DNA of 64,000 nucleotides from Fictibacillus terranigra. Lineage in GTDB: Bacteria; Bacillota; Bacilli; Bacillales; Fictibacillaceae. The stretch lies in the NCBI RefSeq assembly GCF_030412265.1, contig NZ_JAUHLN010000003.1, positions 310,001 to 374,000 of the forward strand, read 5' to 3'. This document shows positions 1-64,000 of the stretch, piece by piece. The notes beneath the pieces were generated by a model. The model saw only the letters and a program-made list of their open reading frames with translations, was not told the origin of the DNA and did no database searches. The translations under genes were made by a program, and so were the position numbers. Numbering within the stretch: position 1 is the stretch's first letter; every line of letters starts with the position of its first letter.

Positions 1-61
1 ATACACATTTTCTAAATTTACTACAACTTTACGTTAACTGATTCTTTCGGTTTTGTAAATA

Positions 62-104
62 AATAAAAAATGATGAGAACCTTTCGTCAGGAATTCTCAT
101 CATT
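62..104 (-). terminator. rho-independent terminator of fur
   Basis: An 11-bp perfect inverted repeat (arms 69-79 and 94-104) is followed on the minus strand by a T-rich run. The fur stop codon sits in its loop, so it ends the spoIIM-fur transcript. Confidence 0.8.
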
Positions 105-548
105 TTGGTCCTTTCCGTTACAGCGGTGGCAGATGCCGTGAAAAGTAAGGCGGTGGTCCTTTATTTTAAAATTCCAACCCTCTTCAACGACTTTTTCAAC
201 ATCTCCCAGGAGATCCTCTTGTATTTCATCAACCGCACCGCATTCCAGGCAAACGAGGTGATGATGAAAATGAGCCGCTCCTTCTGTACGGAGGTCATAC
301 CTTGATACGCCATCTCCAAAATTTATTTTATCGACTACTTTCAGTTCAGTTAATAGTTCCAATGTACGGTATACAGTGGCAAGGCCTATCTCCGGTGATT
401 TCTCTTTCACGAGCAGATAGACGTCTTCTGCACTTAAGTGATCTTCCTCATTTTCCAGGAGGACCCTAACTGTCGCTTCTCGCTGGGGAGTAAGCTTATA
501 GCTCTGGGAATGCAGCTGTTTTTTGATCCGGTCTAGACGGCTTTCCAT
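87..548 (-). CDS. fur: Fur-family ferric uptake regulator
   Basis: Predicted 153-aa iron-sensing repressor. The N-terminal winged helix (about residues 1-85) contains the family signature SPEIGLATVYRTLELL. The C-terminal dimerisation/metal half has the His cluster HFHHHLVCLECG and a second CxxC pair (CHRC) for structural zinc. The start at 548 is chosen because GGAGG lies just upstream of MESRLDRIKKQL; a longer reading frame with an upstream ATG lacks a ribosome site. It lies downstream of spoIIM in the same orientation, as in B. subtilis. Iron Fur rather than PerR or Zur is inferred from this synteny, since the three paralogues share the motifs. Tandem PerR-type boxes lie in its promoter. 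Confidence 0.9.
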   Translation of the reverse strand: MESRLDRIKKQLHSQSYKLTPQREATVRVLLENEEDHLSAEDVYLLVKEKSPEIGLATVYRTLELLTELKVVDKINFGDGVSRYDLRTEGAAHFHHHLVCLECGAVDEIQEDLLGDVEKVVEEGWNFKIKDHRLTFHGICHRCNGKDQNDENS

Positions 549-578
549 ACCTAATCCTCCCTTATGTCTCACATGATT

Positions 579-608
579 ATTATAAATCAACAGAAGAAAA
601 GGTGTCAA
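579..608 (-). promoter_or_regulatory. sigma-A promoter of fur
   Basis: On the minus strand, TTGACA (608-603) and TATAAT (584-579) match the -35 and -10 consensus exactly and are 18 bp apart. The fur start codon is about 30 nt further down. This implies that fur can be transcribed separately from spoIIM. Confidence 0.75.
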
Positions 609-609
609 T

Positions 610-647
610 TTAAAATAATTATAATTTGCTGTTTATAATTATTATTA
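610..647 (-). promoter_or_regulatory. tandem PerR-type operator boxes upstream of fur
   Basis: Two AT-rich palindromic 15-mers, at 610-624 (TTAAAATAATTATAA) and 633-647 (TTATAATTATTATTA), each match the Per box TTATAATnATTATAA at 13 of 14 fixed positions. They lie directly upstream of the fur -35 element. In B. subtilis, fur is a known member of the PerR regulon, so peroxide-responsive control is likely. The region is generally AT-rich, which weakens the match somewhat. Confidence 0.6.
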
Positions 648-665
648 GATAATAATGAAAAGCTT

Positions 666-1307
666 TTATTTAGAGGACTTTAAACTCATGACTCCTTCCA
701 TCAGCCACGGTGAGAGATACGCTTCAAAGGCAGATGCAACAGCCAAAAACAGTCCGACTGTTATAATAAGCGCCGAATATTTAAAGAACTTTGGAAAAAA
801 GGGCTCACTTGATTTTTTCCAAAACTGCTGCCTGATCATTTTTATAGAAAATAGAATTGAGGCAGCAGCAGCGACGATCAACCCTGGAACCAGAATCAGG
901 TTTTGCGGCAGAACGGAAACAAATGCGAGCAGGAATCCGTGCCAGCCCATCTGGTTGACGAGAAACCCGACGGTAAACCCGATGACTACCCCTTTTATGA
1001 ACAGCATGACCAGAATAACCGGCAGACCGATAACAGACAGCCCTAAAATCCACATGACCAGTATATATTTAATATAGTGGCTGTAGCTTTGTGAAAACAT
1101 ATCCTTTGGATCGGCGAAGCTTCCATTGGATACCTCTCCAAAAAAACGGGACAAATAATTCAGGAGGTCCTGTTTTTGGACGAGGGTGAGGCTGTTAACA
1201 ATCACAGCTCCAAAAATAACGCCCATCAGTAAGAGGACGGATACAAACACATACAGTGAATAATGCTCCTGAAGATGAAACAGTACAAACCTTTTCATAG
1301 ACCGCAT
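666..1307 (-). CDS. spoIIM: stage II sporulation protein M
   Basis: 213-aa polytopic membrane protein. In the mother cell, SpoIIM works with SpoIID and SpoIIP in peptidoglycan remodelling during engulfment, and SpoIIM is the membrane anchor of that DMP complex. The sequence shows an N-terminal hydrophobic segment (about residues 18-40) and further membrane spans through the middle and C-terminus, with the family-typical Gly- and Pro-rich stretch GLPVILVMLFIKGVVIGF. GGAGG lies 8 nt upstream of the chosen ATG. Its length matches the family, and placement next to fur matches B. subtilis. A sigma-E promoter is expected, but I could not assign one clearly. Confidence 0.9.
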   Translation of the reverse strand: MRSMKRFVLFHLQEHYSLYVFVSVLLLMGVIFGAVIVNSLTLVQKQDLLNYLSRFFGEVSNGSFADPKDMFSQSYSHYIKYILVMWILGLSVIGLPVILVMLFIKGVVIGFTVGFLVNQMGWHGFLLAFVSVLPQNLILVPGLIVAAAASILFSIKMIRQQFWKKSSEPFFPKFFKYSALIITVGLFLAVASAFEAYLSPWLMEGVMSLKSSK

Positions 1308-1371
1308 CTCTATTTCCTCCCTTAATCTCTTAATTCATTCTATGAATGTCAGAGGGAGGTATGTCTATTTT

Positions 1372-2565
1372 TTAGTTGGTAGATTTGTCTGAAGCGACTT
1401 TACCGTACTTGCCGCCACCGCCTGAATGAAAAGACAGCTTGCCCTCCCTGGCACGCAGAATGTGATGAACGATCGGTTCCGGTGCGGCTTCCATTAAATC
1501 TTTTTCTTCCACTTCATGCAGGATCGCCATGTCCGTGCCAAAATGATTTCGTAATTTTTGCAGCGTTTTTGGTCCAAGTGCCGGGATGAACTCCAGCGGA
1601 ACTTGATGGATGTAGGGCGGTCTTTCCTTCGCATATGACAGTGGCCGGGCGGCAGCTCCTAGTTCGTTGATCCGGTTTTTTACTCCTCGTATCGTTTTGG
1701 AGCTCCCGCATTGCGGGCATGACGTCCCTTCCTCCTCCACGATCATCGCAGAGCAGTTGGCACAGGTCGTTTCATAGTACTTGCCAAGCCTCGGATTTAA
1801 GCCGTAGTTTGCCGTAACCCTTCTTCCCTGTTCCTGTCGAAGTGCCATTTTGAATTCCAGAAAGGTTGGCTTCTCCATTACAATCGTCTGATATTCCCGC
1901 CCGATTTTTTCCAAAGAATGCGCGTCTGAATTAGATAGGAATGGATAGGCTCTCAATTCTTCCACAGAAAGAGCCATTGTTGTATCTGAACTTAACCCAA
2001 GCTCGACAGCGTCTATCATATCAGGAAGGAAAACTTCTGACAGTGATGTCTTCACTCCTTTTCCATACAAGCTCTTGTGCGGAGTAAACACGTGAGCAGG
2101 GATGAACAGCCCCCCGAGCTCTCTCGTTTTTCGTTGGAGGTTATGTGCGGACTCGTAGATTCGCTGCGAGCTTAGCGTTATGTTTTTCATTCGGTCGGCC
2201 ATGTAAAAACTGAATGCTTTCATCTTTTCAATCGATGGAAAAATTACAAGTACATGAATGGGGCCTTGGCACCTCTCATCATAGATTTCAATTTCGGAAC
2301 CTGGCAGGAGGCATACCTTCTCATACCATAAACCGCCTTCTTCGTGTTCGGCCATGACCCCTGATTCCAGCATCTCTTCCAGCTCCTGAATGACCTCTGG
2401 AACATGGCAGTCAATGATTCCAAGCAGATTGATGCCTTTCACATCAGAAGCCATGTCTAATATATTCGGTAACGTCAGAGTCTTAGCTCCCGTAATCTTT
2501 ACTGGTTTTCCTGATCGCGACCTTCCGATATGTACGTGCAGGTCAGCGTAATATGTGTTAAGCAT
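1372..2565 (-). CDS. endonuclease Q homologue (PHP domain, TIGR00375 type)
   Basis: 397-aa protein. An N-terminal PHP-type metal-binding domain begins YADLHVHIGRS and continues with LGIIDCHVPEV. A zinc-ribbon-like motif follows, with CANC and CPQC pairs about 18 residues apart, and the C-terminus has a helix-hairpin-helix-like stretch (FIPALGPKTLQKLR). This architecture is that of endonuclease Q, which nicks DNA 5' of deaminated bases such as uracil and hypoxanthine. It begins 4 nt after the nudF stop, so the two are probably co-transcribed. Pairing with a nucleotide-sanitising Nudix enzyme fits a DNA-damage role. Activity is inferred from family membership. Confidence 0.75.
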   Translation of the reverse strand: MLNTYYADLHVHIGRSRSGKPVKITGAKTLTLPNILDMASDVKGINLLGIIDCHVPEVIQELEEMLESGVMAEHEEGGLWYEKVCLLPGSEIEIYDERCQGPIHVLVIFPSIEKMKAFSFYMADRMKNITLSSQRIYESAHNLQRKTRELGGLFIPAHVFTPHKSLYGKGVKTSLSEVFLPDMIDAVELGLSSDTTMALSVEELRAYPFLSNSDAHSLEKIGREYQTIVMEKPTFLEFKMALRQEQGRRVTANYGLNPRLGKYYETTCANCSAMIVEEEGTSCPQCGSSKTIRGVKNRINELGAAARPLSYAKERPPYIHQVPLEFIPALGPKTLQKLRNHFGTDMAILHEVEEKDLMEAAPEPIVHHILRAREGKLSFHSGGGGKYGKVASDKSTN

Positions 2566-2569
2566 CTTT

Positions 2570-3112
2570 TTAAAGCTTTCTCTTCAATTGCACATATTGT
2601 ACAGCATAGGCTGTTTTCGCATCATGGATCTGCTGGTCTCTCATGAAATCCAGCGCCTCTTCCAGCGATACTTCAAGCACATCCAGAAACTCATCCTCAT
2701 CCGGCTGTTGTTCTTTGCACTCCTTTAGTGAATCCGTGTAGTACAGATGTATCAATTCATCCGCAAATCCAGGTGAGGTGTAGAACGATGATAAATATTC
2801 CAGTGTTTCACATTCGTATCCTGTTTCTTCAAGCAGTTCACGCTTCGCACACTCCAGCGGATCTTCATCCTTCTCCAGCTTTCCTGCCGGTATTTCAACA
2901 ATGGTCTTTTCCAAGGCTTTACGGTACTGCCTTACGAACAGCAGTTTATTTTCCGGTGTAAGGGCAATAATAGCTACTGCCCCGGGATGTTTTACAATCT
3001 CGCGTTTGCTTTTGCTGCCGTTGGGCAGGAGAACTTCCTGCAGTTCTAAATCTATGATCTTTCCAGAATAAACAGGGGTTGTCGAGAGTGTCTTTTCTTT
3101 TAAATGGTCCAT
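2570..3112 (-). CDS. nudF: ADP-ribose pyrophosphatase (Nudix hydrolase)
   Basis: 180-aa Nudix hydrolase expected to split ADP-ribose into AMP and ribose 5-phosphate. The Nudix box is intact: a Gly (GKLEKDEDP) followed by the catalytic RELLEETGYE. The downstream SSFYTSPGFADE stretch is typical of the NudF/YqkG subfamily, as is the N-terminal IVKHPGAVAI motif. An in-frame GTG 12 nt upstream is possible, but AGGAG lies about 11 nt before the chosen ATG and family alignment favours it. It is the first gene of a minus-strand pair with the endonuclease Q homologue and is divergent from mciZ, as in B. subtilis. Confidence 0.88.
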   Translation of the reverse strand: MDHLKEKTLSTTPVYSGKIIDLELQEVLLPNGSKSKREIVKHPGAVAIIALTPENKLLFVRQYRKALEKTIVEIPAGKLEKDEDPLECAKRELLEETGYECETLEYLSSFYTSPGFADELIHLYYTDSLKECKEQQPDEDEFLDVLEVSLEEALDFMRDQQIHDAKTAYAVQYVQLKRKL

Positions 3113-3212
3113 AGCTTGTCTCACTCCTGGTTCTATATCTTATTTGGCTACATAAAGTCTATCATAAGCGGGACGTGATGAACACGATTACGCCGTATGG
3201 AGGAGGGAACCT

Positions 3213-3350
3213 ATGAAAGTGTATATTCAGCAGAATGGTGTAACGATGGTAGGAAAAGCGTGGCAGATTAAATATATGCTGAAGCAATATATGAAACAGC
3301 ATTCCACCGTAAAGGAGTGGATCACTTCTGTTCCGGGACAAAAACGCTGA
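3213..3350 (+). CDS. mciZ: MciZ, mother-cell inhibitor of FtsZ
   Basis: 45-aa peptide preceded by GGAGG 6-8 nt before its ATG. The core GVTMVGKAWQIKYMLKQY lines up with B. subtilis MciZ (GVVLVGKAWEIRAKLKEY, recalled), as does the following VKEWI (VKDWI). MciZ is made in the sporulating mother cell and caps FtsZ filaments to stop a second division. Location next to nudF, on the opposite strand, is the same as in B. subtilis. A strong terminator follows immediately, so it is a monocistronic unit. The C-terminus is about five residues longer than the B. subtilis peptide. Confidence 0.85.
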   Translation: MKVYIQQNGVTMVGKAWQIKYMLKQYMKQHSTVKEWITSVPGQKR

Positions 3351-3351
3351 C

Positions 3352-3376
3352 CCTTCCAGACTGGAAGGTTTTTTTT
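3352..3376 (+). terminator. terminator of mciZ
   Basis: A GC-rich inverted repeat (CCTTCCAG / CTGGAAGG, 3352-3359 and 3361-3368) is followed by eight T residues, directly after the mciZ stop codon. Confidence 0.8.
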
Positions 3377-3432
3377 CGCCTGTTTTCATGCTACTCTTTT
3401 TGTAATTCACTCATACAAGGAGATGATTTCCC

Positions 3433-4350
3433 ATGAAGCAGAACAAACTAGGAACTTCCGATTTGCTTGTAAGCGAAATCGGTCTTGGCTGCATGTCCAT
3501 TGAGCCTGGAAACGAAACCGAAGGAAAAGAAATGATCCAGAGAGCATATGAAGAAGGCGTTACGTTATTCGACACGGCCGATCTTTACCAATTCGGCTGG
3601 AATGAAGAATTCGTTGGTAAAAGCGTCAAACCTTTCCGGGACAAGATCGTTCTTTCAACTAAAGTCGGTAACCGCTGGACAGAGGATAAAAAAAGCTGGG
3701 ATTGGGATCCATCGAAGACATACATAAAATCTGCGGTTAAAGACAGCCTTCAACGCCTCCAAACAGATTACATCGACCTGTATCAGCTGCATGGAGGGAC
3801 CATCGAAGACAATATGGATGAAACCATCTCTGCCTTTGATGAATTAAAAAAGGAAGGCCTCATCCGGGAATATGGCATCTCTTCCATCAGACCAAACGTG
3901 ATATCTTATTACGCAGAGCATTCGAATATCGTGAGCGTCATGATGCAATACAGCATCCTTGACCGCCGGCCGGAAGAAGAAATGCTTGATTTCCTTTATG
4001 ATAAAAACATCAGTGTAATCGCCCGCGGCCCTGTTGCGAAGGGCTGGCTCTCTGAACGAGCGCTGCAGCGCAACGAAAGTGACCAGTACCTGGACTATCA
4101 AGGCAAAGAGATCCAGGTACTGGTTCAAAACCTACACAGTGAACTTGGAAGTGAAAGGAGTCTGAGCCAGACTGCCATACGGTATGCTCTCCATCATCCT
4201 GCAGTTGCATCTGCTATACCAGGTGCCAGCTCCGTGAAGCAGCTGCTCTCCAATATCGGAGCCAGCGCCAGTGAGAAACTGTCTTCCGAACAGGTTGCCG
4301 CTGTCCGTTCATTGTCTAAACCAAACGTCTACGAGCAGCACAGGAGATAA
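3433..4350 (+). CDS. yqkF: aldo/keto reductase (YqkF-like)
   Basis: 305-aa NAD(P)H-dependent oxidoreductase of the AKR superfamily. The catalytic tetrad is visible: Asp/Tyr in FDTADLYQFG, Lys in STKVGNRW and His in YQLHGGTIEDN. A C-terminal cofactor-binding stretch, HPAVASAIPGASS, is typical of the family. AAGGAG precedes the ATG by about 9 nt. In B. subtilis yqkF sits near nudF in the same way, which supports the name. The physiological substrate cannot be read from sequence. The gene stands alone between two terminators. Confidence 0.82.
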   Translation: MKQNKLGTSDLLVSEIGLGCMSIEPGNETEGKEMIQRAYEEGVTLFDTADLYQFGWNEEFVGKSVKPFRDKIVLSTKVGNRWTEDKKSWDWDPSKTYIKSAVKDSLQRLQTDYIDLYQLHGGTIEDNMDETISAFDELKKEGLIREYGISSIRPNVISYYAEHSNIVSVMMQYSILDRRPEEEMLDFLYDKNISVIARGPVAKGWLSERALQRNESDQYLDYQGKEIQVLVQNLHSELGSERSLSQTAIRYALHHPAVASAIPGASSVKQLLSNIGASASEKLSSEQVAAVRSLSKPNVYEQHRR

Positions 4351-4354
4351 AATA

Positions 4355-4388
4355 AAAAAGCGCCGCGGCAGACCGTGGCGCTTTTTTT
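4355..4388. terminator. bidirectional terminator between the aldo/keto reductase and thiolase genes
   Basis: Stem GCGCCGCGG / CCGTGGCGC (4360-4368 and 4373-4381) is flanked by an A-run on the left and a T-run on the right. It can therefore end both convergent transcripts. Confidence 0.8.
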
Positions 4389-5571
4389 ATGAAACATTTT
4401 CTATGATCATGGCAATCCCCTGTCCTCCGCCGATGCAGAGACTCGCTAAACCATACTTTGCGCCCCGGTTTCGGAGTTCATAGGATAACGAAAGCAAGAG
4501 CCTTGCCCCGCTGGCCCCTACTGGATGGCCGAGCGCGATCGCCCCGCCATTTATGTTTGTTTTTTCCCGGTCAAGCCCCAATTCTTTTTCAACAGCAAGA
4601 TACTGTGAAGCAAACGCTTCGTTCACTTCAACTAGATCCATGTCCTCAACGGCCAGCCCAGCTTTGTCCAGTGCCTTTTGTGCAGCTGGAACCGGCCCGA
4701 TTCCCATCAGCTTTGGATCCACTCCGCAGACTGCCCAGGACACGATCCTTGCCAGGGGTCTGACTCGCTTGCTCTGAACGCTATCCTCTCCTGCCAGTAT
4801 GAGAGATACAGCTCCATCGTTTATACCGCTCGAATTTCCAGCGGTTACTGTTCCATCTTTTTTAAACGACGGCCTCAATTTCATCAGCTGCTCCAGTGTC
4901 GAATCCGGTTTCACGAGTTCGTCATTTTCAAGCTCAAGCTTTTTCTTTCCATCCGTGACCACCGGAACGATCTCCTCAGCAAAACGGCCGCTGCGAATCG
5001 CTTTTGCCGCTCTTTGGTGGCTCAGCAGTGAATACTGATCCTGCTCTTCTCTCGTGATACTGTATTTTTCAGCCAGGTTTTCTGCGGTGATTCCCATCCC
5101 GCAACCGATGTACTGATCGGTTAAGGTATGAAGAAGCATATCCTCCAGCTGGAGATTTCCAAATTTCTGCCCTTGAAAGCGCTGGTTAAAGGTTACATGC
5201 GGGCTCATGGACATGTTCTCAATCCCTCCGCATAACGCCAGCTGTGCATCTCCGGTCTGGATGGAAAGCGCACTGCTCACGACAGCCTGGAGACCCGAGC
5301 CGCATAGCCTGTTAACGAGCATCGCCGGGACCGTTTCGGGAATATCAGAACTTAGGGCTATATGCCTTGCAGCATAAGCCGCATCGATGCTTGAATGAAT
5401 AACATTCCCATAGACCACATCCCCGATCTCCTCAGGTGTAACTTCTGCACGCTGAAGCGCTTCACGGGCGGTCAGCGTTCCAAGCTGCAAGGAAGAGATA
5501 TTTTTCAATGATTTCCCAAAGCTTCCGAAAGGTGTCCTGGCCCCTTCCACCACATAAACTGATCCCATCAT
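4387..5571 (-). CDS. acetyl-CoA acetyltransferase (thiolase)
   Basis: 394-aa thiolase, the usual family length. It has the nucleophilic Cys in VNRLCGSGLQAVVSSA, the C-terminal His in ALGHPVGASGARLL and the second catalytic Cys in [12 protein letters not shown]. It should interconvert two acetyl-CoA and acetoacetyl-CoA, or act on a longer 3-ketoacyl-CoA. It is the last gene of a four-gene minus-strand cassette (thiolase, CoA-transferase A and B, thiolase), starting about 23 nt after the CoA-transferase B stop. A second, distinct thiolase heads the same cassette, so the two may differ in chain-length preference; this is inference. Confidence 0.88.
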   Translation of the reverse strand: MMGSVYVVEGARTPFGSFGKSLKNISSLQLGTLTAREALQRAEVTPEEIGDVVYGNVIHSSIDAAYAARHIALSSDIPETVPAMLVNRLCGSGLQAVVSSALSIQTGDAQLALCGGIENMSMSPHVTFNQRFQGQKFGNLQLEDMLLHTLTDQYIGCGMGITAENLAEKYSITREEQDQYSLLSHQRAAKAIRSGRFAEEIVPVVTDGKKKLELENDELVKPDSTLEQLMKLRPSFKKDGTVTAGNSSGINDGAVSLILAGEDSVQSKRVRPLARIVSWAVCGVDPKLMGIGPVPAAQKALDKAGLAVEDMDLVEVNEAFASQYLAVEKELGLDREKTNINGGAIALGHPVGASGARLLLSLSYELRNRGAKYGLASLCIGGGQGIAMIIENVS

Positions 5572-5594
5572 CTTCCTCCCCTTTCGCTTTATTC

Positions 5595-6248
5595 TTAATA
5601 AGCTTCTGTTCTTACATTTTCAGCAATGATCAAATCAGGTTCCGTGCACGCTTGAATGTCTTTTATGGTATAACCGGCTGCGACCTCTTGCAGCTTCAGC
5701 CCCTGTTCTGTCACATCAAGAACCGCTCTGTCCGTAATGATGCGGTGCACGACGCCTTTTCCTGTTAACGGCAGGCTGCAGGCTTTTAAAATTTTGCTTT
5801 CTCCTCTTTTATTCACATGCTCCATGATGACAATGATCTTTTTTGCGCCGTGAACAAGGTCCATCGCACCTCCCATACCTTTGATCATTTTTCCTGGAAT
5901 CATCCAGTTGGCCAGATCACCTTTCTCTGAAACTTCCATACCGCCAAGAATGGCGATATCAACATGGCCTCCTCTGATCATCGCAAACGATTCGGCGCTG
6001 TCAAAATAAGAAGCTCCCTTGATGGCGGTCACCGTTTCTTTTCCTGCATTGATCAAGTCCGGATCGACATCGGATTCCTTCGGGTACGGACCGATCCCGA
6101 GCAATCCGTTTTCGGATTGCAGGACGACGCTCTTGTGCTCACTTATGTAATTCGCTACCATGGTAGGCATCCCGATGCCAAGGTTGACATAGAATCCGGC
6201 CTCAATCTCTTTTTCTGCTCTCCTTGCGATTTTTTCTCTTGAATTCAT
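5595..6248 (-). CDS. scoB: 3-oxoacid CoA-transferase subunit B
   Basis: 217-aa beta subunit of a class I CoA-transferase. It carries the active-site Glu within the family motif SENGLLGIGP and the N-terminal GFYVNLGIGMPT stretch. With subunit A it should move CoA from succinyl-CoA (or another acyl-CoA) to acetoacetate. The internal ATG at 6248 is preferred over one 6 nt upstream because the GGGG ribosome site is about 7 nt away from it. It follows scoA closely and is flanked by thiolases, the classic acetoacetate-use arrangement. Substrate is inferred from context. Confidence 0.87.
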   Translation of the reverse strand: MNSREKIARRAEKEIEAGFYVNLGIGMPTMVANYISEHKSVVLQSENGLLGIGPYPKESDVDPDLINAGKETVTAIKGASYFDSAESFAMIRGGHVDIAILGGMEVSEKGDLANWMIPGKMIKGMGGAMDLVHGAKKIIVIMEHVNKRGESKILKACSLPLTGKGVVHRIITDRAVLDVTEQGLKLQEVAAGYTIKDIQACTEPDLIIAENVRTEAY

Positions 6249-6270
6249 CGCCATTCCCCGCTTTCTCTGC

Positions 6271-6960
6271 TTATGATTGAACGGTCAGTCGCTCGATGCG
6301 CTTTTCCTGCTGTGCGACAATCATCTTCTGTACATAAATTCCCGGTGTATGAATACGGTCCGCTTCCAATTCTCCTATTTCATGAAGCACCTCTACTTCT
6401 GCGATGGTTATTTTCCCTGCGGCTGCAATCATAGGGTTAAAGTTTCGCGCCGTCTTGTTATAGATCAAGTTTCCTGCCTTGTCTCCATGGGCCGCGCGGA
6501 TTAAGCTGTAATCTGCAGTCATTCCTTTTTCTAAAAGGTACTCCTTATCATTAAAAGTACGTACTTCTTTTCCTTCCGCGATCGGTGTACCGACTCCTGC
6601 TGGTGTGTAAAAGGCGGGAATGCCTGCACCGCCCGCGCGAATCCGTTCAGCGAGCGTCCCTTGGGGAATCAATTCGACTTCAATCTCGCCGGATAGCACC
6701 TGTCTCTCAAACTCCTTGTTTTCCCCTACATAGGAACCCACCATTTTTCTAATCTGTTTGTTCTTCAGGAGCAAGCCGAGCCCCCAATCATCTACGCCGC
6801 AGTTATTGGAGATGACGGTTAAATCCTTTGTGCCCTTTTCAACGAGTGCCAAAATTAATTTTTCCGGAATCCCAACGAGACCGAATCCGCCGACCATCAG
6901 AGTCGACCCGTCATTAATTTCTTCAATTGCTTTCAGTGCACTGCTCTCGATAGACTTCAT
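6271..6960 (-). CDS. scoA: 3-oxoacid CoA-transferase subunit A
   Basis: 229-aa alpha subunit of the class I CoA-transferase. The CoA-binding glycine-rich region MVGGFGLVGIPEKLI lies near residues 22-36. Other family stretches are present, including NNCGVDDWGLG, RIRAGGAGIPAFYTPAGVGT and the C-terminal HTPGIYVQKMI. It sits 12 nt downstream of the upstream thiolase gene and just ahead of scoB, so the two subunits are surely co-translated. Together with the divergent HMG-CoA lyase this indicates activation of acetoacetate to acetoacetyl-CoA. Confidence 0.87.
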   Translation of the reverse strand: MKSIESSALKAIEEINDGSTLMVGGFGLVGIPEKLILALVEKGTKDLTVISNNCGVDDWGLGLLLKNKQIRKMVGSYVGENKEFERQVLSGEIEVELIPQGTLAERIRAGGAGIPAFYTPAGVGTPIAEGKEVRTFNDKEYLLEKGMTADYSLIRAAHGDKAGNLIYNKTARNFNPMIAAAGKITIAEVEVLHEIGELEADRIHTPGIYVQKMIVAQQEKRIERLTVQS

Positions 6961-6972
6961 GCTGCTCCCTCC

Positions 6973-8169
6973 TTATTGCCACTTTTCATTTTCAACGATT
7001 GTCGCTACTCCCTGGCCACCGCCAATACAAAGGGTCGCCAGCCCGTAGCGTTCCTCTCTTCTTCTCATCTCATGAAGAAGAGTCACGAGGATTCTCGCAC
7101 CGCTTGCTCCAATCGGATGGCCAAGGGCGATTGCACCTCCGTTGACATTCAATTTATCATTGGAAAACTTAAGCTCTTTTCCTACGGCCAGCGATTGGGC
7201 GGCAAAAGCTTCATTCGCTTCGATCAAACCGATATCATCAAGCGTTAGCGCTGATTTTTCGAGCACTTTTTTCGTGGCATCAACCGGGCCGATTCCCATG
7301 ATGCTCGGATCCACACCCGCGCTGGCGTTTGCCACAATCCTGGCAAGCGGTGTCAATCCCAGCTCTTCCGCTTTTTTTCTGGATACAACCACCAGGGCAG
7401 CTGCGCCGTCATTTATGCCTGAAGCATTTCCTGCTGTTACCGTTCCGTCTTTTTTAAAGGCTGGCCTCAGCTTGCTAAGCTTTTCAGCTGTTGTTCCTTT
7501 TTTCGGATATTCATCCTCCGAAAACAGAAGAGGATCTCTCTTTCTTTGCGGAATCTCTACTGTCACGATCTCATCCGCAAATTTGCCTTCCTCCATGGCT
7601 TTTTCACATTTTTGCTGGCTGTCTGCGGCGAACCGATCCATCTCTTTGCGGCTCAGCCCATAGGCATCACAGAGGTTTTCAGCCGTAATTCCCATATGAT
7701 AATCATTAAAGGCGCACCATAATCCGTCATGAACCATGGAATCAACCAGCTTGCCGTCCCCCATGCGCAATCCGCTTCTTGCATCGTTCAAAAGATATGG
7801 CGCAGCACTCATATTTTCCATTCCGCCGCAGACGACAATCTCCGCTTCTCCGAGCATGACTGCCTGACTGGCTAAGTGAAGAGCCTTCAGGCCTGACCCG
7901 CAGACCTTGTTGATCGTCATCGCGGAAACCCCTTGCGGCAATCCCGCTTTCATGGCCGCCTGGCGTGCCGGGTTCTGCCCTAATCCCGCCTGAAGAACGT
8001 TCCCCATGATGACTTCACTGACCTCATCCGGTGAGACACCTGCCTTTGATAGTGCCTCTTTGATGACAATGGCTCCCAGCTCTGTAGCAGGAATATCCTT
8101 CAAACTTCCCTGAAAGCTGCCGATCGGCGTTCTGACAGCGCTTACAATCACTGCATCCTGAATGGTCAT
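6973..8169 (-). CDS. acetyl-CoA C-acetyltransferase (thiolase)
   Basis: 398-aa thiolase heading the acetoacetate cassette. It shows the nucleophilic Cys in [15 protein letters not shown], the catalytic His in [14 protein letters not shown] and the C-terminal Cys in [12 protein letters not shown]. The start at [17 protein letters not shown] (8169) fits the family N-terminus; 25 extra upstream residues in the open frame look noncoding. It is clearly a paralogue, not a copy, of the thiolase at the cassette's other end. Likely role: cleave acetoacetyl-CoA produced by the CoA-transferase. It is divergent from HMG-CoA lyase with a shared promoter region. Confidence 0.88.
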
Positions 8170-8215
8170 AAATTTCTTCTCACTCCCTATTTTTTTCTGA
8201 ATATTCCTTATTATC

Positions 8216-8267
8216 ATATCATAATTCCCTGGCTCATATTGCAACTTAAAGAGCTAAAACGTAAAAT
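8216..8267. promoter_or_regulatory. divergent promoters sharing one palindromic -35 hexamer
   Basis: TTGCAA at 8239-8244 reads the same on both strands. On the plus strand it is followed after 17 bp by TAAAAT (8262-8267), towards HMG-CoA lyase. On the minus strand it is followed after 17 bp by TGATAT (8221-8216), towards the thiolase cassette. A CodY-like 15-mer (TTTTTTCTGAATATT, 8191-8205, 12 of 15 to AATTTTCWGAAAATT) lies between the minus-strand -10 and the thiolase start. Confidence 0.45.
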
Positions 8268-8308
8268 AAAGGGAAGATTACATACATAACGCAATGATAG
8301 GAGGAGCC

Positions 8309-9217
8309 ATGGAACTACCTCAAAGAGTCACCATCATTGAAGTTGGGCCGCGCGACGGACTGCAGAATGAAAAACAGCTCGTTCCGGCTGAAGACAAGAT
8401 TCGATTCATTCATAAACTGAAATCCTCTGGCATTCAAGAAATGGAGCTGACCTCGTTCGTTTCGCCTAAGTGGGTGCCGCAGATGGGAGATGCCGAACAG
8501 GTCATTGAGCATTGCACAGGTGACAGCATACGTAATATCGTGCTTGTGCCCAACAGCAGGGGCGTAGAGCGCCTGCTTGCTTCCGGCTGTAAGAGCGCTG
8601 CTTTTTTTGTAGGAGTCAGCGATACGTTCAACAGGAAAAACATTAATAAAAGTACGCGAGAAAGCATGGAGGAGCTTGCTCCGCTTATCCTGGATCTGAA
8701 ACGAAAAGGATTTTTTGTACGGGCCTGTATCTCCACTGCATTTTATTGTCCGTATGAAGGAAAGATGGACGAACAGGACGTGCTGAAAATTTGCGAAGAA
8801 TTTGCAGAGCTTGGGGTGGATGAGCTCTCTGTAGCTGACACGATCGGGATGGCCAATCCGCAGGAAGTGTATGATCTATTCTGCCTGTTAAAACATCATC
8901 TTCCTTCAGCCCTGCTCATCGCTGCCCATTTTCATGACACACGTGGAATGGCCCTTGCAAATATCTTTTCCGCTCTTCAGGCAGGGGTGGACCGCTTCGA
9001 CACATCCGCAGGCGGGCTTGGAGGATGCCCCTTTGCACCGGGGGCTACCGGGAATGTATCTACCGAAGACACCGTCTATATGCTTCACCGTATGGGCATT
9101 TCTACAGGCATCCAGCTTGAGCCGCTCCTTGACGCAGTAGAGTACATCACTCCTTTTGTTTCCCGCGCCCTTCAAAGCAGGCAGTACCTGCTCTCAAAAC
9201 AGGAAAAGACGCCATAG
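8309..9217 (+). CDS. hydroxymethylglutaryl-CoA lyase
   Basis: 302-aa TIM-barrel enzyme of the HMGL-like family. It cleaves 3-hydroxy-3-methylglutaryl-CoA to acetoacetate and acetyl-CoA, the last step of leucine breakdown. N-terminal EVGPRDGLQNEK, the metal-binding AAHFHDTRGMALAN and the catalytic-Cys motif GGLGGCPFAPGATGN are intact. AGGAGG (8299-8304) lies 4 nt before ATG 8309. A start 15 nt upstream would put the ribosome site inside the gene. Divergence from the thiolase/CoA-transferase cassette closes the path acetoacetate to acetoacetyl-CoA to acetyl-CoA. Confidence 0.9.
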   Translation: MELPQRVTIIEVGPRDGLQNEKQLVPAEDKIRFIHKLKSSGIQEMELTSFVSPKWVPQMGDAEQVIEHCTGDSIRNIVLVPNSRGVERLLASGCKSAAFFVGVSDTFNRKNINKSTRESMEELAPLILDLKRKGFFVRACISTAFYCPYEGKMDEQDVLKICEEFAELGVDELSVADTIGMANPQEVYDLFCLLKHHLPSALLIAAHFHDTRGMALANIFSALQAGVDRFDTSAGGLGGCPFAPGATGNVSTEDTVYMLHRMGISTGIQLEPLLDAVEYITPFVSRALQSRQYLLSKQEKTP

Positions 9218-9249
9218 GCTTCGTTCTTCATCACTGATGAACGAAATAA

Positions 9250-9291
9250 AAACAGGAAAGACGCCCTTTTAGGCGTCCTTTCCTGTTTTTA
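9250..9291. terminator. bidirectional terminator between HMG-CoA lyase and yqkB
   Basis: A long stem (about AACAGGAAAGACGCC / GGCGTCCTTTCCTGTT, 9251-9265 and 9272-9287) is flanked by A and T runs. The yqkB stop codon lies in the loop. Confidence 0.85.
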
Positions 9292-9607
9292 TTTTAGTTT
9301 CGAGCCTAAGATGCGGATTAAGCATCTGATTTGGGCTTTTCAGCTGAAACGTATGCTGTTCCTTTTTAAAATCGATCGTCATCTGTTCATCAAAGAACAC
9401 CGCGTTATCCTTCTCTATATAAACAGGCAGGAAGTTTGTTTCAAGCTGTACCGTTCCCTCCGGTTCATGCTCCACAATCCAGAGTGCCGATACCCCGCTG
9501 ACCACACAGCCGCAGCCTTCCGTATCATATTTCAGCAGAATGCGGCCGCCATGCTGTATTTTGCCCTTTATCTTTTCGATCGCTCTTTCTGTCCATTCCA
9601 GTTTCAT
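9269..9607 (-). CDS. yqkB: HesB/IscA-like iron-sulfur biosynthesis family protein (YqkB-like)
   Basis: 112-aa protein with the beta-rich fold of the HesB/YadR/YfhF family. It begins with a helix (WTERAIEKIKGKIQ), followed by LKYDTEGCGCVVSGVSALWIV, whose CGC pair could bind metal. Classic IscA C-terminal cysteines are absent, as is usual for the YqkB branch, so a scaffold role in Fe-S assembly is uncertain. Bacillus relatives of this gene sit near nudF/yqkF, which fits here. Single-gene unit with its own upstream region. Confidence 0.75.
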   Translation of the reverse strand: MKLEWTERAIEKIKGKIQHGGRILLKYDTEGCGCVVSGVSALWIVEHEPEGTVQLETNFLPVYIEKDNAVFFDEQMTIDFKKEQHTFQLKSPNQMLNPHLRLETKIKTGKDA

Positions 9608-9789
9608 GTCATTTCTCCTCGCTGTTCATGGTTTGTATTACATGTATGGCCTCCATTTTGACAAGTTCGCGATAAACCTGTGTATGATGGGCTGTCCAGA
9701 AATGAATCATCGTTTCTTTAAAATTCCTTCTTTCCGTATCTGATTGTCATTTTAACATATTCTTGTACGGTTTGATCATTGTTCCTGTT

Positions 9790-9820
9790 CTCTGGCAGTT
9801 TGCGCTTTTATGTGCCAGAG
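9790..9820 (-). terminator. terminator-like hairpin downstream of the VTT protein gene
   Basis: A perfect 8-bp inverted repeat (CTCTGGCA / TGCCAGAG) lies 2 nt after the stop of the membrane protein gene on the minus strand. There is no good T-run, so it may be a weak terminator or an mRNA 3'-stabilising hairpin. The rest of 9608-9789 shows no gene. Confidence 0.4.
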
Positions 9821-9821
9821 T

Positions 9822-10397
9822 TCAGCTGGCCGTCCTTTTCTTATACACGAATTTATACAGCAAACAACAAACCAGCAGCACTCCCGCCCCTGCCAGGATA
9901 TAGTTCTGTGATGCCTGAAGCACATGGTTAACGGTCTTCACTTCTCCCAGCCTGCCTAAAAACAGCATGGCAACCGCCAAGGGAAAGATGCCGATAAAGG
10001 TCAGCCCGCCGAATTTCCACCGATTGACTTTGCTCATCCCTGCTGCGTAGGAAACATAATTTCCGATTCCCAACGGCCGTGACAGAGCAATGCTCCACTC
10101 TCCGTATTTCTTAAACCCTCTCTTCGTTTTCTCCACTTTCTTCTCGCTGAACTTTTCTTTCATCTTGCTTTCAAGCTTATAGCCTATTACATAAGGTACA
10201 TAGCTGAATATGGTATATACGGCACTCACTGCTAATGCCAGAAGCAGGGTCTCAAGCAGGTTTGGCTTCAGCAGAAATCCATAGATCAGAATGACCAGCG
10301 CACCGGGAAAAGGAACTGAGGAAGCCTCCAGGGCGGTCCCCATAAACAGCCCGGCCGCCCCCATCTCTTTTAAAAAATGAAAAATCATTTCAAACAT
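9822..10397 (-). CDS. DedA/VTT-domain membrane protein
   Basis: 191-aa integral membrane protein of the VTT (SNARE-associated/DedA) superfamily. The hallmark GTALEASSVPFPGALVILIYG carries the conserved acidic residue and Pro-Phe-Pro-Gly re-entrant motif. A second signature, ALSRPLGIGNYVSYAAGMSKV, corresponds to the R..P...N.....G half. Several further hydrophobic spans follow, with a basic C-terminus (KKRTAS). Start 10397 is set by GGAGGAGG about 8 nt upstream; a longer frame exists but lacks such a site. DedA proteins are implicated in lipid scrambling/flipping and membrane homeostasis. A second, TVP38-type VTT protein is encoded 0.5 kb away. Confidence 0.8.
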   Translation of the reverse strand: MFEMIFHFLKEMGAAGLFMGTALEASSVPFPGALVILIYGFLLKPNLLETLLLALAVSAVYTIFSYVPYVIGYKLESKMKEKFSEKKVEKTKRGFKKYGEWSIALSRPLGIGNYVSYAAGMSKVNRWKFGGLTFIGIFPLAVAMLFLGRLGEVKTVNHVLQASQNYILAGAGVLLVCCLLYKFVYKKRTAS

Positions 10398-10463
10398 CCG
10401 TGCATCCTCCTCCTTCTGTCTCCTCCTCTCTATTCCCTCTCCTGATATTTTCAACCGCGCCTG

Positions 10464-10489
10464 GTTTGAAACGATTCATTACAGGGTAG
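10464..10489 (+). promoter_or_regulatory. sigma-B-like promoter ahead of the HPr-like gene
   Basis: GTTTGA (10464-10469), 14 bp, then GGGTAG (10484-10489) matches the general-stress sigma-B consensus GTTTAA-N12-15-GGGTAT at 10 of 12 positions. It lies about 46 nt before the start codon of the HPr-like gene. Confidence 0.5.
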
Positions 10490-10535
10490 ATTGCCTGTAG
10501 ATCACTATTAAATCCATTTCAGGAGGATCACATAT

Positions 10536-10820
10536 ATGAAAAAGATTTGTTCAAAAACCATTTCCATCACCAGTGACGCTTCTAAATTTACCATTCAAAA
10601 GATTGCAGATTTCGTAAAAATCTCCCGATCATTTCAGTCCAACGTGTTCCTATGTAAAAATGGAGTCACCCTGCACGCAAAAAAATTAACATGCCTTGTT
10701 ACCTTTTTCATGATGCTGCGTAAAGGGGAGTCATTTCTCCTGATCACTGAGGGCTCTGATGCGGATTCCGCTATCCAGCAGCTTCTTAAGCAGCTCCTCC
10801 CTTCCCAAGCGACTACATAA
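10536..10820 (+). CDS. HPr-fold protein lacking phosphorylation residues
   Basis: 94-aa protein whose length and pattern (ISITSDASKFTIQKIADF, then FLCKNG, then RKGESFLLITEGSDADSAI) follow the HPr phosphocarrier fold. The GIHARPA loop with phospho-His15 is replaced (roughly SKFTIQK), and the KSIMG site of regulatory Ser46 is not preserved. It therefore cannot act as a PTS carrier and may be a divergent regulatory or binding protein. AGGAGG lies about 8 nt upstream of the ATG, and a sigma-B-like promoter is further up. It sits between two VTT membrane protein genes transcribed from the other strand. Fold assignment is by eye and moderately secure. Confidence 0.6.
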   Translation: MKKICSKTISITSDASKFTIQKIADFVKISRSFQSNVFLCKNGVTLHAKKLTCLVTFFMMLRKGESFLLITEGSDADSAIQQLLKQLLPSQATT

Positions 10821-10856
10821 AAAGAAGCGCTGATTGCCATTCAGCGCTTCTTTTTC
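10820..10856. terminator. bidirectional terminator
   Basis: Stem GAAGCGCTGA / TCAGCGCTTC (10824-10833 and 10841-10850) has A and T tracts on its two sides. It separates the convergent HPr-like and TVP38 genes. Confidence 0.82.
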
Positions 10857-10867
10857 CATGAGAAAGG

Positions 10868-11518
10868 TCACAGGCCCAGTTTTTTTTGCCATCTTTTCCT
10901 TGTTACGACCGGGAGGATAATCAATGTGATGATGATGATGGAGGAAATTAAAATCTCCTTCATCCCTGTATTGGCCACTGAAGCCCCTAAGTAGGTGTAT
11001 GCCAATGTACCCGGTATGATGCCGATGGCCGTAGCTGCCGCATAATCTTTAAATTTGACGTTCGCCGCAGCCGTCAAGTAGCTCACAAGATCATAGTTTA
11101 ATATGGGGAGCAGACGAAGAATGAGTACATAAACAAACCCGCGCTGCTTGATGCCCTCCTGGACCTTCTGATACTTTCCCTTCCACTCTTTTTTCAGCGC
11201 TTTCTTGCCGATCCATTTCACTGCCCAGAACGTCATGAGCCCGCCTGACAATGACCCAAGGTATGTATACAGGCACCCCCAATATAACCCGAAGGCCAAG
11301 CCGCTCGTGACTGCGAACACGGAGGACGGAAACAGTACAAAAGGACGGACTGCATATAGAGCGATATAAACGATAGGAGCCCAGACTCCCCATGACAGTA
11401 TCCATCCTCGGAAGCGCTCCGGCGTTAAATTTAGATACCGATGGTTGATATATAAAAGGCAGCCTGCCAAACTTAAAATCAGTAAATAATGAATCATTCG
11501 TTTTTTATTGCGGATCAA
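10868..11518 (-). CDS. TVP38/TMEM64 family membrane protein (VTT domain)
   Basis: 216-aa membrane protein. An N-terminal span (about residues 8-24) is followed by the VTT core RPFVLFPSSVFAVTSGLAFG and the C-terminal half-motif LRLLPILNYDLVSYLTAAAN, then IGIIPGTLAYTYLGAS. That order defines the TVP38/TMEM64 branch, distinct from the DedA branch gene nearby. The chosen start is a TTG with GAGGAG about 9 nt upstream; an internal ATG seven codons later lacks a ribosome site. Lipid transport or membrane maintenance is the likely general role. Substrate is unknown. Confidence 0.78.
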   Translation of the reverse strand: MIRNKKRMIHYLLILSLAGCLLYINHRYLNLTPERFRGWILSWGVWAPIVYIALYAVRPFVLFPSSVFAVTSGLAFGLYWGCLYTYLGSLSGGLMTFWAVKWIGKKALKKEWKGKYQKVQEGIKQRGFVYVLILRLLPILNYDLVSYLTAAANVKFKDYAAATAIGIIPGTLAYTYLGASVANTGMKEILISSIIIITLIILPVVTRKRWQKKLGL

Positions 11519-11666
11519 TGATTACTGCTCCTCTCCACACATCTCTTTCTATATTTTCCTGTACTTTCCGATGGAAGTCACTTTAATTTTAAATCAATTT
11601 TATGACATTTCTTTTTCCACCCTTCATAAGCTTTATAAAAAAGGATATGCAGGGAGAGAGATTAAC

Positions 11667-11912
11667 TTGAGATTGATTGCAAAAAAACCCATCTACGCCG
11701 GAAACGCAAGCCAATTTGTGCAGTTCACGAGCAGCTATGAAGAAGCTGTGTACGTTAAAAAAGGAGATAAGACAGCAGACGGAAAAAGCTTGCTCGGCCT
11801 TATCGCATTGTCCATACAGCCGGGGCAGGAAATTGAAATTTCAAGCGAAGGGAATGTTGACTCCCTCCAGAAAAAATTATTGGCCTCCGATCTGTTTGAT
11901 GCAGTCAAATAA
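11667..11912 (+). CDS. Crh-like HPr paralogue without the phospho-His
   Basis: 81-aa protein with HPr-family pattern. The N-terminal strand IAKKPIYAGNASQFVQF occupies the place of the GIHARPA active loop, with Tyr10 where His15 would be. DGKSLLGLIALSIQPGQEI matches the Ser46 region and keeps the Ser (Ser41). This combination, no His but Ser retained, is that of Crh, the catabolite-repression HPr paralogue. True crh normally sits near yvcK elsewhere, so this may be another paralogue. Start TTG 11667 is chosen for AGGGAGAGAG just upstream and for length; an open frame extends further 5' but looks noncoding. Confidence 0.6.
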   Translation: MRLIAKKPIYAGNASQFVQFTSSYEEAVYVKKGDKTADGKSLLGLIALSIQPGQEIEISSEGNVDSLQKKLLASDLFDAVK

Positions 11913-11944
11913 GCCAGCCTTATTTATAAGGCTGGCTTATTTTC
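11908..11944. terminator. bidirectional terminator
   Basis: Perfect stem AATAAGCCAGCCTTA / TAAGGCTGGCTTATT with a 4-nt loop, flanked by short A/T tracts. It lies between the convergent Crh-like and YolD-like genes. Confidence 0.82.
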
Positions 11945-11950
11945 TGTGTT

Positions 11951-12283
11951 TTAAACGTCCGTCTCTATCCCTATGATGGTGTCGAGAGGGACGTCCTGTC
12001 TTTTTCCTTGATCATTGATCATTCTGAGCAGGCGGCGATGCGGGTCATAATAGTGGATGAGCCCCTGTATCGCTTTTTCGCGAAGAGAATCACGGCAAAA
12101 TACGGCGACCTCCCTTGCCTCTTCCATCGCAAAAAAGATCTGCTGGTTCATCTCCTCCAACTGCTGTTCATCAAGTTCAGCGTTCTCAAAGGAGGCCTCT
12201 TCCCGCTCCCAGTCCCTTAATTGCTTTACATGTTCAGGCAGCATCATAGCCGTCCATTTGATACTTCCCCGGTCTTTGATCAT
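11951..12283 (-). CDS. YolD-like family protein
   Basis: 110-aa protein matching the YolD-like family: N-terminal DRGSIKWTAMMLPEHVKQLRD and a C-terminal half with GLIHYYDPHRRLLRMIND. Such proteins are regularly encoded next to UvrX/YqjW-type Y-family polymerases, as here, where it follows the polymerase by about 25 nt. The function is not established; a role in SOS mutagenesis as a partner of the polymerase is inferred from conserved linkage and shared LexA control. GGAGGGG precedes the start. Confidence 0.82.
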   Translation of the reverse strand: MIKDRGSIKWTAMMLPEHVKQLRDWEREEASFENAELDEQQLEEMNQQIFFAMEEAREVAVFCRDSLREKAIQGLIHYYDPHRRLLRMINDQGKRQDVPLDTIIGIETDV

Positions 12284-12307
12284 CTAGAGAGACCCCTCCA
12301 TTCTGTT

Positions 12308-13567
12308 TTACGCTTTATGACCGCCTAAAAGGGTGCTGCGGTGCAGAGCCGTCCCTCCACTCGTATAAGAAACCGCCCGGAGGAGAGCGTTGGATCCGTA
12401 TTTCCTGCGGATATCGTCCATCACATAGCCAAGCTTTCGCTTTTTAGGATGCTCAAGTGTAAAGATGCTGAGCTGCGTTTCACTATCTTCACATACATTG
12501 GACAAAGCAATAGTGATTTTACGGACCGTCTTTCCTTCATAAAATGTATGAAAGAGTTCCAGGCACACCTGATAGATCTCCATCGTAATGTTAGTCGGTT
12601 CAGATACGGTCTTTGATCGGTAAAAGCCCCCGCCCCATTCTTCTTTGCTGTAGCCGATTCCCAGACTGACCGTCCTTCCCGCTTTTCTCGCTGTTCTCGC
12701 CCGTCGCGCCACTTCCTCGCACATTTCTAAAATGACATGCTGGACCTCTTTCGGATCGTCGTAGTCCCGAAGGAGGATCTGGCTTTTTCCATAGCTGATC
12801 TGGCCTTGCATGATCGGAGCCCCCACCTCTGAGAGATCAACTCCCCACGCATGGTAATAAAGCTGATTTCCCATGACACCGAATTTCTTTTCCAAAAGCT
12901 CCAAGGGATAATGCGCAAGGTCTCCTACCGTTGTGATGCCCATCAGATTCAGCGAGCGCTCCACACGGGAACCGATGCCCCACATCTTGCTTAAAGGCGA
13001 CAGCGCCCACAACTTCTTCGGCACGTCCTCATACGTCCATTCCGCCACCCCCCTTTTTTTCGCCTCCAAGTCGAGACATAGCTTAGACATCAGCATGTTC
13101 GGCCCGATCCCGATCGCACTGGGGAGACCGAACTCCTCTTTAATCGCTGTACGAATGGCTTGAGCCAGCTTCACCGGCCCTCCCCACAACCGCTCTGTCC
13201 CGTCTGCCTGAATAAAACTTTCATCTACACTGTAAGTATGAATCGCTTCTTTTGGAACAAAACGGTTGAGCAGACGCGTGATCTCCATGGAACGCTTGAG
13301 AAAAAAGGACATTTGGGCGTCTACGATGTGAATGCGGCTGTCTTTTGGAATCTCAAACAACCGGTTTCCTGTCCTTATTCCAAAATCTCTTTTCAGACAG
13401 GGAGAAGCTGCCAGGACAACACTTCCCTGCCTCTCTGTGTTCCCTACAACAGCAAGATAACAGGTCAGCGGGTCGAGCCCCAGGCGCATAGCCGCACAGC
13501 TTGCATAAAAACTTTTCATATCCATGCACAGAATTGAACGATTTTGAATCTTGGAATAATCGATCAA
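12308..13567 (-). CDS. yqjW: Y-family DNA polymerase (PolY2/YqjW, UvrX type)
   Basis: 419-aa translesion polymerase. The catalytic carboxylates are visible in CMDMKSFYASCAAM and in TYSVDESFIQADG. The thumb helix-hairpin-helix region is around KMWGIGSRVERSLNLMGI, and a little-finger domain follows to about residue 360. The N-terminal SCAAMRLG and the linked YolD gene distinguish it from the DinB-type polymerase at 21.8-23 kb. Two LexA-type operators sit directly upstream, so SOS induction is likely. The downstream YolD-like gene is probably in the same transcript. Confidence 0.85.
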   Translation of the reverse strand: MIDYSKIQNRSILCMDMKSFYASCAAMRLGLDPLTCYLAVVGNTERQGSVVLAASPCLKRDFGIRTGNRLFEIPKDSRIHIVDAQMSFFLKRSMEITRLLNRFVPKEAIHTYSVDESFIQADGTERLWGGPVKLAQAIRTAIKEEFGLPSAIGIGPNMLMSKLCLDLEAKKRGVAEWTYEDVPKKLWALSPLSKMWGIGSRVERSLNLMGITTVGDLAHYPLELLEKKFGVMGNQLYYHAWGVDLSEVGAPIMQGQISYGKSQILLRDYDDPKEVQHVILEMCEEVARRARTARKAGRTVSLGIGYSKEEWGGGFYRSKTVSEPTNITMEIYQVCLELFHTFYEGKTVRKITIALSNVCEDSETQLSIFTLEHPKKRKLGYVMDDIRRKYGSNALLRAVSYTSGGTALHRSTLLGGHKA

Positions 13568-13587
13568 CTTCCTTCACCCCTCCAAAG

Positions 13588-13641
13588 CAAACGTTCGTTC
13601 TCATTCATTATGTATACCCATTTTAACCGAATATATGTTCT
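13588..13641 (-). promoter_or_regulatory. two LexA (DinR) boxes upstream of the PolY2 operon
   Basis: On the minus strand, AGAACGAACGTTTG (13601-13588) matches CGAACRNRYGTTYG at 13 of 14 positions. A second site at 13628-13641 (CGAATATATGTTCT on the plus strand) has the GAAC-N4-GTTC core with one mismatch. The first box begins about 20 nt from the polymerase start codon. Confidence 0.65.
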
Positions 13642-13723
13642 GTTCTCAATGGAAATTTTTTCAGGGCTATTGACCGTCCGGTATGTGCAGGCTACATTGT
13701 TTGGAGAAGAAAGGAAGTGCAGA

Positions 13724-13921
13724 ATGGAGAATCGGCTGCTGCGCAAATGGCTGGAAAAAGCATTGCTGGACTATTTTTATCACAAGGAGTGTATTCCTTA
13801 TACTGAGAAAGAATATACTCTCCTTGAGGAACAAATAAAAAAAGAGCTTCAAACCGAAGAGGCAGAAGATCCCTATCTAACCGTTCAAGATGTCGTATAC
13901 ACCTTTGTTACAAAAGAATAA
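13724..13921 (+). CDS. yqzH: YqzH-like small protein
   Basis: 65-aa, strongly charged, helical-looking protein starting MENRLLRKWLEKALLDYF and ending DVVYTFVTKE. GGAAG lies 7 nt before the ATG. It is divergent from the PolY2 gene, the position occupied by yqzH in B. subtilis, and overall pattern and length fit that family. Its function is unknown. A longer frame upstream (from 13544) overlaps the LexA boxes and has no ribosome site. Confidence 0.7.
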   Translation: MENRLLRKWLEKALLDYFYHKECIPYTEKEYTLLEEQIKKELQTEEAEDPYLTVQDVVYTFVTKE

Positions 13922-13957
13922 GCACCCCCCCAATAAGCCGGGCTTACGGGGGGTGCT
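13921..13957. terminator. hairpin terminator between yqzH and the sucrose phosphatase gene
   Basis: AGCACCCCCC / GGGGGGTGCT (13921-13930 and 13948-13957) encloses a second short stem (AAGCC/GGCTT). T-tracts are weak on both sides, so strength is uncertain. Confidence 0.6.
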
Positions 13958-13967
13958 TGCGTTATCC

Positions 13968-14708
13968 CTATTTTACAGCGGCTGCTTTTTCAAAGAAATG
14001 CTCCCATGCTTCATGAATTCCTCCGGCGCAAAGCCTTTGCGCCCGAAAGATCATGGGATGATCCGGCAGCTCTTTTAATTCCTCCTGGCAGTTCCCAACG
14101 ATGACGGACGGATAGCCGAGGGTAAGCATGTCACGGTCATTGCCGGAATCACCCGCGACTAATATATTGGCCTCCTCCCATCCTTTTTCACGGATCAGAA
14201 AAGACAGGGCTTCCCCTTTTCCTGCATTGGGAGGAAGAATATCTACATCTCTTCCGGAACTGTAAATGAGCTTATGCGGCACAGAGCTGTCAATCAGCTT
14301 TCGCTTTACGTCTTCCACTGCTTCATCGCTTTCCGCATAATAGGAGAGCCGATGGGTGGATGGAATGGATTGAGGCATTAAGCCGCTGCATAATTCAACG
14401 ATCCGGGAAATTGCATCAGGGTTCCATTGTTCTTCCAATGTTTTTTTCCATCGCTCATGAAGTGCCGGATCATTAAAATCATACATCTCTGTACCCACGT
14501 CCGATATAAGGACCGAAGGCATAGGAAGCTTTTCATCGTTGATCAAATCCATAGTGGAAGCATAGTGCCTTCCGGTAACATAAACGAGCTCCACCTGATA
14601 GGGGCGATCTTTATAATAGTCAAGCAGAAAAGCAGTCATTTCCTGTTCTCCAACCAGGGTGCCGTCAAGATCAGTAGCTAAAAGATGTGTAACGTTTTCT
14701 CGTTTCAC
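13968..14708 (-). CDS. sucrose-6-phosphate phosphatase-like HAD hydrolase
   Basis: 246-aa HAD-superfamily phosphatase. HAD motif I is LLATDLDGTLVGEQ, motif II lies in VYVTGRHYAS, and motifs III/IV are in NAGKGEALSFLI and VAGDSGNDRDMLTLG. The stretch SSGRDVDILPPNAGKG is the sugar-phosphate signature shared with sucrose-phosphate phosphatases. A GTG start at 14708 is chosen because AGGAGG lies 9 nt upstream, within the end of the glycosyltransferase gene; the two genes overlap by 38 nt and are translationally coupled. With that neighbour it should release sucrose (or a related glucoside) from its 6-phosphate. Exact substrate is inferred. Confidence 0.75.
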   Translation of the reverse strand: MKRENVTHLLATDLDGTLVGEQEMTAFLLDYYKDRPYQVELVYVTGRHYASTMDLINDEKLPMPSVLISDVGTEMYDFNDPALHERWKKTLEEQWNPDAISRIVELCSGLMPQSIPSTHRLSYYAESDEAVEDVKRKLIDSSVPHKLIYSSGRDVDILPPNAGKGEALSFLIREKGWEEANILVAGDSGNDRDMLTLGYPSVIVGNCQEELKELPDHPMIFRAQRLCAGGIHEAWEHFFEKAAAVK

Positions 14709-15915
14709 CTGACAGAACCTCCTCATACACATGCTCCACCCTCGCGGCCACATTCGGCCAGCGATAATCGCGTTCCGCAAGGGAAGATGCCTGTTTACCC
14801 AGCCTTTGTGCAATGATGTCGTTGTTTAAAATAATCTCCAGTGTGAGCGCTAAATCCTGGGCGTCCTTTGGCGCAACGAGCAGTCCTGTTTCTCCTTCAA
14901 CCACGACATTTTGAAGCCCGCCTACACGAGAGGCAATGACTGGACAGCCGCACGCCTGTGCCTCTGCAGCTACCATTCCGAACGATTCATAGTAGGAAGG
15001 AACGACAGCGACGTTGGCAGCATTAAAGTATTCTGCGAGCTGCTCCTGGCTTTTCGGCCCGACAAACTGAACATAACGTTCAATTCCTTTCACCCAAGAA
15101 CGCTGTTCTTCCTGAATCGGAAGCCGGTCATCACCGATCTCTTCTTTCTGTCCTCCGGCAAGAATCAGCCTTGTATTTGCTGGAACATCTCCCCATTGAA
15201 TCAAATATCGGAATGCTTGAAGAAGGGTTTCAACACCTTTTGTCTCTTCCAGCCGTCCAGCATAAAACACAAGGGGGCCTTGAACGTCCAGTTTTTGTTT
15301 AATCACGGTTTTTTGGTTAAAAGGATAGAATTTAGGAGATACACCGATCGGAATGACATCAACAGGTGCAGGCTGCTTGGCAAAATCGTAGATCAAGCTT
15401 TTCTCACTGTTGGTCGTGGCAATCACGCGGTTGGCGGACCGGAGAATGGTTCGTTCATATTGGAATCTGCGCTCATCCCTTTCACCTGTCGCACGTTCTT
15501 TTGCTGCGCCAAGGGAATGCGATGTGTGGACGAACGGTACATTATACTTTCTGCGAAGCTGGCGGCCCAGAATGCCGGACAGCCAGTAGTGGGTATGAAT
15601 AATATCATATTGTTCTACAGGAACGAGTTGCTCGATTTCTTTGAAAAAAGCGGGCAGTATCTGAAACATTTCATTTTTGGAGACAAAGCCTTTGACACCG
15701 GCTTTGATGCGTATGACTCTTGAGCGTTTCCCGAACGCCTCCGTCTGCGGGGCATCTTTATCACACCAGTGGGTGATGACATCGACATCCCATCCCCTGC
15801 TTTCCATGGCAAGCGCCAGATGGTAGACATAATTGTTCTGTCCTCCGGCTTGTTTGCCGCCAAGCTTTGCCAGCGGATCTCCATGGTCGGATATAAATAA
15901 AACTTTTTTATTCAT
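14671..15915 (-). CDS. sucrose-phosphate synthase-like GT4 glycosyltransferase
   Basis: 414-aa retaining glycosyltransferase of family GT4. The N-terminal Rossmann half has KQAGGQNNYVYHLALAM and VHTSHSLGAAKERATGE, the latter resembling the sugar-phosphate-binding region of sucrose-phosphate synthases. The C-terminal half has FYAGRLEETKGVETLL and the donor-binding PSYYESFGMVAAEAQACG. It lacks the C-terminal phosphatase domain of plant enzymes; a separate SPP-like gene follows and overlaps instead. Predicted reaction: NDP-glucose plus fructose 6-phosphate to sucrose 6-phosphate. An MshA-like activity is a possible alternative, but the SPP partner argues for sucrose. A sigma-B-like promoter lies upstream. 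Confidence 0.72.
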   Translation of the reverse strand: MNKKVLFISDHGDPLAKLGGKQAGGQNNYVYHLALAMESRGWDVDVITHWCDKDAPQTEAFGKRSRVIRIKAGVKGFVSKNEMFQILPAFFKEIEQLVPVEQYDIIHTHYWLSGILGRQLRRKYNVPFVHTSHSLGAAKERATGERDERRFQYERTILRSANRVIATTNSEKSLIYDFAKQPAPVDVIPIGVSPKFYPFNQKTVIKQKLDVQGPLVFYAGRLEETKGVETLLQAFRYLIQWGDVPANTRLILAGGQKEEIGDDRLPIQEEQRSWVKGIERYVQFVGPKSQEQLAEYFNAANVAVVPSYYESFGMVAAEAQACGCPVIASRVGGLQNVVVEGETGLLVAPKDAQDLALTLEIILNNDIIAQRLGKQASSLAERDYRWPNVAARVEHVYEEVLSGETRKRYTSFSY

Positions 15916-15963
15916 AAGTGCTACCCCTCTTTCTATGGTTGCGGTCTATAGCCTGTACTGTAT

Positions 15964-15988
15964 ATACCCGTTTTCACCACCGGCAAAC
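15964..15988 (-). promoter_or_regulatory. sigma-B-like promoter of the sucrose cassette
   Basis: On the minus strand GTTTGC (15988-15983), a 13-bp spacer and GGGTAT (15969-15964) match sigma-B -35 (4 of 6) and -10 (6 of 6). The site lies about 50 nt upstream of the glycosyltransferase ATG, suggesting general-stress or osmotic induction. Confidence 0.55.
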
Positions 15989-16041
15989 CACAATAAGTGC
16001 TTTAGCCCTATTAATATAAGACTTTCTTCCTCTTATCCAGC

Positions 16042-16069
16042 AACAAAAGCGCATGGATGCGCTTTTGTT
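16042..16069. terminator. hairpin terminator downstream of yqjQ
   Basis: AACAAAAGCGCAT / ATGCGCTTTTGTT forms a 13-bp perfect stem 20 nt after the stop of the SDR gene on the minus strand. Confidence 0.65.
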
Positions 16070-16088
16070 TACATAATATAATTATTGT

Positions 16089-16877
16089 CTATTTTTGTTT
16101 GAATGCATTTCCGCCAAGCTTTTCTACGAGGCGGGGAAAAAGCTGATAGAGTGTGCTTCCGGCGTTCATCCAGCGAGGAAGATTGATCTCACGGACCGGA
16201 CGGCCGATTGCCGAGATGATTCTGTTAGACACATATTCAGGGGACAGCATCCACCTCTTAACATTTTTCTCATAGGTTCCGGATTTATCCGCAATGGAAA
16301 AAAAGTTGGTTTCGATCGGACCCGGATTAACGGTTGTCACCTGAATTCCGCTGTCTGCCAGTTCCATCCGCAGCCCGTTTGAGAAGCCAAGAACCGCGTG
16401 TTTGGAAGCGGCATAACCGCTCGATTTTGGTGTGGAGATCTTTCCTGCCTGAGAGGCAATATTAATGATATGCCCGGAACGCCGCTCGATCATTTGCGGC
16501 AAGACGGACTGGGTGCAAGCCATCAGTCCGACCACATTGGTCTGCAGCATACCAGAAAGGTCGTTAAGGTCTGCGTCAACGAAATAATCGAATATCCCAT
16601 ATCCAGCATTATTGATCAGAACATCAACAGAAACGGTGCGGATGATTTCCTCAAACACAGCTTTTACCTCTTCGATATTGCCTACATCCAGCGTATAAAT
16701 CAGGGCGTCCACGTTGAATGTCTCTTTAAGATTGTTTTTTACAGCTGCCAGTTTTTCCATATTTCTGGAAACAAGCACCAACTGAGCTCCAAGACTTGCC
16801 GCATCATGGGCAAGCTGGGCTCCCAGCCCCCCTGATGCACCTGTGATTACAACTGTTTTTCCTTTCAATTCCTTCAT
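16089..16877 (-). CDS. yqjQ: short-chain dehydrogenase/reductase (YqjQ-like)
   Basis: 262-aa classical SDR oxidoreductase. Cofactor-binding TGASGGLGAQLAHD, NNAG motif in VLINNAGYGIFD, catalytic Ser in INIASQAGKIS and YxxxK in SGYAASKHAVLG are all present, followed by the PG motif NPGPIETNFF. Start 16877 is placed by AAGGAG about 9 nt upstream. It begins 4 nt after the stop of the metallo-beta-lactamase-fold gene, and the same pair (yqjP-yqjQ) occurs in B. subtilis. Substrate is unknown. Confidence 0.82.
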   Translation of the reverse strand: MKELKGKTVVITGASGGLGAQLAHDAASLGAQLVLVSRNMEKLAAVKNNLKETFNVDALIYTLDVGNIEEVKAVFEEIIRTVSVDVLINNAGYGIFDYFVDADLNDLSGMLQTNVVGLMACTQSVLPQMIERRSGHIINIASQAGKISTPKSSGYAASKHAVLGFSNGLRMELADSGIQVTTVNPGPIETNFFSIADKSGTYEKNVKRWMLSPEYVSNRIISAIGRPVREINLPRWMNAGSTLYQLFPRLVEKLGGNAFKQK

Positions 16878-16881
16878 ATTC

Positions 16882-17850
16882 TTATGCTCCTTCTGCCCGC
16901 TTGTAGTAGATAATTCCGTGAAGGTCTTTTGCGAGAATCCGTCCCTCTTCTTCAAGAAGGTCCAGATGCCCGACGGTTTCCGAAAGAGTAAGGCCCGGCT
17001 CCTTTTGATAGATGCCCGGGAATAATAACTTGCTTAATTCATAGGCTGTCTTCTCACCGGATAGCATCTCCCATAAAGCGTGGGCCCGGCTGTTCTGCTG
17101 TGCAAGCCTTTCCTTGATCAGCTCTGAACTATTGGAGATGGGAAGGCCATGCCCCGGAAGGATGACGTCAATAGGGAGTCCGGCTGCTGTCTTCAATGAA
17201 TTCCGGTATTGCAGCAGGGGTTTAGGCCGCTCTGTTTCAGTGATCAGGGGCGGCTCGATGAGCGCGTTGGAAGATATGCGCTGCAGCAAAAAATCTCCTC
17301 CGATCATGATTCCGCTCTCCTCATGAAACAGAGAAAGATGATCAGGCGAATGGCCCGGTGTTTTCATCATCGTCCACCCCGGAAGCCCCGGAACCTCTTC
17401 TCCTTCATACAAAGCGGGAGTAGCGTGGACAACAGCAGAGAACTCAAGATATTTTTTTAACTTCATATACTCAAACCGGACCGCTTCTTCCGGCATACCC
17501 ATTTTTTTGTAAAACCCTTCATAAAACCGATTTCTATGTACGAAAAATTCCTTCTGCTGGCTCAGATATGGTATTTCTTCTAAACTGGCAAGGACAGCCG
17601 GCACCGGACTCTTAAAGTATGCATAAAGCCCGACATGGTCCGGATGATAATGAGTAAAGATCACTTGTTCAATATCCTTTTCAGCCAGCCCGTTTTCAGC
17701 CAGTTTCTCCCGGAAGATTTTCCATGCTTCCGGTGTTTTTGGCCCGCAGTCAACAAGGGTAAGCTTCTCCCCTCGTATGAGATATACATTGACATCTCCT
17801 ACCGGAAACGGTGTCGGAAGCGAGATGGTTATAATATTCTGATTCAACAT
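16882..17850 (-). CDS. yqjP: metallo-beta-lactamase fold hydrolase (YqjP-like)
   Basis: 322-aa MBL-fold hydrolase with the metal motif THYHPDHVGLYAYF, a further His in MMKTPGHSPDHLSLF and an Asp in MIGGDFLL. The C-terminal extension (about residues 225-320) after ILPGHGLPIS resembles a winged-helix-like tail typical of LACTB2/YqjP-type proteins. It is preceded by AGGTGA and by a near-perfect 18-bp palindrome in the promoter region. Substrate is unknown; thioester or RNA hydrolysis are known in relatives. It is the first gene of the yqjP-yqjQ pair. Confidence 0.8.
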   Translation of the reverse strand: MLNQNIITISLPTPFPVGDVNVYLIRGEKLTLVDCGPKTPEAWKIFREKLAENGLAEKDIEQVIFTHYHPDHVGLYAYFKSPVPAVLASLEEIPYLSQQKEFFVHRNRFYEGFYKKMGMPEEAVRFEYMKLKKYLEFSAVVHATPALYEGEEVPGLPGWTMMKTPGHSPDHLSLFHEESGIMIGGDFLLQRISSNALIEPPLITETERPKPLLQYRNSLKTAAGLPIDVILPGHGLPISNSSELIKERLAQQNSRAHALWEMLSGEKTAYELSKLLFPGIYQKEPGLTLSETVGHLDLLEEEGRILAKDLHGIIYYKRAEGA

Positions 17851-17870
17851 TGTTCACCTGACCTCATCTG

Positions 17871-17896
17871 TTGGCATATATATACCAATCAGTATA
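17871..17896 (-). promoter_or_regulatory. overlapping operator-like palindromes upstream of yqjP
   Basis: TTGGCATATATATACCAA (17871-17888) is an 18-bp palindrome with one mismatched pair. It overlaps TATACCAATCAGTATA (17881-17896), whose 5-bp arms TATAC/GTATA resemble TetR-family operators. It sits 20-45 nt upstream of the yqjP start. No regulator gene is adjacent. Confidence 0.35.
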
Positions 17897-17945
17897 GCAA
17901 AAAATGAGCTTCTTAAGAAAAGTTAATATTGCAAAAAATATGAAC

Positions 17946-17975
17946 TTGACATACTGTACTGACCCATTGCATAAT
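17946..17975 (+). promoter_or_regulatory. sigma-A promoter of the proI leader
   Basis: TTGACA (17946-17951), 18 bp, CATAAT (17970-17975). It lies just upstream of the T-box leader, with predicted transcription start near 17982. Confidence 0.7.
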
Positions 17976-17984
17976 GTTTTGTAA

Positions 17985-18235
17985 TAACTGAACGCTGAAC
18001 ACGGCGCTGAAAGGGACCAGTAATTCATTAAACGGCTGAAAGAGAATGGAATCCACCGGCTGAAAGATTCCAGCAGTACGAGATGAATGAACCTATCCCC
18101 CGAGCCATCAGGGATTGAACCTGATCGTATGCCTTCGATACAGGCAATAAGCTGGGCTTTTAAAAAGCCAATTAAGGTGGTACCGCGGATCGCACTCCTC
18201 CGTCCTTTTCCAAGGATCGAGGAGTGCGTTTTTAC
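17985..18235 (+). promoter_or_regulatory. T-box riboswitch (proline, CCU specifier) upstream of proI
   Basis: About 250 nt of leader RNA without a gene. Stem I base pairs GGGA/TCCC. The specifier loop is bounded by an AGTAA strand and closed by TTCAT/ATGAA, and contains TGAACCTA, giving Pro codon CCT at 18092-18094. The conserved T-box TGGTACCGCG is at 18178-18187 within AAGGTGGTACCGCGG. A terminator stem CGCACTCCTC / GAGGAGTGCG (18191-18200, 18219-18228) with a T-run follows. Uncharged tRNA-Pro should stabilise the antiterminator and turn on proI, in agreement with the downstream enzyme. Confidence 0.92.
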
Positions 18236-18261
18236 GTTTAACCTAAGTTGGAGGGATTGCC

Positions 18262-19104
18262 GTGAATAAGAAAATCGCATTTATTGGAGCAGGCTCCATG
18301 GCAGAAGCTATGATTTCAGGATTGATCACCAATAAACTCGCCGTGCCCGGACAAATCATCGCAGCCAACAGAATGAACACGAATAGGCTCTTGGAACTGA
18401 AGGAAAGGTATGGAATCGATATTGCGGCTTCTGCATCCGATGCGGTCCGGAAAGCAGAGATTCTCATCCTTGCCATGAAACCGAAAGATGCAGAGGACGC
18501 CCTGTACGCGATCAGGGATTCCATCGGTGAACAGCACCTTATCATTTCAGTGCTGGCGGGAATATCAACCGACCATATCTCCTGCCTTCTTCAGTCGGAT
18601 GCACCAGTCATTCGTGCGATGCCGAACACATCGGCAGCGATCGGATATTCTGCTACCGGCCTTGCTGCTGGAAAATATGCGGAAGACCATGATCTCAAAC
18701 AGGCGGAAGAGCTTTTTAACTGCATAGGAACGACCACCTGCTTGAAAGAAGAAAGTCTGCACGCCGTAACCGGATTGGCCGGAAGTGGTCCGGCCTATGT
18801 TTATTATTTAGTCGAAGCGATGCACCAGGCAGCGTCCTCTCTTGATCTTAGTGAATCTGAGGCAAGAGATCTGATCGCTCAGACACTTTTGGGCGCTGCC
18901 CATATGCTGAAAATGAGCGGCGACCATCCCCGGCTGCTCCGTCAGAAGGTAACCAGTCCCGGGGGTACAACAGAGGCGGGCATACAGATGCTGGACCAGT
19001 TTCAAGTAAAAGAAGCCATTGAATCATGCGTCAAACGCGCTGCCCAGCGCTCAGAAGAGCTCGGCAGCCTGTATACACCGCCGTCTGCCGAAGGAATTGT
19101 TTGA
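18262..19104 (+). CDS. proI: pyrroline-5-carboxylate reductase
   Basis: 280-aa NAD(P)H-dependent enzyme for the last step of proline synthesis. The N-terminal cofactor loop is AFIGAGSMAEAMISG; IRAMPNTSAAIG and the C-terminal AVTGLAGSGPAYVYYLVEA with KVTSPGGTTEAGIQML form the P5C-binding signature. The GTG start is preceded by GGAGGG. The proline-specific T-box in the leader fixes its biosynthetic role. B. subtilis has the equivalent gene (yqjO/proI) near rnz, as here. Its stop codon overlaps the -35 of the next promoter. Confidence 0.93.
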   Translation: MNKKIAFIGAGSMAEAMISGLITNKLAVPGQIIAANRMNTNRLLELKERYGIDIAASASDAVRKAEILILAMKPKDAEDALYAIRDSIGEQHLIISVLAGISTDHISCLLQSDAPVIRAMPNTSAAIGYSATGLAAGKYAEDHDLKQAEELFNCIGTTTCLKEESLHAVTGLAGSGPAYVYYLVEAMHQAASSLDLSESEARDLIAQTLLGAAHMLKMSGDHPRLLRQKVTSPGGTTEAGIQMLDQFQVKEAIESCVKRAAQRSEELGSLYTPPSAEGIV

Positions 19105-19129
19105 CAATTCTGTTATCTTATTTTATAAT
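19101..19129 (+). promoter_or_regulatory. perfect-consensus sigma-A promoter
   Basis: TTGACA (19101-19106), 17 bp, TATAAT (19124-19129): exact consensus with optimal spacing. The -35 overlaps the proI stop codon and the promoter drives the 52-aa gene that follows. Confidence 0.8.
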
Positions 19130-19163
19130 AAAACAACTATAGCGCAACAACGGGAGGTATAAG

Positions 19164-19322
19164 ATGCTTGATCAAGAAGAATTCAAGCGGTACAATCTGT
19201 TGTTTAAAGAGTTCGAACAATTTCTTACACGGCCACTGACAAAAAAGGAAAAAGATTTTATAAAATGGATCGTAAAAAATGATATGAGCATTGAGCGCAC
19301 TACTTCTGCGCGAGCCACCTAA
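19164..19322 (+). CDS. small protein of unknown function (52 aa)
   Basis: I do not recognise this gene. GGGAGG lies 7 nt before the ATG, it has a perfect-consensus promoter 35 nt upstream, and a strong terminator starts at its stop codon. It is therefore a well-formed independent expression unit. The peptide is charged and helical-looking, with aromatic residues (FKRYNLLFKEFEQFL, then KEKDFIKWIVKND) and no membrane segment or Cys. Strong signals suggest abundant, constitutive synthesis. Confidence 0.7.
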   Translation: MLDQEEFKRYNLLFKEFEQFLTRPLTKKEKDFIKWIVKNDMSIERTTSARAT

Positions 19323-19356
19323 ACAAGCCCCTGAAAGTAACGGGCTTGTTTTTTTG
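19322..19356 (+). terminator. terminator of the 52-aa gene
   Basis: AACAAGCCC / GGGCTTGTT (19322-19330 and 19342-19350) is followed by a T-run. The stem starts within the stop codon. Confidence 0.82.
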
Positions 19357-19420
19357 GTTTTAGAACGTTTGGCCGGCTTATGTTAAGGTAAGAGTATAAG
19401 AAGAAAGGAGTGTTCCCGCT

Positions 19421-20200
19421 ATGACAAAAATATTTGGACACCGGGGTGCCAGCAAGGTATGCCCAGAGAACACGATGGCCGCTTACACTCGCGCATATGA
19501 AATGGGAGCAGACGGACTTGAAATCGATGTCCATTTAACGAGCGACGGCATTCCTGTTATCATTCATGATGATACGGTCAAACGGACAACGAACGGAAAA
19601 GGGTATGTTAAACATTTTACGCTCGCTGAGATTAAACAGCTGGACGCGGGGAGCTGGTTTTCTTTGGCCTTTCAACATGAACGGATTCTTACACTCGAAG
19701 AATTTCTGCAGTGGATCTGTAGAACACCTCTTCTTCTCAATATTGAATTGAAGAATAACAAAGTGCATTATGAAGATTTAGAGAAAAAAGTCTACAGTCT
19801 CGTAAATGCTTACGGCATGAAAGAAAGAACGATCTATTCTTCCTTTAACCATTACAGTCTTGTTCAATTAAGAAGCATGGATCCATACATTGATATTGCA
19901 CCCCTGTACTCCTCGGCCATCTACGAGCCATGGAACTATGCAAAAAGTATGGGGGCGCTGAGTGTGCATCCGCAATTTAAAAGTCTTCACCCTATCATTC
20001 TGGAGAGCCTTCAGGAGCATGGGATACGGGTCAGACCGTACACGGTGAATCAGGAAAAGTGGCTGCATTATTTTTTGGATTGGCAGGTGGATGCCATCAT
20101 CACAGATACACCCGATGTGGCGGTGGCCATCAGAAATGGCGAGATCCCTGAACCGAAGGGTTTTATCCTTGAAGTGTACAATAAGATGAAAAAAAAATGA
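19421..20200 (+). CDS. glycerophosphodiester phosphodiesterase
   Basis: 259-aa GDPD-family enzyme that hydrolyses glycerophosphodiesters to glycerol 3-phosphate and an alcohol. The catalytic motif is HRGASKVCPENTMAAYTRA, followed by metal ligands in GLEIDVHLTSDGIPVIIHDD and a C-terminal WQVDAIITDTPDVA. There is no signal peptide, so it is cytoplasmic (YqiK-like rather than the secreted GlpQ type). An AAAGGAG site lies about 9 nt upstream of the ATG. It is flanked by terminators on both sides and appears monocistronic. Confidence 0.87.
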   Translation: MTKIFGHRGASKVCPENTMAAYTRAYEMGADGLEIDVHLTSDGIPVIIHDDTVKRTTNGKGYVKHFTLAEIKQLDAGSWFSLAFQHERILTLEEFLQWICRTPLLLNIELKNNKVHYEDLEKKVYSLVNAYGMKERTIYSSFNHYSLVQLRSMDPYIDIAPLYSSAIYEPWNYAKSMGALSVHPQFKSLHPIILESLQEHGIRVRPYTVNQEKWLHYFLDWQVDAIITDTPDVAVAIRNGEIPEPKGFILEVYNKMKKK

Positions 20201-20222
20201 GCGGCAGCCCGCTCATTTTTTG
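20190..20222. terminator. bidirectional terminator between the GDPD gene and rnz
   Basis: Stem AATGAGCGG / CCGCTCATT (20196-20204 and 20209-20217) with A and T runs on both sides. The stop codons of both convergent genes fall in or next to it. Confidence 0.82.
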
Positions 20223-21145
20223 ATCTTTTCAATCGGAAAAATACTAAAGTCATCAGCGATCATCGTGTTCGAAAAAACTTCCTCTGCCTCTTTTAAAAGC
20301 AGCATTTTCTCCTCTTTATGATACCTGGAACTGATATGGTTCAAGATCAATGCGGCTGCATTCGCCAGCCTGGCGGTAACAGCAGCAGACCGGGCTGAAG
20401 AATGTCCGAATTCCGCGGCCTTTTCTGCCAATTCATGCAGGACAGTCGCTTCATGGACAATCACCGAGGCATTTCTTCCCAGCTCTACCGCATTATCACA
20501 GTATTTCGTATCACCGAGGATAGCGACAATCCGTCCAGGTACAGGAGGTGATACAAAATCACTGCTCTTGAGCACTGTTCCGTCCTCCCGTCGGACATCC
20601 CTTCCTTCTTTCAATTGCTGATACAATGGACCGGGCGCCAGCCCCATCTTTTTTAACATGCCGGCTTTCAGCTTCCCTGGCTGCGCCTGCTCTTCCAACC
20701 GAAAACCGAAACAAGGGATCACATGGTCCAGTTTCTTGGCATATACGTGCCTGCCATCGTCTTCACAGATCAGCCCTTCACCGATCTCAATGACTTGGAT
20801 CGGATAGGTGAGATACGTTTCGCTTATGTTCAATGCAGTTTCGATAAATGCTTTTATCCCCTTGGGACCGTAAATCGCCACTGGACTCGCTTCGCCATTT
20901 TGAAAAGAACGGCTTCCAAGAAGGCCCGGCAGACCAAAGATGTGGTCTCCGTGCAGATGGGTAATAAAAATTTTATTGATCTTACGAGGTTTGAGAGAAG
21001 TGCGCAATATTTGATGCTGTGTGGCTTCTCCGCAGTCAAAGAGCCAGACTTCTCCGCCCCTTTGGAGGAATTTAAGGGCCACTGAAGATACATTCCGTTC
21101 CTTGGATGGCATACCGGCTCCCGTTCCCAAAAAATGAAGTTCCAT
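20213..21145 (-). CDS. rnz: ribonuclease Z
   Basis: 310-aa tRNA 3'-processing endonuclease of the beta-CASP/MBL fold. It starts MELHFLGTGAGMPSKERN, with the zinc motif THLHGDHIFGLPGLL, further ligands in AILGDTKYC and the C-terminal LILNHISSRY. Its length is close to that of B. subtilis RNase Z. Start 21145 is preferred over an ATG 18 nt upstream, because it lines up with the family and follows the PAP2 stop with 1 nt between, suggesting coupling. Cleaves tRNA precursors lacking an encoded CCA. Confidence 0.92.
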   Translation of the reverse strand: MELHFLGTGAGMPSKERNVSSVALKFLQRGGEVWLFDCGEATQHQILRTSLKPRKINKIFITHLHGDHIFGLPGLLGSRSFQNGEASPVAIYGPKGIKAFIETALNISETYLTYPIQVIEIGEGLICEDDGRHVYAKKLDHVIPCFGFRLEEQAQPGKLKAGMLKKMGLAPGPLYQQLKEGRDVRREDGTVLKSSDFVSPPVPGRIVAILGDTKYCDNAVELGRNASVIVHEATVLHELAEKAAEFGHSSARSAAVTARLANAAALILNHISSRYHKEEKMLLLKEAEEVFSNTMIADDFSIFPIEKIKK

Positions 21146-21146
21146 C

Positions 21147-21797
21147 TCAGCTATTCCTTTCATGCTTTAACATAAAAAATACGAGGCGATAAAGGACAAC
21201 GAAAAAAAGAAGCAAGCTTCCTCCGGCAAGAAATCCTGCGAGCACATCACTTGGATAATGCACACCAAGATAGATTCTGCTCAGGCCGACCAGCACGATA
21301 TAAGCACATCCTGCTGCAGTGATCAGCCACCGCACCCATCGATGTCCAATCTGTCTTACAAGCAAGTAGAACAACAATCCAAAGAAACCGATGGAGATCA
21401 TGGCGTGTCCGCTTGGAAAACTATATCCTCCGATTTCAACAAGACGATGAAGGGATGGCCGCCTTCTTTCATAAATTCCTTTAAGAAGCTCATTTCCGTT
21501 GCGGGCCGCAAACAAGCAGATCCCCAGTAACACTGGTTCTAGCCATCTTCTTCTCCATAAAATGAAAAAAACAGAGAACACAGCAAACGCGATAAATTGA
21601 TTAGGCCTTGATGCACTTTCAGTGATGACGATAAAAGCTCGCGTCAGCTCCCGGGGCTGATAAGCCGTTATGGCATGGACGACGGTCTCATCGAATCTTC
21701 TTACGAACGTCTCCTGATAGATCCCTCCAATAAGAAAAAAGAACCCTAAAAGAAACACTAATCCAAGCACAGACGAAAGTTGGATACTTTTTTTCAA
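21147..21797 (-). CDS. PAP2-family membrane phosphatase
   Basis: About 216-aa polytopic protein with the three PAP2 phosphatase motifs: LKGIYERRRPSL, GYSFPSGHAMIS and GLSRIYLGVHYPSDVLAG. The hydrophobic N-terminal segment and four to five further spans place the active site at the membrane face. Likely substrates are lipid phosphates such as phosphatidylglycerophosphate, phosphatidate or undecaprenyl diphosphate; sequence cannot decide. A TTG start at 21797 with AGGTGA upstream is preferred, since the ATG at 21842 overlaps dinB by 23 nt. Lies between dinB and rnz in one transcription direction. Confidence 0.8.
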   Translation of the reverse strand: MKKSIQLSSVLGLVFLLGFFFLIGGIYQETFVRRFDETVVHAITAYQPRELTRAFIVITESASRPNQFIAFAVFSVFFILWRRRWLEPVLLGICLFAARNGNELLKGIYERRRPSLHRLVEIGGYSFPSGHAMISIGFFGLLFYLLVRQIGHRWVRWLITAAGCAYIVLVGLSRIYLGVHYPSDVLAGFLAGGSLLLFFVVLYRLVFFMLKHERNS

Positions 21798-21819
21798 ATC
21801 ATGTTCACCTGGCCTTTGG

Positions 21820-23022
21820 CTAATAAAAGTCTGATGGATCATCTGTTAGTTTGCCTCGAATAATGGACTGATCACCAAACTTTTTTTGAATATCGCTGAT
21901 CAATCGATTGACGTCATTCCGCTTTTTTTCCTGTTCAAACGTAAACAAGTCCATCTGTTTGTAGGCTTTTTCTTTCGGTAAGACATCTGCGGCCGTAATG
22001 CCGAGGAGACGGACTGGCTCACCGTTCCAATGTTTCGTAAACAAAGACCATGCATTCTCAAGAATATCTGCCTTAGCATGAAAGGGATTTTCCATCGTCT
22101 TGCTTCTGGTGACCGTCTTCCGGTCTGCATAGCGGATCACGATCTGAAGGTTCTGTCCAACGGCGTTCTTGGCTTTCATCCGCCGTTCCACTGAATCTGC
22201 CAATACGGAAAAGACGCGTTTAAGCTCCTCTTGATCACTTACGTCTTCAGCCAGAGTGGTAGAGTTGCCCACCGATTGAAATTCAGAGGCGCGCTCCGGA
22301 TCAACCGGGCTGTCATCGATACCGTTCGCACGCTCCCATATCCTCACTCCGTTTTTTCCAAAACGGTGTTTAAGGCTGTACGCATCTTCTTTTGCGAGGT
22401 CACCGATGGTATAAATGTTATATTTTTTTAGTTTCTCCTCTGTGGCTTTTCCGATTCCGTGCATTTCTCCGACGGTCATGGGCCAGAGGATCTGCTGGAT
22501 CTCCCGCTTTCGCAAGACCGTAATGCCCATCGGTTTTTTCATATCCGATGCCATCTTGGCAAGAAATTTATTCGGTGCAATCCCTATGCTTGAAGGTAGG
22601 CCCAATTCATGGAGCAGCCTGTCTTGTATCTCCTCGGCCGCTTCAATCGGGCTCATCGCGGATCCTGTAATATCAAGATAGCCTTCATCGATTGAAACAG
22701 GCTCCACGAGCTCCGTATATTCCCGGAGCAGCTGAAACATCTTCTGAGACATCGTACGGTACTTTTGAAAATCCGGCCGTAAGACGATGAGAGATGGACA
22801 AAGTTTTTTTGCCTGCCACAGTGGCATCGTCGTTTTTATCCCGAACTCCCGTGCTTCATAGCTGCAGGTAACGATGATGCCGCGCCGTTCTTCCGGATTG
22901 CCGGCGATGGCTAAAGGCTTTCCCTTTAAAGCAGGGTCCATCATACTTTCCACCGAGGCATAAAAGCTGTTCATGTCCACATGCAGGATAAATCTTCGTT
23001 TTAAGTTGGCGGACCTATCCAT
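21820..23022 (-). CDS. dinB: DNA polymerase IV (DinB/PolY1)
   Basis: 400-aa Y-family translesion polymerase. Catalytic residues are in LHVDMNSFYASVESM and PVSIDEGYLDITG; the steric and thumb regions include GIGKATEEKLKKYNI. A C-terminal beta-clamp-binding peptide, QMDLFTFE, is present. This is the YqjH-type polymerase, in the same neighbourhood as in B. subtilis and separate from the PolY2/YqjW gene at 12.3 kb. No clear LexA box is visible upstream, unlike the PolY2 gene. Confidence 0.92.
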   Translation of the reverse strand: MDRSANLKRRFILHVDMNSFYASVESMMDPALKGKPLAIAGNPEERRGIIVTCSYEAREFGIKTTMPLWQAKKLCPSLIVLRPDFQKYRTMSQKMFQLLREYTELVEPVSIDEGYLDITGSAMSPIEAAEEIQDRLLHELGLPSSIGIAPNKFLAKMASDMKKPMGITVLRKREIQQILWPMTVGEMHGIGKATEEKLKKYNIYTIGDLAKEDAYSLKHRFGKNGVRIWERANGIDDSPVDPERASEFQSVGNSTTLAEDVSDQEELKRVFSVLADSVERRMKAKNAVGQNLQIVIRYADRKTVTRSKTMENPFHAKADILENAWSLFTKHWNGEPVRLLGITAADVLPKEKAYKQMDLFTFEQEKKRNDVNRLISDIQKKFGDQSIIRGKLTDDPSDFY

Positions 23023-23111
23023 GTTGTTCCATCTCCTTCAATCCTTTCCTTCCCCATTATAAGAAATGAGAGAACATAAGAAAAGCGAAAGCCGTTTGAC
23101 TGCCGCACCAT

Positions 23112-23141
23112 AAGAAAAGACAAGGCCAAATCACCTTGTCT
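23112..23141 (-). terminator. terminator of the MarR-type regulator gene
   Basis: AGACAAGG / CCTTGTCT (23118-23125, 23134-23141) with a T-rich tail on the minus strand; the stop codon is in the loop. Confidence 0.75.
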
Positions 23142-23637
23142 CCACTGTTTCACGCAGCTGCCTGCCTGTTTTCTCAATCCATTCCACATACTCTTTCCCG
23201 TGGAAATGCTCGTTCATGTCCCTATGCAAGTTTACAAGCTCCAGCAGTAATTCCTGTTTGCCGTGATCTTTACTCCAGTTTTGAAGATAACGGTAAACTG
23301 AATATGAGCCTTCACCGGACAGCTTCTGTTTTTTCTCTCCCTCTTCTGTAAGGGTAACGTAAGAAATTCGCCGGTCATGATCTTTTTTCAATAAATGTAT
23401 CAACCCTTTTTCCTTCAGGCGTTTAATAACCTGCATGACTGTCGAAACATCCCATAATCCGAGCTGTGCAATGCGGGAAATTGTGGCTTCCTGTTCTAAG
23501 GATACAATCCATAGAATGTGCTGCTCAGCTTGAGTCAATCCCAATGACTTCGCTGATTTTTGCCACTCATCTTCAAGTACCTTGTACACTCCCCGCAAAT
23601 AGTTCATCATCATATGCATGTTCGCAAGTTCACTCAT
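23131..23637 (-). CDS. MarR-family regulator resembling ScoC/Hpr
   Basis: 168-aa winged-helix regulator. The region LTQAEQHILWIVSLEQEATISRIA followed by LGLWDVSTVMQVIKRLKEKG resembles the MarR-type DNA-binding core of ScoC/Hpr, the transition-state repressor of protease and sporulation genes. The wing is KKDHDRRISYVTLTEEG. The C-terminal half is much shorter than that of ScoC, so it is a paralogue rather than ScoC itself. Start 23637 has GGAGG 6 nt upstream. The gene stands alone, between dinB and the peptidase operon, and its targets are unknown. Confidence 0.75.
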   Translation of the reverse strand: MSELANMHMMMNYLRGVYKVLEDEWQKSAKSLGLTQAEQHILWIVSLEQEATISRIAQLGLWDVSTVMQVIKRLKEKGLIHLLKKDHDRRISYVTLTEEGEKKQKLSGEGSYSVYRYLQNWSKDHGKQELLLELVNLHRDMNEHFHGKEYVEWIEKTGRQLRETVETR

Positions 23638-23745
23638 CCAATCCCTCCGGCTTTCCATCCTATTTAGACATATTTTTCCATGGTCAAACTATCACCAAAT
23701 ATACTAATTTGAGCTATATATGTCAACCTTGACCTGAAGGGCCAT

Positions 23746-23781
23746 AAAAACAGGAGCCAAACCTTTTCATGGATGGCTCCT
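23746..23781 (-). terminator. terminator of the methylmalonyl-CoA/peptidase operon
   Basis: AGGAGCCA / TGGCTCCT (23752-23759, 23774-23781), followed on the minus strand by GTTTTTAT, just after the yqjE stop. Confidence 0.8.
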
Positions 23782-23786
23782 AATCT

Positions 23787-24908
23787 TTACTCTCCGGCGA
23801 CTTCCTGAATGACCGCAACCACGATCTCGGCTGTTTTCACCAGTTCCTCGATCGGCATTTTTTCATTTTTTGTGTGAATTTCCTCGTATCCTACTGCAAG
23901 GTTTACGGTTGGGATCCCGTGGCCGGCGATTACGTTCGCATCACTTCCTCCGCCGCTTTGCAGCAAGCGGTGAGGACGTCCGATGCGTTCAGCAGCTTTC
24001 TTCGCCACTTCAACGACATGATCCCCGTCGCCAAACTTAAATCCAGGGTACATCACTTTTATGTTTACTTCAGCGCGGCCGCCAAACTGAGAGGCCGTTG
24101 CTTCAAACGCTTCTTTCATCTTAGCCACCTGAGCTTCCATTTTCTCTGTGACAAGAGAACGGGCTTCTGCCAGAATAGCCACGTGATCACAAACGATATT
24201 GGTCTGTGTGCCGCCCTCAAATCTTCCAATGTTAGCCGTTGTTTCTTCATCAATCCTTCCGAGCGGCATTTTAGAGATAGCCTTGGCTGCAATGGTAATG
24301 GCTGACACACCCTTCTCAGGGGCAACACCTGCATGTGCAGTCTTTCCATAGATATCAACAATCAGCTTGGCTTGTGTCGGCGCTGCGACAATGATGTCGC
24401 CGACTTTGCCGTCACTGTCGAGCGCGAAACCGATCTTTGCGGTTAACCGGGCAGGATCAAGCTCTTTTGCTCCTACAAGCCCTGACTCTTCACCAACGGT
24501 GATGATGAACTGAATGTCTCCATGCTTAATATTTTGTTCTTTTAAAAGTTTAACGGCTTCAAGCATCGCAGCGAGGCCTGCCTTGTCGTCCGCACCAAGG
24601 ATGGTCGTCCCATCGGTTACCACATAGCCGTCTTTAATCGCAGGTTTTACCCCATTGCCAGGTACGACCGTATCCATATGTGATGTGAAATAAATCGGAT
24701 CCACTCCGTCTTTATTGCCTTTCAGCGTGCAAATCAGGTTTCCGGCGCCATGTTCAGTTTTAGATTCGGCATCATCCTCAAATACTTCAACACCAAGATC
24801 GGTGAACTTTTTTGTAAGGACTTTGGAAATTTCCTTTTCAAATTTTGTTTCAGAATCGATCTGTACCAATTCCAAAAATTCTCCTAGCAGTCGTTGCTCA
24901 TTAACCAT
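23787..24908 (-). CDS. yqjE: M20 family peptidase (PepT-like, YqjE)
   Basis: 373-aa zinc aminopeptidase-like protein. Metal and catalytic residues are seen in FTSHMDTVVPG, TTILGADDKAGLAAML and TVGEESGLVGAKELD; SGGGSDANVIAGHG corresponds to the C-terminal ligand region. A dimerisation insert follows GKTAHAGVAPEKGVS. Start 24908 has GGAGGA about 7 nt upstream, overlapping the stop of the carboxylase gene. It is the last gene of the methylmalonyl-CoA operon, a linkage also seen in B. subtilis (yqjD-yqjE); why a peptidase is there is not known. Confidence 0.85.
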   Translation of the reverse strand: MVNEQRLLGEFLELVQIDSETKFEKEISKVLTKKFTDLGVEVFEDDAESKTEHGAGNLICTLKGNKDGVDPIYFTSHMDTVVPGNGVKPAIKDGYVVTDGTTILGADDKAGLAAMLEAVKLLKEQNIKHGDIQFIITVGEESGLVGAKELDPARLTAKIGFALDSDGKVGDIIVAAPTQAKLIVDIYGKTAHAGVAPEKGVSAITIAAKAISKMPLGRIDEETTANIGRFEGGTQTNIVCDHVAILAEARSLVTEKMEAQVAKMKEAFEATASQFGGRAEVNIKVMYPGFKFGDGDHVVEVAKKAAERIGRPHRLLQSGGGSDANVIAGHGIPTVNLAVGYEEIHTKNEKMPIEELVKTAEIVVAVIQEVAGE

Positions 24909-24922
24909 CGTGTCTTCCTCCA

Positions 24923-26473
24923 TTATAACGGGATATTGCCGTGTTTCTTCCAGGGCCTTTCCTCATGCTTCGTCCGGAGCATTTCCAGAGCTTGAATACA
25001 TTTGATCCTCGTATCCCGTGGATCGATGACATCATCGACCATACCTCTGGAAGCTGCAACATACGGATTGGCAAACTTCGTCCGGTACTCGTCGATCTTA
25101 GTCTGCCTTGTCGCCTCAGGATCATCGCTTTGTTCGATCTCTCTCGCAAAAATGATGTTCGCCGCACCCTGCGGCCCCATGACTGCGATCTCTGCATTCG
25201 GCCACGCAAAAACAAGGTCAGCGCCAATCGATTTGCTGTTTAATGCGACATAAGCCCCGCCGTAGGCCTTGCGGGTGATGACCGTTATTTTTGGAACGGT
25301 TGCCTCGGAATAGGCATACAGGATTTTAGCTCCGTGTCTTATAATGCCGCCGTGCTCCTGTTTAATTCCTGGAAAAAATCCGGTGACGTCCTCAAAGGTG
25401 ATAATCGGAATATTAAAAGCGTCACAAAAACGAATAAAGCGCGATGCCTTATCCGAAGAATCAATATCAAGGCCGCCAGCCATGATTTTTGGCTGATTAC
25501 ATACTAATCCTACCACTTCACCCTTAATCCTGGCAAAACCAATGACTATGTTCCTGGCAAAAAAGGCTTGAACTTCTAGAAAAGTGTTCCGATCGACCAC
25601 TTGCTCGATGACCTTGCGAACATCATACGGTTTCGTCGCATCCACCGGTACCACCTCGGCGATATCGGGGCGGTCATCGTTCTCCTGCTCCTGGACTTCT
25701 ATTCTAGCCGGTTTTTCTTTATTGTTCTGAGGAAGCAAGGCTATCAGCGCCCTAACCTGCTCGAGCACTTGAGACTCTGTTTCCCCCATAAAATGGGCGT
25801 TTCCGCTTTTCGTGCTATGCACCTTCGCGCCGCCAAGATCCTCAGATGAAATTTTTTCACCCGTTACCGTTTCGATGACTTTCGGCCCGGTAATAAACAT
25901 TTGACTTGTCTGCTCCACCATAAAAACGAAATCGGTGATGGCCGGGGAATAGACAGCTCCACCTGCACATGGCCCCAGAATAACGGAAATTTGCGGAATG
26001 ACGCCGGAGTAGATCGAGTTTCTGTAAAAGATCTGGCCATAGCCGTCCAGAGAAACAACCCCTTCTTGAATTCTCGCGCCACCAGAATCGTTCAGCCCGA
26101 TAAATGGTGTTCCATTCTTAGCCGCAAGATCCATCACACTGGCGATCTTATGGGCGTGCATCTCACCTAACGCGCCGCCAAAAACGGTAAAATCCTGAGC
26201 AAATAAATAAACCGGCCGGCCATGAATCTTTCCATACCCTGTAACGACACCCTCTCCAGGAGCCTTCATATTCTGAAGACCAAAATCGGTGCAGCGGTGT
26301 TCAATAAAGGGGTTTAACTCCACAAACGTTCCCTCGTCAAGCAAAAGATCAATTCGTTCTCTTGCGGTCAATTTTCCACGCTCATGCTGTTTATCAATCC
26401 TGTCGTCTCCGCCTCCAAGCTCGATCTCACGTTTCCTTTCATAAAGTTCTTCCATTTTATCGTACATGTCCAT
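24923..26473 (-). CDS. yqjD: acyl-CoA carboxylase carboxyltransferase subunit (propionyl-/methylmalonyl-CoA type)
   Basis: 516-aa biotin-dependent carboxyltransferase of the PccB/MmdA family. Both crotonase-like halves are present: FTVFGGALGEMHAHKI with NDSGGARIQEGV and GPCAGGAVYSPA in the first, and FEDVTGFFPGIKQEHGG with TRKAYGGAYVALNSK in the second. ATG 26473 overlaps the stop of the upstream epimerase fusion (TGATG). No biotin carboxylase or biotin carrier is encoded in the operon. It must therefore borrow those from elsewhere or act as a decarboxylase subunit. Direction (propionyl-CoA carboxylation versus methylmalonyl-CoA decarboxylation) cannot be told. Confidence 0.87.
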   Translation of the reverse strand: MDMYDKMEELYERKREIELGGGDDRIDKQHERGKLTARERIDLLLDEGTFVELNPFIEHRCTDFGLQNMKAPGEGVVTGYGKIHGRPVYLFAQDFTVFGGALGEMHAHKIASVMDLAAKNGTPFIGLNDSGGARIQEGVVSLDGYGQIFYRNSIYSGVIPQISVILGPCAGGAVYSPAITDFVFMVEQTSQMFITGPKVIETVTGEKISSEDLGGAKVHSTKSGNAHFMGETESQVLEQVRALIALLPQNNKEKPARIEVQEQENDDRPDIAEVVPVDATKPYDVRKVIEQVVDRNTFLEVQAFFARNIVIGFARIKGEVVGLVCNQPKIMAGGLDIDSSDKASRFIRFCDAFNIPIITFEDVTGFFPGIKQEHGGIIRHGAKILYAYSEATVPKITVITRKAYGGAYVALNSKSIGADLVFAWPNAEIAVMGPQGAANIIFAREIEQSDDPEATRQTKIDEYRTKFANPYVAASRGMVDDVIDPRDTRIKCIQALEMLRTKHEERPWKKHGNIPL

Positions 26474-27321
26474 CAGGACTCTCCTCCTTCCTCCACGGGT
26501 TTTTCGCACAGTTCAAACAGCACCTTATGAGTAGAAGATGGATGGATGAATGCGATGGATGCCCCGCCGGCACCTTTCACCGGATGTTCCTGGATCATCT
26601 TTACGCCAGCTTTTTTCAATTCCTCAATTCTGGATGAGATATCTTCCACACCAAGAGCCACATGGTGGACACCCTGGCCCCGTTTGTTGATAAACTGCCG
26701 GATCGGGCTCTGTTCATCGATTGGTTCAAGAAGCTCCAGCCTTGACTGGCCAACCTTCAGGAAGGCCACCTTTACCTTTTGAGTTTCCACTGTTTCCACC
26801 GCTTCAAGCTTAAGCCCGAGGGTATTCACATAAAACGGAAGAACCTCGTCGAGGGATTCGACAGCAATGCCGATATGATCAATTTTTTTGGGAGGCTCCA
26901 TCCCTGCAGGCGCCGGGTAACCATCCCGTTCAAGCACAGCTGCCTCAATATATTTAGCCGTTTCAACCGTTGGTGTGCCTGGGGTGAAAATTTTTCTTAC
27001 GCCTGCTGATTCAAGAAAAGGAATGTCTTCCCAAGGGATGACACCGCCTCCAATTACAATTATGTCTTCTGCCCCCCGCTGTTTTAAAAGAGACATCACT
27101 TCGGGAAACAGTTCATTATGCGCTCCCGACAGGCAAGATAAACCGATCGCATCCACATCTTCCTGCACAGCGGCGGCCACAATCTGTTCGGGGGTCTGGC
27201 GGAGACCGGTATAAATGACCTCCATCCCATAATCGCGAAGAGCCTGTGAGATGACAAGAGCTCCGCGGTCATGACCGTCGAGTCCAGGTTTTGCCACCAG
27301 CACACGTATTTTTTTATTCAT
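26473..27321 (-). CDS. fusion of cobalamin-binding mutase domain and methylmalonyl-CoA epimerase
   Basis: 282 aa with two domains. Residues 1-135 are the B12-binding domain of methylmalonyl-CoA mutase (base-off motif D15-x-H17-x-x-G20 in [10 protein letters not shown], then LSCLSG and IVIGGGVIP). Residues 147-272 are a vicinal-oxygen-chelate epimerase with metal-ligand candidates His149 ([10 protein letters not shown]), His219/220 ([11 protein letters not shown]) and Glu270 (VLFELCEK). The linker is proline-rich (PAPAGMEPP). It sits directly after the catalytic mutase subunit, so one polypeptide would both complete the mutase and racemise its substrate. The usual arrangement has these as separate proteins. 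No frameshift or internal start is evident at the junction. Confidence 0.85.
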
Positions 27322-27343
27322 CGTTCTTCCCACTCCTGTCTGT

Positions 27344-28987
27344 CTATATTCCTGTAAATTCTCCAAACTCTTCACGGAGGATGCCGCAGATCTCTCCAAT
27401 GGTACAATAATCGCGCACACAGTCCAAAATGAGCGGCATCAGGTTTTCTGACCCTTGAGCACCTTGGCGGAGCGCATCCAACCGAGCGCTCACTCGGTGT
27501 TGGTCTCTTGAAGACTTCAGCCGGGTGAGCTTTTCTTTTTGTTTTTCACCGAGTGCCGGATCAACTCGTAAAAGCTCCGGCTGTACTTCGTTCTCCACCG
27601 TGAATGAATTCATCCCTACGATGATTTCATCCCCTTTTTCGATGGACTTCTGCGTCTCATAAGCCGTATGATGAATTTCCCGCTGCATGTATCCCTGTTC
27701 AACTGCTGAAACGGCACCGCCGAGAGACTCAATTTTTTCAAGATAACGAGTAACTTCTTCCTCCATAACATCGGTCAGATGCTCCACATAATAAGATCCT
27801 GCCAGAGGATCCACCGTATCCGCCACTCCGCTCTCATGGGCTATGATCTGCTGGGTCCTCAACGCGATTCTCGCAGAATCTTCGGTAGGAAGGGCGAGAG
27901 CTTCATCCCTCGAATTCGTATGCAGACTCTGAGTGCCTCCCATTACGGCGGAAAGAGCCTGAATTGTTACACGGACGATATTATTATCAGGCTGCTGAGC
28001 GGTCAGCGTAGAACCGCCTGTTTGGGTATGAAACCGAAGCTGCCAGCTTTTCGGGTTCTTAGCCTTATAATGTTCCTTCATGAGTTTAGCCCAAATTCTT
28101 CTGGCTGCCCTGAACTTAGCGACTTCTTCAAAAAACTGATTATGGGCGTTAAAGAAAAACGCAAGCCTCGGTGCAAAGTCATCGATGTTCAAACCCGCGG
28201 CCAGTGCAGCGTCAACATACGCTTTTCCATTGGCGATCGTAAATGCCAGCTCTTGGACGGCATTCGCCCCTGCCTCCCGGATATGATACCCTGATATACT
28301 GATGGTGTTCCATTTCGGAACGTGTTCCTTACAAAAAGCAAATATATCCGTAATGAGCCGCATGGACGGCTTAGGAGGGAAAATATACGTTCCTCTCGCA
28401 ATATATTCTTTTAAAATATCATTCTGGATCGTTCCTGAAATTTTCTCTGAAGAGACACCCTGTTTTTCGGCCACGGCGATATACATCGCCAGCAAGATGG
28501 ACGCGGGTGCATTAATCGTCATCGATGTACTTACCTTATCGAGCGGGATATCCCGTAAAAGCGCTTCCATATCTTCCAATGAATCAATGGCAACTCCTAC
28601 TTTTCCTACCTCTCCCTTGGACATGGAATGATCAGAATCGTATCCGATCTGTGTGGGGAGATCAAAGGCAACCGAAAGGCCGGTCTGTCCCTGCTTTAGC
28701 AAATAACGGAACCGCTTGTTGGTCTCTTCAGCCGAACCGAATCCGGCATATTGCCGCATCGTCCAATAGCGGGCCCTGTACATCGTGGGCTGTATACCCC
28801 TAGTATAAGGATATTCGCCCGGCAATCCAAGCTTCTCTATATCATAATCTTCTGCTTCAATTCCATAGAGCCGGGCGACTTCAAACTTTGAACTTGTTTC
28901 AAATCTTTCTTTTCGTTCCGGAAACCGCTGCATGCTTTTTTCTGTGGCGAGCTTCCAGTTCTTCACTCTCTCCTGATGATCGTTCAT
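27344..28987 (-). CDS. methylmalonyl-CoA mutase, catalytic (large) subunit
   Basis: 547-aa TIM-barrel catalytic subunit. Typical stretches are [53 protein letters not shown] and [20 protein letters not shown]. It has no C-terminal B12 domain; that domain is encoded 23 nt downstream as the N-terminal part of the epimerase fusion. It should interconvert succinyl-CoA and methylmalonyl-CoA with adenosylcobalamin. First gene of the operon, with a cre-like site in its upstream region. A small isobutyryl-CoA-mutase-type specificity cannot be excluded. Confidence 0.9.
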
Positions 28988-29045
28988 ATAGGTGCCTCCT
29001 ATAACCTATCATTCGACATTTTCTTTCTTTACATTACTTTCTTTT

Positions 29046-29059
29046 TGAAAACGCTTTTT
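29046..29059. promoter_or_regulatory. cre-like (CcpA) site between the mutase operon and prli42
   Basis: TGAAAACGCTTTTT matches the cre consensus TGAAARCGYTTTCA at 12 of 14 positions. It lies 59 nt upstream of the mutase start codon on the opposite strand and 96 nt upstream of prli42. Confidence 0.4.
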
Positions 29060-29154
29060 CCTGCTATAATCACTAAATTTATAGACAGATAGGAGGAAAT
29101 GTTGTGAGACGGTTGAAATCCTTGTACAATAATAAATGGATAAGGAGGGTAATG

Positions 29155-29247
29155 ATGTCTAAAAAATTAATCAAAACCGTCGTTTTCATTATGCTGGGCT
29201 CGTTGCTGCTGACAACGTTACTGACGGGAATCAGCGCGCTGTTCTAG
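29155..29247 (+). CDS. Prli42-like miniprotein (stressosome membrane anchor)
   Basis: 30-aa peptide, basic at the N-terminus (MSKKLIKTVV) followed by a single hydrophobic helix ending ISALF. AGGAGGG lies about 6 nt before the second of two adjacent ATGs, and a terminator follows. Size, charge pattern and the 'KKLIK...LLTTLLTGIS' layout fit Prli42, the membrane miniprotein that tethers the stressosome in Listeria and is conserved in Bacillales, often beside yqjA-type genes. The assignment rests on such a short sequence that it stays moderate. Confidence 0.65.
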   Translation: MSKKLIKTVVFIMLGSLLLTTLLTGISALF

Positions 29248-29255
29248 TAAAACGC

Positions 29256-29287
29256 TAAAAAAATAAGCCTGTACGGCTTATTTTTTA
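29256..29287. terminator. bidirectional terminator between prli42 and yqjA
   Basis: AAAAAATAAGCC / GGCTTATTTTTT with a 5-nt loop (arms about 29258-29269 and 29275-29286). Confidence 0.8.
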
Positions 29288-29295
29288 TGCATGGA

Positions 29296-30255
29296 TCAGA
29301 CGTCACTCTTCCTAAAACTCTTCTTGATCTGAAGATACCGTTCGATCTCATTTAACAGGTGTAGAAGCTTTGATCTTGTCTCAAATTCTTCCCTGTCTTT
29401 CGGAAGATCCATTTCACGAAACCTTCCTCTCATTCTTTCAATACTGTTTAAATAGATCACTGCGGTATTGCCAGGATGGACAGCTTCACTCAATTCACCA
29501 AAAAAGTCTCCGAGGATATAACCCTGCAGATACCGCTGGTCAATAGAAGAAAGGATCGGTATCATCTGTTCAATCAGTTCAAGCTGCTTTTCCCTCATTT
29601 TAAAATAATGGTAATACTCATTCTCATACCGAACAGTATGGTTTTCTACATCACGGAAAGCCAGATCCTTCCCCTCATCGATCAGCCGGGCGGCCTCGGT
29701 TATCTCTTTACCGTCCCACAAGTGGTTATGGTCGTAGAGATAGGCGCGAAACTCCAGAAAGATGGATTTAAACTGTCCCTCGAGGCCTAACTGAATTTTC
29801 TTTAAGGTATGTTCCATGCTCGGCATATATAAGTTAACCAAGAGTGCCATGCCGATCCCAATACAAATCAGAGCGATTTCATTCCCCACCGCTTTCCAGC
29901 TGAGATATTCCAGTGTATACAGATGAAGAATAATGACCGAGCTCGTAATGATGCCTTCTTTAAGGTTCAAAGCGACAACGACTGGGATAAACATCAGGAT
30001 CAGCAGCCCGATGCTCCAGGGATGGTATCCCAGAACCTGAAAGAAAACAGCAGCAAACACGATCCCGATGAGACAGGCCGCAAACCTTTCCCAGGAGCTG
30101 ATCAATGAGCGTTGCTGCGTAACTTTTACGCAAAGAATCGTTAAAATTCCTGCTGAGCTGTAGAATTCCAGTCCGAGCCACTGAGCGATACCGATGGCTA
30201 ATGCCGTTCCAACGGCCGTCTTTATCGTCCTGTAGCCGATTTTCAATGCTGGCAT
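29296..30255 (-). CDS. yqjA: aromatic acid exporter family membrane protein (YqjA-like)
   Basis: 319-aa protein. The N-terminal half holds about five membrane helices (GTALAIGIAQWLGLEFYSSA, LIGIVFAAVFFQVLGY, LILMFIPVVVALNL, IALICIGIGMALLVNLYMP). The C-terminal half from about residue 150 is a soluble, charged helical domain with MREKQLELIEQMIPIL. This is the ArAE_1/FUSC-like layout with ArAE_1_C. Predicted efflux function is inferred from the family; no substrate is known. Convergent with prli42 and placed between the mutase operon and the amino acid transporter, as in related bacilli. Confidence 0.78.
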   Translation of the reverse strand: MPALKIGYRTIKTAVGTALAIGIAQWLGLEFYSSAGILTILCVKVTQQRSLISSWERFAACLIGIVFAAVFFQVLGYHPWSIGLLILMFIPVVVALNLKEGIITSSVIILHLYTLEYLSWKAVGNEIALICIGIGMALLVNLYMPSMEHTLKKIQLGLEGQFKSIFLEFRAYLYDHNHLWDGKEITEAARLIDEGKDLAFRDVENHTVRYENEYYHYFKMREKQLELIEQMIPILSSIDQRYLQGYILGDFFGELSEAVHPGNTAVIYLNSIERMRGRFREMDLPKDREEFETRSKLLHLLNEIERYLQIKKSFRKSDV

Positions 30256-30415
30256 AACTTTTCTTCCTTTCCTGCTTTACTCCAGACGATTATCTCATGA
30301 ATATCATGCTGCAGAAAGAATTTTGACATGCAAATAGAAAAGCGGAAGCGACCTGGGATGAAAAGAAGATCTTACTTTTCATCCTCCGAGGACCTATGCT
30401 GGACATTACTTCTAG

Positions 30416-30441
30416 CAAAAAAAGAGACCCGAAAAGGCCTC
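30416..30441 (-). terminator. terminator of the amino acid ABC transporter operon
   Basis: On the minus strand AGAGGCC / GGGTCTCT (one G-T pair), followed by seven T residues, starting at the end of the ATPase gene. Confidence 0.7.
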
Positions 30442-31164
30442 TTACAATACTTTTTCAAGAAAGGATTTTGCTCTTTCTGTTTTGGGCTGTGCAAAAAATT
30501 CAGCCGGCACAGCATCCTCAACAAGCACACCGTCATCCAAAAACAGAACACGGTCTGCCACCTCTTTAGCGAAGCCCATCTCATGGGTGACGATCGCCAT
30601 CGTCATCCCGCTTTGAGCAAGGGACTTCATGACGTCCAGCACTTCCTTTACCATCTCGGGGTCCAGAGCTGAAGTAGGTTCGTCAAACAGCATGACTTCC
30701 GGACTCATGGCGAGGGCTCTTGCAATCGCTACGCGCTGCTTCTGGCCTCCGGACAGCCTGCCTGGATATTCGGCTTCTTTATCAGCAAGGCCGACTCTCT
30801 TCAGAAGCTCACGGGCTCCTGCTTCTGCCTCGCGTTTGGACACTTTATTCACGGTAACCGGGGCATACGTTAAGTTGTCCATAACGGTCATATGAGGAAA
30901 GAGGTGGAAATGCTGAAACACCATTCCGATCTTCTTTCGGACCTGCTGGATCTTAGATGCTTGAGCAGTTACCTCCTGATCCTTGAATAAGATTTTTCCA
31001 TCCGTCGGTTCTTCAAGCATGTTAATACAACGGAGGAACGTGGACTTCCCTGAGCCCGAAGGCCCGATGATCGCAACAACCTCGCCTTGGCCGATCTGCG
31101 TGGAAATTCCTTTTAAGACTTCGTTTTTTCCAAATGTTTTATGAAGGTTTTCTATTTTAATCAC
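30442..31164 (-). CDS. artM: amino acid ABC transporter ATP-binding protein (ArtM/YqiZ-like)
   Basis: 240-aa ATPase of a polar amino acid importer. Walker A is [14 protein letters not shown], signature [17 protein letters not shown], Walker [17 protein letters not shown], and the H-loop is in [16 protein letters not shown]. It overlaps the 3' end of the permease gene by 8 nt, so the two are coupled. In B. subtilis the ArtPQM/YqiXYZ system, with high-affinity arginine uptake, lies at this site; the substrate here is inferred from that synteny. Confidence 0.85.
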
Positions 31165-32626
31165 CGCGGCTCATTCTCCTTTCAAGCATGCGTCCCAGAA
31201 CAGTTAATGCCATCACCATCACATAATAGATGATGCCCGCAGTGATCAGCGGCTCAAAATAACGGTACGTATCTGCTCCGACAATCTGTGCGCGCCTCAT
31301 GATATCCGTCGTACCAATCACCGCAATGATGGCTGATTCCTTCGTTAAGGTGATAAATTCGTTCATTAGTGCCGGAAGAATGTTCTTCAAGGCTTGCGGA
31401 AGGATGATCTGTCTCATCATTGACCCATAGGAGACCCCAAGCGCCATAGACGCTTCTCTCTGTCCTTTATCAACTCCATTGATTCCGGCCCTGATGATTT
31501 CGGAAACGTAAGCCGCCGAGTTTAATCCAAAGGTCAGTACACCTGCAAGAAATGGTTCGATTTTATATCCTGTCAGCTGAGGTGTCGCATTATAGATGAT
31601 CAGCAGCTGAAGAATTAGCGGTGTTCCCCGGAAGATGGACGTATACGCGTCTGCTCCCCATCGAAGTACCCGCACTTTGCTGATTTTGAACAAAGAAAGG
31701 ACCGTACCAAGCACAAAGCCTAACAGTATGGAAACAACCACAAATTTAAGTGTTGTTAATATCCCTTTTAAAATATACGGTACTGAAGGCATGATGGTGG
31801 AAAAATCCACAATGGATTTCTTCTCTGCCTTTTTCTTAGATTTCGGTTCAAACCATTTATCGGCGATTTTATCCAGCTCGCCATTCTTTTTCATCATTGC
31901 GATCTGCTGATTAAAATCAGCCGTCAGGCCGCTTCCTTTTTGAAGGGCAACCGCCGAACCCGCAGTAGCGGAATCCGGTATTTCAAAAGCACGTAAATCA
32001 GAATTTTTATTCAGGTATTCAATGGCGACTCCGTCTTCAATAACCGCACCATCAAATCGTTTGGACATGATTTCCTGTACAAGGTCTGGAACTTTATTTC
32101 TTTTTTCGATATGGACCTTGTCTACTTTATCTGCAATTTTTTTCGCTTCTTTTTCCTGAATGGATCCAAGCTGGACACCAATTGTTTTCCCTTTTAAATC
32201 CTCAATCGTCTTAATTTTAGGATCGTCTGTAACGACCAGCTGCTTCGCCTGGTAGTAGGTGCTTGAGAAATCAACCTTTTTCTTCCGCTCTGCATTAGGC
32301 GTCATACCGGCCATGACGAAATCGACCCGCTTAGAATCCAGTGCGGGAACCAGACCGTTAAAATCCATATCCTTTATGACGAGATTATAGCCGAGCTTGT
32401 CCGCAATATGTTTGGCCACATCCACATCAAAACCGATGATTTTGTTGCCTTTGGTCGTATCAATATACTCATAAGGCGCATAATCGGCAGATGTTCCCAT
32501 CACGAGTGTTTTTTTGTGTTTCTCTTTTGCCATAGCCTGATGACCGCCCATATGCAATACAGCTCCCACTGCACTGAAAACGAGCAAAAACGCCAGTGAA
32601 AGTAATACATAAGTTCTTTTTTGCAT
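31157..32626 (-). CDS. amino acid ABC transporter: binding protein-permease fusion
   Basis: 489 aa. An N-terminal signal/anchor segment (about residues 7-26, no lipobox Cys) is followed by a family 3 substrate-binding domain (about 40-262; [50 protein letters not shown]). The permease domain from about residue 280 contains [13 protein letters not shown] and the EAA loop [24 protein letters not shown]. In B. subtilis these are two genes (yqiX, yqiY); here they are one, as in GlnPQ-type importers, so the receptor is tethered to the translocator. ATG 32626 has GGGG 6 nt upstream. Confidence 0.87.
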
Positions 32627-32767
32627 CGATATCCCCAACTCTCAATAGTGTATCTATAAAAATTTATGCACTCATATTTATTCAATATAATGCATTTTAA
32701 CACAAAAAGTAGGGATTTTACGTTTTCTGATAATTCCGAATGTATTTCTATACAAAACAATGCATAT

Positions 32768-32795
32768 GAAAACCCATCCTCTTGGAGAATGGGTC
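32768..32795 (-). terminator. terminator of brxB
   Basis: ACCCAT...TCTCC / GGA...ATGGGT stem followed by TTTT on the minus strand, about 20 nt after the brxB stop. Confidence 0.65.
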
Positions 32796-32812
32796 CTGTC
32801 TTTGTCTTTTGT

Positions 32813-33244
32813 TTATTTGCAATAGGTATTAAACGCACCGATCAGTTTATTCACAACTTCCATCGGTTCTTCGCCTTCGATTTCATGTCTTTGCACCATC
32901 ATCTGGACCTCTCCGTCTTTTAAAAGGGCAAATGAAGGTGAAGAAGGAGGATATCCGGTAAAATAGGAACGCGCTTGTTCTGTCGCTTCCTTATCCTGTC
33001 CTGCGAACACTGTCACAAGATGGTCTGGGCGGATTCCTTGTTTTACAGAGTAAGAAGCAGCAGGCCGGGCGATGCCGCCTGCACACCCGCATACAGAATT
33101 GACCATAACCAAGGTCGTCCCTTTTTTAGCCAATGCCTCGTCTACCTCTTCGGGTGTTGTTAATTGTGTATATCCGGCTTCTACGATCTCTTTTCGTGCT
33201 GATTCAACGGCATCATTCATGAAAAAGTTAAAATTCAGATTCAT
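32813..33244 (-). CDS. brxB: bacilliredoxin (BrxA/BrxB, YphP/YqiW family)
   Basis: 143-aa thioredoxin-like protein with the diagnostic CGC active site in [16 protein letters not shown]. Bacilliredoxins remove bacillithiol from S-bacillithiolated proteins during oxidative stress. The N-terminus ([21 protein letters not shown]) and C-terminus ([16 protein letters not shown]) match the family. Position just downstream of the bkd operon corresponds to B. subtilis yqiW (BrxB), which supports the paralogue assignment. Flanked by terminators on both sides, so independently transcribed. Confidence 0.9.
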
Positions 33245-33294
33245 TGCTAACCTCCCCTTTCTGTCTTTATTTTACCCGTTTTCTCATTCAATAC

Positions 33295-33328
33295 AAAGAA
33301 AAGACGCTTACCGAAGCGTCTTTTCTTT
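33295..33328. terminator. terminator of the bkd operon
   Basis: A 15-bp perfect stem AAAGAAAAGACGCTT / AAGCGTCTTTTCTTT (33295-33309, 33314-33328) with a 4-nt loop lies between bkdB and brxB. Confidence 0.85.
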
Positions 33329-33397
33329 AGGGGGTTATGGGGTATGGAGGTGTTGATACTTCTTACTTACCCTTTTCTTTCCCTCATAAACCTCTTT

Positions 33398-34726
33398 TTA
33401 ATAAATAGATGTTGTTTCACTCGAAATATTTTCTAAACGTTCTTTCACACGGGCAAGGAATCGGCCGCATACGAGTCCATCGAGTACTCGGTGATCAAGT
33501 GAAAGACAAAGGTTAACCATATCGCGGACCGCAATCATACCGTTATTCATGACAACCGGACGTTTTACGATGGATTCCACGGAAAGAATCGCCGCTTGCG
33601 GATAATTGATGATCGGTGTAGACATAACAGATCCAAAAGATCCCGTGTTATTGACAGTGAACGTACCGCCTTTCATATCATCAGCACCCAAACGGTTCGT
33701 ACGCACTCTATCTGCCAGATCCTTCACTTCACGCGCGATGCCTTTGATACTCTTCTCATCAGCCTGTTTGATGACAGGAACGTAAAGCGCCGTATCCGTT
33801 GCTACCGCGATCGAAATGTTGATGTCTTTCTTCTGGATGATCTTATCACCCGCCCACATGGAGTTCAATTGAGGAAATTCCTTCAATGACTCGACGACAG
33901 CTTTAATAAAGAATGGCAGGAACGTTAAGTTGAAGCCTTCTTTCGATTTAAAGTCGTTTTTCACTCCATTGCGGTAGGACACGAGGTTCGATACATCTAC
34001 CTCGACCATTGTCCACGCATGTGGTGCTTCATGCTTGCTTCTCACCATGTTCGCGGCGATGGCTTTTCTGACGCCTGTTACCGGTATTTCAATATCTCCG
34101 GGCAGGCTTTCCACTGGCGCTGCAGGTGCTGGCTTAGGAGCTTCCGCTTGAGGAGCCGCCTGTGGTTCAGGAGCCTTAACATGGGCTGCTTCCTGAATCG
34201 GTGCTTGAGCCGGTGCTGCCCCTTGTGCCGGAATATTGCCGGATTCAATTAATTTCTTTAAATCTTTGCGGGTGATACGGCCGTTCATTCCTGATCCTTC
34301 TACTTGGTTCAGGTCAATGTTATGCTCATCCGCTAGTCGAAGGACCGCTGGAGAAAAACGGTTTTTCTCAGATTGATCCCGCTTAGGAAGCCCAGTTGAT
34401 GCAGAAGGAATTGCGGCTCCTTCCTCTTTTTTATCAGAAGGAGCATCCGCCGGGGCTGTTTCATCACTTTTTTTGGATGTTCCGCCTTCCGTATCGATAT
34501 AACAGATTTGATCACCGACTGCTAGTGTATCGCCTTCCTGAGCGGTCAGTTCCTTAATAACACCTGTAAATGATGAGGGAATTTCCGCATTCACTTTATC
34601 GGTCATTACTTCAGCAAGCGGATCATACTTTTTGACATGATCACCGGGCTGTACGAGCCATTTGCTGATTGTGCCTTCTGTTACACTTTCCCCGAGCTGG
34701 GGCATTAAGATTTTTTCCGTCGCCAT
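33398..34726 (-). CDS. bkdB: branched-chain 2-oxoacid dehydrogenase E2 (lipoamide acyltransferase)
   Basis: 442-aa E2 core protein. It has one N-terminal lipoyl domain (modified Lys44 in MTDKVNAEIPSS) and an Ala/Pro-rich linker. A peripheral-subunit-binding domain (FSPAVLRLADEHNIDLNQVE) and a second Pro/Ala linker (QAAPQAEAPKP) come next. The acyltransferase domain carries the catalytic DHRVLDGLVCGRF. It moves isobutyryl, isovaleryl or 2-methylbutyryl groups to CoA, feeding branched-chain fatty acid synthesis. Last gene of the operon. Confidence 0.93.
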   Translation of the reverse strand: MATEKILMPQLGESVTEGTISKWLVQPGDHVKKYDPLAEVMTDKVNAEIPSSFTGVIKELTAQEGDTLAVGDQICYIDTEGGTSKKSDETAPADAPSDKKEEGAAIPSASTGLPKRDQSEKNRFSPAVLRLADEHNIDLNQVEGSGMNGRITRKDLKKLIESGNIPAQGAAPAQAPIQEAAHVKAPEPQAAPQAEAPKPAPAAPVESLPGDIEIPVTGVRKAIAANMVRSKHEAPHAWTMVEVDVSNLVSYRNGVKNDFKSKEGFNLTFLPFFIKAVVESLKEFPQLNSMWAGDKIIQKKDINISIAVATDTALYVPVIKQADEKSIKGIAREVKDLADRVRTNRLGADDMKGGTFTVNNTGSFGSVMSTPIINYPQAAILSVESIVKRPVVMNNGMIAVRDMVNLCLSLDHRVLDGLVCGRFLARVKERLENISSETTSIY

Positions 34727-34754
34727 AAATTCACCCTCCTGCTAGAGTGCTGTA

Positions 34755-35738
34755 TTAAAATTCAGCCAGTTCTCTCATTGCTTTTTCCACTTTGTCCGGA
34801 TTGATCATAAAATACTTCTCCATGGTGGGAGCGTACGGCATGGCAGGCACATCTGGCCCGGCAAGACGTTTGATCGGTGCATCCAGTTCGAAGAGGCAAT
34901 GTTCACCGATGATCGCGGAAACTTCACTCATGATGCTTCCCTCTTTATTATCTTCAGTCAAAAGCAATACTTTGCCTGTTTTTGAGGCGGCTTCAATAAT
35001 CGCTTCCTTATCAAGCGGATAAACCGTCCTCAAATCAAGAACATGAGTGGAAATTCCGTCCTTCTCAAGCTTTTCTGCAGCCTGGAGCGCAAAATGTACA
35101 CATAAGCCATATGTAATAACCGTAAGATCTTCCCCTTCACGTTTTACGTCCGCTTTGCCGATCGGCAATGTATATTCTTCTTCCGGAACTTCGCCTTTAA
35201 TCAAACGGTAGGCACGTTTATGCTCAAAGAATAAAACTGGGTCCTCGTCACGGATCGCAGCCTTCAGAAGGCCTTTTACATCATACGGTGTGGACGGCAT
35301 AACAATTTTTAACCCCGGAACATTGGCGAACAATGCTTCCACCGATTGGGAATGGTACAAAGCACCATGAACGCCTCCGCCATATGGAGCACGTATTGTG
35401 ATAGGGCACGTCCAGTCGTTATTTGAACGGTAACGGATTTTTGCTGCCTCTGAAACGATCTGGTTTACGGCTGGCATAATGAAATCAGCAAACTGCATCT
35501 CTGCTATCGGCCGCATGCCATACATTGCTGCACCGATTCCAACACCTGCAATAGCAGATTCAGCAAGTGGTGCATCGATCACACGGTCTTCACCGAATTC
35601 TTGAATCAATCCAGCAGTAGCACGGAACACGCCTCCGCGCACTCCCACGTCTTCCCCTACCACAAATACTCTTTTATCTCGTTTCATCTCTTCGCGTATA
35701 GCCTGTGTTACTGCATCTATATAGGAAATAATCGGCAT
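34755..35738 (-). CDS. bkdAB: branched-chain 2-oxoacid dehydrogenase E1 beta subunit
   Basis: 327-aa E1 beta subunit of the thiamine-diphosphate-dependent decarboxylase. Family landmarks are VVGEDVGVRGGVFRATAGL, the conserved FADFIMPAVNQIVSEAAK and ALYHSQSVEALFANVPGLK; the C-terminal transketolase domain contains LRTVYPLDKEAII. It pairs with bkdAA, whose stop is 13 nt upstream. Together they decarboxylate the keto acids of Val, Leu and Ile. Confidence 0.93.
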   Translation of the reverse strand: MPIISYIDAVTQAIREEMKRDKRVFVVGEDVGVRGGVFRATAGLIQEFGEDRVIDAPLAESAIAGVGIGAAMYGMRPIAEMQFADFIMPAVNQIVSEAAKIRYRSNNDWTCPITIRAPYGGGVHGALYHSQSVEALFANVPGLKIVMPSTPYDVKGLLKAAIRDEDPVLFFEHKRAYRLIKGEVPEEEYTLPIGKADVKREGEDLTVITYGLCVHFALQAAEKLEKDGISTHVLDLRTVYPLDKEAIIEAASKTGKVLLLTEDNKEGSIMSEVSAIIGEHCLFELDAPIKRLAGPDVPAMPYAPTMEKYFMINPDKVEKAMRELAEF

Positions 35739-35750
35739 CGTTTCTCCCCC

Positions 35751-36743
35751 TTACTCTGCATAAACAAAGCGCATGGCCGACTCTGGGTCTGCATACGGCG
35801 CTGCTTCTGCATAATCAGTTGCTTCGTCTATAATCGCTGCGATCTCTTCATGGCATTGTTTCTCATACTCGTCAGTTAGAACGCCTGCATCTTTTAGATA
35901 TTCAGCAAATGTAAAGATGGAATCCTTTGCTTTTGCTTCTTCCACCTCTTCGCGCGTACGATAAGCACGGTCATCATCATCACTGGAATGAGGAGTCAGC
36001 CTGTAAGAAACTGCTTCGATTAATGTAGGGCCCTCCCCGCGGCGTCCTCGGTCTGCAGCTTCTTTTACAGCTTCGTATACCGCTAATGGATCGTTTCCAT
36101 CAACAGTCACACCAGGGATGCCATAACCTAAAGCACGATCTGAAACATTTTTGCACGCCAACTGCTTCTGAATAGGTACAGAAATCGCATATTTATTATT
36201 TTCACACATGAAGATTACAGGAAGTTTGTGAACACTGGCAAAGTTAATGCCTTCATGAAAATCCCCCTGATTGGAAGAACCTTCTCCAAATGTAGTAAAT
36301 GTAACAAGGTCTTTTCCTTCGAGTTTGCCGCCAAGTGCCATTCCCACGGCATGAGGCACCTGAGTGGTAACCGGGGAAGAACCCGTCACGATGCGGTATT
36401 TTTTCCCGCCGAAGTGGCCGGGCATCTGCCTTCCGCCGCTGTTTGGATCTTCAGCTTTTGCAAAACCAGAAAGCATTAAATCTTTTGCTGTCATTCCAAA
36501 CCAAAGTACGACACCCATATCTCTGTAATACGGTAATACGAAATCTTTTTCCCGGTCGAGTGCCATGGCAGCTCCTACCTGAGCGGCTTCCTGCCCCTGA
36601 CAGGAAATCACAAATGGTATTTTTCCTGCGCGGTTCAACAGCCACATACGCTCATCAATTTTTCTGGCCATCAGCATCGTTCTATACATTTCAAGGACAT
36701 TCTCGTCCGTCAAACCAAGTCTTTCATGGCGGTTTTCTCCCAT
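35751..36743 (-). CDS. bkdAA: branched-chain 2-oxoacid dehydrogenase E1 alpha subunit
   Basis: 330-aa E1 alpha subunit. The thiamine diphosphate motif GEGSSNQGDFHEGINFA is complete, and the phosphorylation-loop region YRLTPHSSDDDDRAYR is typical for branched-chain enzymes. Cofactor-binding VLPYYRDMGVVLWFGM and substrate region PGHFGGKKYRIVTGSSPV are also present. It lies between lpdV and bkdAB with short spacers in the ptb-bkdB operon. Confidence 0.93.
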   Translation of the reverse strand: MGENRHERLGLTDENVLEMYRTMLMARKIDERMWLLNRAGKIPFVISCQGQEAAQVGAAMALDREKDFVLPYYRDMGVVLWFGMTAKDLMLSGFAKAEDPNSGGRQMPGHFGGKKYRIVTGSSPVTTQVPHAVGMALGGKLEGKDLVTFTTFGEGSSNQGDFHEGINFASVHKLPVIFMCENNKYAISVPIQKQLACKNVSDRALGYGIPGVTVDGNDPLAVYEAVKEAADRGRRGEGPTLIEAVSYRLTPHSSDDDDRAYRTREEVEEAKAKDSIFTFAEYLKDAGVLTDEYEKQCHEEIAAIIDEATDYAEAAPYADPESAMRFVYAE

Positions 36744-36761
36744 GATATATCCCTCCTATTA

Positions 36762-38183
36762 TTAGAAATGAATCGCTTTTCCGTCGACAGCAAGTGCTGC
36801 TTCGCCGAACACTTCAGAAAGTGTAGGATGAGGATGAACAGTCTGGGCGATTTCCCAAGGTGTAGCATCCAGAACCCTCGCCAGACCCGCTTCCGAAATC
36901 ATATCGGTAACATGAGGACCGATCATATGGACACCTAGAAGATCGTCTGTAGCTTCATCCACTACAAGTTTAACAAATCCATCAGATTCTCCATAAACAA
37001 GAGCTTTGCCAATCGCTTTGAACGGAAACTTTCCAACCTTAACAGTATACCCTTTATCTTTTGCTTCCTGTTCTGTATATCCGACACTAGCCATTTCCGG
37101 GCTGGAATAAATACATTTGGAAATCATAGAATAATCAATGGTGTGCGGTTTCTCATTGGAAAGATGTTCAACAGCTGTGATTCCTTCATGGGAAGCTACA
37201 TGAGCAAGCTGGAGTCCGCCGATGACATCTCCAATCGCGTAGATATGGCTTTCAGCCGTCTGATAATACTCATTGGTTTCAATGAATCCTTTTTCTACTT
37301 TAATCGTTGTGTTCTCCAGGCCAATCCCTTCAACATTCGCTTGACGGCCAACGGATACAAGGATGGTTTCTGCTGTGAATGATGCCGTTCCTCCTTTATG
37401 CTCAGCATCAATATGAACCTTGCCTTCTTTTTTCAGTGTCTTCGGAAGGACTTTCGCACCTGTAACCAGGTTGACGCCCTTCTTCTTAAGGATTCTCGCA
37501 GCTTCCTTGGAAATGTCCGCATCTTCCGTCGGAAGAATGCGGTCTGCATATTCAACGACCGTAACTTCTACACCGAAGTCATTGAGCATGGATGCCCACT
37601 CGATTCCGATAACGCCACCGCCAATAATCAGAATGGAAGAAGGCAGCGACTCCATCTTCAAGGCATCATCAGAGGACATGACCAGTTTGCTGTCAAGCTC
37701 TAATCCCGGCAATGTACGCGGCCTTGAGCCAGTGGCTATGATGACATTTTGAGGGATGAGGATTTCATTCTCATCTCCATTATTAAATTCGACCGAAACG
37801 GTTCCGGGCATCGGAGAAAAAATGGAAGGACCGAGGATACGGCCTGTCCCCTCAAACACCTTAATGTCACCTTTTCTCATAAGGTGCTTTACACCATTAT
37901 GAAGCTGGTCGACAATTTTTTGTTTACGTTCCTGGACTCTATTAAAATCCAGTGATACTCCTTCAATGGAAACACCATATTCAGCTGCTTTTTTAGAAGT
38001 CGCATATACTTCAGCACTTCTCAGTAAAGCCTTGCTTGGAACGCATCCTTTATGCAAGCATGTTCCGCCAAGCAGCCCTTTTTCAACGACCGCCACTTTT
38101 TTGCCGAGTTGAGCGGCACGGATGGCAGCAACATAACCGCCAGTTCCGCCGCCCAGGATCACTAGATCAAATTCAGTTGCCAT
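36762..38183 (-). CDS. lpdV: dihydrolipoamide dehydrogenase E3
   Basis: 473-aa flavoprotein disulfide reductase. The FAD motif is VILGGGTGGYVAAIRAAQLG, the redox disulfide GGTCLHKGCVPSK, the NAD motif LIIGGGVIGIEWASML, and the C-terminal His-Glu pair is in QTVHPHPTLSEVF. It reoxidises the lipoyl arm of BkdB. As a dedicated E3 within the bkd operon it corresponds to B. subtilis lpdV rather than the pyruvate dehydrogenase pdhD. Confidence 0.93.
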   Translation of the reverse strand: MATEFDLVILGGGTGGYVAAIRAAQLGKKVAVVEKGLLGGTCLHKGCVPSKALLRSAEVYATSKKAAEYGVSIEGVSLDFNRVQERKQKIVDQLHNGVKHLMRKGDIKVFEGTGRILGPSIFSPMPGTVSVEFNNGDENEILIPQNVIIATGSRPRTLPGLELDSKLVMSSDDALKMESLPSSILIIGGGVIGIEWASMLNDFGVEVTVVEYADRILPTEDADISKEAARILKKKGVNLVTGAKVLPKTLKKEGKVHIDAEHKGGTASFTAETILVSVGRQANVEGIGLENTTIKVEKGFIETNEYYQTAESHIYAIGDVIGGLQLAHVASHEGITAVEHLSNEKPHTIDYSMISKCIYSSPEMASVGYTEQEAKDKGYTVKVGKFPFKAIGKALVYGESDGFVKLVVDEATDDLLGVHMIGPHVTDMISEAGLARVLDATPWEIAQTVHPHPTLSEVFGEAALAVDGKAIHF

Positions 38184-38204
38184 AACTGTTTCTCCTTTTT
38201 CGGT

Positions 38205-39314
38205 TTAATACGTTCGGACAGAAACACCTGATACATGATATTCCTTAGCTTCTTCCTCGCCTTTGAGCACACGCAGTCCTCCTTCAGCCAGGGCTTGCAG
38301 TTCATTTTCACCTGGCTGGACGATGACATCAGCAATCCATTCCACACGTTCAATTATTTTTTTCACAAATTCCTTGCCATAAGCAAGTCCTCCGGTAATG
38401 ACAATCCCATCTACTTGTCCTTTCAACACCGTACTTGCTGAGCCGATTTCCTTTGCCACCTGGTAGGCCATCGCATCATATACCAGTTTCGCCTCTTCAT
38501 TGCCTTTTGCGATCATCTCTTCGACCCTTACCGCATCGTTTGTTCCAAGGTATCCGACAAGACCTCCTTGCCCGACCAGCTTCTTCATGATCTCATCGGC
38601 ATAATATTCGCCCGAGAAGCATAACTCCACCAAATCCCCCACAGGCACGGTACCCGAACGTTCAGGAGAGAAGGGGCCTTCTCCATGAAGACCATTATTA
38701 ACATCAATCACTTTACCGTTAAGGTGTGCACCGACCGTTATTCCTCCGCCCATGTGCGCAACGATCAGCCTTAAGCTGGAGTATGGCTTGCCGAGTAAAG
38801 ACGAGACCCTTCTTGCTACCGCCTTTTGGTTCAGAGCGTGAAAGATACTCTTTCGCTTAATCTCAGGGATGCCGGATATTCTGGCGAGAGGCTGCAGCTC
38901 ATCAACGACAACCGGGTCCACAATAAATGCAGGGATATTAAGCCCCGATGCAATTTCAAATGCGATGATGCCGCCGAGATTAGAAGCATGCTCTCCCGCG
39001 TATCCATTTCTAAGATCGTTAAGCATCACATCGTTTACATGGTAGGTGCCGCCTTCGATGGGGCGCAGCAATCCGCCGCGCCCAACAACAGCACTCAATT
39101 TAGAGATATTGATCCCTTCATGATCAAGGGTTTCAAGGATCGTGTTCTTTCGAAATTCGTATTGATCAATACTATTTTCAAACCGATTAATACTGTCGCT
39201 GTCATGACGTATTGTTTTTTCAAAAACAGCACGTTCATTGTCGAAAATCCCGATTTTGGTAGAGGTTGATCCTGGATTGATGACTAGCAAGCGATATTCT
39301 TTTGTTGGCACCAT
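38205..39314 (-). CDS. buk: branched-chain fatty-acid (butyrate) kinase
   Basis: 369-aa acetokinase-family enzyme: N-terminal [19 protein letters not shown], active-site region [17 protein letters not shown], and [18 protein letters not shown] near the C-terminus. With Ptb it converts branched or butyryl acyl-phosphates to acids with ATP formation, or the reverse to make primers for fatty acid synthesis. The internal ATG 39314 is chosen because GGAGG lies 5 nt before it. Lies between bcd and lpdV in the operon. Confidence 0.92.
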
Positions 39315-39337
39315 AAAAACCTCCATTCAAGCCGAGA

Positions 39338-40438
39338 TTATCGGGTTCTATTGGACAGCGTATGACGTTCGTTTAGAAGGAACTGGCTTCTGGAATTGCG
39401 GATTCTTTCAATCCGTTCTTCAGCGAGCCTGTCAGCTGCCAAATACGTTGGAATACCGTCTCGTTTAGAAATCTCGATCACTTTCGCGATGTTGTCATAT
39501 ATCGTTTCAACTTTTTTCATTGCACGGTCGTGGTTATAGCCATTCAATTCATCCGCTACGTTGATTACACCGCCTGCATTGATCACATAATCCGGAGCGT
39601 AAACAATTCCCATTTCGTGGATGGCATCTCCATGGCGGGTTTCGCGGAGCTGGTTATTTGCTGCACCGGCGATAACTTTTGCCTTGATCTCTCCAATGGT
39701 CTGGTCATTAATGATCGCTCCTAAAGCACAAGGTGCGAATATATCGCATTCCACTCCATAGATTTCGTCCGGATTCACCGCTTTAGCACCGAATTCTTCA
39801 ACGACACGGTCAACGGCTTCTTTATTAATATCCGTTACGATAAGCTGAGCGCCTTCTTCGTTCAAGTGGCGGCAAAGATTGTAGGCCACATGCCCGACAC
39901 CCTGTACTGCGATCACCTTTCCTTCCAGTGAATCTGTACCGAATGCTTCCTTCGCTGCGGCTTTCATTCCACGGTAAACGCCATACGCGGTTACTGGAGA
40001 TGGATTGCCTGAAGAACCGAATGCCGGGGAAACACCTGTTACGAATGGAGTTTCCTGGTAGATGATATCCATATCTTCTACAGTAGTACCTACATCTTCA
40101 GCTGTAATATATCGGCCGTTCAGCCCTTGGATATAACGGCCGAACGCACGAAACATCTCTTCGTTCTTGTCTTTTTTCGGATCTCCGATGATCACTGTTT
40201 TGCCGCCGCCAAGGTTAAGTCCTGCGGCCGCATTTTTGTATGTCATTCCGCGTGCCAGTCTCAAAGCATCTTCAAATGCTTCTTCTTCAGAGTTGTACGT
40301 CCACATTCTTGTACCGCCCAGTGCCGGCCCAAGTGTTGTATCATGAATCACTACGATGGCTTTTAATCCTGATTGTTTATCCTGGCATACCGCCACTTGT
40401 TCATAATCATAAGTTTCCATGTATTTGAATAGTTCCAT
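39338..40438 (-). CDS. bcd: leucine dehydrogenase
   Basis: 366-aa NAD-dependent branched-chain amino acid dehydrogenase. Substrate loop [20 protein letters not shown], catalytic Lys in [14 protein letters not shown], and the NAD-binding fold [20 protein letters not shown] are present. It deaminates Leu, Ile and Val to the keto acids used by the Bkd complex. Its place between ptb and buk is the same as in B. subtilis. Confidence 0.94.
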
Positions 40439-40459
40439 TTTATTTTTCCTCCTGTTTGT

Positions 40460-41359
40460 TTATATTTTTTCAAGCGAATATACAGCAAGAGCAATTGAAT
40501 ACAGCTTGCTTTCAGCCGTATCAGCCCTCGACGTCAGAACGATTGGTGCTCGGGCGCCCGCAACAACGGCCCCCACTTTGGCATTCGCAAAATAGATGAG
40601 AGACTTATACAATGCGTTTCCTGTTTCGATGGCCGGGACAACAAGAACATCCGCTTGCCCGGCCACCTCACCCGATATCCCTTTATGTTCAGCTGCTTTG
40701 ACTGAAATGGCATTATCGAGAGCAAGAGGGCCGTCCACGATGCACCCCTTGATTTGTCCTCGCCTGTTCATCATGGCTAGCGCACTCGCATCCAGGGTAG
40801 CCTGCATGTTCGGGTTAACGGATTCAACAGCCGCCAAGACCGCAACCTTAGGCATAGCCACACCGATGCCTCTTGCAACTTGTACGGCGTTCTCGATGAT
40901 CTGTGCTTTTTGTTGAAGATCGGGAACAATGTTCATGGCCGAATCGGTTAAAAAAATAAGCCGGTCAAAGCCTGGAACTTCAAACGCTGCCACATGTGAC
41001 AATACCTTTCCGGTACGCAGCCCGTTTTCTTTATGAAGGACCGCCTTCAGCAGGTCTGCGGTTGGAATATGGCCTTTCATAAGGATGTCGGCTTGTCCGC
41101 CGCTGACTGCCTTCACAGCTTCCATTGCCGTATTTTGAGGATTAGCCTCCACTATCTGCAGGTCTTCACCCTCCTTCAGCTCGTGCTGCCGAAGCAAAAA
41201 TTGTATTTTTTCTTTATTTCCAACAAGGATAAATGATGCAATTCCTTTTTCATAGGCCTGCTTCACTGACAGAATGACTTCTTCATCTTCAGCAGCAGCA
41301 ACCGCTACCACTTTTTTTGAATCCGTTGAATTGGAGTTCAGCAGTTGTTCTAGTTTCAA
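40460..41359 (-). CDS. ptb: phosphate butyryltransferase
   Basis: 299-aa phosphotransacetylase-family enzyme exchanging acyl-CoA and acyl-phosphate. Recognisable stretches include AVSGGQADILMKGHIPTADL, FLTDSAMNIVPDLQQKAQI and a conserved C-terminal VGAVVAGARAPIVLTSRADT. The start is TTG (41359), with AAGGAGG about 7 nt upstream. First gene of the operon behind a sigma-54 promoter. The weak start codon may set the amount of Ptb relative to downstream enzymes; this last point is inference. Confidence 0.92.
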   Translation of the reverse strand: MKLEQLLNSNSTDSKKVVAVAAAEDEEVILSVKQAYEKGIASFILVGNKEKIQFLLRQHELKEGEDLQIVEANPQNTAMEAVKAVSGGQADILMKGHIPTADLLKAVLHKENGLRTGKVLSHVAAFEVPGFDRLIFLTDSAMNIVPDLQQKAQIIENAVQVARGIGVAMPKVAVLAAVESVNPNMQATLDASALAMMNRRGQIKGCIVDGPLALDNAISVKAAEHKGISGEVAGQADVLVVPAIETGNALYKSLIYFANAKVGAVVAGARAPIVLTSRADTAESKLYSIALAVYSLEKI

Positions 41360-41394
41360 TGTTCAGCCTCCTTTTTGCCACCCTGCTAATACCT

Positions 41395-41411
41395 TGCAAG
41401 AACTGTGCCAA
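41395..41411 (-). promoter_or_regulatory. sigma-54 (SigL) promoter of the ptb-bkd operon
   Basis: On the minus strand, TTGGCAC (41411-41405), 5 bp, TTGCA (41399-41395): a full match to the -24/-12 consensus TTGGCAC-N5-TTGCA. It lies about 36 nt upstream of the ptb start and agrees with the BkdR activator gene next to it. Confidence 0.9.
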
Positions 41412-41451
41412 CTTTTTCACCCATGGAAACGGCAATTTTTCGAATGGTAAT

Positions 41452-41486
41452 ATGAATATAATTGCATAGCATGAATATAATTGCAT
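41452..41486 (-). repeat. two 16-bp direct repeats, probable BkdR upstream activating sequence
   Basis: ATGAATATAATTGCAT occurs twice, at 41452-41467 and 41471-41486, separated by 3 nt (19-bp period, about two helical turns). The pair lies about 40-75 bp upstream of the -24 element and just after the bkdR stop codon. That position fits an enhancer for the sigma-54 activator. Confidence 0.7.
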
Positions 41487-41492
41487 GCACTT

Positions 41493-43556
41493 TCATTCAT
41501 ATTGACTGATTCCATACTTTTCAAGTTTATAGTACAGGCTACGCAATGAAATACCGAGCGCCTTTGCACACTTGGTTTTATTGCCCTGAACCGCAGCTAA
41601 TGTGGTCTCTAAAATCTCTTTTTCGACTTTCTCGATTTGGAGAGCAAGCGGCTTTATATCTTCAGCCTCGGTAATACGCAATTTTTGCTCCTCCGTCTTT
41701 TCCAGGGACGGCAGATCGATATGGCTCGAGCCTATCGATTGTTCATGGGGATCCATATGGATCATCGCTCTCCCAAGCACGTTCTCGAGCTCTCTGACAT
41801 TGCCTGGCCATTCATACTGTTTTAGTATTGCTTCTGCTTGCACTGTTATTTCCTCAATATTTTTTCCATAATCCTGATTGAGCTTATGAATCAGGTGTCT
41901 TGCCAAAAGCCGGATATCCTGTTTTCTGGCACGAAGCGGCGGAATATAGATCGGCATTCTGTTCAGTCGGTAATAAAGATCTTCCCTGAAAGCACCTTCA
42001 CCAATTTTTCTTTCCAAATTAATGTTGGTCGCCGCAATCACTCTGACGTTGATTGGAATAGACTTCGTTCCTCCGACCCTTCTTATTTCTTTTTCCTGAA
42101 GAACACGGAGAAGCTTGGCCTGCATGGCGGGGGCAAGCTCACCGATTTCATCTAAAAATATGCTTCCTCCGTTAGCCTCTTCAAAGAGGCCTCGTTTACC
42201 TCCGCGCAATGCACCAGAAAAGGCACCTTCTTCATATCCGAACAGCTCGCTCTCAAGCAAAGATTCTGAGATGGCAGCACAATTGACCCTGATAAATTTA
42301 TTGTATTTCCTGCTGCTTCCGTTATGGATCGCATGAGCAAAAAGTTCTTTTCCTGTCCCGGATTCCCCTCTAAGGAGTACGGTAGCAGGTGTTGAAGCCG
42401 CCAGCCGGGCCTGCTCAACAGCAAATTTCATTTCCTCCGACTCACCTTTTATATCCTCAAACGAATATTTGGCCTCCAGCGTCCTGATAATTTGCCGTGC
42501 CCGGCTAAGCTCCTCTGTAAGAGATTTAATTTCGGAAACGTCGTGAATGACCCCGACACTGCCTTTCAGCACACCGTCAACGATGATCGGCGCTACATTT
42601 ACGACAACATCACGCCGCTGTGGCCCCACTTTTAATCGAGCCCCTCTGACAGGCTTTCGCGTCTTAAGAACCTGCATATGAATACTTTCGCCTTCAGAGA
42701 TATCTATTGTAGCAGGCTTTCCTATTACCTTCTCCGAGGTGAAGCCGGTTAGTTTTGTATAGGCAGGATTGATCATCAACCCTTTTCCCTCTTCGTCAAC
42801 AACCGAGATGGCCTCTTCTGAAGACTGGATAATCGCATGAAGCATCGACTGAATGCTTTTCAGATTGGTTACTTCCTCTGCCAGGTCGATCATTTCGGTA
42901 ATGTCTTTAAATACCGCAAAAGCACCCATCTTGTTTCCGAATTCATCAATGATTGGAATACGGGTTGTAATGATTTTAGTACCGTTATCGAGGATCTGCT
43001 CCTGGTTGATCTCTTCTTTGCCGTCAGACATCACCCGCGGCAGCTGGCTGTTAGGGATCACTTCCTGGACCGGGTGGCCGATCACATCTTCTTTTTTGCT
43101 TCCCGTCATTTTTTCTGCACTTTTATTGAACAATGTGACAGAAAGGTTTTCATTGATGGCGATCATGCCATCATGTGTCGAATCAAGAATCGTATTGATC
43201 TTATGTAGCTTGCTTCTATAAGAAGGGATGTAATGTTCACTCGCAGACAGCGCCTGAGAGAACTGCCAGGCAATGGACGAAGGGATGATACTCACTCGTT
43301 TCCCAAAATGAACCCTCGCTGTTTCTAGTGTTAATCGGCTGGTAAAGTCGATTAAAAAATCAACAGCAGGGTCAGCAGCTCCTTCCAAACTGTCTGCAAA
43401 AGGAATACTAAATTGCGCTGCGAGACGCTTTAATCCTTCAGAAGCTGAAGGTTTTACAATAATTATGGCACTGATCTGAATCACACGGGATGATGACAAC
43501 AGGTGTACCAGAGGCTCAAGATGCTCCCCGGTCCCATAAATAACTGCTTTTTGCAT
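41493..43556 (-). CDS. bkdR: BkdR, sigma-54-dependent transcriptional activator
   Basis: 687-aa enhancer-binding protein. An N-terminal region of about 110 residues is followed by two PAS-like domains ([18 protein letters not shown] and [17 protein letters not shown]). The AAA+ domain has Walker [16 protein letters not shown], the sigma-54-contact loop as GAFSGA in place of the usual GAFTGA, and Walker [13 protein letters not shown] Fis-type helix-turn-helix ([19 protein letters not shown]) ends the protein. AAGGAG precedes the ATG. Activates the ptb-bkd operon immediately downstream from its sigma-54 promoter, presumably in response to branched-chain metabolites. Confidence 0.93.
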
Positions 43557-43693
43557 ACCCAGCTCCTTATTTTTGCAATTATTTTCATACCTACATCATA
43601 CGGTTTTATGAAAAGGTTTGCAAGGATGGAATATTCATCGACAGCATTCCTCAATTACAGTAAAATAAAAAGGGACAAAGGAGAGGACCTTCG

Positions 43694-43930
43694 ATGCAAC
43701 GTTTAATCGCTCTGCTCATTATGGTGATCCCGGGCATTCTCGGGGTAGTCGGTATAAAATTAATGAGAGATGTATTATTTGGCATCCTTCATAACGGATT
43801 CGGTGCTCTTTGGCTTCAGTTTTTTGCCGGTTTCATCCTGTTTGTCTTTGGCCTTGCGTTTGTAGGGGGATTCATATTCTACCGGGACCGAAAACGAAAC
43901 AAAGTTCAAACCCGTTTCCAAAAAAAATAG
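43694..43930 (+). CDS. yqzF: DUF2627 family small membrane protein (YqzF-like)
   Basis: 78-aa protein with two membrane helices (LIALLIMVIPGILGVVGIKL and FFAGFILFVFGLAFVGGFIF) and a basic C-terminus (YRDRKRNKVQTRFQKK). Length, layout and location beside bkdR match YqzF of B. subtilis. GGAGAGG lies about 7 nt before the ATG. Function is unknown. It is divergent from bkdR and ends in a strong terminator. Confidence 0.82.
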   Translation: MQRLIALLIMVIPGILGVVGIKLMRDVLFGILHNGFGALWLQFFAGFILFVFGLAFVGGFIFYRDRKRNKVQTRFQKK

Positions 43931-43967
43931 CCCGCAGAAGAATTTTTCTTCGGCGGGTTATTTTTTT
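43923..43967 (+). terminator. terminator of yqzF
   Basis: AATAGCCCGC...GAAG / CTTC...GCGGGTTATT stem flanked by A-run and T-run; the yqzF stop codon is inside the 5' arm. Confidence 0.82.
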
Positions 43968-43970
43968 CAA

Positions 43971-44002
43971 CAAAAACAGAAGACCCGTATTGGAGCCTTC
44001 TG
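43971..44002 (-). terminator. terminator of spo0A
   Basis: On the minus strand CAGAAGG..C / G..GTCTTCTG (43977-44002), followed by TTTTTG. It is about 85 nt beyond the spo0A stop. Confidence 0.65.
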
Positions 44003-44085
44003 CGGATAAGCAGTAAGGAGATATACATTCAATGGTTAGGAAGGAATAGAACTGCAAGTTTGTTTTCTCCTTATTTCCTATGCGG

Positions 44086-44889
44086 TTAAACAGTCATACT
44101 TGATTTATGCTCGATCCTCAGCTTGTCTGCGACCATAGCAATAAATTCAGAATTGGTTGGTTTTGCTTTTGACATGGATACTGTATAACCGAAAAGGGAT
44201 GAAATACTGTCAATATTGCCACGGCTCCAAGCCACTTCAATCGCATGGCGGATCGCTCGCTCAACCCTGCTGCTCGTCGTATTGAACTTTTTGGCAATGT
44301 CAGGGTAGAGAACTTTGGTAATGGAACCCAGCAATTCAATATCATTGTATACCATGGAAATGGCTTCACGGAGATACATATAGCCTTTAATGTGGGCAGG
44401 CACACCAATTTCATGAATAATACTGGTGATGCTCGCGTCGAGATTGCGCGGCTGTTTAACCGTATTCACGGCAGCCGAACGAGCTGCAGAAGGACGCTGT
44501 ACAAAAGATTTTTCTGCCCCGCAGATCTGGCGGATCTGATTTGCAAGATTATCCATATCAAACGGTTTCAAAATGAAATAGGATGCACCGAGTTCAACCG
44601 CTTTTTTCGTAACATCTTCTTGTCCAAAAGCCGTAAGCATAATGACGTTCGGCTGTGGAAGGTGATCATTCGAGCGAATCCTCTCCAATACCGCCAGCCC
44701 GTCAAGATGCGGCATAATAATATCGAGTACAAGAACATCAGGATTTTTATCTTCAAGGACGTTCAGGCACTCCTGCCCATTGTAAGCGACACCAATCACT
44801 TCCATATCGTCCTGGTTTGCTAAATATTCTTTTAATAAACTGATCAATTCACGGTTATCGTCGGCTAAACAAACTTTTATTTTTTGCAC
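44086..44889 (-). CDS. spo0A: Spo0A, master regulator of sporulation
   Basis: 267-aa response regulator. The receiver domain has acidic D10/D11 and phospho-acceptor Asp56 in [14 protein letters not shown], with the Lys of the [11 protein letters not shown] switch. A short linker leads to the Spo0A-specific output domain ([20 protein letters not shown] and the recognition-helix region [20 protein letters not shown]). GTG start with GGAGGA upstream. It receives phosphate from the phosphorelay and controls entry to sporulation. Two 0A boxes lie upstream, consistent with autoregulation. Follows spoIVB, the conserved order. Confidence 0.96.
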
Positions 44890-45024
44890 GGATATTCCTC
44901 CCTATCCAACATTTTCTTCATTTCTCCTATAAGATTTCCACAAAAATCCTGTTTTCCCTTTATTTTTTCTCAAATTTTTAATTATGGTTAAAATAGCACA
45001 TTTTCTCTTCAATTATCTTAAATT

Positions 45025-45063
45025 TTCGACACTATATCACTTTTCTTAACCACGCTTGTCGAA
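45025..45063 (-). promoter_or_regulatory. 0A boxes upstream of spo0A
   Basis: TGTCGAA occurs on the minus strand at 45031-45025 and on the plus strand at 45057-45063. Both are exact matches to the Spo0A-binding heptamer, in inverted orientation 25 bp apart. They lie about 135-175 nt upstream of the spo0A start. Confidence 0.7.
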
Positions 45064-45145
45064 TTTTCTTTATCTATATGTATTGTATAAAATATTCATA
45101 CAAATGTCTATGAAAAGCAAAGAAAGTTTTCCTTTTGATGGAAAG

Positions 45146-45182
45146 GAAAAAGCAGAGGCTGCTATTAACTCGCCTTCTGCTT
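45146..45182 (-). terminator. terminator of spoIVB
   Basis: On the minus strand AGCAGAAGGC / GCCTCTGCT followed by TTTTTCC; the spoIVB stop codon lies in the loop. Confidence 0.7.
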
Positions 45183-46463
45183 TTGTTTTCCGTATATATC
45201 TATACCTGCTTCGTCGAGCATCCATTCAATGTGGACACCGTACCCTGAAGTTGGATCATTTACAAATACATGTGTGACGGCACCAATGATTTTTCCGTTC
45301 TGGATAATCGGGCTCCCGCTCATCCCCTGAACAATACCTCCCGTCGTTTTTAAAAGCTTGGGATCGGTAATTTTGATGACCATTCCCTTTGTCGCAGGGA
45401 ATTTTTGAGGGATGGAACTGACCACTTCCACCTGGAACGCCTGTACCTTTGTTCCATTCACAACCGTCAGAATCTTGGCCGGCCCTTCTTTTACTTCATC
45501 CGAAAAAGCAATCGGCAATGGCTTATCCCATCGTCCATTTGATAGTCCATCATTCAGTTTTCCGAAAATACCGAACGGACTGTTTCTTGAGATGCTCCCA
45601 ATGCTTTCATTTTCCTCTGAAAAACGAGCCAATTTCTCACCCGGATGACCATTGCTTCCTTTTTCGATGGAAGTAACGGTGGATTTCAGTATTTCTCCAT
45701 TATTTACGACGATTGGCTGCTTCGTATCCATATCAGAGATGACATGCCCGAGGGCCCCGTATTTATGGGATTGAGGATGAAAGAATGTCAGCGTCCCCAC
45801 TCCTGCAGCAGAATCCCTGATATAAAGCCCAATTCGGTAGGATAAATCATGTTTATCCTGCAGCGGCTGCAATTTTCGATGAAAGGTTTTTTTGTTTCTA
45901 ATCACTGTTACATCAAGCATACCGCCTGTTTTTCCGGCTTTTCTCACAAATGGCGCGACGTCGCCCATTTTTGCAATACTTTCCCCGTTAATCTTGGTAA
46001 TGATATCACCAACTTGAATATCTGCGATTTCGCCTGGTGATCTTTGACCTTTTTTAGTATCTACAAGATGATGGCCTACGACCAAAACACCTAAAGTATT
46101 CAGTTTAACCCCGATTGATTGTCCCCCTGGCACCACTTTCAATTCCGGCAGTACATTTATCCCCATTTTTTTCACCGGAAAGCCGCCTGCTTCGAGCGTG
46201 ACCACAGAATCACCATCCTCATGAGCATTGACTGAAAATGAGTGTCTGCCACTCGTTTTGCCTATTGATAAGATTGCTTTTGTACCTTTGGAAGCAACCT
46301 CAGTTCCCGAAGGCAGATTGGAAACCACACGGTCTTGTCCTTTAAAAACCCTTACTGCTGAAGGAAGACCGACGTAATCCTGAACCGGATGAAGAAAACC
46401 GATTCCCACCAGGCAACCAAGGAGGATCACACCTAAAATCCGCCTTATTTTATCTTTAACCAT
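45165..46463 (-). CDS. spoIVB: SpoIVB, signalling serine protease
   Basis: 432-aa S55-family protease. An N-terminal membrane anchor ([19 protein letters not shown]) is followed by a PDZ domain (about residues 120-200; [20 protein letters not shown]). The protease domain has the catalytic His in [10 protein letters not shown] and the catalytic Ser in [14 protein letters not shown]. It is made in the forespore under sigma-G and cleaves SpoIVFA to release pro-sigma-K processing in the mother cell. Lies between recN and spo0A as in other bacilli. Confidence 0.94.
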
Positions 46464-46547
46464 CTTTCACTCTCCTCGCTCCTTACCCACACCTCCAACA
46501 TGGCTGTACTACTAATTTTGCCTTAGAACTGTAAGATTATAACCGCC

Positions 46548-46579
46548 CAAAAAGAAAAAGCTATCCTTAAATGGATAGC
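46548..46579 (-). terminator. terminator of recN
   Basis: GCTATCC / GGATAGC (46560-46566, 46573-46579) with a T-rich tail on the minus strand. Confidence 0.75.
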
Positions 46580-46613
46580 ATTACATACGTATAATGGAGA
46601 TTGGGATGGAGGC

Positions 46614-48326
46614 TCAAGAAGTTTTTTTAATTTCTTCAGCCAGATCCAACAGTTCCCTGGCATGCTGTTTCGTCAGTTCCGTGATCTCCACTCCCGAGAT
46701 CATTCTTCCGATCTCATTGACTTTTTGTGTGGTTTCGAGCGATACGACATGTGTTGTTGTACGTTTGTTCGACGTTTCTTTGGATATATGCAAATGCGTA
46801 TCCGCCATTGCTGCGACCTGCGGAAGGTGGGTAATACACAACACTTGAGAGCCTTCTGAAACCCTGAATATTTTTTCTGCGATCGCCTGTGCTACACGGC
46901 CGCTCACACCAGTATCCACTTCATCAAAAATGATGGCAGTGATTCCCTGATGATGTGAAAAGATGGATTTCAGCGCCAGAATAACACGGGAGAGCTCCCC
47001 TCCAGAGGCTACTTTTGCCAAAGGCTTTAACGGTTCCCCAGGATTGGTCGAGATGAAGAACTCCACTTCATCTGACCCATATTTACCGAAATCCTGTTCG
47101 CGTATTTGCCCGCCTTCTTGCTGCAAAGAATTGATCACAATATCAAACACCGTTTTCTCCATGTAAAGCTCTTTAAGCTCCTGAAGGATCTCATTAGTCA
47201 GGCGCTCAGCAAGGTTCTTTCTTTTTTTGCCGAGCTTTTGAGCATGTTTCTGGAGAAGCTTCTCCTGATTTTGAAGCTGCTGCCGCAATGCTTCGATATT
47301 GCCGTCTTTATTTTGAAGTACGTCCAATTCTTTTTCGATCTTACACGCATATTCCAATATTTCATTTACACTGTTGCCATATTTGCGTTTCAGTTTACTG
47401 ATCTCATTCAATCTCGTCTCGATAAAATCGAGCCGTGCTGGATCAAACTCCATCGTTTCGAAGTAATTTCGAATGGTGAAAGCAGCTTCTTCCAAGGCAT
47501 AAAAATGGTTGGCCACATTCTCCTCCAGCTGGTGGAGCTCCTCGTCGAGATGAGCTACATTCTGCAGATGGCTTAAAGCGACAGAGATGTTTTCAATCCC
47601 TTTTTGCTCCCCGTACAAGGACTGATACGAATCCTGAAGGCTGTTGAACAGCTTCTCATAGTTGCCAAGCCTAAGCTTCTCTTCCTGCAGCTCTTCATCT
47701 TCATTGGGCAATAATTCGGCGTTGCTGATCTCTTCCAGCTGGTATTGGATCAGATCCACCCGCTGATTCATCTGCTGCTCATTCTCTGTCAGGTTTCTTA
47801 ACTGTTTTCTCATTTCCTTATAGTCATAATATACATCTTGATATTTACTGATTAGGTGTTCCATCTCATCACCGCCAAAGCTGTCGAGCAGCGAAAGGTG
47901 CATCTCGGGCTGCATTAAATATTGTGTCTCATGCTGGCCATGGATATCAACCAAAGATTGCCCAAATTCTTTTAAGAGCGAAAGCGTGACAAGCTTCCCG
48001 TTAATTCTGCATACACTTTTGCCGGACTCCATGATGTCCCTTTTCAGTACGATCATTCCATCCTGAATATCGATTCCCAGTTCCTCAGCTTTTGCAAAAA
48101 CAGGATGAGGAGAATCCACTAGAAATAGGCCTTCTATTTCCGCTTTATTCGTTCCGTAACGTACGAACTCTGAAGATCCTCTTCCTCCTATTAAGAGACC
48201 TATGGCATCAATGATAATGGATTTCCCTGCACCCGTTTCCCCCGTCAGTACGGTTAGCCCTTTATTGAATGAAATGGTTAACGCATCAATAATCGCAAAA
48301 TTGCGGATGCTTAATTCTGCCAGCAA
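46614..48326 (-). CDS. recN: DNA repair protein RecN
   Basis: 570-aa SMC-like ATPase. N-terminal Walker A is TGETGAGKSIIIDAIGLL, and a long coiled-coil middle (about residues 160-380, rich in Glu, Gln, Leu and Lys) follows. The C-terminal ABC signature is KVASGGELSRVILALK and Walker B is AIIFDEVDTGVSGRVAQAI. It tethers DNA ends early in double-strand-break repair. It lies 45 nt downstream of ahrC in the same orientation. I saw no good LexA box in front of it. Confidence 0.95.
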   Translation of the reverse strand: MLAELSIRNFAIIDALTISFNKGLTVLTGETGAGKSIIIDAIGLLIGGRGSSEFVRYGTNKAEIEGLFLVDSPHPVFAKAEELGIDIQDGMIVLKRDIMESGKSVCRINGKLVTLSLLKEFGQSLVDIHGQHETQYLMQPEMHLSLLDSFGGDEMEHLISKYQDVYYDYKEMRKQLRNLTENEQQMNQRVDLIQYQLEEISNAELLPNEDEELQEEKLRLGNYEKLFNSLQDSYQSLYGEQKGIENISVALSHLQNVAHLDEELHQLEENVANHFYALEEAAFTIRNYFETMEFDPARLDFIETRLNEISKLKRKYGNSVNEILEYACKIEKELDVLQNKDGNIEALRQQLQNQEKLLQKHAQKLGKKRKNLAERLTNEILQELKELYMEKTVFDIVINSLQQEGGQIREQDFGKYGSDEVEFFISTNPGEPLKPLAKVASGGELSRVILALKSIFSHHQGITAIIFDEVDTGVSGRVAQAIAEKIFRVSEGSQVLCITHLPQVAAMADTHLHISKETSNKRTTTHVVSLETTQKVNEIGRMISGVEITELTKQHARELLDLAEEIKKTS

Positions 48327-48371
48327 TTACATCACACCTTACTTTTTAAGCTTTTGAGTAAAACCGTTCAT

Positions 48372-48821
48372 TTAAAGCATGTCCAAGAACCGCTGCGAAA
48401 CGTCGGGAGAAACGTCCTTTGACCGGCAGATCACCAAGATCGTATCATCACCGCAAATCGTTCCCATAATTTCCTCCCAGTCCAGTTTATCGATCAATGC
48501 GCCAATCGCGTTTGCATTGCCGGGCAGCGTTTTCATAACAATCAAGTGATCAGCCTGATCAATGCTTACAAAGCTGTCGATCAGTGTCCTTCTCAGTTTC
48601 TGAAGGGGGTTGAAACGCTGGTCCGCCGGCAGGCTGTACTTGTATCTTCCGTCCGACATCGGCACTTTGACAAGGTGCAGTTCTTTAATATCACGGGAAA
48701 CCGTAGCCTGTGTCACATTAAAACGAGCATTGCGCAGCTCCTCGACCAGGTCATCTTGTGTTTCAATTTCTTTATGTGTAATAATTTCTCTTATTTTAAT
48801 ATGACGTTGGCCTTTATTCAC
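48372..48821 (-). CDS. ahrC: arginine repressor/activator AhrC (ArgR)
   Basis: 149-aa ArgR-family regulator, the same length as B. subtilis AhrC. The N-terminal winged helix includes [17 protein letters not shown], and the C-terminal arginine-binding hexamerisation domain includes [17 protein letters not shown] 48821 is chosen over a GTG 9 nt upstream because it aligns with AhrC (starting [12 protein letters not shown]) and has GAGGTGA at proper spacing. It represses arginine synthesis and activates catabolism when arginine is bound. Confidence 0.93.
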
Positions 48822-48910
48822 GTCTTTCACCTCATTTAAATATCGATTGAAGCTTAAAATCCTTTAATCATCTGCTCTTATCTTATAATATTGTCCCGTG
48901 CTTGTACATC

Positions 48911-48948
48911 TAATAAAATAGCCCGTATCACTGATTTGCAATACGGGC
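48911..48948 (-). terminator. terminator of the ispA-dxs-yqxC operon
   Basis: GCCCGTAT / ATACGGGC (48921-48928, 48941-48948), followed on the minus strand by TATTTTATT, just past the yqxC stop. Confidence 0.75.
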
Positions 48949-48958
48949 CATTGTTTAT

Positions 48959-49789
48959 TTATTCATCTGCATCCGTTTTTTTGAACAGCTGGTGGGCCTC
49001 TGTTACGACTTCTGCAATTTTTTCTTCTTGAAATGGTCGTTCAGCGGTTTCGGCTTCAGTCTTCAAATGAACGAGAAATTCGATGTTTCCTTCCCCGCCG
49101 GTTATAGGGGAATAAGAAAGATTTAGGACATTGTAGCCTTCATGGAGAGAAAATCGGATAATTTCCCCGATCACCCGTTCATGAATGACAGGATCCCGCA
49201 CGATTCCTTTTTTTCCAACATCAGCTCTTCCAGCTTCAAATTGAGGTTTGATTAAAGCCATAACCTCTCCGCCTGGTTTTAAGATCGTCTTAAGTACCGG
49301 CAAAATCAGCTTCAATGAGATAAACGAAACATCAATCGTAGCAAATTCCGGCAGGCCGAATTGAAGATCTTCCCGCTTAACATACCTGAAATTTGTTCGT
49401 TCCATAACAGCTACTCGTTCATCCTGACGGATCTTCCACGCCAGCTGGTTATAGCCGACATCAAGGGCATAAACGAACTTCGCTCCATTTTGAAGTGCGC
49501 AGTCGGTAAATCCACCAGTGGATGCCCCAATATCCAGCACAATTTTCCCTTCAAGCTCCAAATCAAATGCCTTGATCGCTTTTTCAAGTTTTAATCCGCC
49601 CCTGCTCACGTAGGGCATTTCGTTGCCTTTGACGGCAAGAGGGGCTTCAATATCGATTTTTAAACCTGGTTTGTCTAAACGTTCGCTGCCCGAATAGACA
49701 AGCCCGGCCATTATTGAACGCTTTGCTTTTTCCCTCGTCTCACTTAGCCCCCGTTCAACGAGCAAAACATCGATCCGTTCTTTCTTCAT
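48959..49789 (-). CDS. yqxC: TlyA-family rRNA methyltransferase (YqxC)
   Basis: 276-aa protein with an N-terminal S4 RNA-binding domain ([20 protein letters not shown]) and an FtsJ-like SAM-dependent methyltransferase domain ([37 protein letters not shown]). TlyA relatives make 2'-O-methylcytidine in rRNA; the 'haemolysin' label for the family is historical. Its ATG overlaps the dxs stop by 4 nt (ATGA), so the genes are translationally coupled. Confidence 0.88.
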
Positions 49790-51687
49790 GTATATAGACC
49801 CTTTTTCTTTTTTTCTAAAACAAGTTTTTTTGTCCGCTCCACTACGTCTTCTGTTGTCATTCCAATCTCTTCTAGAAGTTTGGTCACACTTCCATGTTCA
49901 ATAAAACAATCTGGTATTCCCATTCTGTCGATCATTGTGGAGTAAAATTGATGTTCGTTTGCATATTCCAGAACGGCACTCCCGAAGCCGCCCTGCAGGA
50001 CTGCTTCCTCAATCGTAAGAATCGGCAAACCCTCACGCAGGATTTCCAACATCATCTTATGATCAAAGGGCTTGATGAAGCGCGCGTTGACCACCCTTGC
50101 AGAAACACCTTGTTTAGCCAGGGTTTCCCACGCCTCCAAAGCCATTGGGATCGTTGTTCCAAAGGTAAGAATGACAGCTTCATTTCCTTCTTTCAATACG
50201 TCCCAGCTTCCGATTGGAATTTGTTCATACTCGGTATCCATTTCTACACCAAGGCCGTTGCCTCTCGGGAAACGAATGGCAATCGGTCCATCGTCATATT
50301 GGACAGCCGTATGAACTAAGTGCTGAAGTTCGTTCTCATCTTTCCCCATGGCGATCACGAGATTCGGTATATGGCGCATAAAAGCAATATCAAACACACC
50401 TTGATGGGTCTCACCGTCCGCACCTACGAGCCCAGACCTGTCCACTGTAAGAATAACATTAAGATTCTGTCTCGCCACATCGTGGAGAAGCTGATCATAC
50501 GCGCGCTGCAGAAAAGTAGAATAGATGGACAGAACAGGCTTCATGTTTTGAGTGGCCAGCCCCGCTGCCATGGTCATCGCATGCTGTTCTGCGATTCCTA
50601 CGTCAAAAAGGCGTTCAGGAAACTTCTGTGCATACCCTTCAAGCTGCGAACCTACAGTCATAGCAGGTGTTATAACAGCGATCCGATCATCCTTTTCAGA
50701 AAGGTTGGCTAGTGTATCACTCACGAGTTTACTGTAAGAAGGAGCAGCCTGCTTCGCTTTAATCTTCTCGCCTGATTCAATTTTATATGGGCCCACTCCG
50801 TGCCAGTGATCGGTTTGGTCCTGTTCTGCCGGCTTGTACCCTTTCCCTTTTTTGGTCAATACGTGAACAATCACTGGGCCTTCTGTTTTCTTCGCATAAC
50901 GAAGGTTCTCCTCAAGATCAGACAAGTCATGGCCGTCAACGGGCCCAAGGTACGTGTATCCAAGTTCTTCGAAGAACATGCCAGACACCAGCATGTATTT
51001 TAAACTGTCCTTCAGCCTTTCGGCTGTGGCAGCGAGTTTACCGCCAAACGCCGGGATTTTGCGGATAAGAGATTCCAATTCGTCCTTCGCTTTATTATAT
51101 TTCTTAGCCGTCCTCATTCGCCCGAGTACGCTGTGGAGAGCACCGACGTTCGGAGCTATGGACATTTCATTGTCATTCAGCACAACGATCAAATCTTTTT
51201 TCTCATGTCCAATATGGTTCAATGCTTCAAGCGCCATCCCGCCAGTCAGAGCGCCGTCCCCAATAACGGCTACTACCTTTTCATCGGTTCCTTTTAAATC
51301 ACGCGCGATGGCCATTCCCATAGCCGCTGATAAAGAAGTGGAACTATGGCCGGTTTCCCAGACATCATGTTCGCTTTCCACTCGTTTAGGAAATCCGCAA
51401 AGACCTTTATATTGACGCAATGTATCAAATTGCGAAGTTCTCCCTGTCAGCATTTTGTGGATATAGGCCTGGTGGCCCACATCCCAGATCAGCTTGTCCT
51501 TCGGGCTGTCAAAAACCTTATGAAGGGCAAGAGTCAGTTCGACTACCCCTAGATTGGCACCGAGATGCCCGCCTGTCACAGAAAGCTTGCTGATTAAGAA
51601 GTGACGGATCTCCTGCGCAAGCTTCTTAAGCTGTTCCTGATCGTACGTCTTTAAGAACTGAGGGTTTTGAATATCTTCCAGTTTCAT
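49786..51687 (-). CDS. dxs: 1-deoxy-D-xylulose-5-phosphate synthase
   Basis: 633-aa thiamine-diphosphate enzyme starting the MEP pathway by joining pyruvate and glyceraldehyde 3-phosphate. ThDP/Mg motif [18 protein letters not shown], substrate-binding [12 protein letters not shown], the transketolase-like [11 protein letters not shown] equivalent [18 protein letters not shown] and [14 protein letters not shown] are all present. In the same transcript direction as ispA, OLE RNA and oapA upstream, tying isoprenoid precursor synthesis to that RNA. Confidence 0.95.
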
Positions 51688-51708
51688 GGAAAATCCTCAC
51701 TTTCCAAT

Positions 51709-52308
51709 TTAATTCCTTCTCTTTCCTCTATTAGAAGAAGTATCAAATAGTTTAATCTTTAACTTTTCCTCAAAAAAATATATTAAACGGCCCACTTGAA
51801 AAATAATAATTGTGGCATGGTGGATCGCATATGATTTTCCGAACGCTTTTCCCCCAACCGTTAGCGCCGCAATCACCCCGGTAAACAGGATGGAGATCGT
51901 GTGCTCAAACACTGTTCCTTCCCCATGTCCGAGGTTCATGGTCAATTCTACAATAACTGCCGCTGAAGCCGTTCCGCTGATGATGCCTGATATATCCCCT
52001 ATTACATCATTGCAGAAATTGGCTACCCGGTCAGCATTCCTTGTAATAAGAATAGCATGCCGGGCACCGGGCACCTTTTCTGATGCCATCGCATGAAAGG
52101 GAACTTCATTCGCTGCAGTAGATGCTACACCAATAATATCAAAAATCACACCAATAAGAACAATAATTAACACGATGACCATTCCCATACCCCATGAAAC
52201 GCCGCTAAGGAGCAGGGTGGAAGCCACTGAAAAAATTGCCGCTAACACGAGCGTGATAACGGCAATGCCTGTACTCCATTTTAGCGATTTATGAAATGAA
52301 TGCTTCAT
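51709..52308 (-). CDS. oapA: OapA-like OLE RNA-associated membrane protein
   Basis: 199-aa integral membrane protein with about four hydrophobic spans (around residues 13-34, 42-62, 112-130 and 135-155). A polar segment (about residues 65-105) contains STAANEVPFHAMASEKVPGA and NADRVANFCNDVIGD, reminiscent of a DUF21/CorB-like core without CBS domains. The C-terminus is basic (SSNRGKRRN), suited to RNA contact. Its size, membrane topology and location, between a roughly 0.7-kb noncoding region and dxs, are those of the OLE-associated protein of Bacillus halodurans. That protein brings OLE RNA to the membrane. Identity is from context and layout. Confidence 0.75.
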   Translation of the reverse strand: MKHSFHKSLKWSTGIAVITLVLAAIFSVASTLLLSGVSWGMGMVIVLIIVLIGVIFDIIGVASTAANEVPFHAMASEKVPGARHAILITRNADRVANFCNDVIGDISGIISGTASAAVIVELTMNLGHGEGTVFEHTISILFTGVIAALTVGGKAFGKSYAIHHATIIIFQVGRLIYFFEEKLKIKLFDTSSNRGKRRN

Positions 52309-52324
52309 AAAATCTCCCTATATA

Positions 52325-53015
52325 TAATGAACGCCTTACGCCAGAATCCTGCGTAAGGTCTCCATTTAAATTATGTATGAGGAGTGGTCATTCAAAAAGT
52401 AAACGCTGCGGCTTAGGTCCAGTAGGTTTTCCCAAGAGGAAACGGAGATGTCGCCATATCCGCGGTTTCCCTTTACTTCCTCCTTAACGGTGTCGCCAAA
52501 CGTTAGACTGGATTGCCACTTAGTCCGCACTATAATCCTTTTTGAATGTCGCGGGAACAGTCTAGGAGTTTTCCTCAACAGCCCTTACCCATTTCCCTAG
52601 CCTCTTTTGCAGAGATGATTTCATACGGCATGAACAGATTTCAGGCGGCCAACCCTCCATCGTCCTTATGTCCATAATCCCCTCAAGCTCCACTCAAGGC
52701 AGGCTACGCTGCATGTTTCTGCATGTAGCAGAACATTGGCAGGTTCAAACCCCATTTCACAGCAAGGTATTACAACGCAAGCCGCAAAGATGGGGGTCTC
52801 CGCGGAAGCAGGGTCAACGCCCACATGCCATTGTGGATCGCCCTGCGACCTTAACTCCCAGCGTTAACCCAAGGCTGGGCGCCTCAAGCCAACACCAGGA
52901 ACTTCATCGATGTGCCCTTTGGCGGATTTTTAGGCCCGCCTTCAAGAATGGGAGACTGACTAGAATACTGCACCACTCCAAAATATTCTCTATCATACCA
53001 TAAAACTCGAATGCC
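52325..53015 (-). ncRNA. OLE RNA (ornate, large, extremophilic)
   Basis: About 0.7 kb between ispA and oapA has no credible gene on the transcribed strand but is dense in stems. Examples (plus-strand coordinates) are CCCAGC/GCTGGG (52857-52862, 52874-52879), GCAGGG/CCCTGC (52808-52813, 52841-52846) enclosing CCACA/TGTGG (52821-52825, 52832-52836), CCCCAT/ATGGGG (52750-52755, 52790-52795), GGCGG/CCGCC (52921-52925, 52935-52939) and CCTTACGC/GCGTAAGG (52334-52341, 52351-52358). OLE RNA is known from this operon position, directly upstream of its membrane partner gene, in extremophilic Firmicutes. Ends are approximate. I could not test it against the OLE covariance model. Confidence 0.78.
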
Positions 53016-53033
53016 AACAATACGGCTGAAACA

Positions 53034-53912
53034 CTAGTGGTTTCTACTTACAATATAATCCGTGATCCCTTCGAGTATGACAGGATGAACTTTCGCTTCC
53101 CGAAGGTTCTCTTTTGCCAGCTTGATATGGTGGGCGAGCTCTGCTTTTGCTCCATCAAGCGTGAGAAGTTTTGGATAGGTGCTTTTAAAATTATTTTCAT
53201 CACTTCCAGCTTGTTTTCCCAAGAGCTCGGAATCACCGGTTACATCCAAAATATCATCCTGTATCTGGAAGGCGATTCCCAAGTGCCTGCTGAACGCTTT
53301 CAGGCGTGCGAAATCTTCGGTGTCCGCGTCTGCCAGGACCGCACCAAAAAGAACGGATGCTTCAAGGAGGCGCCCCGTTTTTCTTTCGTGGATCGATTGC
53401 AGCTCTTCCAGTGTAAGCTCCTGATTCTCTGATTCCATGTCCACTGCCTGCCCGGCGACCATCCCTTCTGCTCCGGACGCTTCAGAAAGAATGGAAAGGA
53501 GTGAAACTTTCTGCTCAGGTGAATATACATGGCTTCCTGCGATGACCTGAAAACTGAACGTTAGCAAAGCATCGCCTGCGAGGATCGCGATCGCTTCTCC
53601 AAACGCTTTATGATTCGTTGGCTTCCCTCTCCTGTAATCATCATCGTCCATGCAAGGAAGGTCGTCGTGGATGAGTGAATAGGTGTGCACCATCTCGAGT
53701 GCACAGGCAGCTTCCAGACCCACTTCCGCCCTCTTGCCGAAAGCATCGAGAACAGCCAGCGTTAAGATGGGGCGAAGCCGTTTGCCGCCTGCCTGCAGCG
53801 AATAAAGCATGGAGTCTTTTAAAAGGCCAGGAATGGATTTTTCAGCTAGGAAAGAGGGAAGATAATCATTGATGAACTGCCTTTTGTCTTGCAGGTAGTG
53901 TTGAATATCCAT
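53034..53912 (-). CDS. ispA: farnesyl diphosphate synthase (geranyltranstransferase)
   Basis: 292-aa trans-prenyltransferase. The first Asp-rich motif is in LIHDDLPCMDDDDYRRGKPT and the second in FQIQDDILDVTGD; AGGKRLRPILTLAVLDAFG is the substrate-binding region before the first motif. It makes C15 diphosphate from IPP and DMAPP. It directly follows xseB and precedes the OLE RNA region in one transcription direction. Confidence 0.94.
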   Translation of the reverse strand: MDIQHYLQDKRQFINDYLPSFLAEKSIPGLLKDSMLYSLQAGGKRLRPILTLAVLDAFGKRAEVGLEAACALEMVHTYSLIHDDLPCMDDDDYRRGKPTNHKAFGEAIAILAGDALLTFSFQVIAGSHVYSPEQKVSLLSILSEASGAEGMVAGQAVDMESENQELTLEELQSIHERKTGRLLEASVLFGAVLADADTEDFARLKAFSRHLGIAFQIQDDILDVTGDSELLGKQAGSDENNFKSTYPKLLTLDGAKAELAHHIKLAKENLREAKVHPVILEGITDYIVSRNH

Positions 53913-53914
53913 GA

Positions 53915-54154
53915 TTATTTCTCTTCTTCCTGAATGATAAACGGGGCTGCTTCTCCATTATCTTTCATGATCGTATCCATTTTTTGTTCAATGTTCTGAA
54001 GTTTGGTATGGCATACTTTTGACAGAGCCATCCCCTGCTGAAACAAATCTATACTCTCTTCAAGAGGGACATCCCCTTCTTCCAGCCGTTCAACGATTTG
54101 TTCCAGCTGTTCCATTGCTTCTTCAAAGGTAATATTATTTTTCTCAGCCATTAT
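53915..54154 (-). CDS. xseB: exodeoxyribonuclease VII small subunit
   Basis: 79-aa helical protein with the family pattern [20 protein letters not shown] and [16 protein letters not shown]. Start 54154 has GGAGGAG upstream and lies inside the end of xseA (11-nt overlap). It binds XseA to form the single-strand-specific nuclease. It stops 2 nt before ispA starts. Confidence 0.93.
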
Positions 54155-55493
54155 TTTTCTCCTCCAATCCCCAAACCTGGCAATCCAATTTTCCATCCTG
54201 CAGCCGGACCTTTATGGTGTCTCCAGGCTGTATCTGTTTCACGCTTTTAACGAGCTGCTCGTCTTCCCTATACACAAGACTGTAGCCTCTCTCCATAACT
54301 GCCAGTGGATTTAGGGCATTCAAACGTGACAGTTTGCTTTGAAATCCCGACTGGCTCCCCTTCACTTGCTGCTGCATAGAACGTATTAAGGATTTTCCAA
54401 GCTTCAACTGCTTCTCTTTCATTTTCAGGATCTGATCTCCTGGTGAAAAATAGGACAGCTGTTTCTGCATTTGACGGATTTTGCTTTTCTGGCGTTCAAT
54501 ATTTCGGTTCATCTCTCTTGTCATCATCTCAAGCACACGGTCGAGTTCGACTTCTTTCTGCTTGATCAGCTGATCAGGATAGCGGAAAGCATAAGATTTT
54601 TGCAGTCTTGACAGCCGCTGGCGGTACTGGGCGATCTGGTCACCAACCGCCCGGGTCAATCTGAAATGGCGTTGAGCGAGCCTGTCATGCAGTTCGGCAA
54701 TATGCGGAACGGCCAATTCAGCAGCTGCAGTCGGTGTTGGTGCCCTGAGATCAGCTACAAAATCCGCGATCGTAAAGTCCGTCTCGTGTCCGACAGCGGA
54801 TATGACGGGAATGGTTGATCCATAAATGGCCCTTGCTACCAGCTCTTCGTTAAAAGCCCATAATTCTTCTATCGAGCCGCCTCCTCGTCCAATAATAAGA
54901 ACATGAGAAGGTCCCCTATTTGCTTTTTCGATCGCTTTTGCGATAGATGCCGCGGCACCTGAACCCTGAACAAGTACTGGATATACCGTTACTTTCGCAA
55001 TGGGAAAACGGCGCCTGATCGTCGTTATAATATCCCTTACAGCTGCTCCGGTCGGTGAAGTGATGACTCCAATCTCATCCGGAAACGAAGGAACCTTCTT
55101 TTTACGGGAAGAATCAAACAGCCCTTCGGATTCAAGCTTTCGCTTCAGCTCTTCGTAGGCTAGGAACAAATTGCCTACTCCGTCTTTTTTCATCGTCCTT
55201 GCATAGAGCTGATACTGGCCCTGAGGTTCATATACGGAAATTTCACCCTGAATCAGTACCTTCATCCCTTCTTCGGGCTGAAAGGATAGAAAACGGTTAT
55301 TTCCGGAAAACATGACTGCATTGACTTTGCTGTGCTCATCCTTCAAAGTAAAATACAAATGACCGCGGCTATGTCGTTTGACATTGGAAAGTTCTCCGCG
55401 GACCCATACGTTATTCAAGTTGTCATCCTCTTCAAAAACCCGCTTAATGTAACGGGTAACTGAGCTTATCGTTACATAACGGTCATTTTGCAT
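54144..55493 (-). CDS. xseA: exodeoxyribonuclease VII large subunit
   Basis: 449-aa nuclease subunit. The N-terminal OB fold includes [20 protein letters not shown]. The catalytic core has [36 protein letters not shown] and [29 protein letters not shown]-type motifs (positions about 235-265). A long coiled coil runs to about residue 390. ATG 55493 has AAGGAG 7 nt upstream. It degrades single-stranded DNA to oligonucleotides with XseB. Confidence 0.94.
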
Positions 55494-55537
55494 GAAACGT
55501 CTCCTTTTTCGCACTTACCGCATTTCTTGCTGGTACA

Positions 55538-55933
55538 CTATTTTGAAAAATGCTGGACAATTTTTACGAGAACACCGTTTACAAAACGGCCTGACTCTTC
55601 TCCTCCGAAGACCTTGGCAAGTTCAATCGCTTCATTCATTGATACATTAACGGGAATATCCCCAAGAAACTGCATTTCGTAAACAGCGAGGCGAAGAACT
55701 GCCTTTTCAACATTCGCTAAACGGGAAAAACTCCAGTTTTCCAAATGATTGGAAATGATTTCATCGATCTCCTGTTTATTTTCAACAGTGCCGAACACAA
55801 GGGAATGAAGAAATTCATCTTCCTTTTCTCCTTCTTCCAATACATGCGCGATCGCAGCTTCCGGTTGGATATCGCTGACCTCAATTTGGAACAAAGATTG
55901 AAATGCTTTTTCTCTTGCAAGCCTACGTTTCAT
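55538..55933 (-). CDS. nusB: transcription antitermination factor NusB
   Basis: 131-aa all-helical RNA-binding protein with the NusB pattern RRLAREKAFQSLFQIEVSD near the start and AVLRLAVYEMQFLGDIPVNV with NEAIELAKVFGGEESGRFVNGVL-like C-terminal region (about residues 100-122). It acts with NusE/S10 at boxA in rRNA operons. It lies between yqhY and xseA in the conserved order, after a terminator. Confidence 0.94.
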   Translation of the reverse strand: MKRRLAREKAFQSLFQIEVSDIQPEAAIAHVLEEGEKEDEFLHSLVFGTVENKQEIDEIISNHLENWSFSRLANVEKAVLRLAVYEMQFLGDIPVNVSMNEAIELAKVFGGEESGRFVNGVLVKIVQHFSK

Positions 55934-56003
55934 TTTTTACTTCCTTTCGTTCGTACCATAATATAAGTGAAATCATATCATATGTCCTAAAGAGTTAACA
56001 ATC

Positions 56004-56037
56004 GCAAAAAAATAAAGGGGATATGAGAATCCCCTTT
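56004..56037 (-). terminator. terminator downstream of yqhY
   Basis: AAAGGGGAT / ATCCCCTTT (56014-56022, 56029-56037) followed by ATTTTTTTG on the minus strand, just beyond the yqhY stop. It separates accBC-yqhY from nusB-xseAB-ispA. Confidence 0.82.
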
Positions 56038-56038
56038 A

Positions 56039-56443
56039 TCAGTATGCTTCAGGCGCTTCCAGCTGCTTTTCTTTTGCTTCAAACTGGACACCGACAACAA
56101 ATATGTTGATCTCACTCGCCTCAAGGGCTGTCATATTCTTGAGTCCCTGCCGGATGTGGTCCTGGATAGACAGTGCCACTTCAGGTATGGAGACACCATA
56201 ATTCATGATCACATAAACACTGATGGCAATCCCTTCTTCTCCAAGCTCAACTTTTACACCCTTGCTATGAGATTTTTTCCCAAATCGCTCGGCAACACCC
56301 GTCGCAAAGTTGCCTCGCATTGAAGCGACTCCCTCTACATCAGAAGCAGCGATGCTTGCAATTACTTCAATAACTTCAGGAGATATTTCCACTCGTCCAA
56401 GTTCAGAATGATGCTCTTCCATTTCAAATGTAAGCTCACTCAT
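56039..56443 (-). CDS. yqhY: Asp23/Gls24 family protein YqhY
   Basis: 134-aa protein of the Asp23 (DUF322) family: GRVEISPEVIEVIASIAAS near residue 16, EGVASMRGN and VYVIMNYGVSIPEVALSIQD. YqhY is conserved next to accBC and in B. subtilis its loss perturbs acetyl-CoA carboxylase and malonyl-CoA/fatty acid balance. That fits its place 17 nt after accC here. No membrane anchor is seen. Confidence 0.9.
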   Translation of the reverse strand: MSELTFEMEEHHSELGRVEISPEVIEVIASIAASDVEGVASMRGNFATGVAERFGKKSHSKGVKVELGEEGIAISVYVIMNYGVSIPEVALSIQDHIRQGLKNMTALEASEINIFVVGVQFEAKEKQLEAPEAY

Positions 56444-56459
56444 TGTTTACACCTCCATG

Positions 56460-57821
56460 CTATTTTACAGACTTTGACGTCAAGTCATGAATTTCTAAAA
56501 ACTTTGTATTAAAGTCGCCGTTTACAAATGTAGCGTGATTTAGAAGGCGCAAGTGGAACGGGATCGTCGTATGGACACCCTCAATCACAAATTCATTCAA
56601 TGCCCTCTTCATTCGGTCGATTGCTTCTTGTCTCGTTTTTCCGTACGTGATCACTTTCGCAATCATCGAATCATAGTACGGAGGAATCGTATAGCCCGGA
56701 TAAGCTGCTGAATCTACACGCACACCCAATCCGCCAGGCGGCAGGTACATTTCAATCTTGCCTGCAGACGGCATAAAATTCTTATCCGGATTCTCGGCGT
56801 TAATACGGCACTCGATGGCCCATCCCTGGAATTCAATATCTCCTTGGGAAACACTTAAATGTTCACCAGAAGCTACACGGATCTGCTGCTTGATCAAGTC
56901 AATTCCGGTAACCATCTCTGTCACCGGATGTTCAACCTGTATGCGCGTGTTCATTTCCATGAAATAAAAATCACCCGTATTATGGTCAAAGATAAATTCA
57001 ACGGTTCCGGCCCCTGAATAATTAACCGCTTCTGCTGCCCTCACAGCGGCACGTCCCATCTCCTCGCGTTTTTCTGGGGAGATGGCGGGTGATGGTGTTT
57101 CTTCTAAAAGCTTCTGCAGCCGTCTTTGAATACTGCAGTCCCTTTCACCAAGATGCACGACATTTCCGTAATTATCAGCAAGTACTTGAATTTCAACATG
57201 GCGGAAATCTTCAATGAACTTTTCAATGTATACTCCCGGGTTTCCGAAAGCTGTTGCAGCTTCCTGCTGAGTGATGGAGATTCCCTTTATGAGTTCAGCC
57301 TCTGTCTTCGCGATCCGTATTCCTTTACCTCCGCCGCCAGCAGTGGCTTTGATAATAACAGGATACCCAATTTCTTCCGCAAGTTCAATTGCTTCTTCTT
57401 TACTCGAAATGATTCCGTTTGAACCGGGTACGATCGGTACGCCGGCTTCTTTCATCGTCGCGCGCGCAACGTCTTTAATCCCCATTTTGTTGATCGCATC
57501 AGCACTTGGCCCGACAAACTTTACGTTGCACTCGGAGCAGATCTCAGCAAAGTCAGCATTCTCAGCCAAGAACCCATAGCCCGGATGGATGGCGTCACTT
57601 CCTGTAAGCATCGCCGTGCTCATTATGTTTGTGAAGTTTAAGTAGCTGTCTTTGGAAGATTTTGGTCCAATGCAATATGCTTCATCGGCAAGACGAACAT
57701 GCAGGGCATCCTTATCTGCTTCAGAATAGACAGCTACTGTTTCTATGTTTAATTCTTTACATGCCCTGATGATCCGGACGGCAATTTCCCCCCGGTTCGC
57801 AACTAACAGCTTTTTAATCAT
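56460..57821 (-). CDS. accC: acetyl-CoA carboxylase, biotin carboxylase subunit
   Basis: 453-aa ATP-grasp enzyme. The N-terminal [20 protein letters not shown], glycine-rich ATP loop [31 protein letters not shown] and catalytic [19 protein letters not shown] are all present. ATG 57821 (starting MIKKLL) fits the family better than the frame start 12 nt upstream. It carboxylates biotin on AccB, whose gene ends 14 nt upstream. A FapR-like site precedes the accB-accC-yqhY unit. Confidence 0.95.
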
Positions 57822-57835
57822 TGTAGAATACACCT

Positions 57836-58336
57836 CTATTCCGCTTTAACTAAAAAGAGGGGCTGTCCATACTCTACGAGTTGCCCGTTTTCAACAAGGA
57901 TTTCAACGATTTCCCCGTTTACTTCTGCTTCAATTTCATTAAACAGCTTCATCGCTTCAATGATACAAACGATGGAATCTTTGCTGACTTTATCCCCTGT
58001 TTTGACATAAACAGGGGTTTCCGGTGATGGGGATGCGTAGAAAGTACCAACCATTGGGGATTCAATCTTATGTAAGTTGGCATCTTCTTTCTTTTCAGCC
58101 ACAGGAGCTGCTGGAGCTTCCGCAGGTGCTGATGGTGCAGCAGCTGGCTGAACAGCTTGTGCAGGAGGCGCGGTTTGAATTGCTGCCGGTGCAGCTGCTT
58201 GCTCTAAGCCTTGCTGTATACTTGTCTCATTTTTCTTAAGGACGATTTTTTCACCGTCATTTTCATATTGAAATTCGTCAATACTGGATTTGTCAATTAG
58301 TTTAATCAGTTCTCGGATTTCTTGTATTTTAAACAC
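57836..58336 (-). CDS. accB: acetyl-CoA carboxylase, biotin carboxyl carrier protein
   Basis: 166-aa carrier. The N-terminal helix [20 protein letters not shown] is followed by an Ala/Pro linker of about 45 residues ([16 protein letters not shown]) and a biotinyl domain with the modified Lys in [15 protein letters not shown]. The chosen start is GTG 58336 with AAGGAG 9 nt upstream; this matches the short AccB N-terminus, while an in-frame start 30 nt upstream does not. First gene of accB-accC-yqhY. Confidence 0.94.
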
Positions 58337-58397
58337 GAAATTCCACTCCTTTTTCAATCGATACACGGTGTTGTATGCCGTATCTTAGCACCTTCTA

Positions 58398-58414
58398 TTG
58401 TTACCTGGTACTAG
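58398..58414. promoter_or_regulatory. FapR-like operator upstream of accB
   Basis: TTGTTACCTGGTACTAG matches an idealised FapR palindrome TTAGTACCTGGTACTAA at 14 of 17 positions. It lies 62-78 nt upstream of accB, just after a TATGAT -10-like element on the minus strand. FapR represses lipid-synthesis genes until malonyl-CoA rises. Confidence 0.45.
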
Positions 58415-58573
58415 CAAATCATATCATAATCTGGGCCTAAAGAATAGTTTTAATCGCTATACATGTACATAATACATGTAATCTGCATTGAATGTAAGCG
58501 ATTGCTCCATTTTTTCTTCAGTATCATCTTGACCAACGTTCAGGCTTAACATACTACTTTACGAAAATCCCTG

Positions 58574-58605
58574 AATATAAAAAGCCGGGGCGTTATCCCC
58601 GGCTT
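58574..58605 (-). terminator. terminator of the spoIIIA operon
   Basis: AAGCCGGGG / CCCCGGCTT (58582-58590, 58597-58605) followed on the minus strand by TTTATATT; it overlaps the spoIIIAH stop codon. Confidence 0.87.
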
Positions 58606-59152
58606 ATTTTGCAGGTTTTTGAAATTCGACTGCCACTTGCTTGTTTCCTAGCTGTTCTTCTGCTTTTTTCATAATTTTAACCGCCTCATTTGAAGAATGC
58701 TTCCCTTTGACGATGATTCTCACTTCATTATCCATCGTGTTGACGAGAGCATCATCGTAGCCCATGGTTTTAATTAAGGTCTCCAGTGTGGACTCTTTCA
58801 TCGTGAGAGATTGAAGCTCTGATATTTTTGCAAGTGCTTCAGCCTGTACCTCAGCAGAGGCATTTGGAGAAGCAATCGCTGCCGTATATTTGCTGCTCAG
58901 TTCATCTCGGGTTTCGTCTCTTTTCATTCGAAGAGCGGTAAAAAGATCATCTCCTGCCGCACTCGTAACAGCCGCATCAGATCCTTTCTTGTTCTTTGCT
59001 GGCTGCTCCTGCTTGGTAGAGGCTGTATTTTTCCCTTTTTCAAGATAGGCAAGGTCGTCTCCTGAACCTGGAGCCGTAATATAATATACGGAAAGGACGA
59101 TAATCAAGCTAAGCATCGTTAGCAGCCAAACGGTTTGTTTCTTTAATAGCAT
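58604..59152 (-). CDS. spoIIIAH: stage III sporulation protein AH
   Basis: 182-aa mother-cell protein. A single N-terminal membrane anchor (VWLLTMLSLIIVLSVYYI) is followed by a low-complexity linker and a YscJ/FliF-like domain (about residues 70-180, ending ...EEQLGNKQVAVEFQK). It forms the ring that binds forespore SpoIIQ across the intermembrane space, making the feeding channel. It is somewhat shorter than the B. subtilis protein, the linker being reduced. Last gene of the operon. Confidence 0.93.
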   Translation of the reverse strand: MLLKKQTVWLLTMLSLIIVLSVYYITAPGSGDDLAYLEKGKNTASTKQEQPAKNKKGSDAAVTSAAGDDLFTALRMKRDETRDELSSKYTAAIASPNASAEVQAEALAKISELQSLTMKESTLETLIKTMGYDDALVNTMDNEVRIIVKGKHSSNEAVKIMKKAEEQLGNKQVAVEFQKPAK

Positions 59153-59154
59153 TT

Positions 59155-59814
59155 CTATTCCCCCTCAAATTTTTTCGGTATCACTGACACTCTGTCACTT
59201 CCGATATCAAAAACCTTTGTTACTGCATCTATGATCATTTCTTTGATGCGCAGGTTTTCTGCTCCTTCAGCGGCAACAATCACTCCGCGGACTTTTGGCT
59301 TCTCCGTCGTAATGATGATCGGCCTTTCTTCATCTCCGCTCTTTATCGTCACCACTTCTTCATCCGTTTTAATATCATTGATCGTTCGTTCCCCGCCATT
59401 TTTATCCGTTTCCTTCGTAGTCTGATTTTGCCTTCTCTCGTTCTTCTCGATCTCCTTCGTCTCCGTCGTATCCAGGGTAACCATTACCCTTACCTTCTTT
59501 ACGCCGGAGATCTGCTCGAGGATATCTCTCAACTGTGTTTCATAATTGTCTTCGTACTCTCTGAACTTCTTTGAAGAAGAGGTCCCGGATGGTTTAAATA
59601 CCGTTTTTGCTTCGTCCGGAGCTTTAATGCCAGCGGTCGGCAGACTTCCATTTTCCGACGGTGACGGGCTGAAAATTTTACTCGCAATCATGATGGCGAA
59701 GCCCAGCAGCAACAGCAGCCATATATAAGGTGGCGGGCCTTTTTTTCCATTTCCGCCGGGCAGCAGGGCCATTATTTTTTGAAGCCCGTTCTTGCTGCTG
59801 TTGTTACCCGCCAT
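59155..59814 (-). CDS. spoIIIAG: stage III sporulation protein AG
   Basis: 219-aa protein with one membrane helix (PYIWLLLLLGFAIMIASKIF) and a ring-building domain. It shows the typical EYEDNYETQLRDILEQISGV and VRVMVTLDTTETKEIEKNE, an acidic/basic insert, and RGVIVAAEGAENLRIKEMI. It oligomerises into the large SpoIIIAG ring of the channel. It overlaps spoIIIAF by 11 nt. Confidence 0.93.
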   Translation of the reverse strand: MAGNNSSKNGLQKIMALLPGGNGKKGPPPYIWLLLLLGFAIMIASKIFSPSPSENGSLPTAGIKAPDEAKTVFKPSGTSSSKKFREYEDNYETQLRDILEQISGVKKVRVMVTLDTTETKEIEKNERRQNQTTKETDKNGGERTINDIKTDEEVVTIKSGDEERPIIITTEKPKVRGVIVAAEGAENLRIKEMIIDAVTKVFDIGSDRVSVIPKKFEGE

Positions 59815-60442
59815 TTTCCTCTCCTCCTTCCGTAAAGATCAGTACGTTTTCCTTTTTCATCTGCCATTTCTTTGCTAGGAACGTTTGAATCGGCTTCGCT
59901 TCTATTTGTGTTTCTTTCTCTTTCTGAACAGGCTGATCGGCGTTAATTTCTACTTTCTTGACTGCAGGGACTGAAATGTCCTTCTGATCTCCGCCCTGTC
60001 CAATGACGACGTGGACTGAATCTATTGTTTTTGCTGTCAGCTCGCCTTGAGACGGTCCACTTTTCGGTATCAATTGCAGACTCAGTATCGCTACACCATA
60101 GTTTGCCTTCAACTCCTCTTTAACTAGGTTTTCCATGTGGACACGCGTTTGTTCTAAAATATATGCAGATTGGGAGTCTTGTATTTCTTTTTTATTCTTT
60201 TCTATCGAATTTTTTATATCACTCTCATTAAATTGATGCTCTACGCCAATCGCCTCAAACACTTTGTCCACATTGGAACCTGCAATCTTGAGGATCGGAT
60301 TGAGGATGGCCAGAATGAGGAGCAGGCCAACCACCATTTTGATATATTTTTGAAAACTGCTATTTGGGATGAGCAGATCTACGATGACCGCAAGAAGAAT
60401 GATCAGAACGATATTTGAAATCCAGTCCGTCAAAAAATTCAT
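59804..60442 (-). CDS. spoIIIAF: stage III sporulation protein AF
   Basis: 212-aa protein. Two N-terminal membrane helices (NFLTDWISNIVLIILLAVI and YIKMVVGLLLILAILNPIL) precede a soluble ring-building-like domain with SQSAYILEQTRVHMENLVKE and SLQLIPKSG. The second of two adjacent ATGs is taken, as GGGAGG is then 5 nt away. Component of the SpoIIIA-SpoIIQ channel needed for late sigma-G activity. Confidence 0.9.
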   Translation of the reverse strand: MNFLTDWISNIVLIILLAVIVDLLIPNSSFQKYIKMVVGLLLILAILNPILKIAGSNVDKVFEAIGVEHQFNESDIKNSIEKNKKEIQDSQSAYILEQTRVHMENLVKEELKANYGVAILSLQLIPKSGPSQGELTAKTIDSVHVVIGQGGDQKDISVPAVKKVEINADQPVQKEKETQIEAKPIQTFLAKKWQMKKENVLIFTEGGEENGG

Positions 60443-60454
60443 CATGGCCTCCCG

Positions 60455-61657
60455 CTAACGGATCATTAATGATAGATTTCCAGCTGCTACAATAACCGTT
60501 ACCGCAAGAAAAAACATGATGGAGACGGTTGCCAGGGCAGCAAAGATATACAGGACACTCTTCCCGATAATCCCGAGGCATTCGATGATTGGACCGCCCC
60601 CTAACGGCTGCAGGACAGCAGCCGCAAAACTGAAGATAAAACCTAGCGCAAGTACTTTAATGGCCGGAAATACAGCCAGGAGAAACAAGATGGCAACGCC
60701 TGCAATCCCTACAGTATTCTTTAAAAGGACGGAAGCGCTCATCACTGTATCCGTTGCATCTGTGAACATCCTGCCGACGACCGGTATGAAATTGCCGGTA
60801 ATAAACTTGGCCGTTTTGACCGTGATCCCGTCAGCGACCGCTGTTGTGGCTCCCTGAACGCTGATTACACTGAGAAAAACCGTGAAAAAAACCGCCAGAG
60901 CTCCCATTGCAAGTGATCTTAGCAGCTTGGCCAGCTGTGTGACCTTATGATGCTCAGACAGTGTACTCACAATGCTTAACAAGGCCGACAAGAAAAGGAG
61001 CGGAAGAACAAAATTGTTGATAAGAAGGCCGCTCGAGTTTACAAGGAACACGATGACCGGATGAAAAAAAGCAACGGATGTCACACTGCCCACGGTGGCC
61101 ATCAAAGCAAGCAGCAGGGGGACGAGGGCCATCATAAAGTCCATCATTGTGCTGATGGCCCCCTGAGCATACTGCATGGCAATATGAAAGCTGTTTAAAG
61201 CAAGGATGATGAGCACCATATAGATGATAGAATAGGCCACCCTGCTGATGCTGTGGTGTTCAAAGGCATTCTGTATCGTCTGCAGCAGCATGCTGAAAAC
61301 AGTGAGCAAAATCAAAGTGCCAAGGAGTTTTCCTTGAATGAGAACTTCATAGAATAAGTACTTTAATATGCCTAACGCCCATGCTTTAATACTGAAATCT
61401 TTTTCCCCTTTTATGAAATCAAGCAATGATCCTTTTTGGGTTTCCGGCAGAAATCCCCCATATTCTGTCATAATGGTTGTCCAATATTCTTTAATGTCTT
61501 CTACTCCCAGCTTGGACAGCTGTTCATCCATGATGTTCTGGGTGATGGAAGAGGCGCTCGCAGGCTGCACCCCGCTGCCCCACGTATAAAGGCCATAGAG
61601 TACAAGAAATAGAATGAGAATTTTAGTAGAAAAAGTTTGGTGCTGAACCGTCTTCAT
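60455..61657 (-). CDS. spoIIIAE: stage III sporulation protein AE
   Basis: 400-aa polytopic protein. An N-terminal signal-like segment (ILILFLVLYGLYTWGSG) is followed by the family stretch LSKLGVEDIKEYWTTIMTEY with GGFLPETQKGSLLDFIKGE. About seven hydrophobic spans continue to the C-terminus. It is the putative membrane translocation component of the channel, resembling export-apparatus proteins. AGGAGG lies unusually close to the ATG, with GAGG further up; the exact start is a little uncertain. Confidence 0.9.
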   Translation of the reverse strand: MKTVQHQTFSTKILILFLVLYGLYTWGSGVQPASASSITQNIMDEQLSKLGVEDIKEYWTTIMTEYGGFLPETQKGSLLDFIKGEKDFSIKAWALGILKYLFYEVLIQGKLLGTLILLTVFSMLLQTIQNAFEHHSISRVAYSIIYMVLIILALNSFHIAMQYAQGAISTMMDFMMALVPLLLALMATVGSVTSVAFFHPVIVFLVNSSGLLINNFVLPLLFLSALLSIVSTLSEHHKVTQLAKLLRSLAMGALAVFFTVFLSVISVQGATTAVADGITVKTAKFITGNFIPVVGRMFTDATDTVMSASVLLKNTVGIAGVAILFLLAVFPAIKVLALGFIFSFAAAVLQPLGGGPIIECLGIIGKSVLYIFAALATVSIMFFLAVTVIVAAGNLSLMIR

Positions 61658-61663
61658 CACCTC

Positions 61664-62053
61664 CTACCTCGGAATCAGGTTTATGACCGTCTCAATGATG
61701 ATAGATAAAATCGGAATGGCCATGACAAGAATGAGGATTTTACCGGCGAGTTCAATCTTCGCAGCAATTGCGCCCTGCCCAGCATCCCTTGTAATCTGCG
61801 AACCGAACTCGGCAATATATGCGATGCCGATGATCTTCATAATGGTTTCAACGTACATTAGATTGATATGTGCTTCTTCAGCCAGGTGCTCCAGCATTCT
61901 TAACACTAGAGCAATCTGGTCGATCAAAAATAGGAAGATTGTAATTCCCACAACGAGCGTCAGCAAAAAGGCAAAGGATGTTTTTTGTTCTTTCAGTATG
62001 AGGGCAAGAAACGTACCTATTAAACCTAATCCCACGATTTGAAGAATCTCAAT
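61664..62053 (-). CDS. spoIIIAD: stage III sporulation protein AD (probable AUU start)
   Basis: About 129-aa membrane protein. ILQIVGLGLIGTFLALILKE, VETIMKIIGIAYIAEFGSQI and DAGQGAIAAKIELAGKIL match SpoIIID-type SpoIIIAD closely. No ATG, GTG or TTG stands where the family start should be. An ATT at 62053 lies 8 nt after AGGGGG, which itself directly follows the spoIIIAC stop. In-frame upstream codons run through spoIIIAC and look spurious; a GTG at 62035 would have a very distant ribosome site. An AUU start is the best reading. Confidence 0.85.
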   Translation of the reverse strand: MEILQIVGLGLIGTFLALILKEQKTSFAFLLTLVVGITIFLFLIDQIALVLRMLEHLAEEAHINLMYVETIMKIIGIAYIAEFGSQITRDAGQGAIAAKIELAGKILILVMAIPILSIIIETVINLIPR

Positions 62054-62067
62054 GTTGGATACCCCCT

Positions 62068-62274
62068 TCAGTTTTGAAAAAGAAAGACGCCTTTCACTTT
62101 TTGAAACAGGTCGCTTAACAGTGAAATAACGATAAATAATGCCACGATGAACCCTAGGAGTGTCACCCAATGTGCATAATCTTCTTTTCCAACCATCTTC
62201 AGAACACTATGCAGCATCGCTACTATGATTCCGAGACCAGCGATTTGAAAGACGACATTCACGTCAAAACCCAT
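62068..62274 (-). CDS. spoIIIAC: stage III sporulation protein AC
   Basis: 68-aa protein, the same length as in B. subtilis, with two membrane helices (VFQIAGLGIIVAMLHSVL and WVTLLGFIVALFIVISLL) and the ending VKGVFLFQ. ATG 62274 has GGGAGG 7 nt upstream. It is a small membrane component of the feeding channel and resembles one half of SpoIIIAD. Confidence 0.92.
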   Translation of the reverse strand: MGFDVNVVFQIAGLGIIVAMLHSVLKMVGKEDYAHWVTLLGFIVALFIVISLLSDLFQKVKGVFLFQN

Positions 62275-62291
62275 CTGATTTCCTCCCATGC

Positions 62292-62804
62292 CTAGAACAG
62301 TAAAATGATGAGAAGCAGCCCTGTAAGTATGCCGAGGCTTTTGTACATTCTTTCATACTTCACCTGTGCTTCGTTCGCTTCAGCAAGCTCCCTCTCAAGA
62401 TGTGAGAGGGTTAGTTTGATCTGTCTTTGCTGGTTTTCCCGGTCGTGCCTGCCGAGCGTTGCACCAAACTGCCTGAGAATTTCAATCTCTTCTTTTTTGA
62501 ACGCAGAAGCATCTGACAGTCCTGCTAAACTTTCTTCCCATGCTTCTAGAACAGAGGAAGCCGATTCATCCAGTCGATTAGATACCTCAAGGAAAAAGCG
62601 GGCGACCGGCCCTTTCAGCTGGGAACTCAGATGTAAGAAAGCTTCATCCAGCGGAATGAGGCCGTACATGATTTCTGCCTCAAGAGATTGAAGGCCTACC
62701 TTCAGCTGTCTCAGCTGCTTCGGCCTTTCTCTTACCTTTTTAGCCAGTTCAAAACCGATCCATGTGGTCGACACAAGAATAAGGACAGCTCCCAACCAGT
62801 TCAT
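62292..62804 (-). CDS. spoIIIAB: stage III sporulation protein AB
   Basis: 170-aa protein with an N-terminal anchor (WLGAVLILVSTTWIGFELAK), a helical cytoplasmic domain (QLRQLKVGLQSLEAEIMYGL, EEIEILRQFGATLGRHDREN) and a C-terminal hydrophobic tail. It resembles GspF-like platform proteins of secretion systems. Its ATG overlaps the spoIIIAA stop by 4 nt. Confidence 0.93.
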   Translation of the reverse strand: MNWLGAVLILVSTTWIGFELAKKVRERPKQLRQLKVGLQSLEAEIMYGLIPLDEAFLHLSSQLKGPVARFFLEVSNRLDESASSVLEAWEESLAGLSDASAFKKEEIEILRQFGATLGRHDRENQQRQIKLTLSHLERELAEANEAQVKYERMYKSLGILTGLLLIILLF

Positions 62805-63754
62805 GTGATCGCCTTCAGTTCTGCCGTTATACGTTTTTGGTTCGCATCATATATTCCTCGGACGGTGCCTGGCTTGCCTGTCCTTGTCAATTCAATATAC
62901 CTGTCAAAAAGCTTCATCTCAGCAAGCGGAGATATGGCAGGACGCCGGAGCGCTTCTTCAAGGGAGTGTCCGTGAACGGTCATCATCATTCCCACTCCGG
63001 CATTCATCGCCTCGAGTATGGCCTCTGCATCTTCTTTTCTTCCAATTTCATCTGCGATGAGCACTTCGGGGCTCATCGATCGGATCATCATCATCATTCC
63101 CTCAGCTTTTGGACAGGCGTCGAGCACGTCCACTCTTTGGCCCAGCACAAACTGCGGGATCCCCTTCACACTTCCTGCAATCTCTGAACGCTCATCAACA
63201 ATGCCAACCTTGCTTGAAGGTATTTTCTTCTCCGGGCATCCCGTACTGACCGCTCGGGCCAAGTCCCGAAGCAGGGTAGTTTTTCCTGTCTGCGGAGCTC
63301 CGACAATCAGTGTGTTCAGCCAGCGGCGGTTTTCATATAGACTCGGCAGGAAAGGATCTGCGCTCCCGATTTTTTCTCGTGCGATACGGATATTATAGGA
63401 ACCAATGTCCCGGATTGCTTTTACTTCCCCTTTTTCAGTGATTACCTTGCCAGCGAGCCCCACACGGTGTCCGCCCTTTATCGTGATATAGCCTCTCTTC
63501 AATTCTTCCTCAAGAGCGTACAAGGAATAGCGGCTTAACTTATTGATCAGCTGTACCCCGTCCTCAGGACGGACGAGATAATATCCCGAGCCGCAGGAAG
63601 GATACTCCGGCTGGCCATTAATAATCAGCTCCAGTGGTCTCTGCAGGCGAAAACGGATTTCCTCCAGTTGTCCGATCCGTTCTTTCGGGTATTTTTTAAT
63701 GAGTTCACAAACAGCTTCCGGCAACACAGCCATCACATTTTCCAAGCGCACCAC
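62801..63754 (-). CDS. spoIIIAA: stage III sporulation protein AA (ATPase)
   Basis: About 317-aa P-loop ATPase of the secretion-ATPase type. Walker A is VGAPQTGKTTLLRDLARA, Walker B is PEVLIADEIGRKEDAEAI, with the N-terminal LEEIRFRLQRPLELI and GGHRVGLAGKVI typical of SpoIIIAA. It powers the mother cell-forespore channel. The start is uncertain: two GTGs, a TTG at 63745 and an ATG at 63733 are all near GGGGTGG, and the N-terminus may be up to seven residues shorter. First gene of the operon. Confidence 0.93.
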   Translation of the reverse strand: MVRLENVMAVLPEAVCELIKKYPKERIGQLEEIRFRLQRPLELIINGQPEYPSCGSGYYLVRPEDGVQLINKLSRYSLYALEEELKRGYITIKGGHRVGLAGKVITEKGEVKAIRDIGSYNIRIAREKIGSADPFLPSLYENRRWLNTLIVGAPQTGKTTLLRDLARAVSTGCPEKKIPSSKVGIVDERSEIAGSVKGIPQFVLGQRVDVLDACPKAEGMMMMIRSMSPEVLIADEIGRKEDAEAILEAMNAGVGMMMTVHGHSLEEALRRPAISPLAEMKLFDRYIELTRTGKPGTVRGIYDANQKRITAELKAIT

Positions 63755-63816
63755 CCCAAAAAGAAATAGGTATTATACCTTATGCTTGCCAGCACGCTTT
63801 ATGACCTGCATAAACA

Positions 63817-63851
63817 CAAAAAAGCTCCATTCCCCGTTTGGAATGAAGCTT
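63817..63851 (-). terminator. terminator of efp
   Basis: On the minus strand AAGCTTCATTCC / GGGAATGGAGCTT-like stem (one bulge) followed by TTTTTTG, about 20 nt after the efp stop. Confidence 0.75.
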
Positions 63852-63866
63852 TGTGGCCGTATTGAC

Positions 63867-64000
63867 TTACGCTCGGGAAACGTAGTCGCCTGAACGTGTG
63901 TCGATGATTAATTTGTCGCCTTGGTTGATGAAGAAAGGAACTTGTACAATCAAGCCTGTCTCAAGGGTAGCAGGTTTGGACCCGCCTGAAGCAGTATCTC
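63867..64000 (-). CDS. efp: elongation factor P, C-terminal part (cut by window edge)
   Basis: The last 44 codons read [32 protein letters not shown] and [10 protein letters not shown], which is the conserved OB-III domain end of EF-P. The 5' part lies beyond the window. EF-P relieves ribosome stalling at polyproline. efp upstream of spoIIIAA is the usual order in bacilli. Coding is on the minus strand, so the missing N-terminus is to the right. Confidence 0.93.

Follow-up and report, generated by a model that had tools for sequence, protein, structure and literature searches.

The window, a 64,000-nt stretch of Fictibacillus terranigra DNA, carries on its minus strand an ispA-type gene, a gap of 725 nt, oapA and dxs, in this order (Table 1). 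The original prediction held that the gap, put at about 720 nt and judged free of any credible gene on the transcribed strand, encodes OLE, which ranks among the largest conserved RNAs of bacteria to which no biochemical function has been assigned, and that the 199-aa membrane protein next to it is the OLE partner OapA. The evidence bears this out: read on the minus strand, the interval aligns with the Rfam covariance model RF01071 from end to end (1-616 of 616; 508.3 bits, E 3.6e-146, gathering score 50), this is the only OLE match found by the Rfam scan across the whole 4.97-Mb genome, and none of 14 control genomes has one. The predicted extent needs trimming, however: the RNA lies inside the interval but stops at 52992 and does not reach 53033; at the other end, the oapA start is 59 nt past the end of OLE. 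We put the probability that the locus is a full-length OLE-OapA system at about 98%, and this copy is full-length and ordinary for its known family. It shares with the full-length class, typified by Halalkalibacterium (Bacillus) halodurans, the whole model, the oapA neighbour and the isoprenoid operon, as well as P1, P3, P3.1, the k-turn, the A-rich P4 loop and the palindromic P9 loop, and it differs from that class in no important respect.

Could the interval instead be a protein-coding gene, or a chance cluster of inverted repeats? Open frames do exist: 70 codons at 52366-52578 on the minus strand and 111 codons on the plus strand, and in some of 110 OLE homologues an uninterrupted stretch of 113-148 codons is present. 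Yet the 508.3-bit match, far beyond chance, already refutes both readings; furthermore, every one of the 110 homologues has stops in each sense frame (on average 10.4-11.5 of them), and their lengths, 544-648 nt, represent all three remainders on division by three. We regard either reading as vanishingly improbable. Of the two outcomes named beforehand as fatal to the prediction, a missing covariance-model match and a coding signal through the interval on the minus strand, neither was seen.

Four stems had been proposed as parts of the RNA. With OLE position p equal to window position 52993 - p, three of them do fall in OLE arms: 52808-52846 in arm 143-189, 52750-52795 in arm 197-242 (one base over) and 52857-52879 in arm 90-140. 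The fourth, 52334-52358, is real but lies outside OLE; its pattern is expected 0 times and arose in 0 of 100 shuffles, and a hairpin like it folds between OLE and oapA in all six same-genus loci with OLE. As a genome-wide repeat this hairpin was rejected: CCTTACG-3..14-CGTAAGG occurs at only two places in the genome.

On its ispA side OLE is preceded by a promoter-like site, in which both hexamers and the spacing are identical in the five family examples listed (L001, L008, L010, L009 and L014). The window's own site scores 8, has a poor -35 hexamer and is absent from the consensus-scan listing. Promoter scores of at least 9.5 are found upstream of 34 of 92 OLE loci as compared with 1 of 92 shuffles, a count from which 18 of the 110 loci were left out because the anchor did not match; the commonest placement of the -10 element (32/92) is with its end 18 nt ahead of a conserved GTGCAG. 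For B. halodurans, a promoter of ole's own within the operon has been published (PMC9723947).

Several other features of the window deserve mention. A T-box leader at 17998-18210 on the plus strand (RF00230, 96.6 bits, just above the gathering score of 93) has downstream of it a gene, 18262-19104, whose translation reads like a pyrroline-5-carboxylate reductase; two minus-strand genes, 12308-13567 and 21820-23022, read by eye like Y-family DNA polymerases. Downstream in the OLE-oapA-dxs cluster lies an argR-like gene (48372-48830, minus strand; named from its translation); ArgR has been named as an unpublished OLE binder (PMC12054373).

Table 1. Features of the OLE-oapA locus (window coordinates) and second OapA-type genes of related genomes (contig coordinates).
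Feature	Position	Strand	Basis or remark
ispA-type farnesyl diphosphate synthase	53034..53912	-	NCBIfam NF045485, 411 bits
Promoter-like site of ole, TTGTTG-17-TATGAT	52992..53020 (-35 at 53015-53020; -10 at 52992-52997)	-	
OLE RNA (ole), full-length, 625 nt	52368..52992	-	Rfam RF01071
P1, closing stem	52972-52980 with 52380-52388	-	8/9 pairs form in this RNA
P3	52953-52958 with 52579-52584	-	covariation
P3.1	52944-52948 with 52593-52597	-	covariation
P4 with A-rich loop	52921..52940	-	loop letters
k-turn strand TCGATGAAG	52902..52910	-	conserved letters
P9 loop palindrome GGCC	52647..52650	-	loop letters
Two GGCGAC loops	52492-52497 and 52450-52455, within 52450..52497	-	P12.2-P13 region
Hairpin CCTTACGC-9-GCGTAAGG	52334..52358	-	between OLE and oapA, outside OLE
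oapA, 199-aa membrane protein OapA	51709..52308	-	OapA profile and conserved residues
dxs	49786..51687	-	TIGR00204, 942 bits
Second OapA-type protein, G028	L062:4043-4675		
Second OapA-type protein, G031	L063:3981-4637		
Second OapA-type protein, G026	L064:4148-4783		

Fold and conserved contacts of the RNA

The fold was followed through an alignment of 110 OLE sequences, 30 from the window's family and 80 from distant loci, one per other family label. The distant loci were picked by hand among the better-scoring matches listed from searches of the order and the phylum, and shortened variant OLE classes are under-represented for this reason. A covariation scan, in which the 110 sequences have a weighted number of 76, recovers most of the Rfam helices plus P1, P3 and P3.1, which are unpaired in the Rfam structure line. 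Compensatory cells, counted against six slid controls per stem and uncorrected for kinship among the sequences, number 215 in P1 (at most 61 in the controls; 92% of cells paired), 142 in P3 (at most 58) and 123 in P3.1 (at most 38). Covariation over the 110 loci supports the pairing of all three stems. The expectation that a new homologue would be useful for covariation fared less well: it adds little, because 2,822 Bacillota hits are already in a published survey (PMC11332333).

The letters of several loops and joints are nearly invariant. The P4 loop reads CTAAAAA in 109 of the 110 RNAs and CTAAAGA in one; in the cryo-EM structure this loop is a dimer contact (PMC12286853). The k-turn, the OapC site in B. 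halodurans (PMC9723947), has the strand CGATGAAG in 109/110. The P5 loop is CGCCCAG in 102 of the sequences and the P6 loop GGCAT in all 110. In the P9 loop, whose palindrome makes a symmetric kissing contact (PMC12286853), 96 RNAs have GGCC, one has another palindrome and 13 have other letters or a gap. Finally, OapB binds P12.2/P13 in B. halodurans (PMC9723947), a site that we infer to correspond here to the two GGCGAC loops.

What is this conservation for? OLE has been viewed as a putative ribozyme, with c-di-AMP synthesis among the published proposals and OapA as only a membrane anchor. The size and conservation of the RNA have been argued in print in favour of catalysis (PMC11332333), and the conserved single-stranded blocks present in our alignment would suit an active site as well as they suit contacts; a structural or scaffold role, however, accounts for the conservation equally well, and we think the ribozyme rather unlikely.

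The P3/P3.1 element has been proposed to cross the membrane (PMC12265935). Its 5' strand is 15 or 16 nt long in all 84 family representatives and its 3' strand is more variable (standard deviation 1.17); a crude duplex count of P3 plus P3.1, joining bases included, gives 11-16 pairs (mean 14.3) as compared with 12 in print. But length is equally constant in P1, P4 and the stems at 445-455, 464-468 and 481-486, and only the arms P7, P8 and P9 are strongly variable (standard deviations 7.2, 5.9 and 10.4 nt). Because most other OLE stems are just as fixed, the constancy of P3 is no test of membrane spanning, and we rejected P3 length as a diagnostic. The constancy is compatible with the membrane-spanning idea; the value of the analysis is in showing what a constant P3 length cannot prove about a membrane-crossing RNA.

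Protein partners, losses and second copies

Both its position and its homology identify the 199-aa protein as OapA, as predicted. An OapA-type protein lies downstream of OLE at 110 of 110 sampled loci, the weakest scoring 157 bits with a profile built from 12 OapA proteins that are all among these loci. Residues 101 and 105 (D101 and D105 here) are acidic and residues 154 and 158 (K154 and K158) basic at every locus, and K78 is basic in 99%; DxxxD has been published as the signature motif of OapA (PMC11332333). With the OapA family the protein shares its place just downstream of OLE, its length, the DxxxD motif and a weak similarity to CNNM proteins. A hydropathy scan finds hydrophobic stretches at residues 7-69 (room for two spans), 101-127, 131-158 and 161-179. 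The best PDB sequence matches to OapA (E 0.42 and 0.99) were taken as chance.

Candidates for the two other partners, oapB and oapC, were found elsewhere in the genome, where the original prediction had proposed to look. The OapB candidate adjoins map and infA and matches the solved OLE-associated protein B (PDB 7k9b; E 6.4e-33); the OapC candidate lies between rpoC and rpsL and matches structures of B. subtilis YbxF (PDB 3v7e and 4lck; E 1.1e-26). The genome encodes a second L7Ae-type protein, which is probably YlxQ.

OLE is present in 32 of the 34 genomes of the window's family, and in at least 174 of 299 genomes sampled from the order and at least 284 of 398 sampled from the phylum, the last two counts being lower bounds obtained with stricter filters than the family count. 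Split or weak matches were considered as insertions or introns and, for six genomes looked at closely, rejected: in G504, G585, G534 and G554 the pieces start within ~220 nt of a contig end or sit on two contigs, and in G439 and G473 they are adjacent. Breaks in the assembly or splitting by the model would explain them. A search of viral contigs yielded 0 matches to a 17-letter OLE pattern; a 15-letter pattern gave 59 stretches, which is about chance level by estimate, and seven matches to an OapA pattern included no relative.

In two family genomes, G022 and G001, OLE and an intact OapA are absent together: a profile search finds no OapA match in G022, and in G001 OapA is reduced to a 37-residue scrap with a stop. 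The ispA-dxs remnant measures 560 nt in G022 (L058:3397-3956) and 374 nt in G001 (L065:6886-7259), and when they are compared by BLASTN with ten intact loci, fragments of the start and the end of oapA turn up at both sites (G001, best E 9.4e-17; G022, E 8e-6 for the oapA start and 2.9e-12 for the oapA end plus dxs leader), with 2 of 200 shuffled scars giving a match at the same cut-off. The same BLASTN search reveals no significant piece of OLE at either scar, and the Rfam scan, with E values allowed up to 1, reports no OLE there. A dxs tree built on 200 columns places G022 with the window's genus (96/96), whereas G001 falls outside it, in an unresolved place. The simplest reading is that OLE-OapA was apparently lost separately in these two genomes. 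The published survey states that OLE and OapA occur together, with rare defective OLE genes lacking OapA (PMC11332333). The G022 gap also retains TTGTTG-17-TATGAT at the expected position of the ole promoter.

Three other family genomes (G026, G028 and G031) encode a second OapA-type protein, 44-45% identical to the window's OapA and scoring 200-205 bits with the OapA profile; the window's own genome has one copy. These extra copies are unlinked to OLE: in all three genomes, the Rfam scan detects no OLE within about 4 kb of the second gene, and the single OLE is located elsewhere. Two of the second genes adjoin a cardiolipin-synthase-like gene (so named from translations) and one has different neighbours. 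At the 37 positions that are at least 90% conserved in OapA, the second proteins retain the commonest residue at 30; both Asp residues of DxxxD and the two basic residues are kept, D93 and R94 are not. In the accessible literature on OLE RNA with OapA, or on OLE-associated protein paralogs, we found no mention of a second OapA.

OapA and the CNNM transporters

If OapA resembles CNNM proteins, does it transport Mg2+ as they do? In one model OLE-OapA is a true transporter of Mg2+ (or another metal) that does the same work as MpfA, with OapA moving the ion and OLE gating it. This model has published support: cells become sensitive to Mg2+ when OLE or OapA is lost, and across Bacillota OLE and MpfA are anticorrelated, a species with OLE typically carrying one MpfA copy at most (PMC11332333). 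The likeness of OapA to CNNM counts for it as well, and is faint. Against the Pfam CNNM model (PF01595), OapA residues 45-179 score 17.0 bits, below the cut-off of 28.4, and eight family OapA genes match the model below cut-off (one-genome E 1.9e-5 to 9.2e-4). An hhalign comparison of the 110 OapA proteins with 22 family MpfA proteins gives a single weak local match (probability 5.9%, E 0.0064), and with only two MpfA proteins the probability is 0.3% (E 0.11).

The weak match sets VGGKAFGK of OapA on VLGELAPK of CNNM, so that Glu is replaced by a basic residue and Pro by Gly. In CorB, the Glu of the Gly-Glu-x-x-Pro-Lys motif coordinates Mg2+ and the Pro breaks a helix (PMC8242095); in OapA, by this weak local alignment, the position of the Glu is basic in 110/110 sequences, with Lys there in every one of the 12 motif variants listed (91 sequences), which argues against an ion-moving OapA. 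The missing proline and the DxxxD motif have been noted before (PMC11332333), and we found no mention of the charge change in the accessible literature on OLE RNA with CNNM and lysine. The change is a lead and not a result, because the alignment is weak and an AlphaFold2 model of OapA from two sequences is poor (pLDDT 44.6). OapA falls outside the CNNM/MpfA class: its match to the Pfam model is below cut-off, the ion-site Glu and Pro are not kept in the weak alignment and, unlike MpfA/CorB-type transporters, it has neither CBS nor CorC_HlyC domains.

The census of CNNM proteins, found above cut-off in 34/34 family genomes, also argues against shared work. Among the 32 OLE-bearing genomes, 8 have one MpfA-type copy, 14 have two and 10 have three, so that 24 carry two or three, and the two genomes without OLE have 2 and 3 copies, no excess; the CBS/CorC architecture was checked in the window genome's own two MpfA-type proteins, the others being open frames of 427-473 codons. 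Coexistence of OLE and MpfA-type proteins is the rule in this family. Because they coexist in 32 of 32 genomes and loss is accompanied by no extra copies, a simple one-for-one replacement between OLE-OapA and MpfA is not seen here. We consider the transporter model doubtful.

A possible mechanism

What, then, could the particle do? What we observe is the RNA with its fold, the OapA linked to it and the candidates for OapB and OapC; all that concerns activity is inferred. Transcripts of ole would start at its own promoter and also arise when transcription of the isoprenoid operon reads through, both published for B. halodurans. The RNA would fold into P1 and two domains joined by P3/P3.1, as in structures from other species (PMC12286853, PMC12265935), and would dimerize through the P4 loop, the P5 and P6 loops and the palindromic P9 loop, contacts published for other species, with their letters kept in this RNA. 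The k-turn is predicted to bind OapC, P12.2-P13 to bind OapB, and the membrane to contain a dimer of OapA. OapA may be a membrane part of CNNM descent in which the ion site has been lost, with OLE as the regulatory and sensing part, a counterpart of the CBS and CorC domains of CNNM transporters; the particle would report or adjust the membrane, Mg2+ and energy state.

We favour this mechanism, a CNNM-derived OapA without an ion site combined with OLE as the regulatory and sensing part, but tentatively and at less than even confidence. That OLE acts for OapA as CBS and CorC do for MpfA is a published suggestion; our change to it is that OapA itself may not carry ions. The faintness of the OapA-CNNM link (17 bits; hhalign 0.3 and 5.9 per cent) counts against the favoured mechanism, and the coexistence described above counts against a simple exchange of functions. 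A more elaborate proposal, which we consider quite unlikely, is that OapA is a CNNM-type domain whose Mg2+ site has turned from acidic to basic and which serves as an RNA-holding membrane platform, that OLE complements MpfA and does not replace it, and that the unlinked second OapA of the three relatives either serves the same OLE, in trans or within a mixed dimer, or has a function apart from OLE.

The family itself is a natural test: two genomes without OLE-OapA stand beside many relatives that keep it, some genomes have a second OapA, and OLE and MpfA-type proteins coexist. Comparisons within this family speak to the question of whether OLE-OapA takes the place of a Mg2+ transporter.
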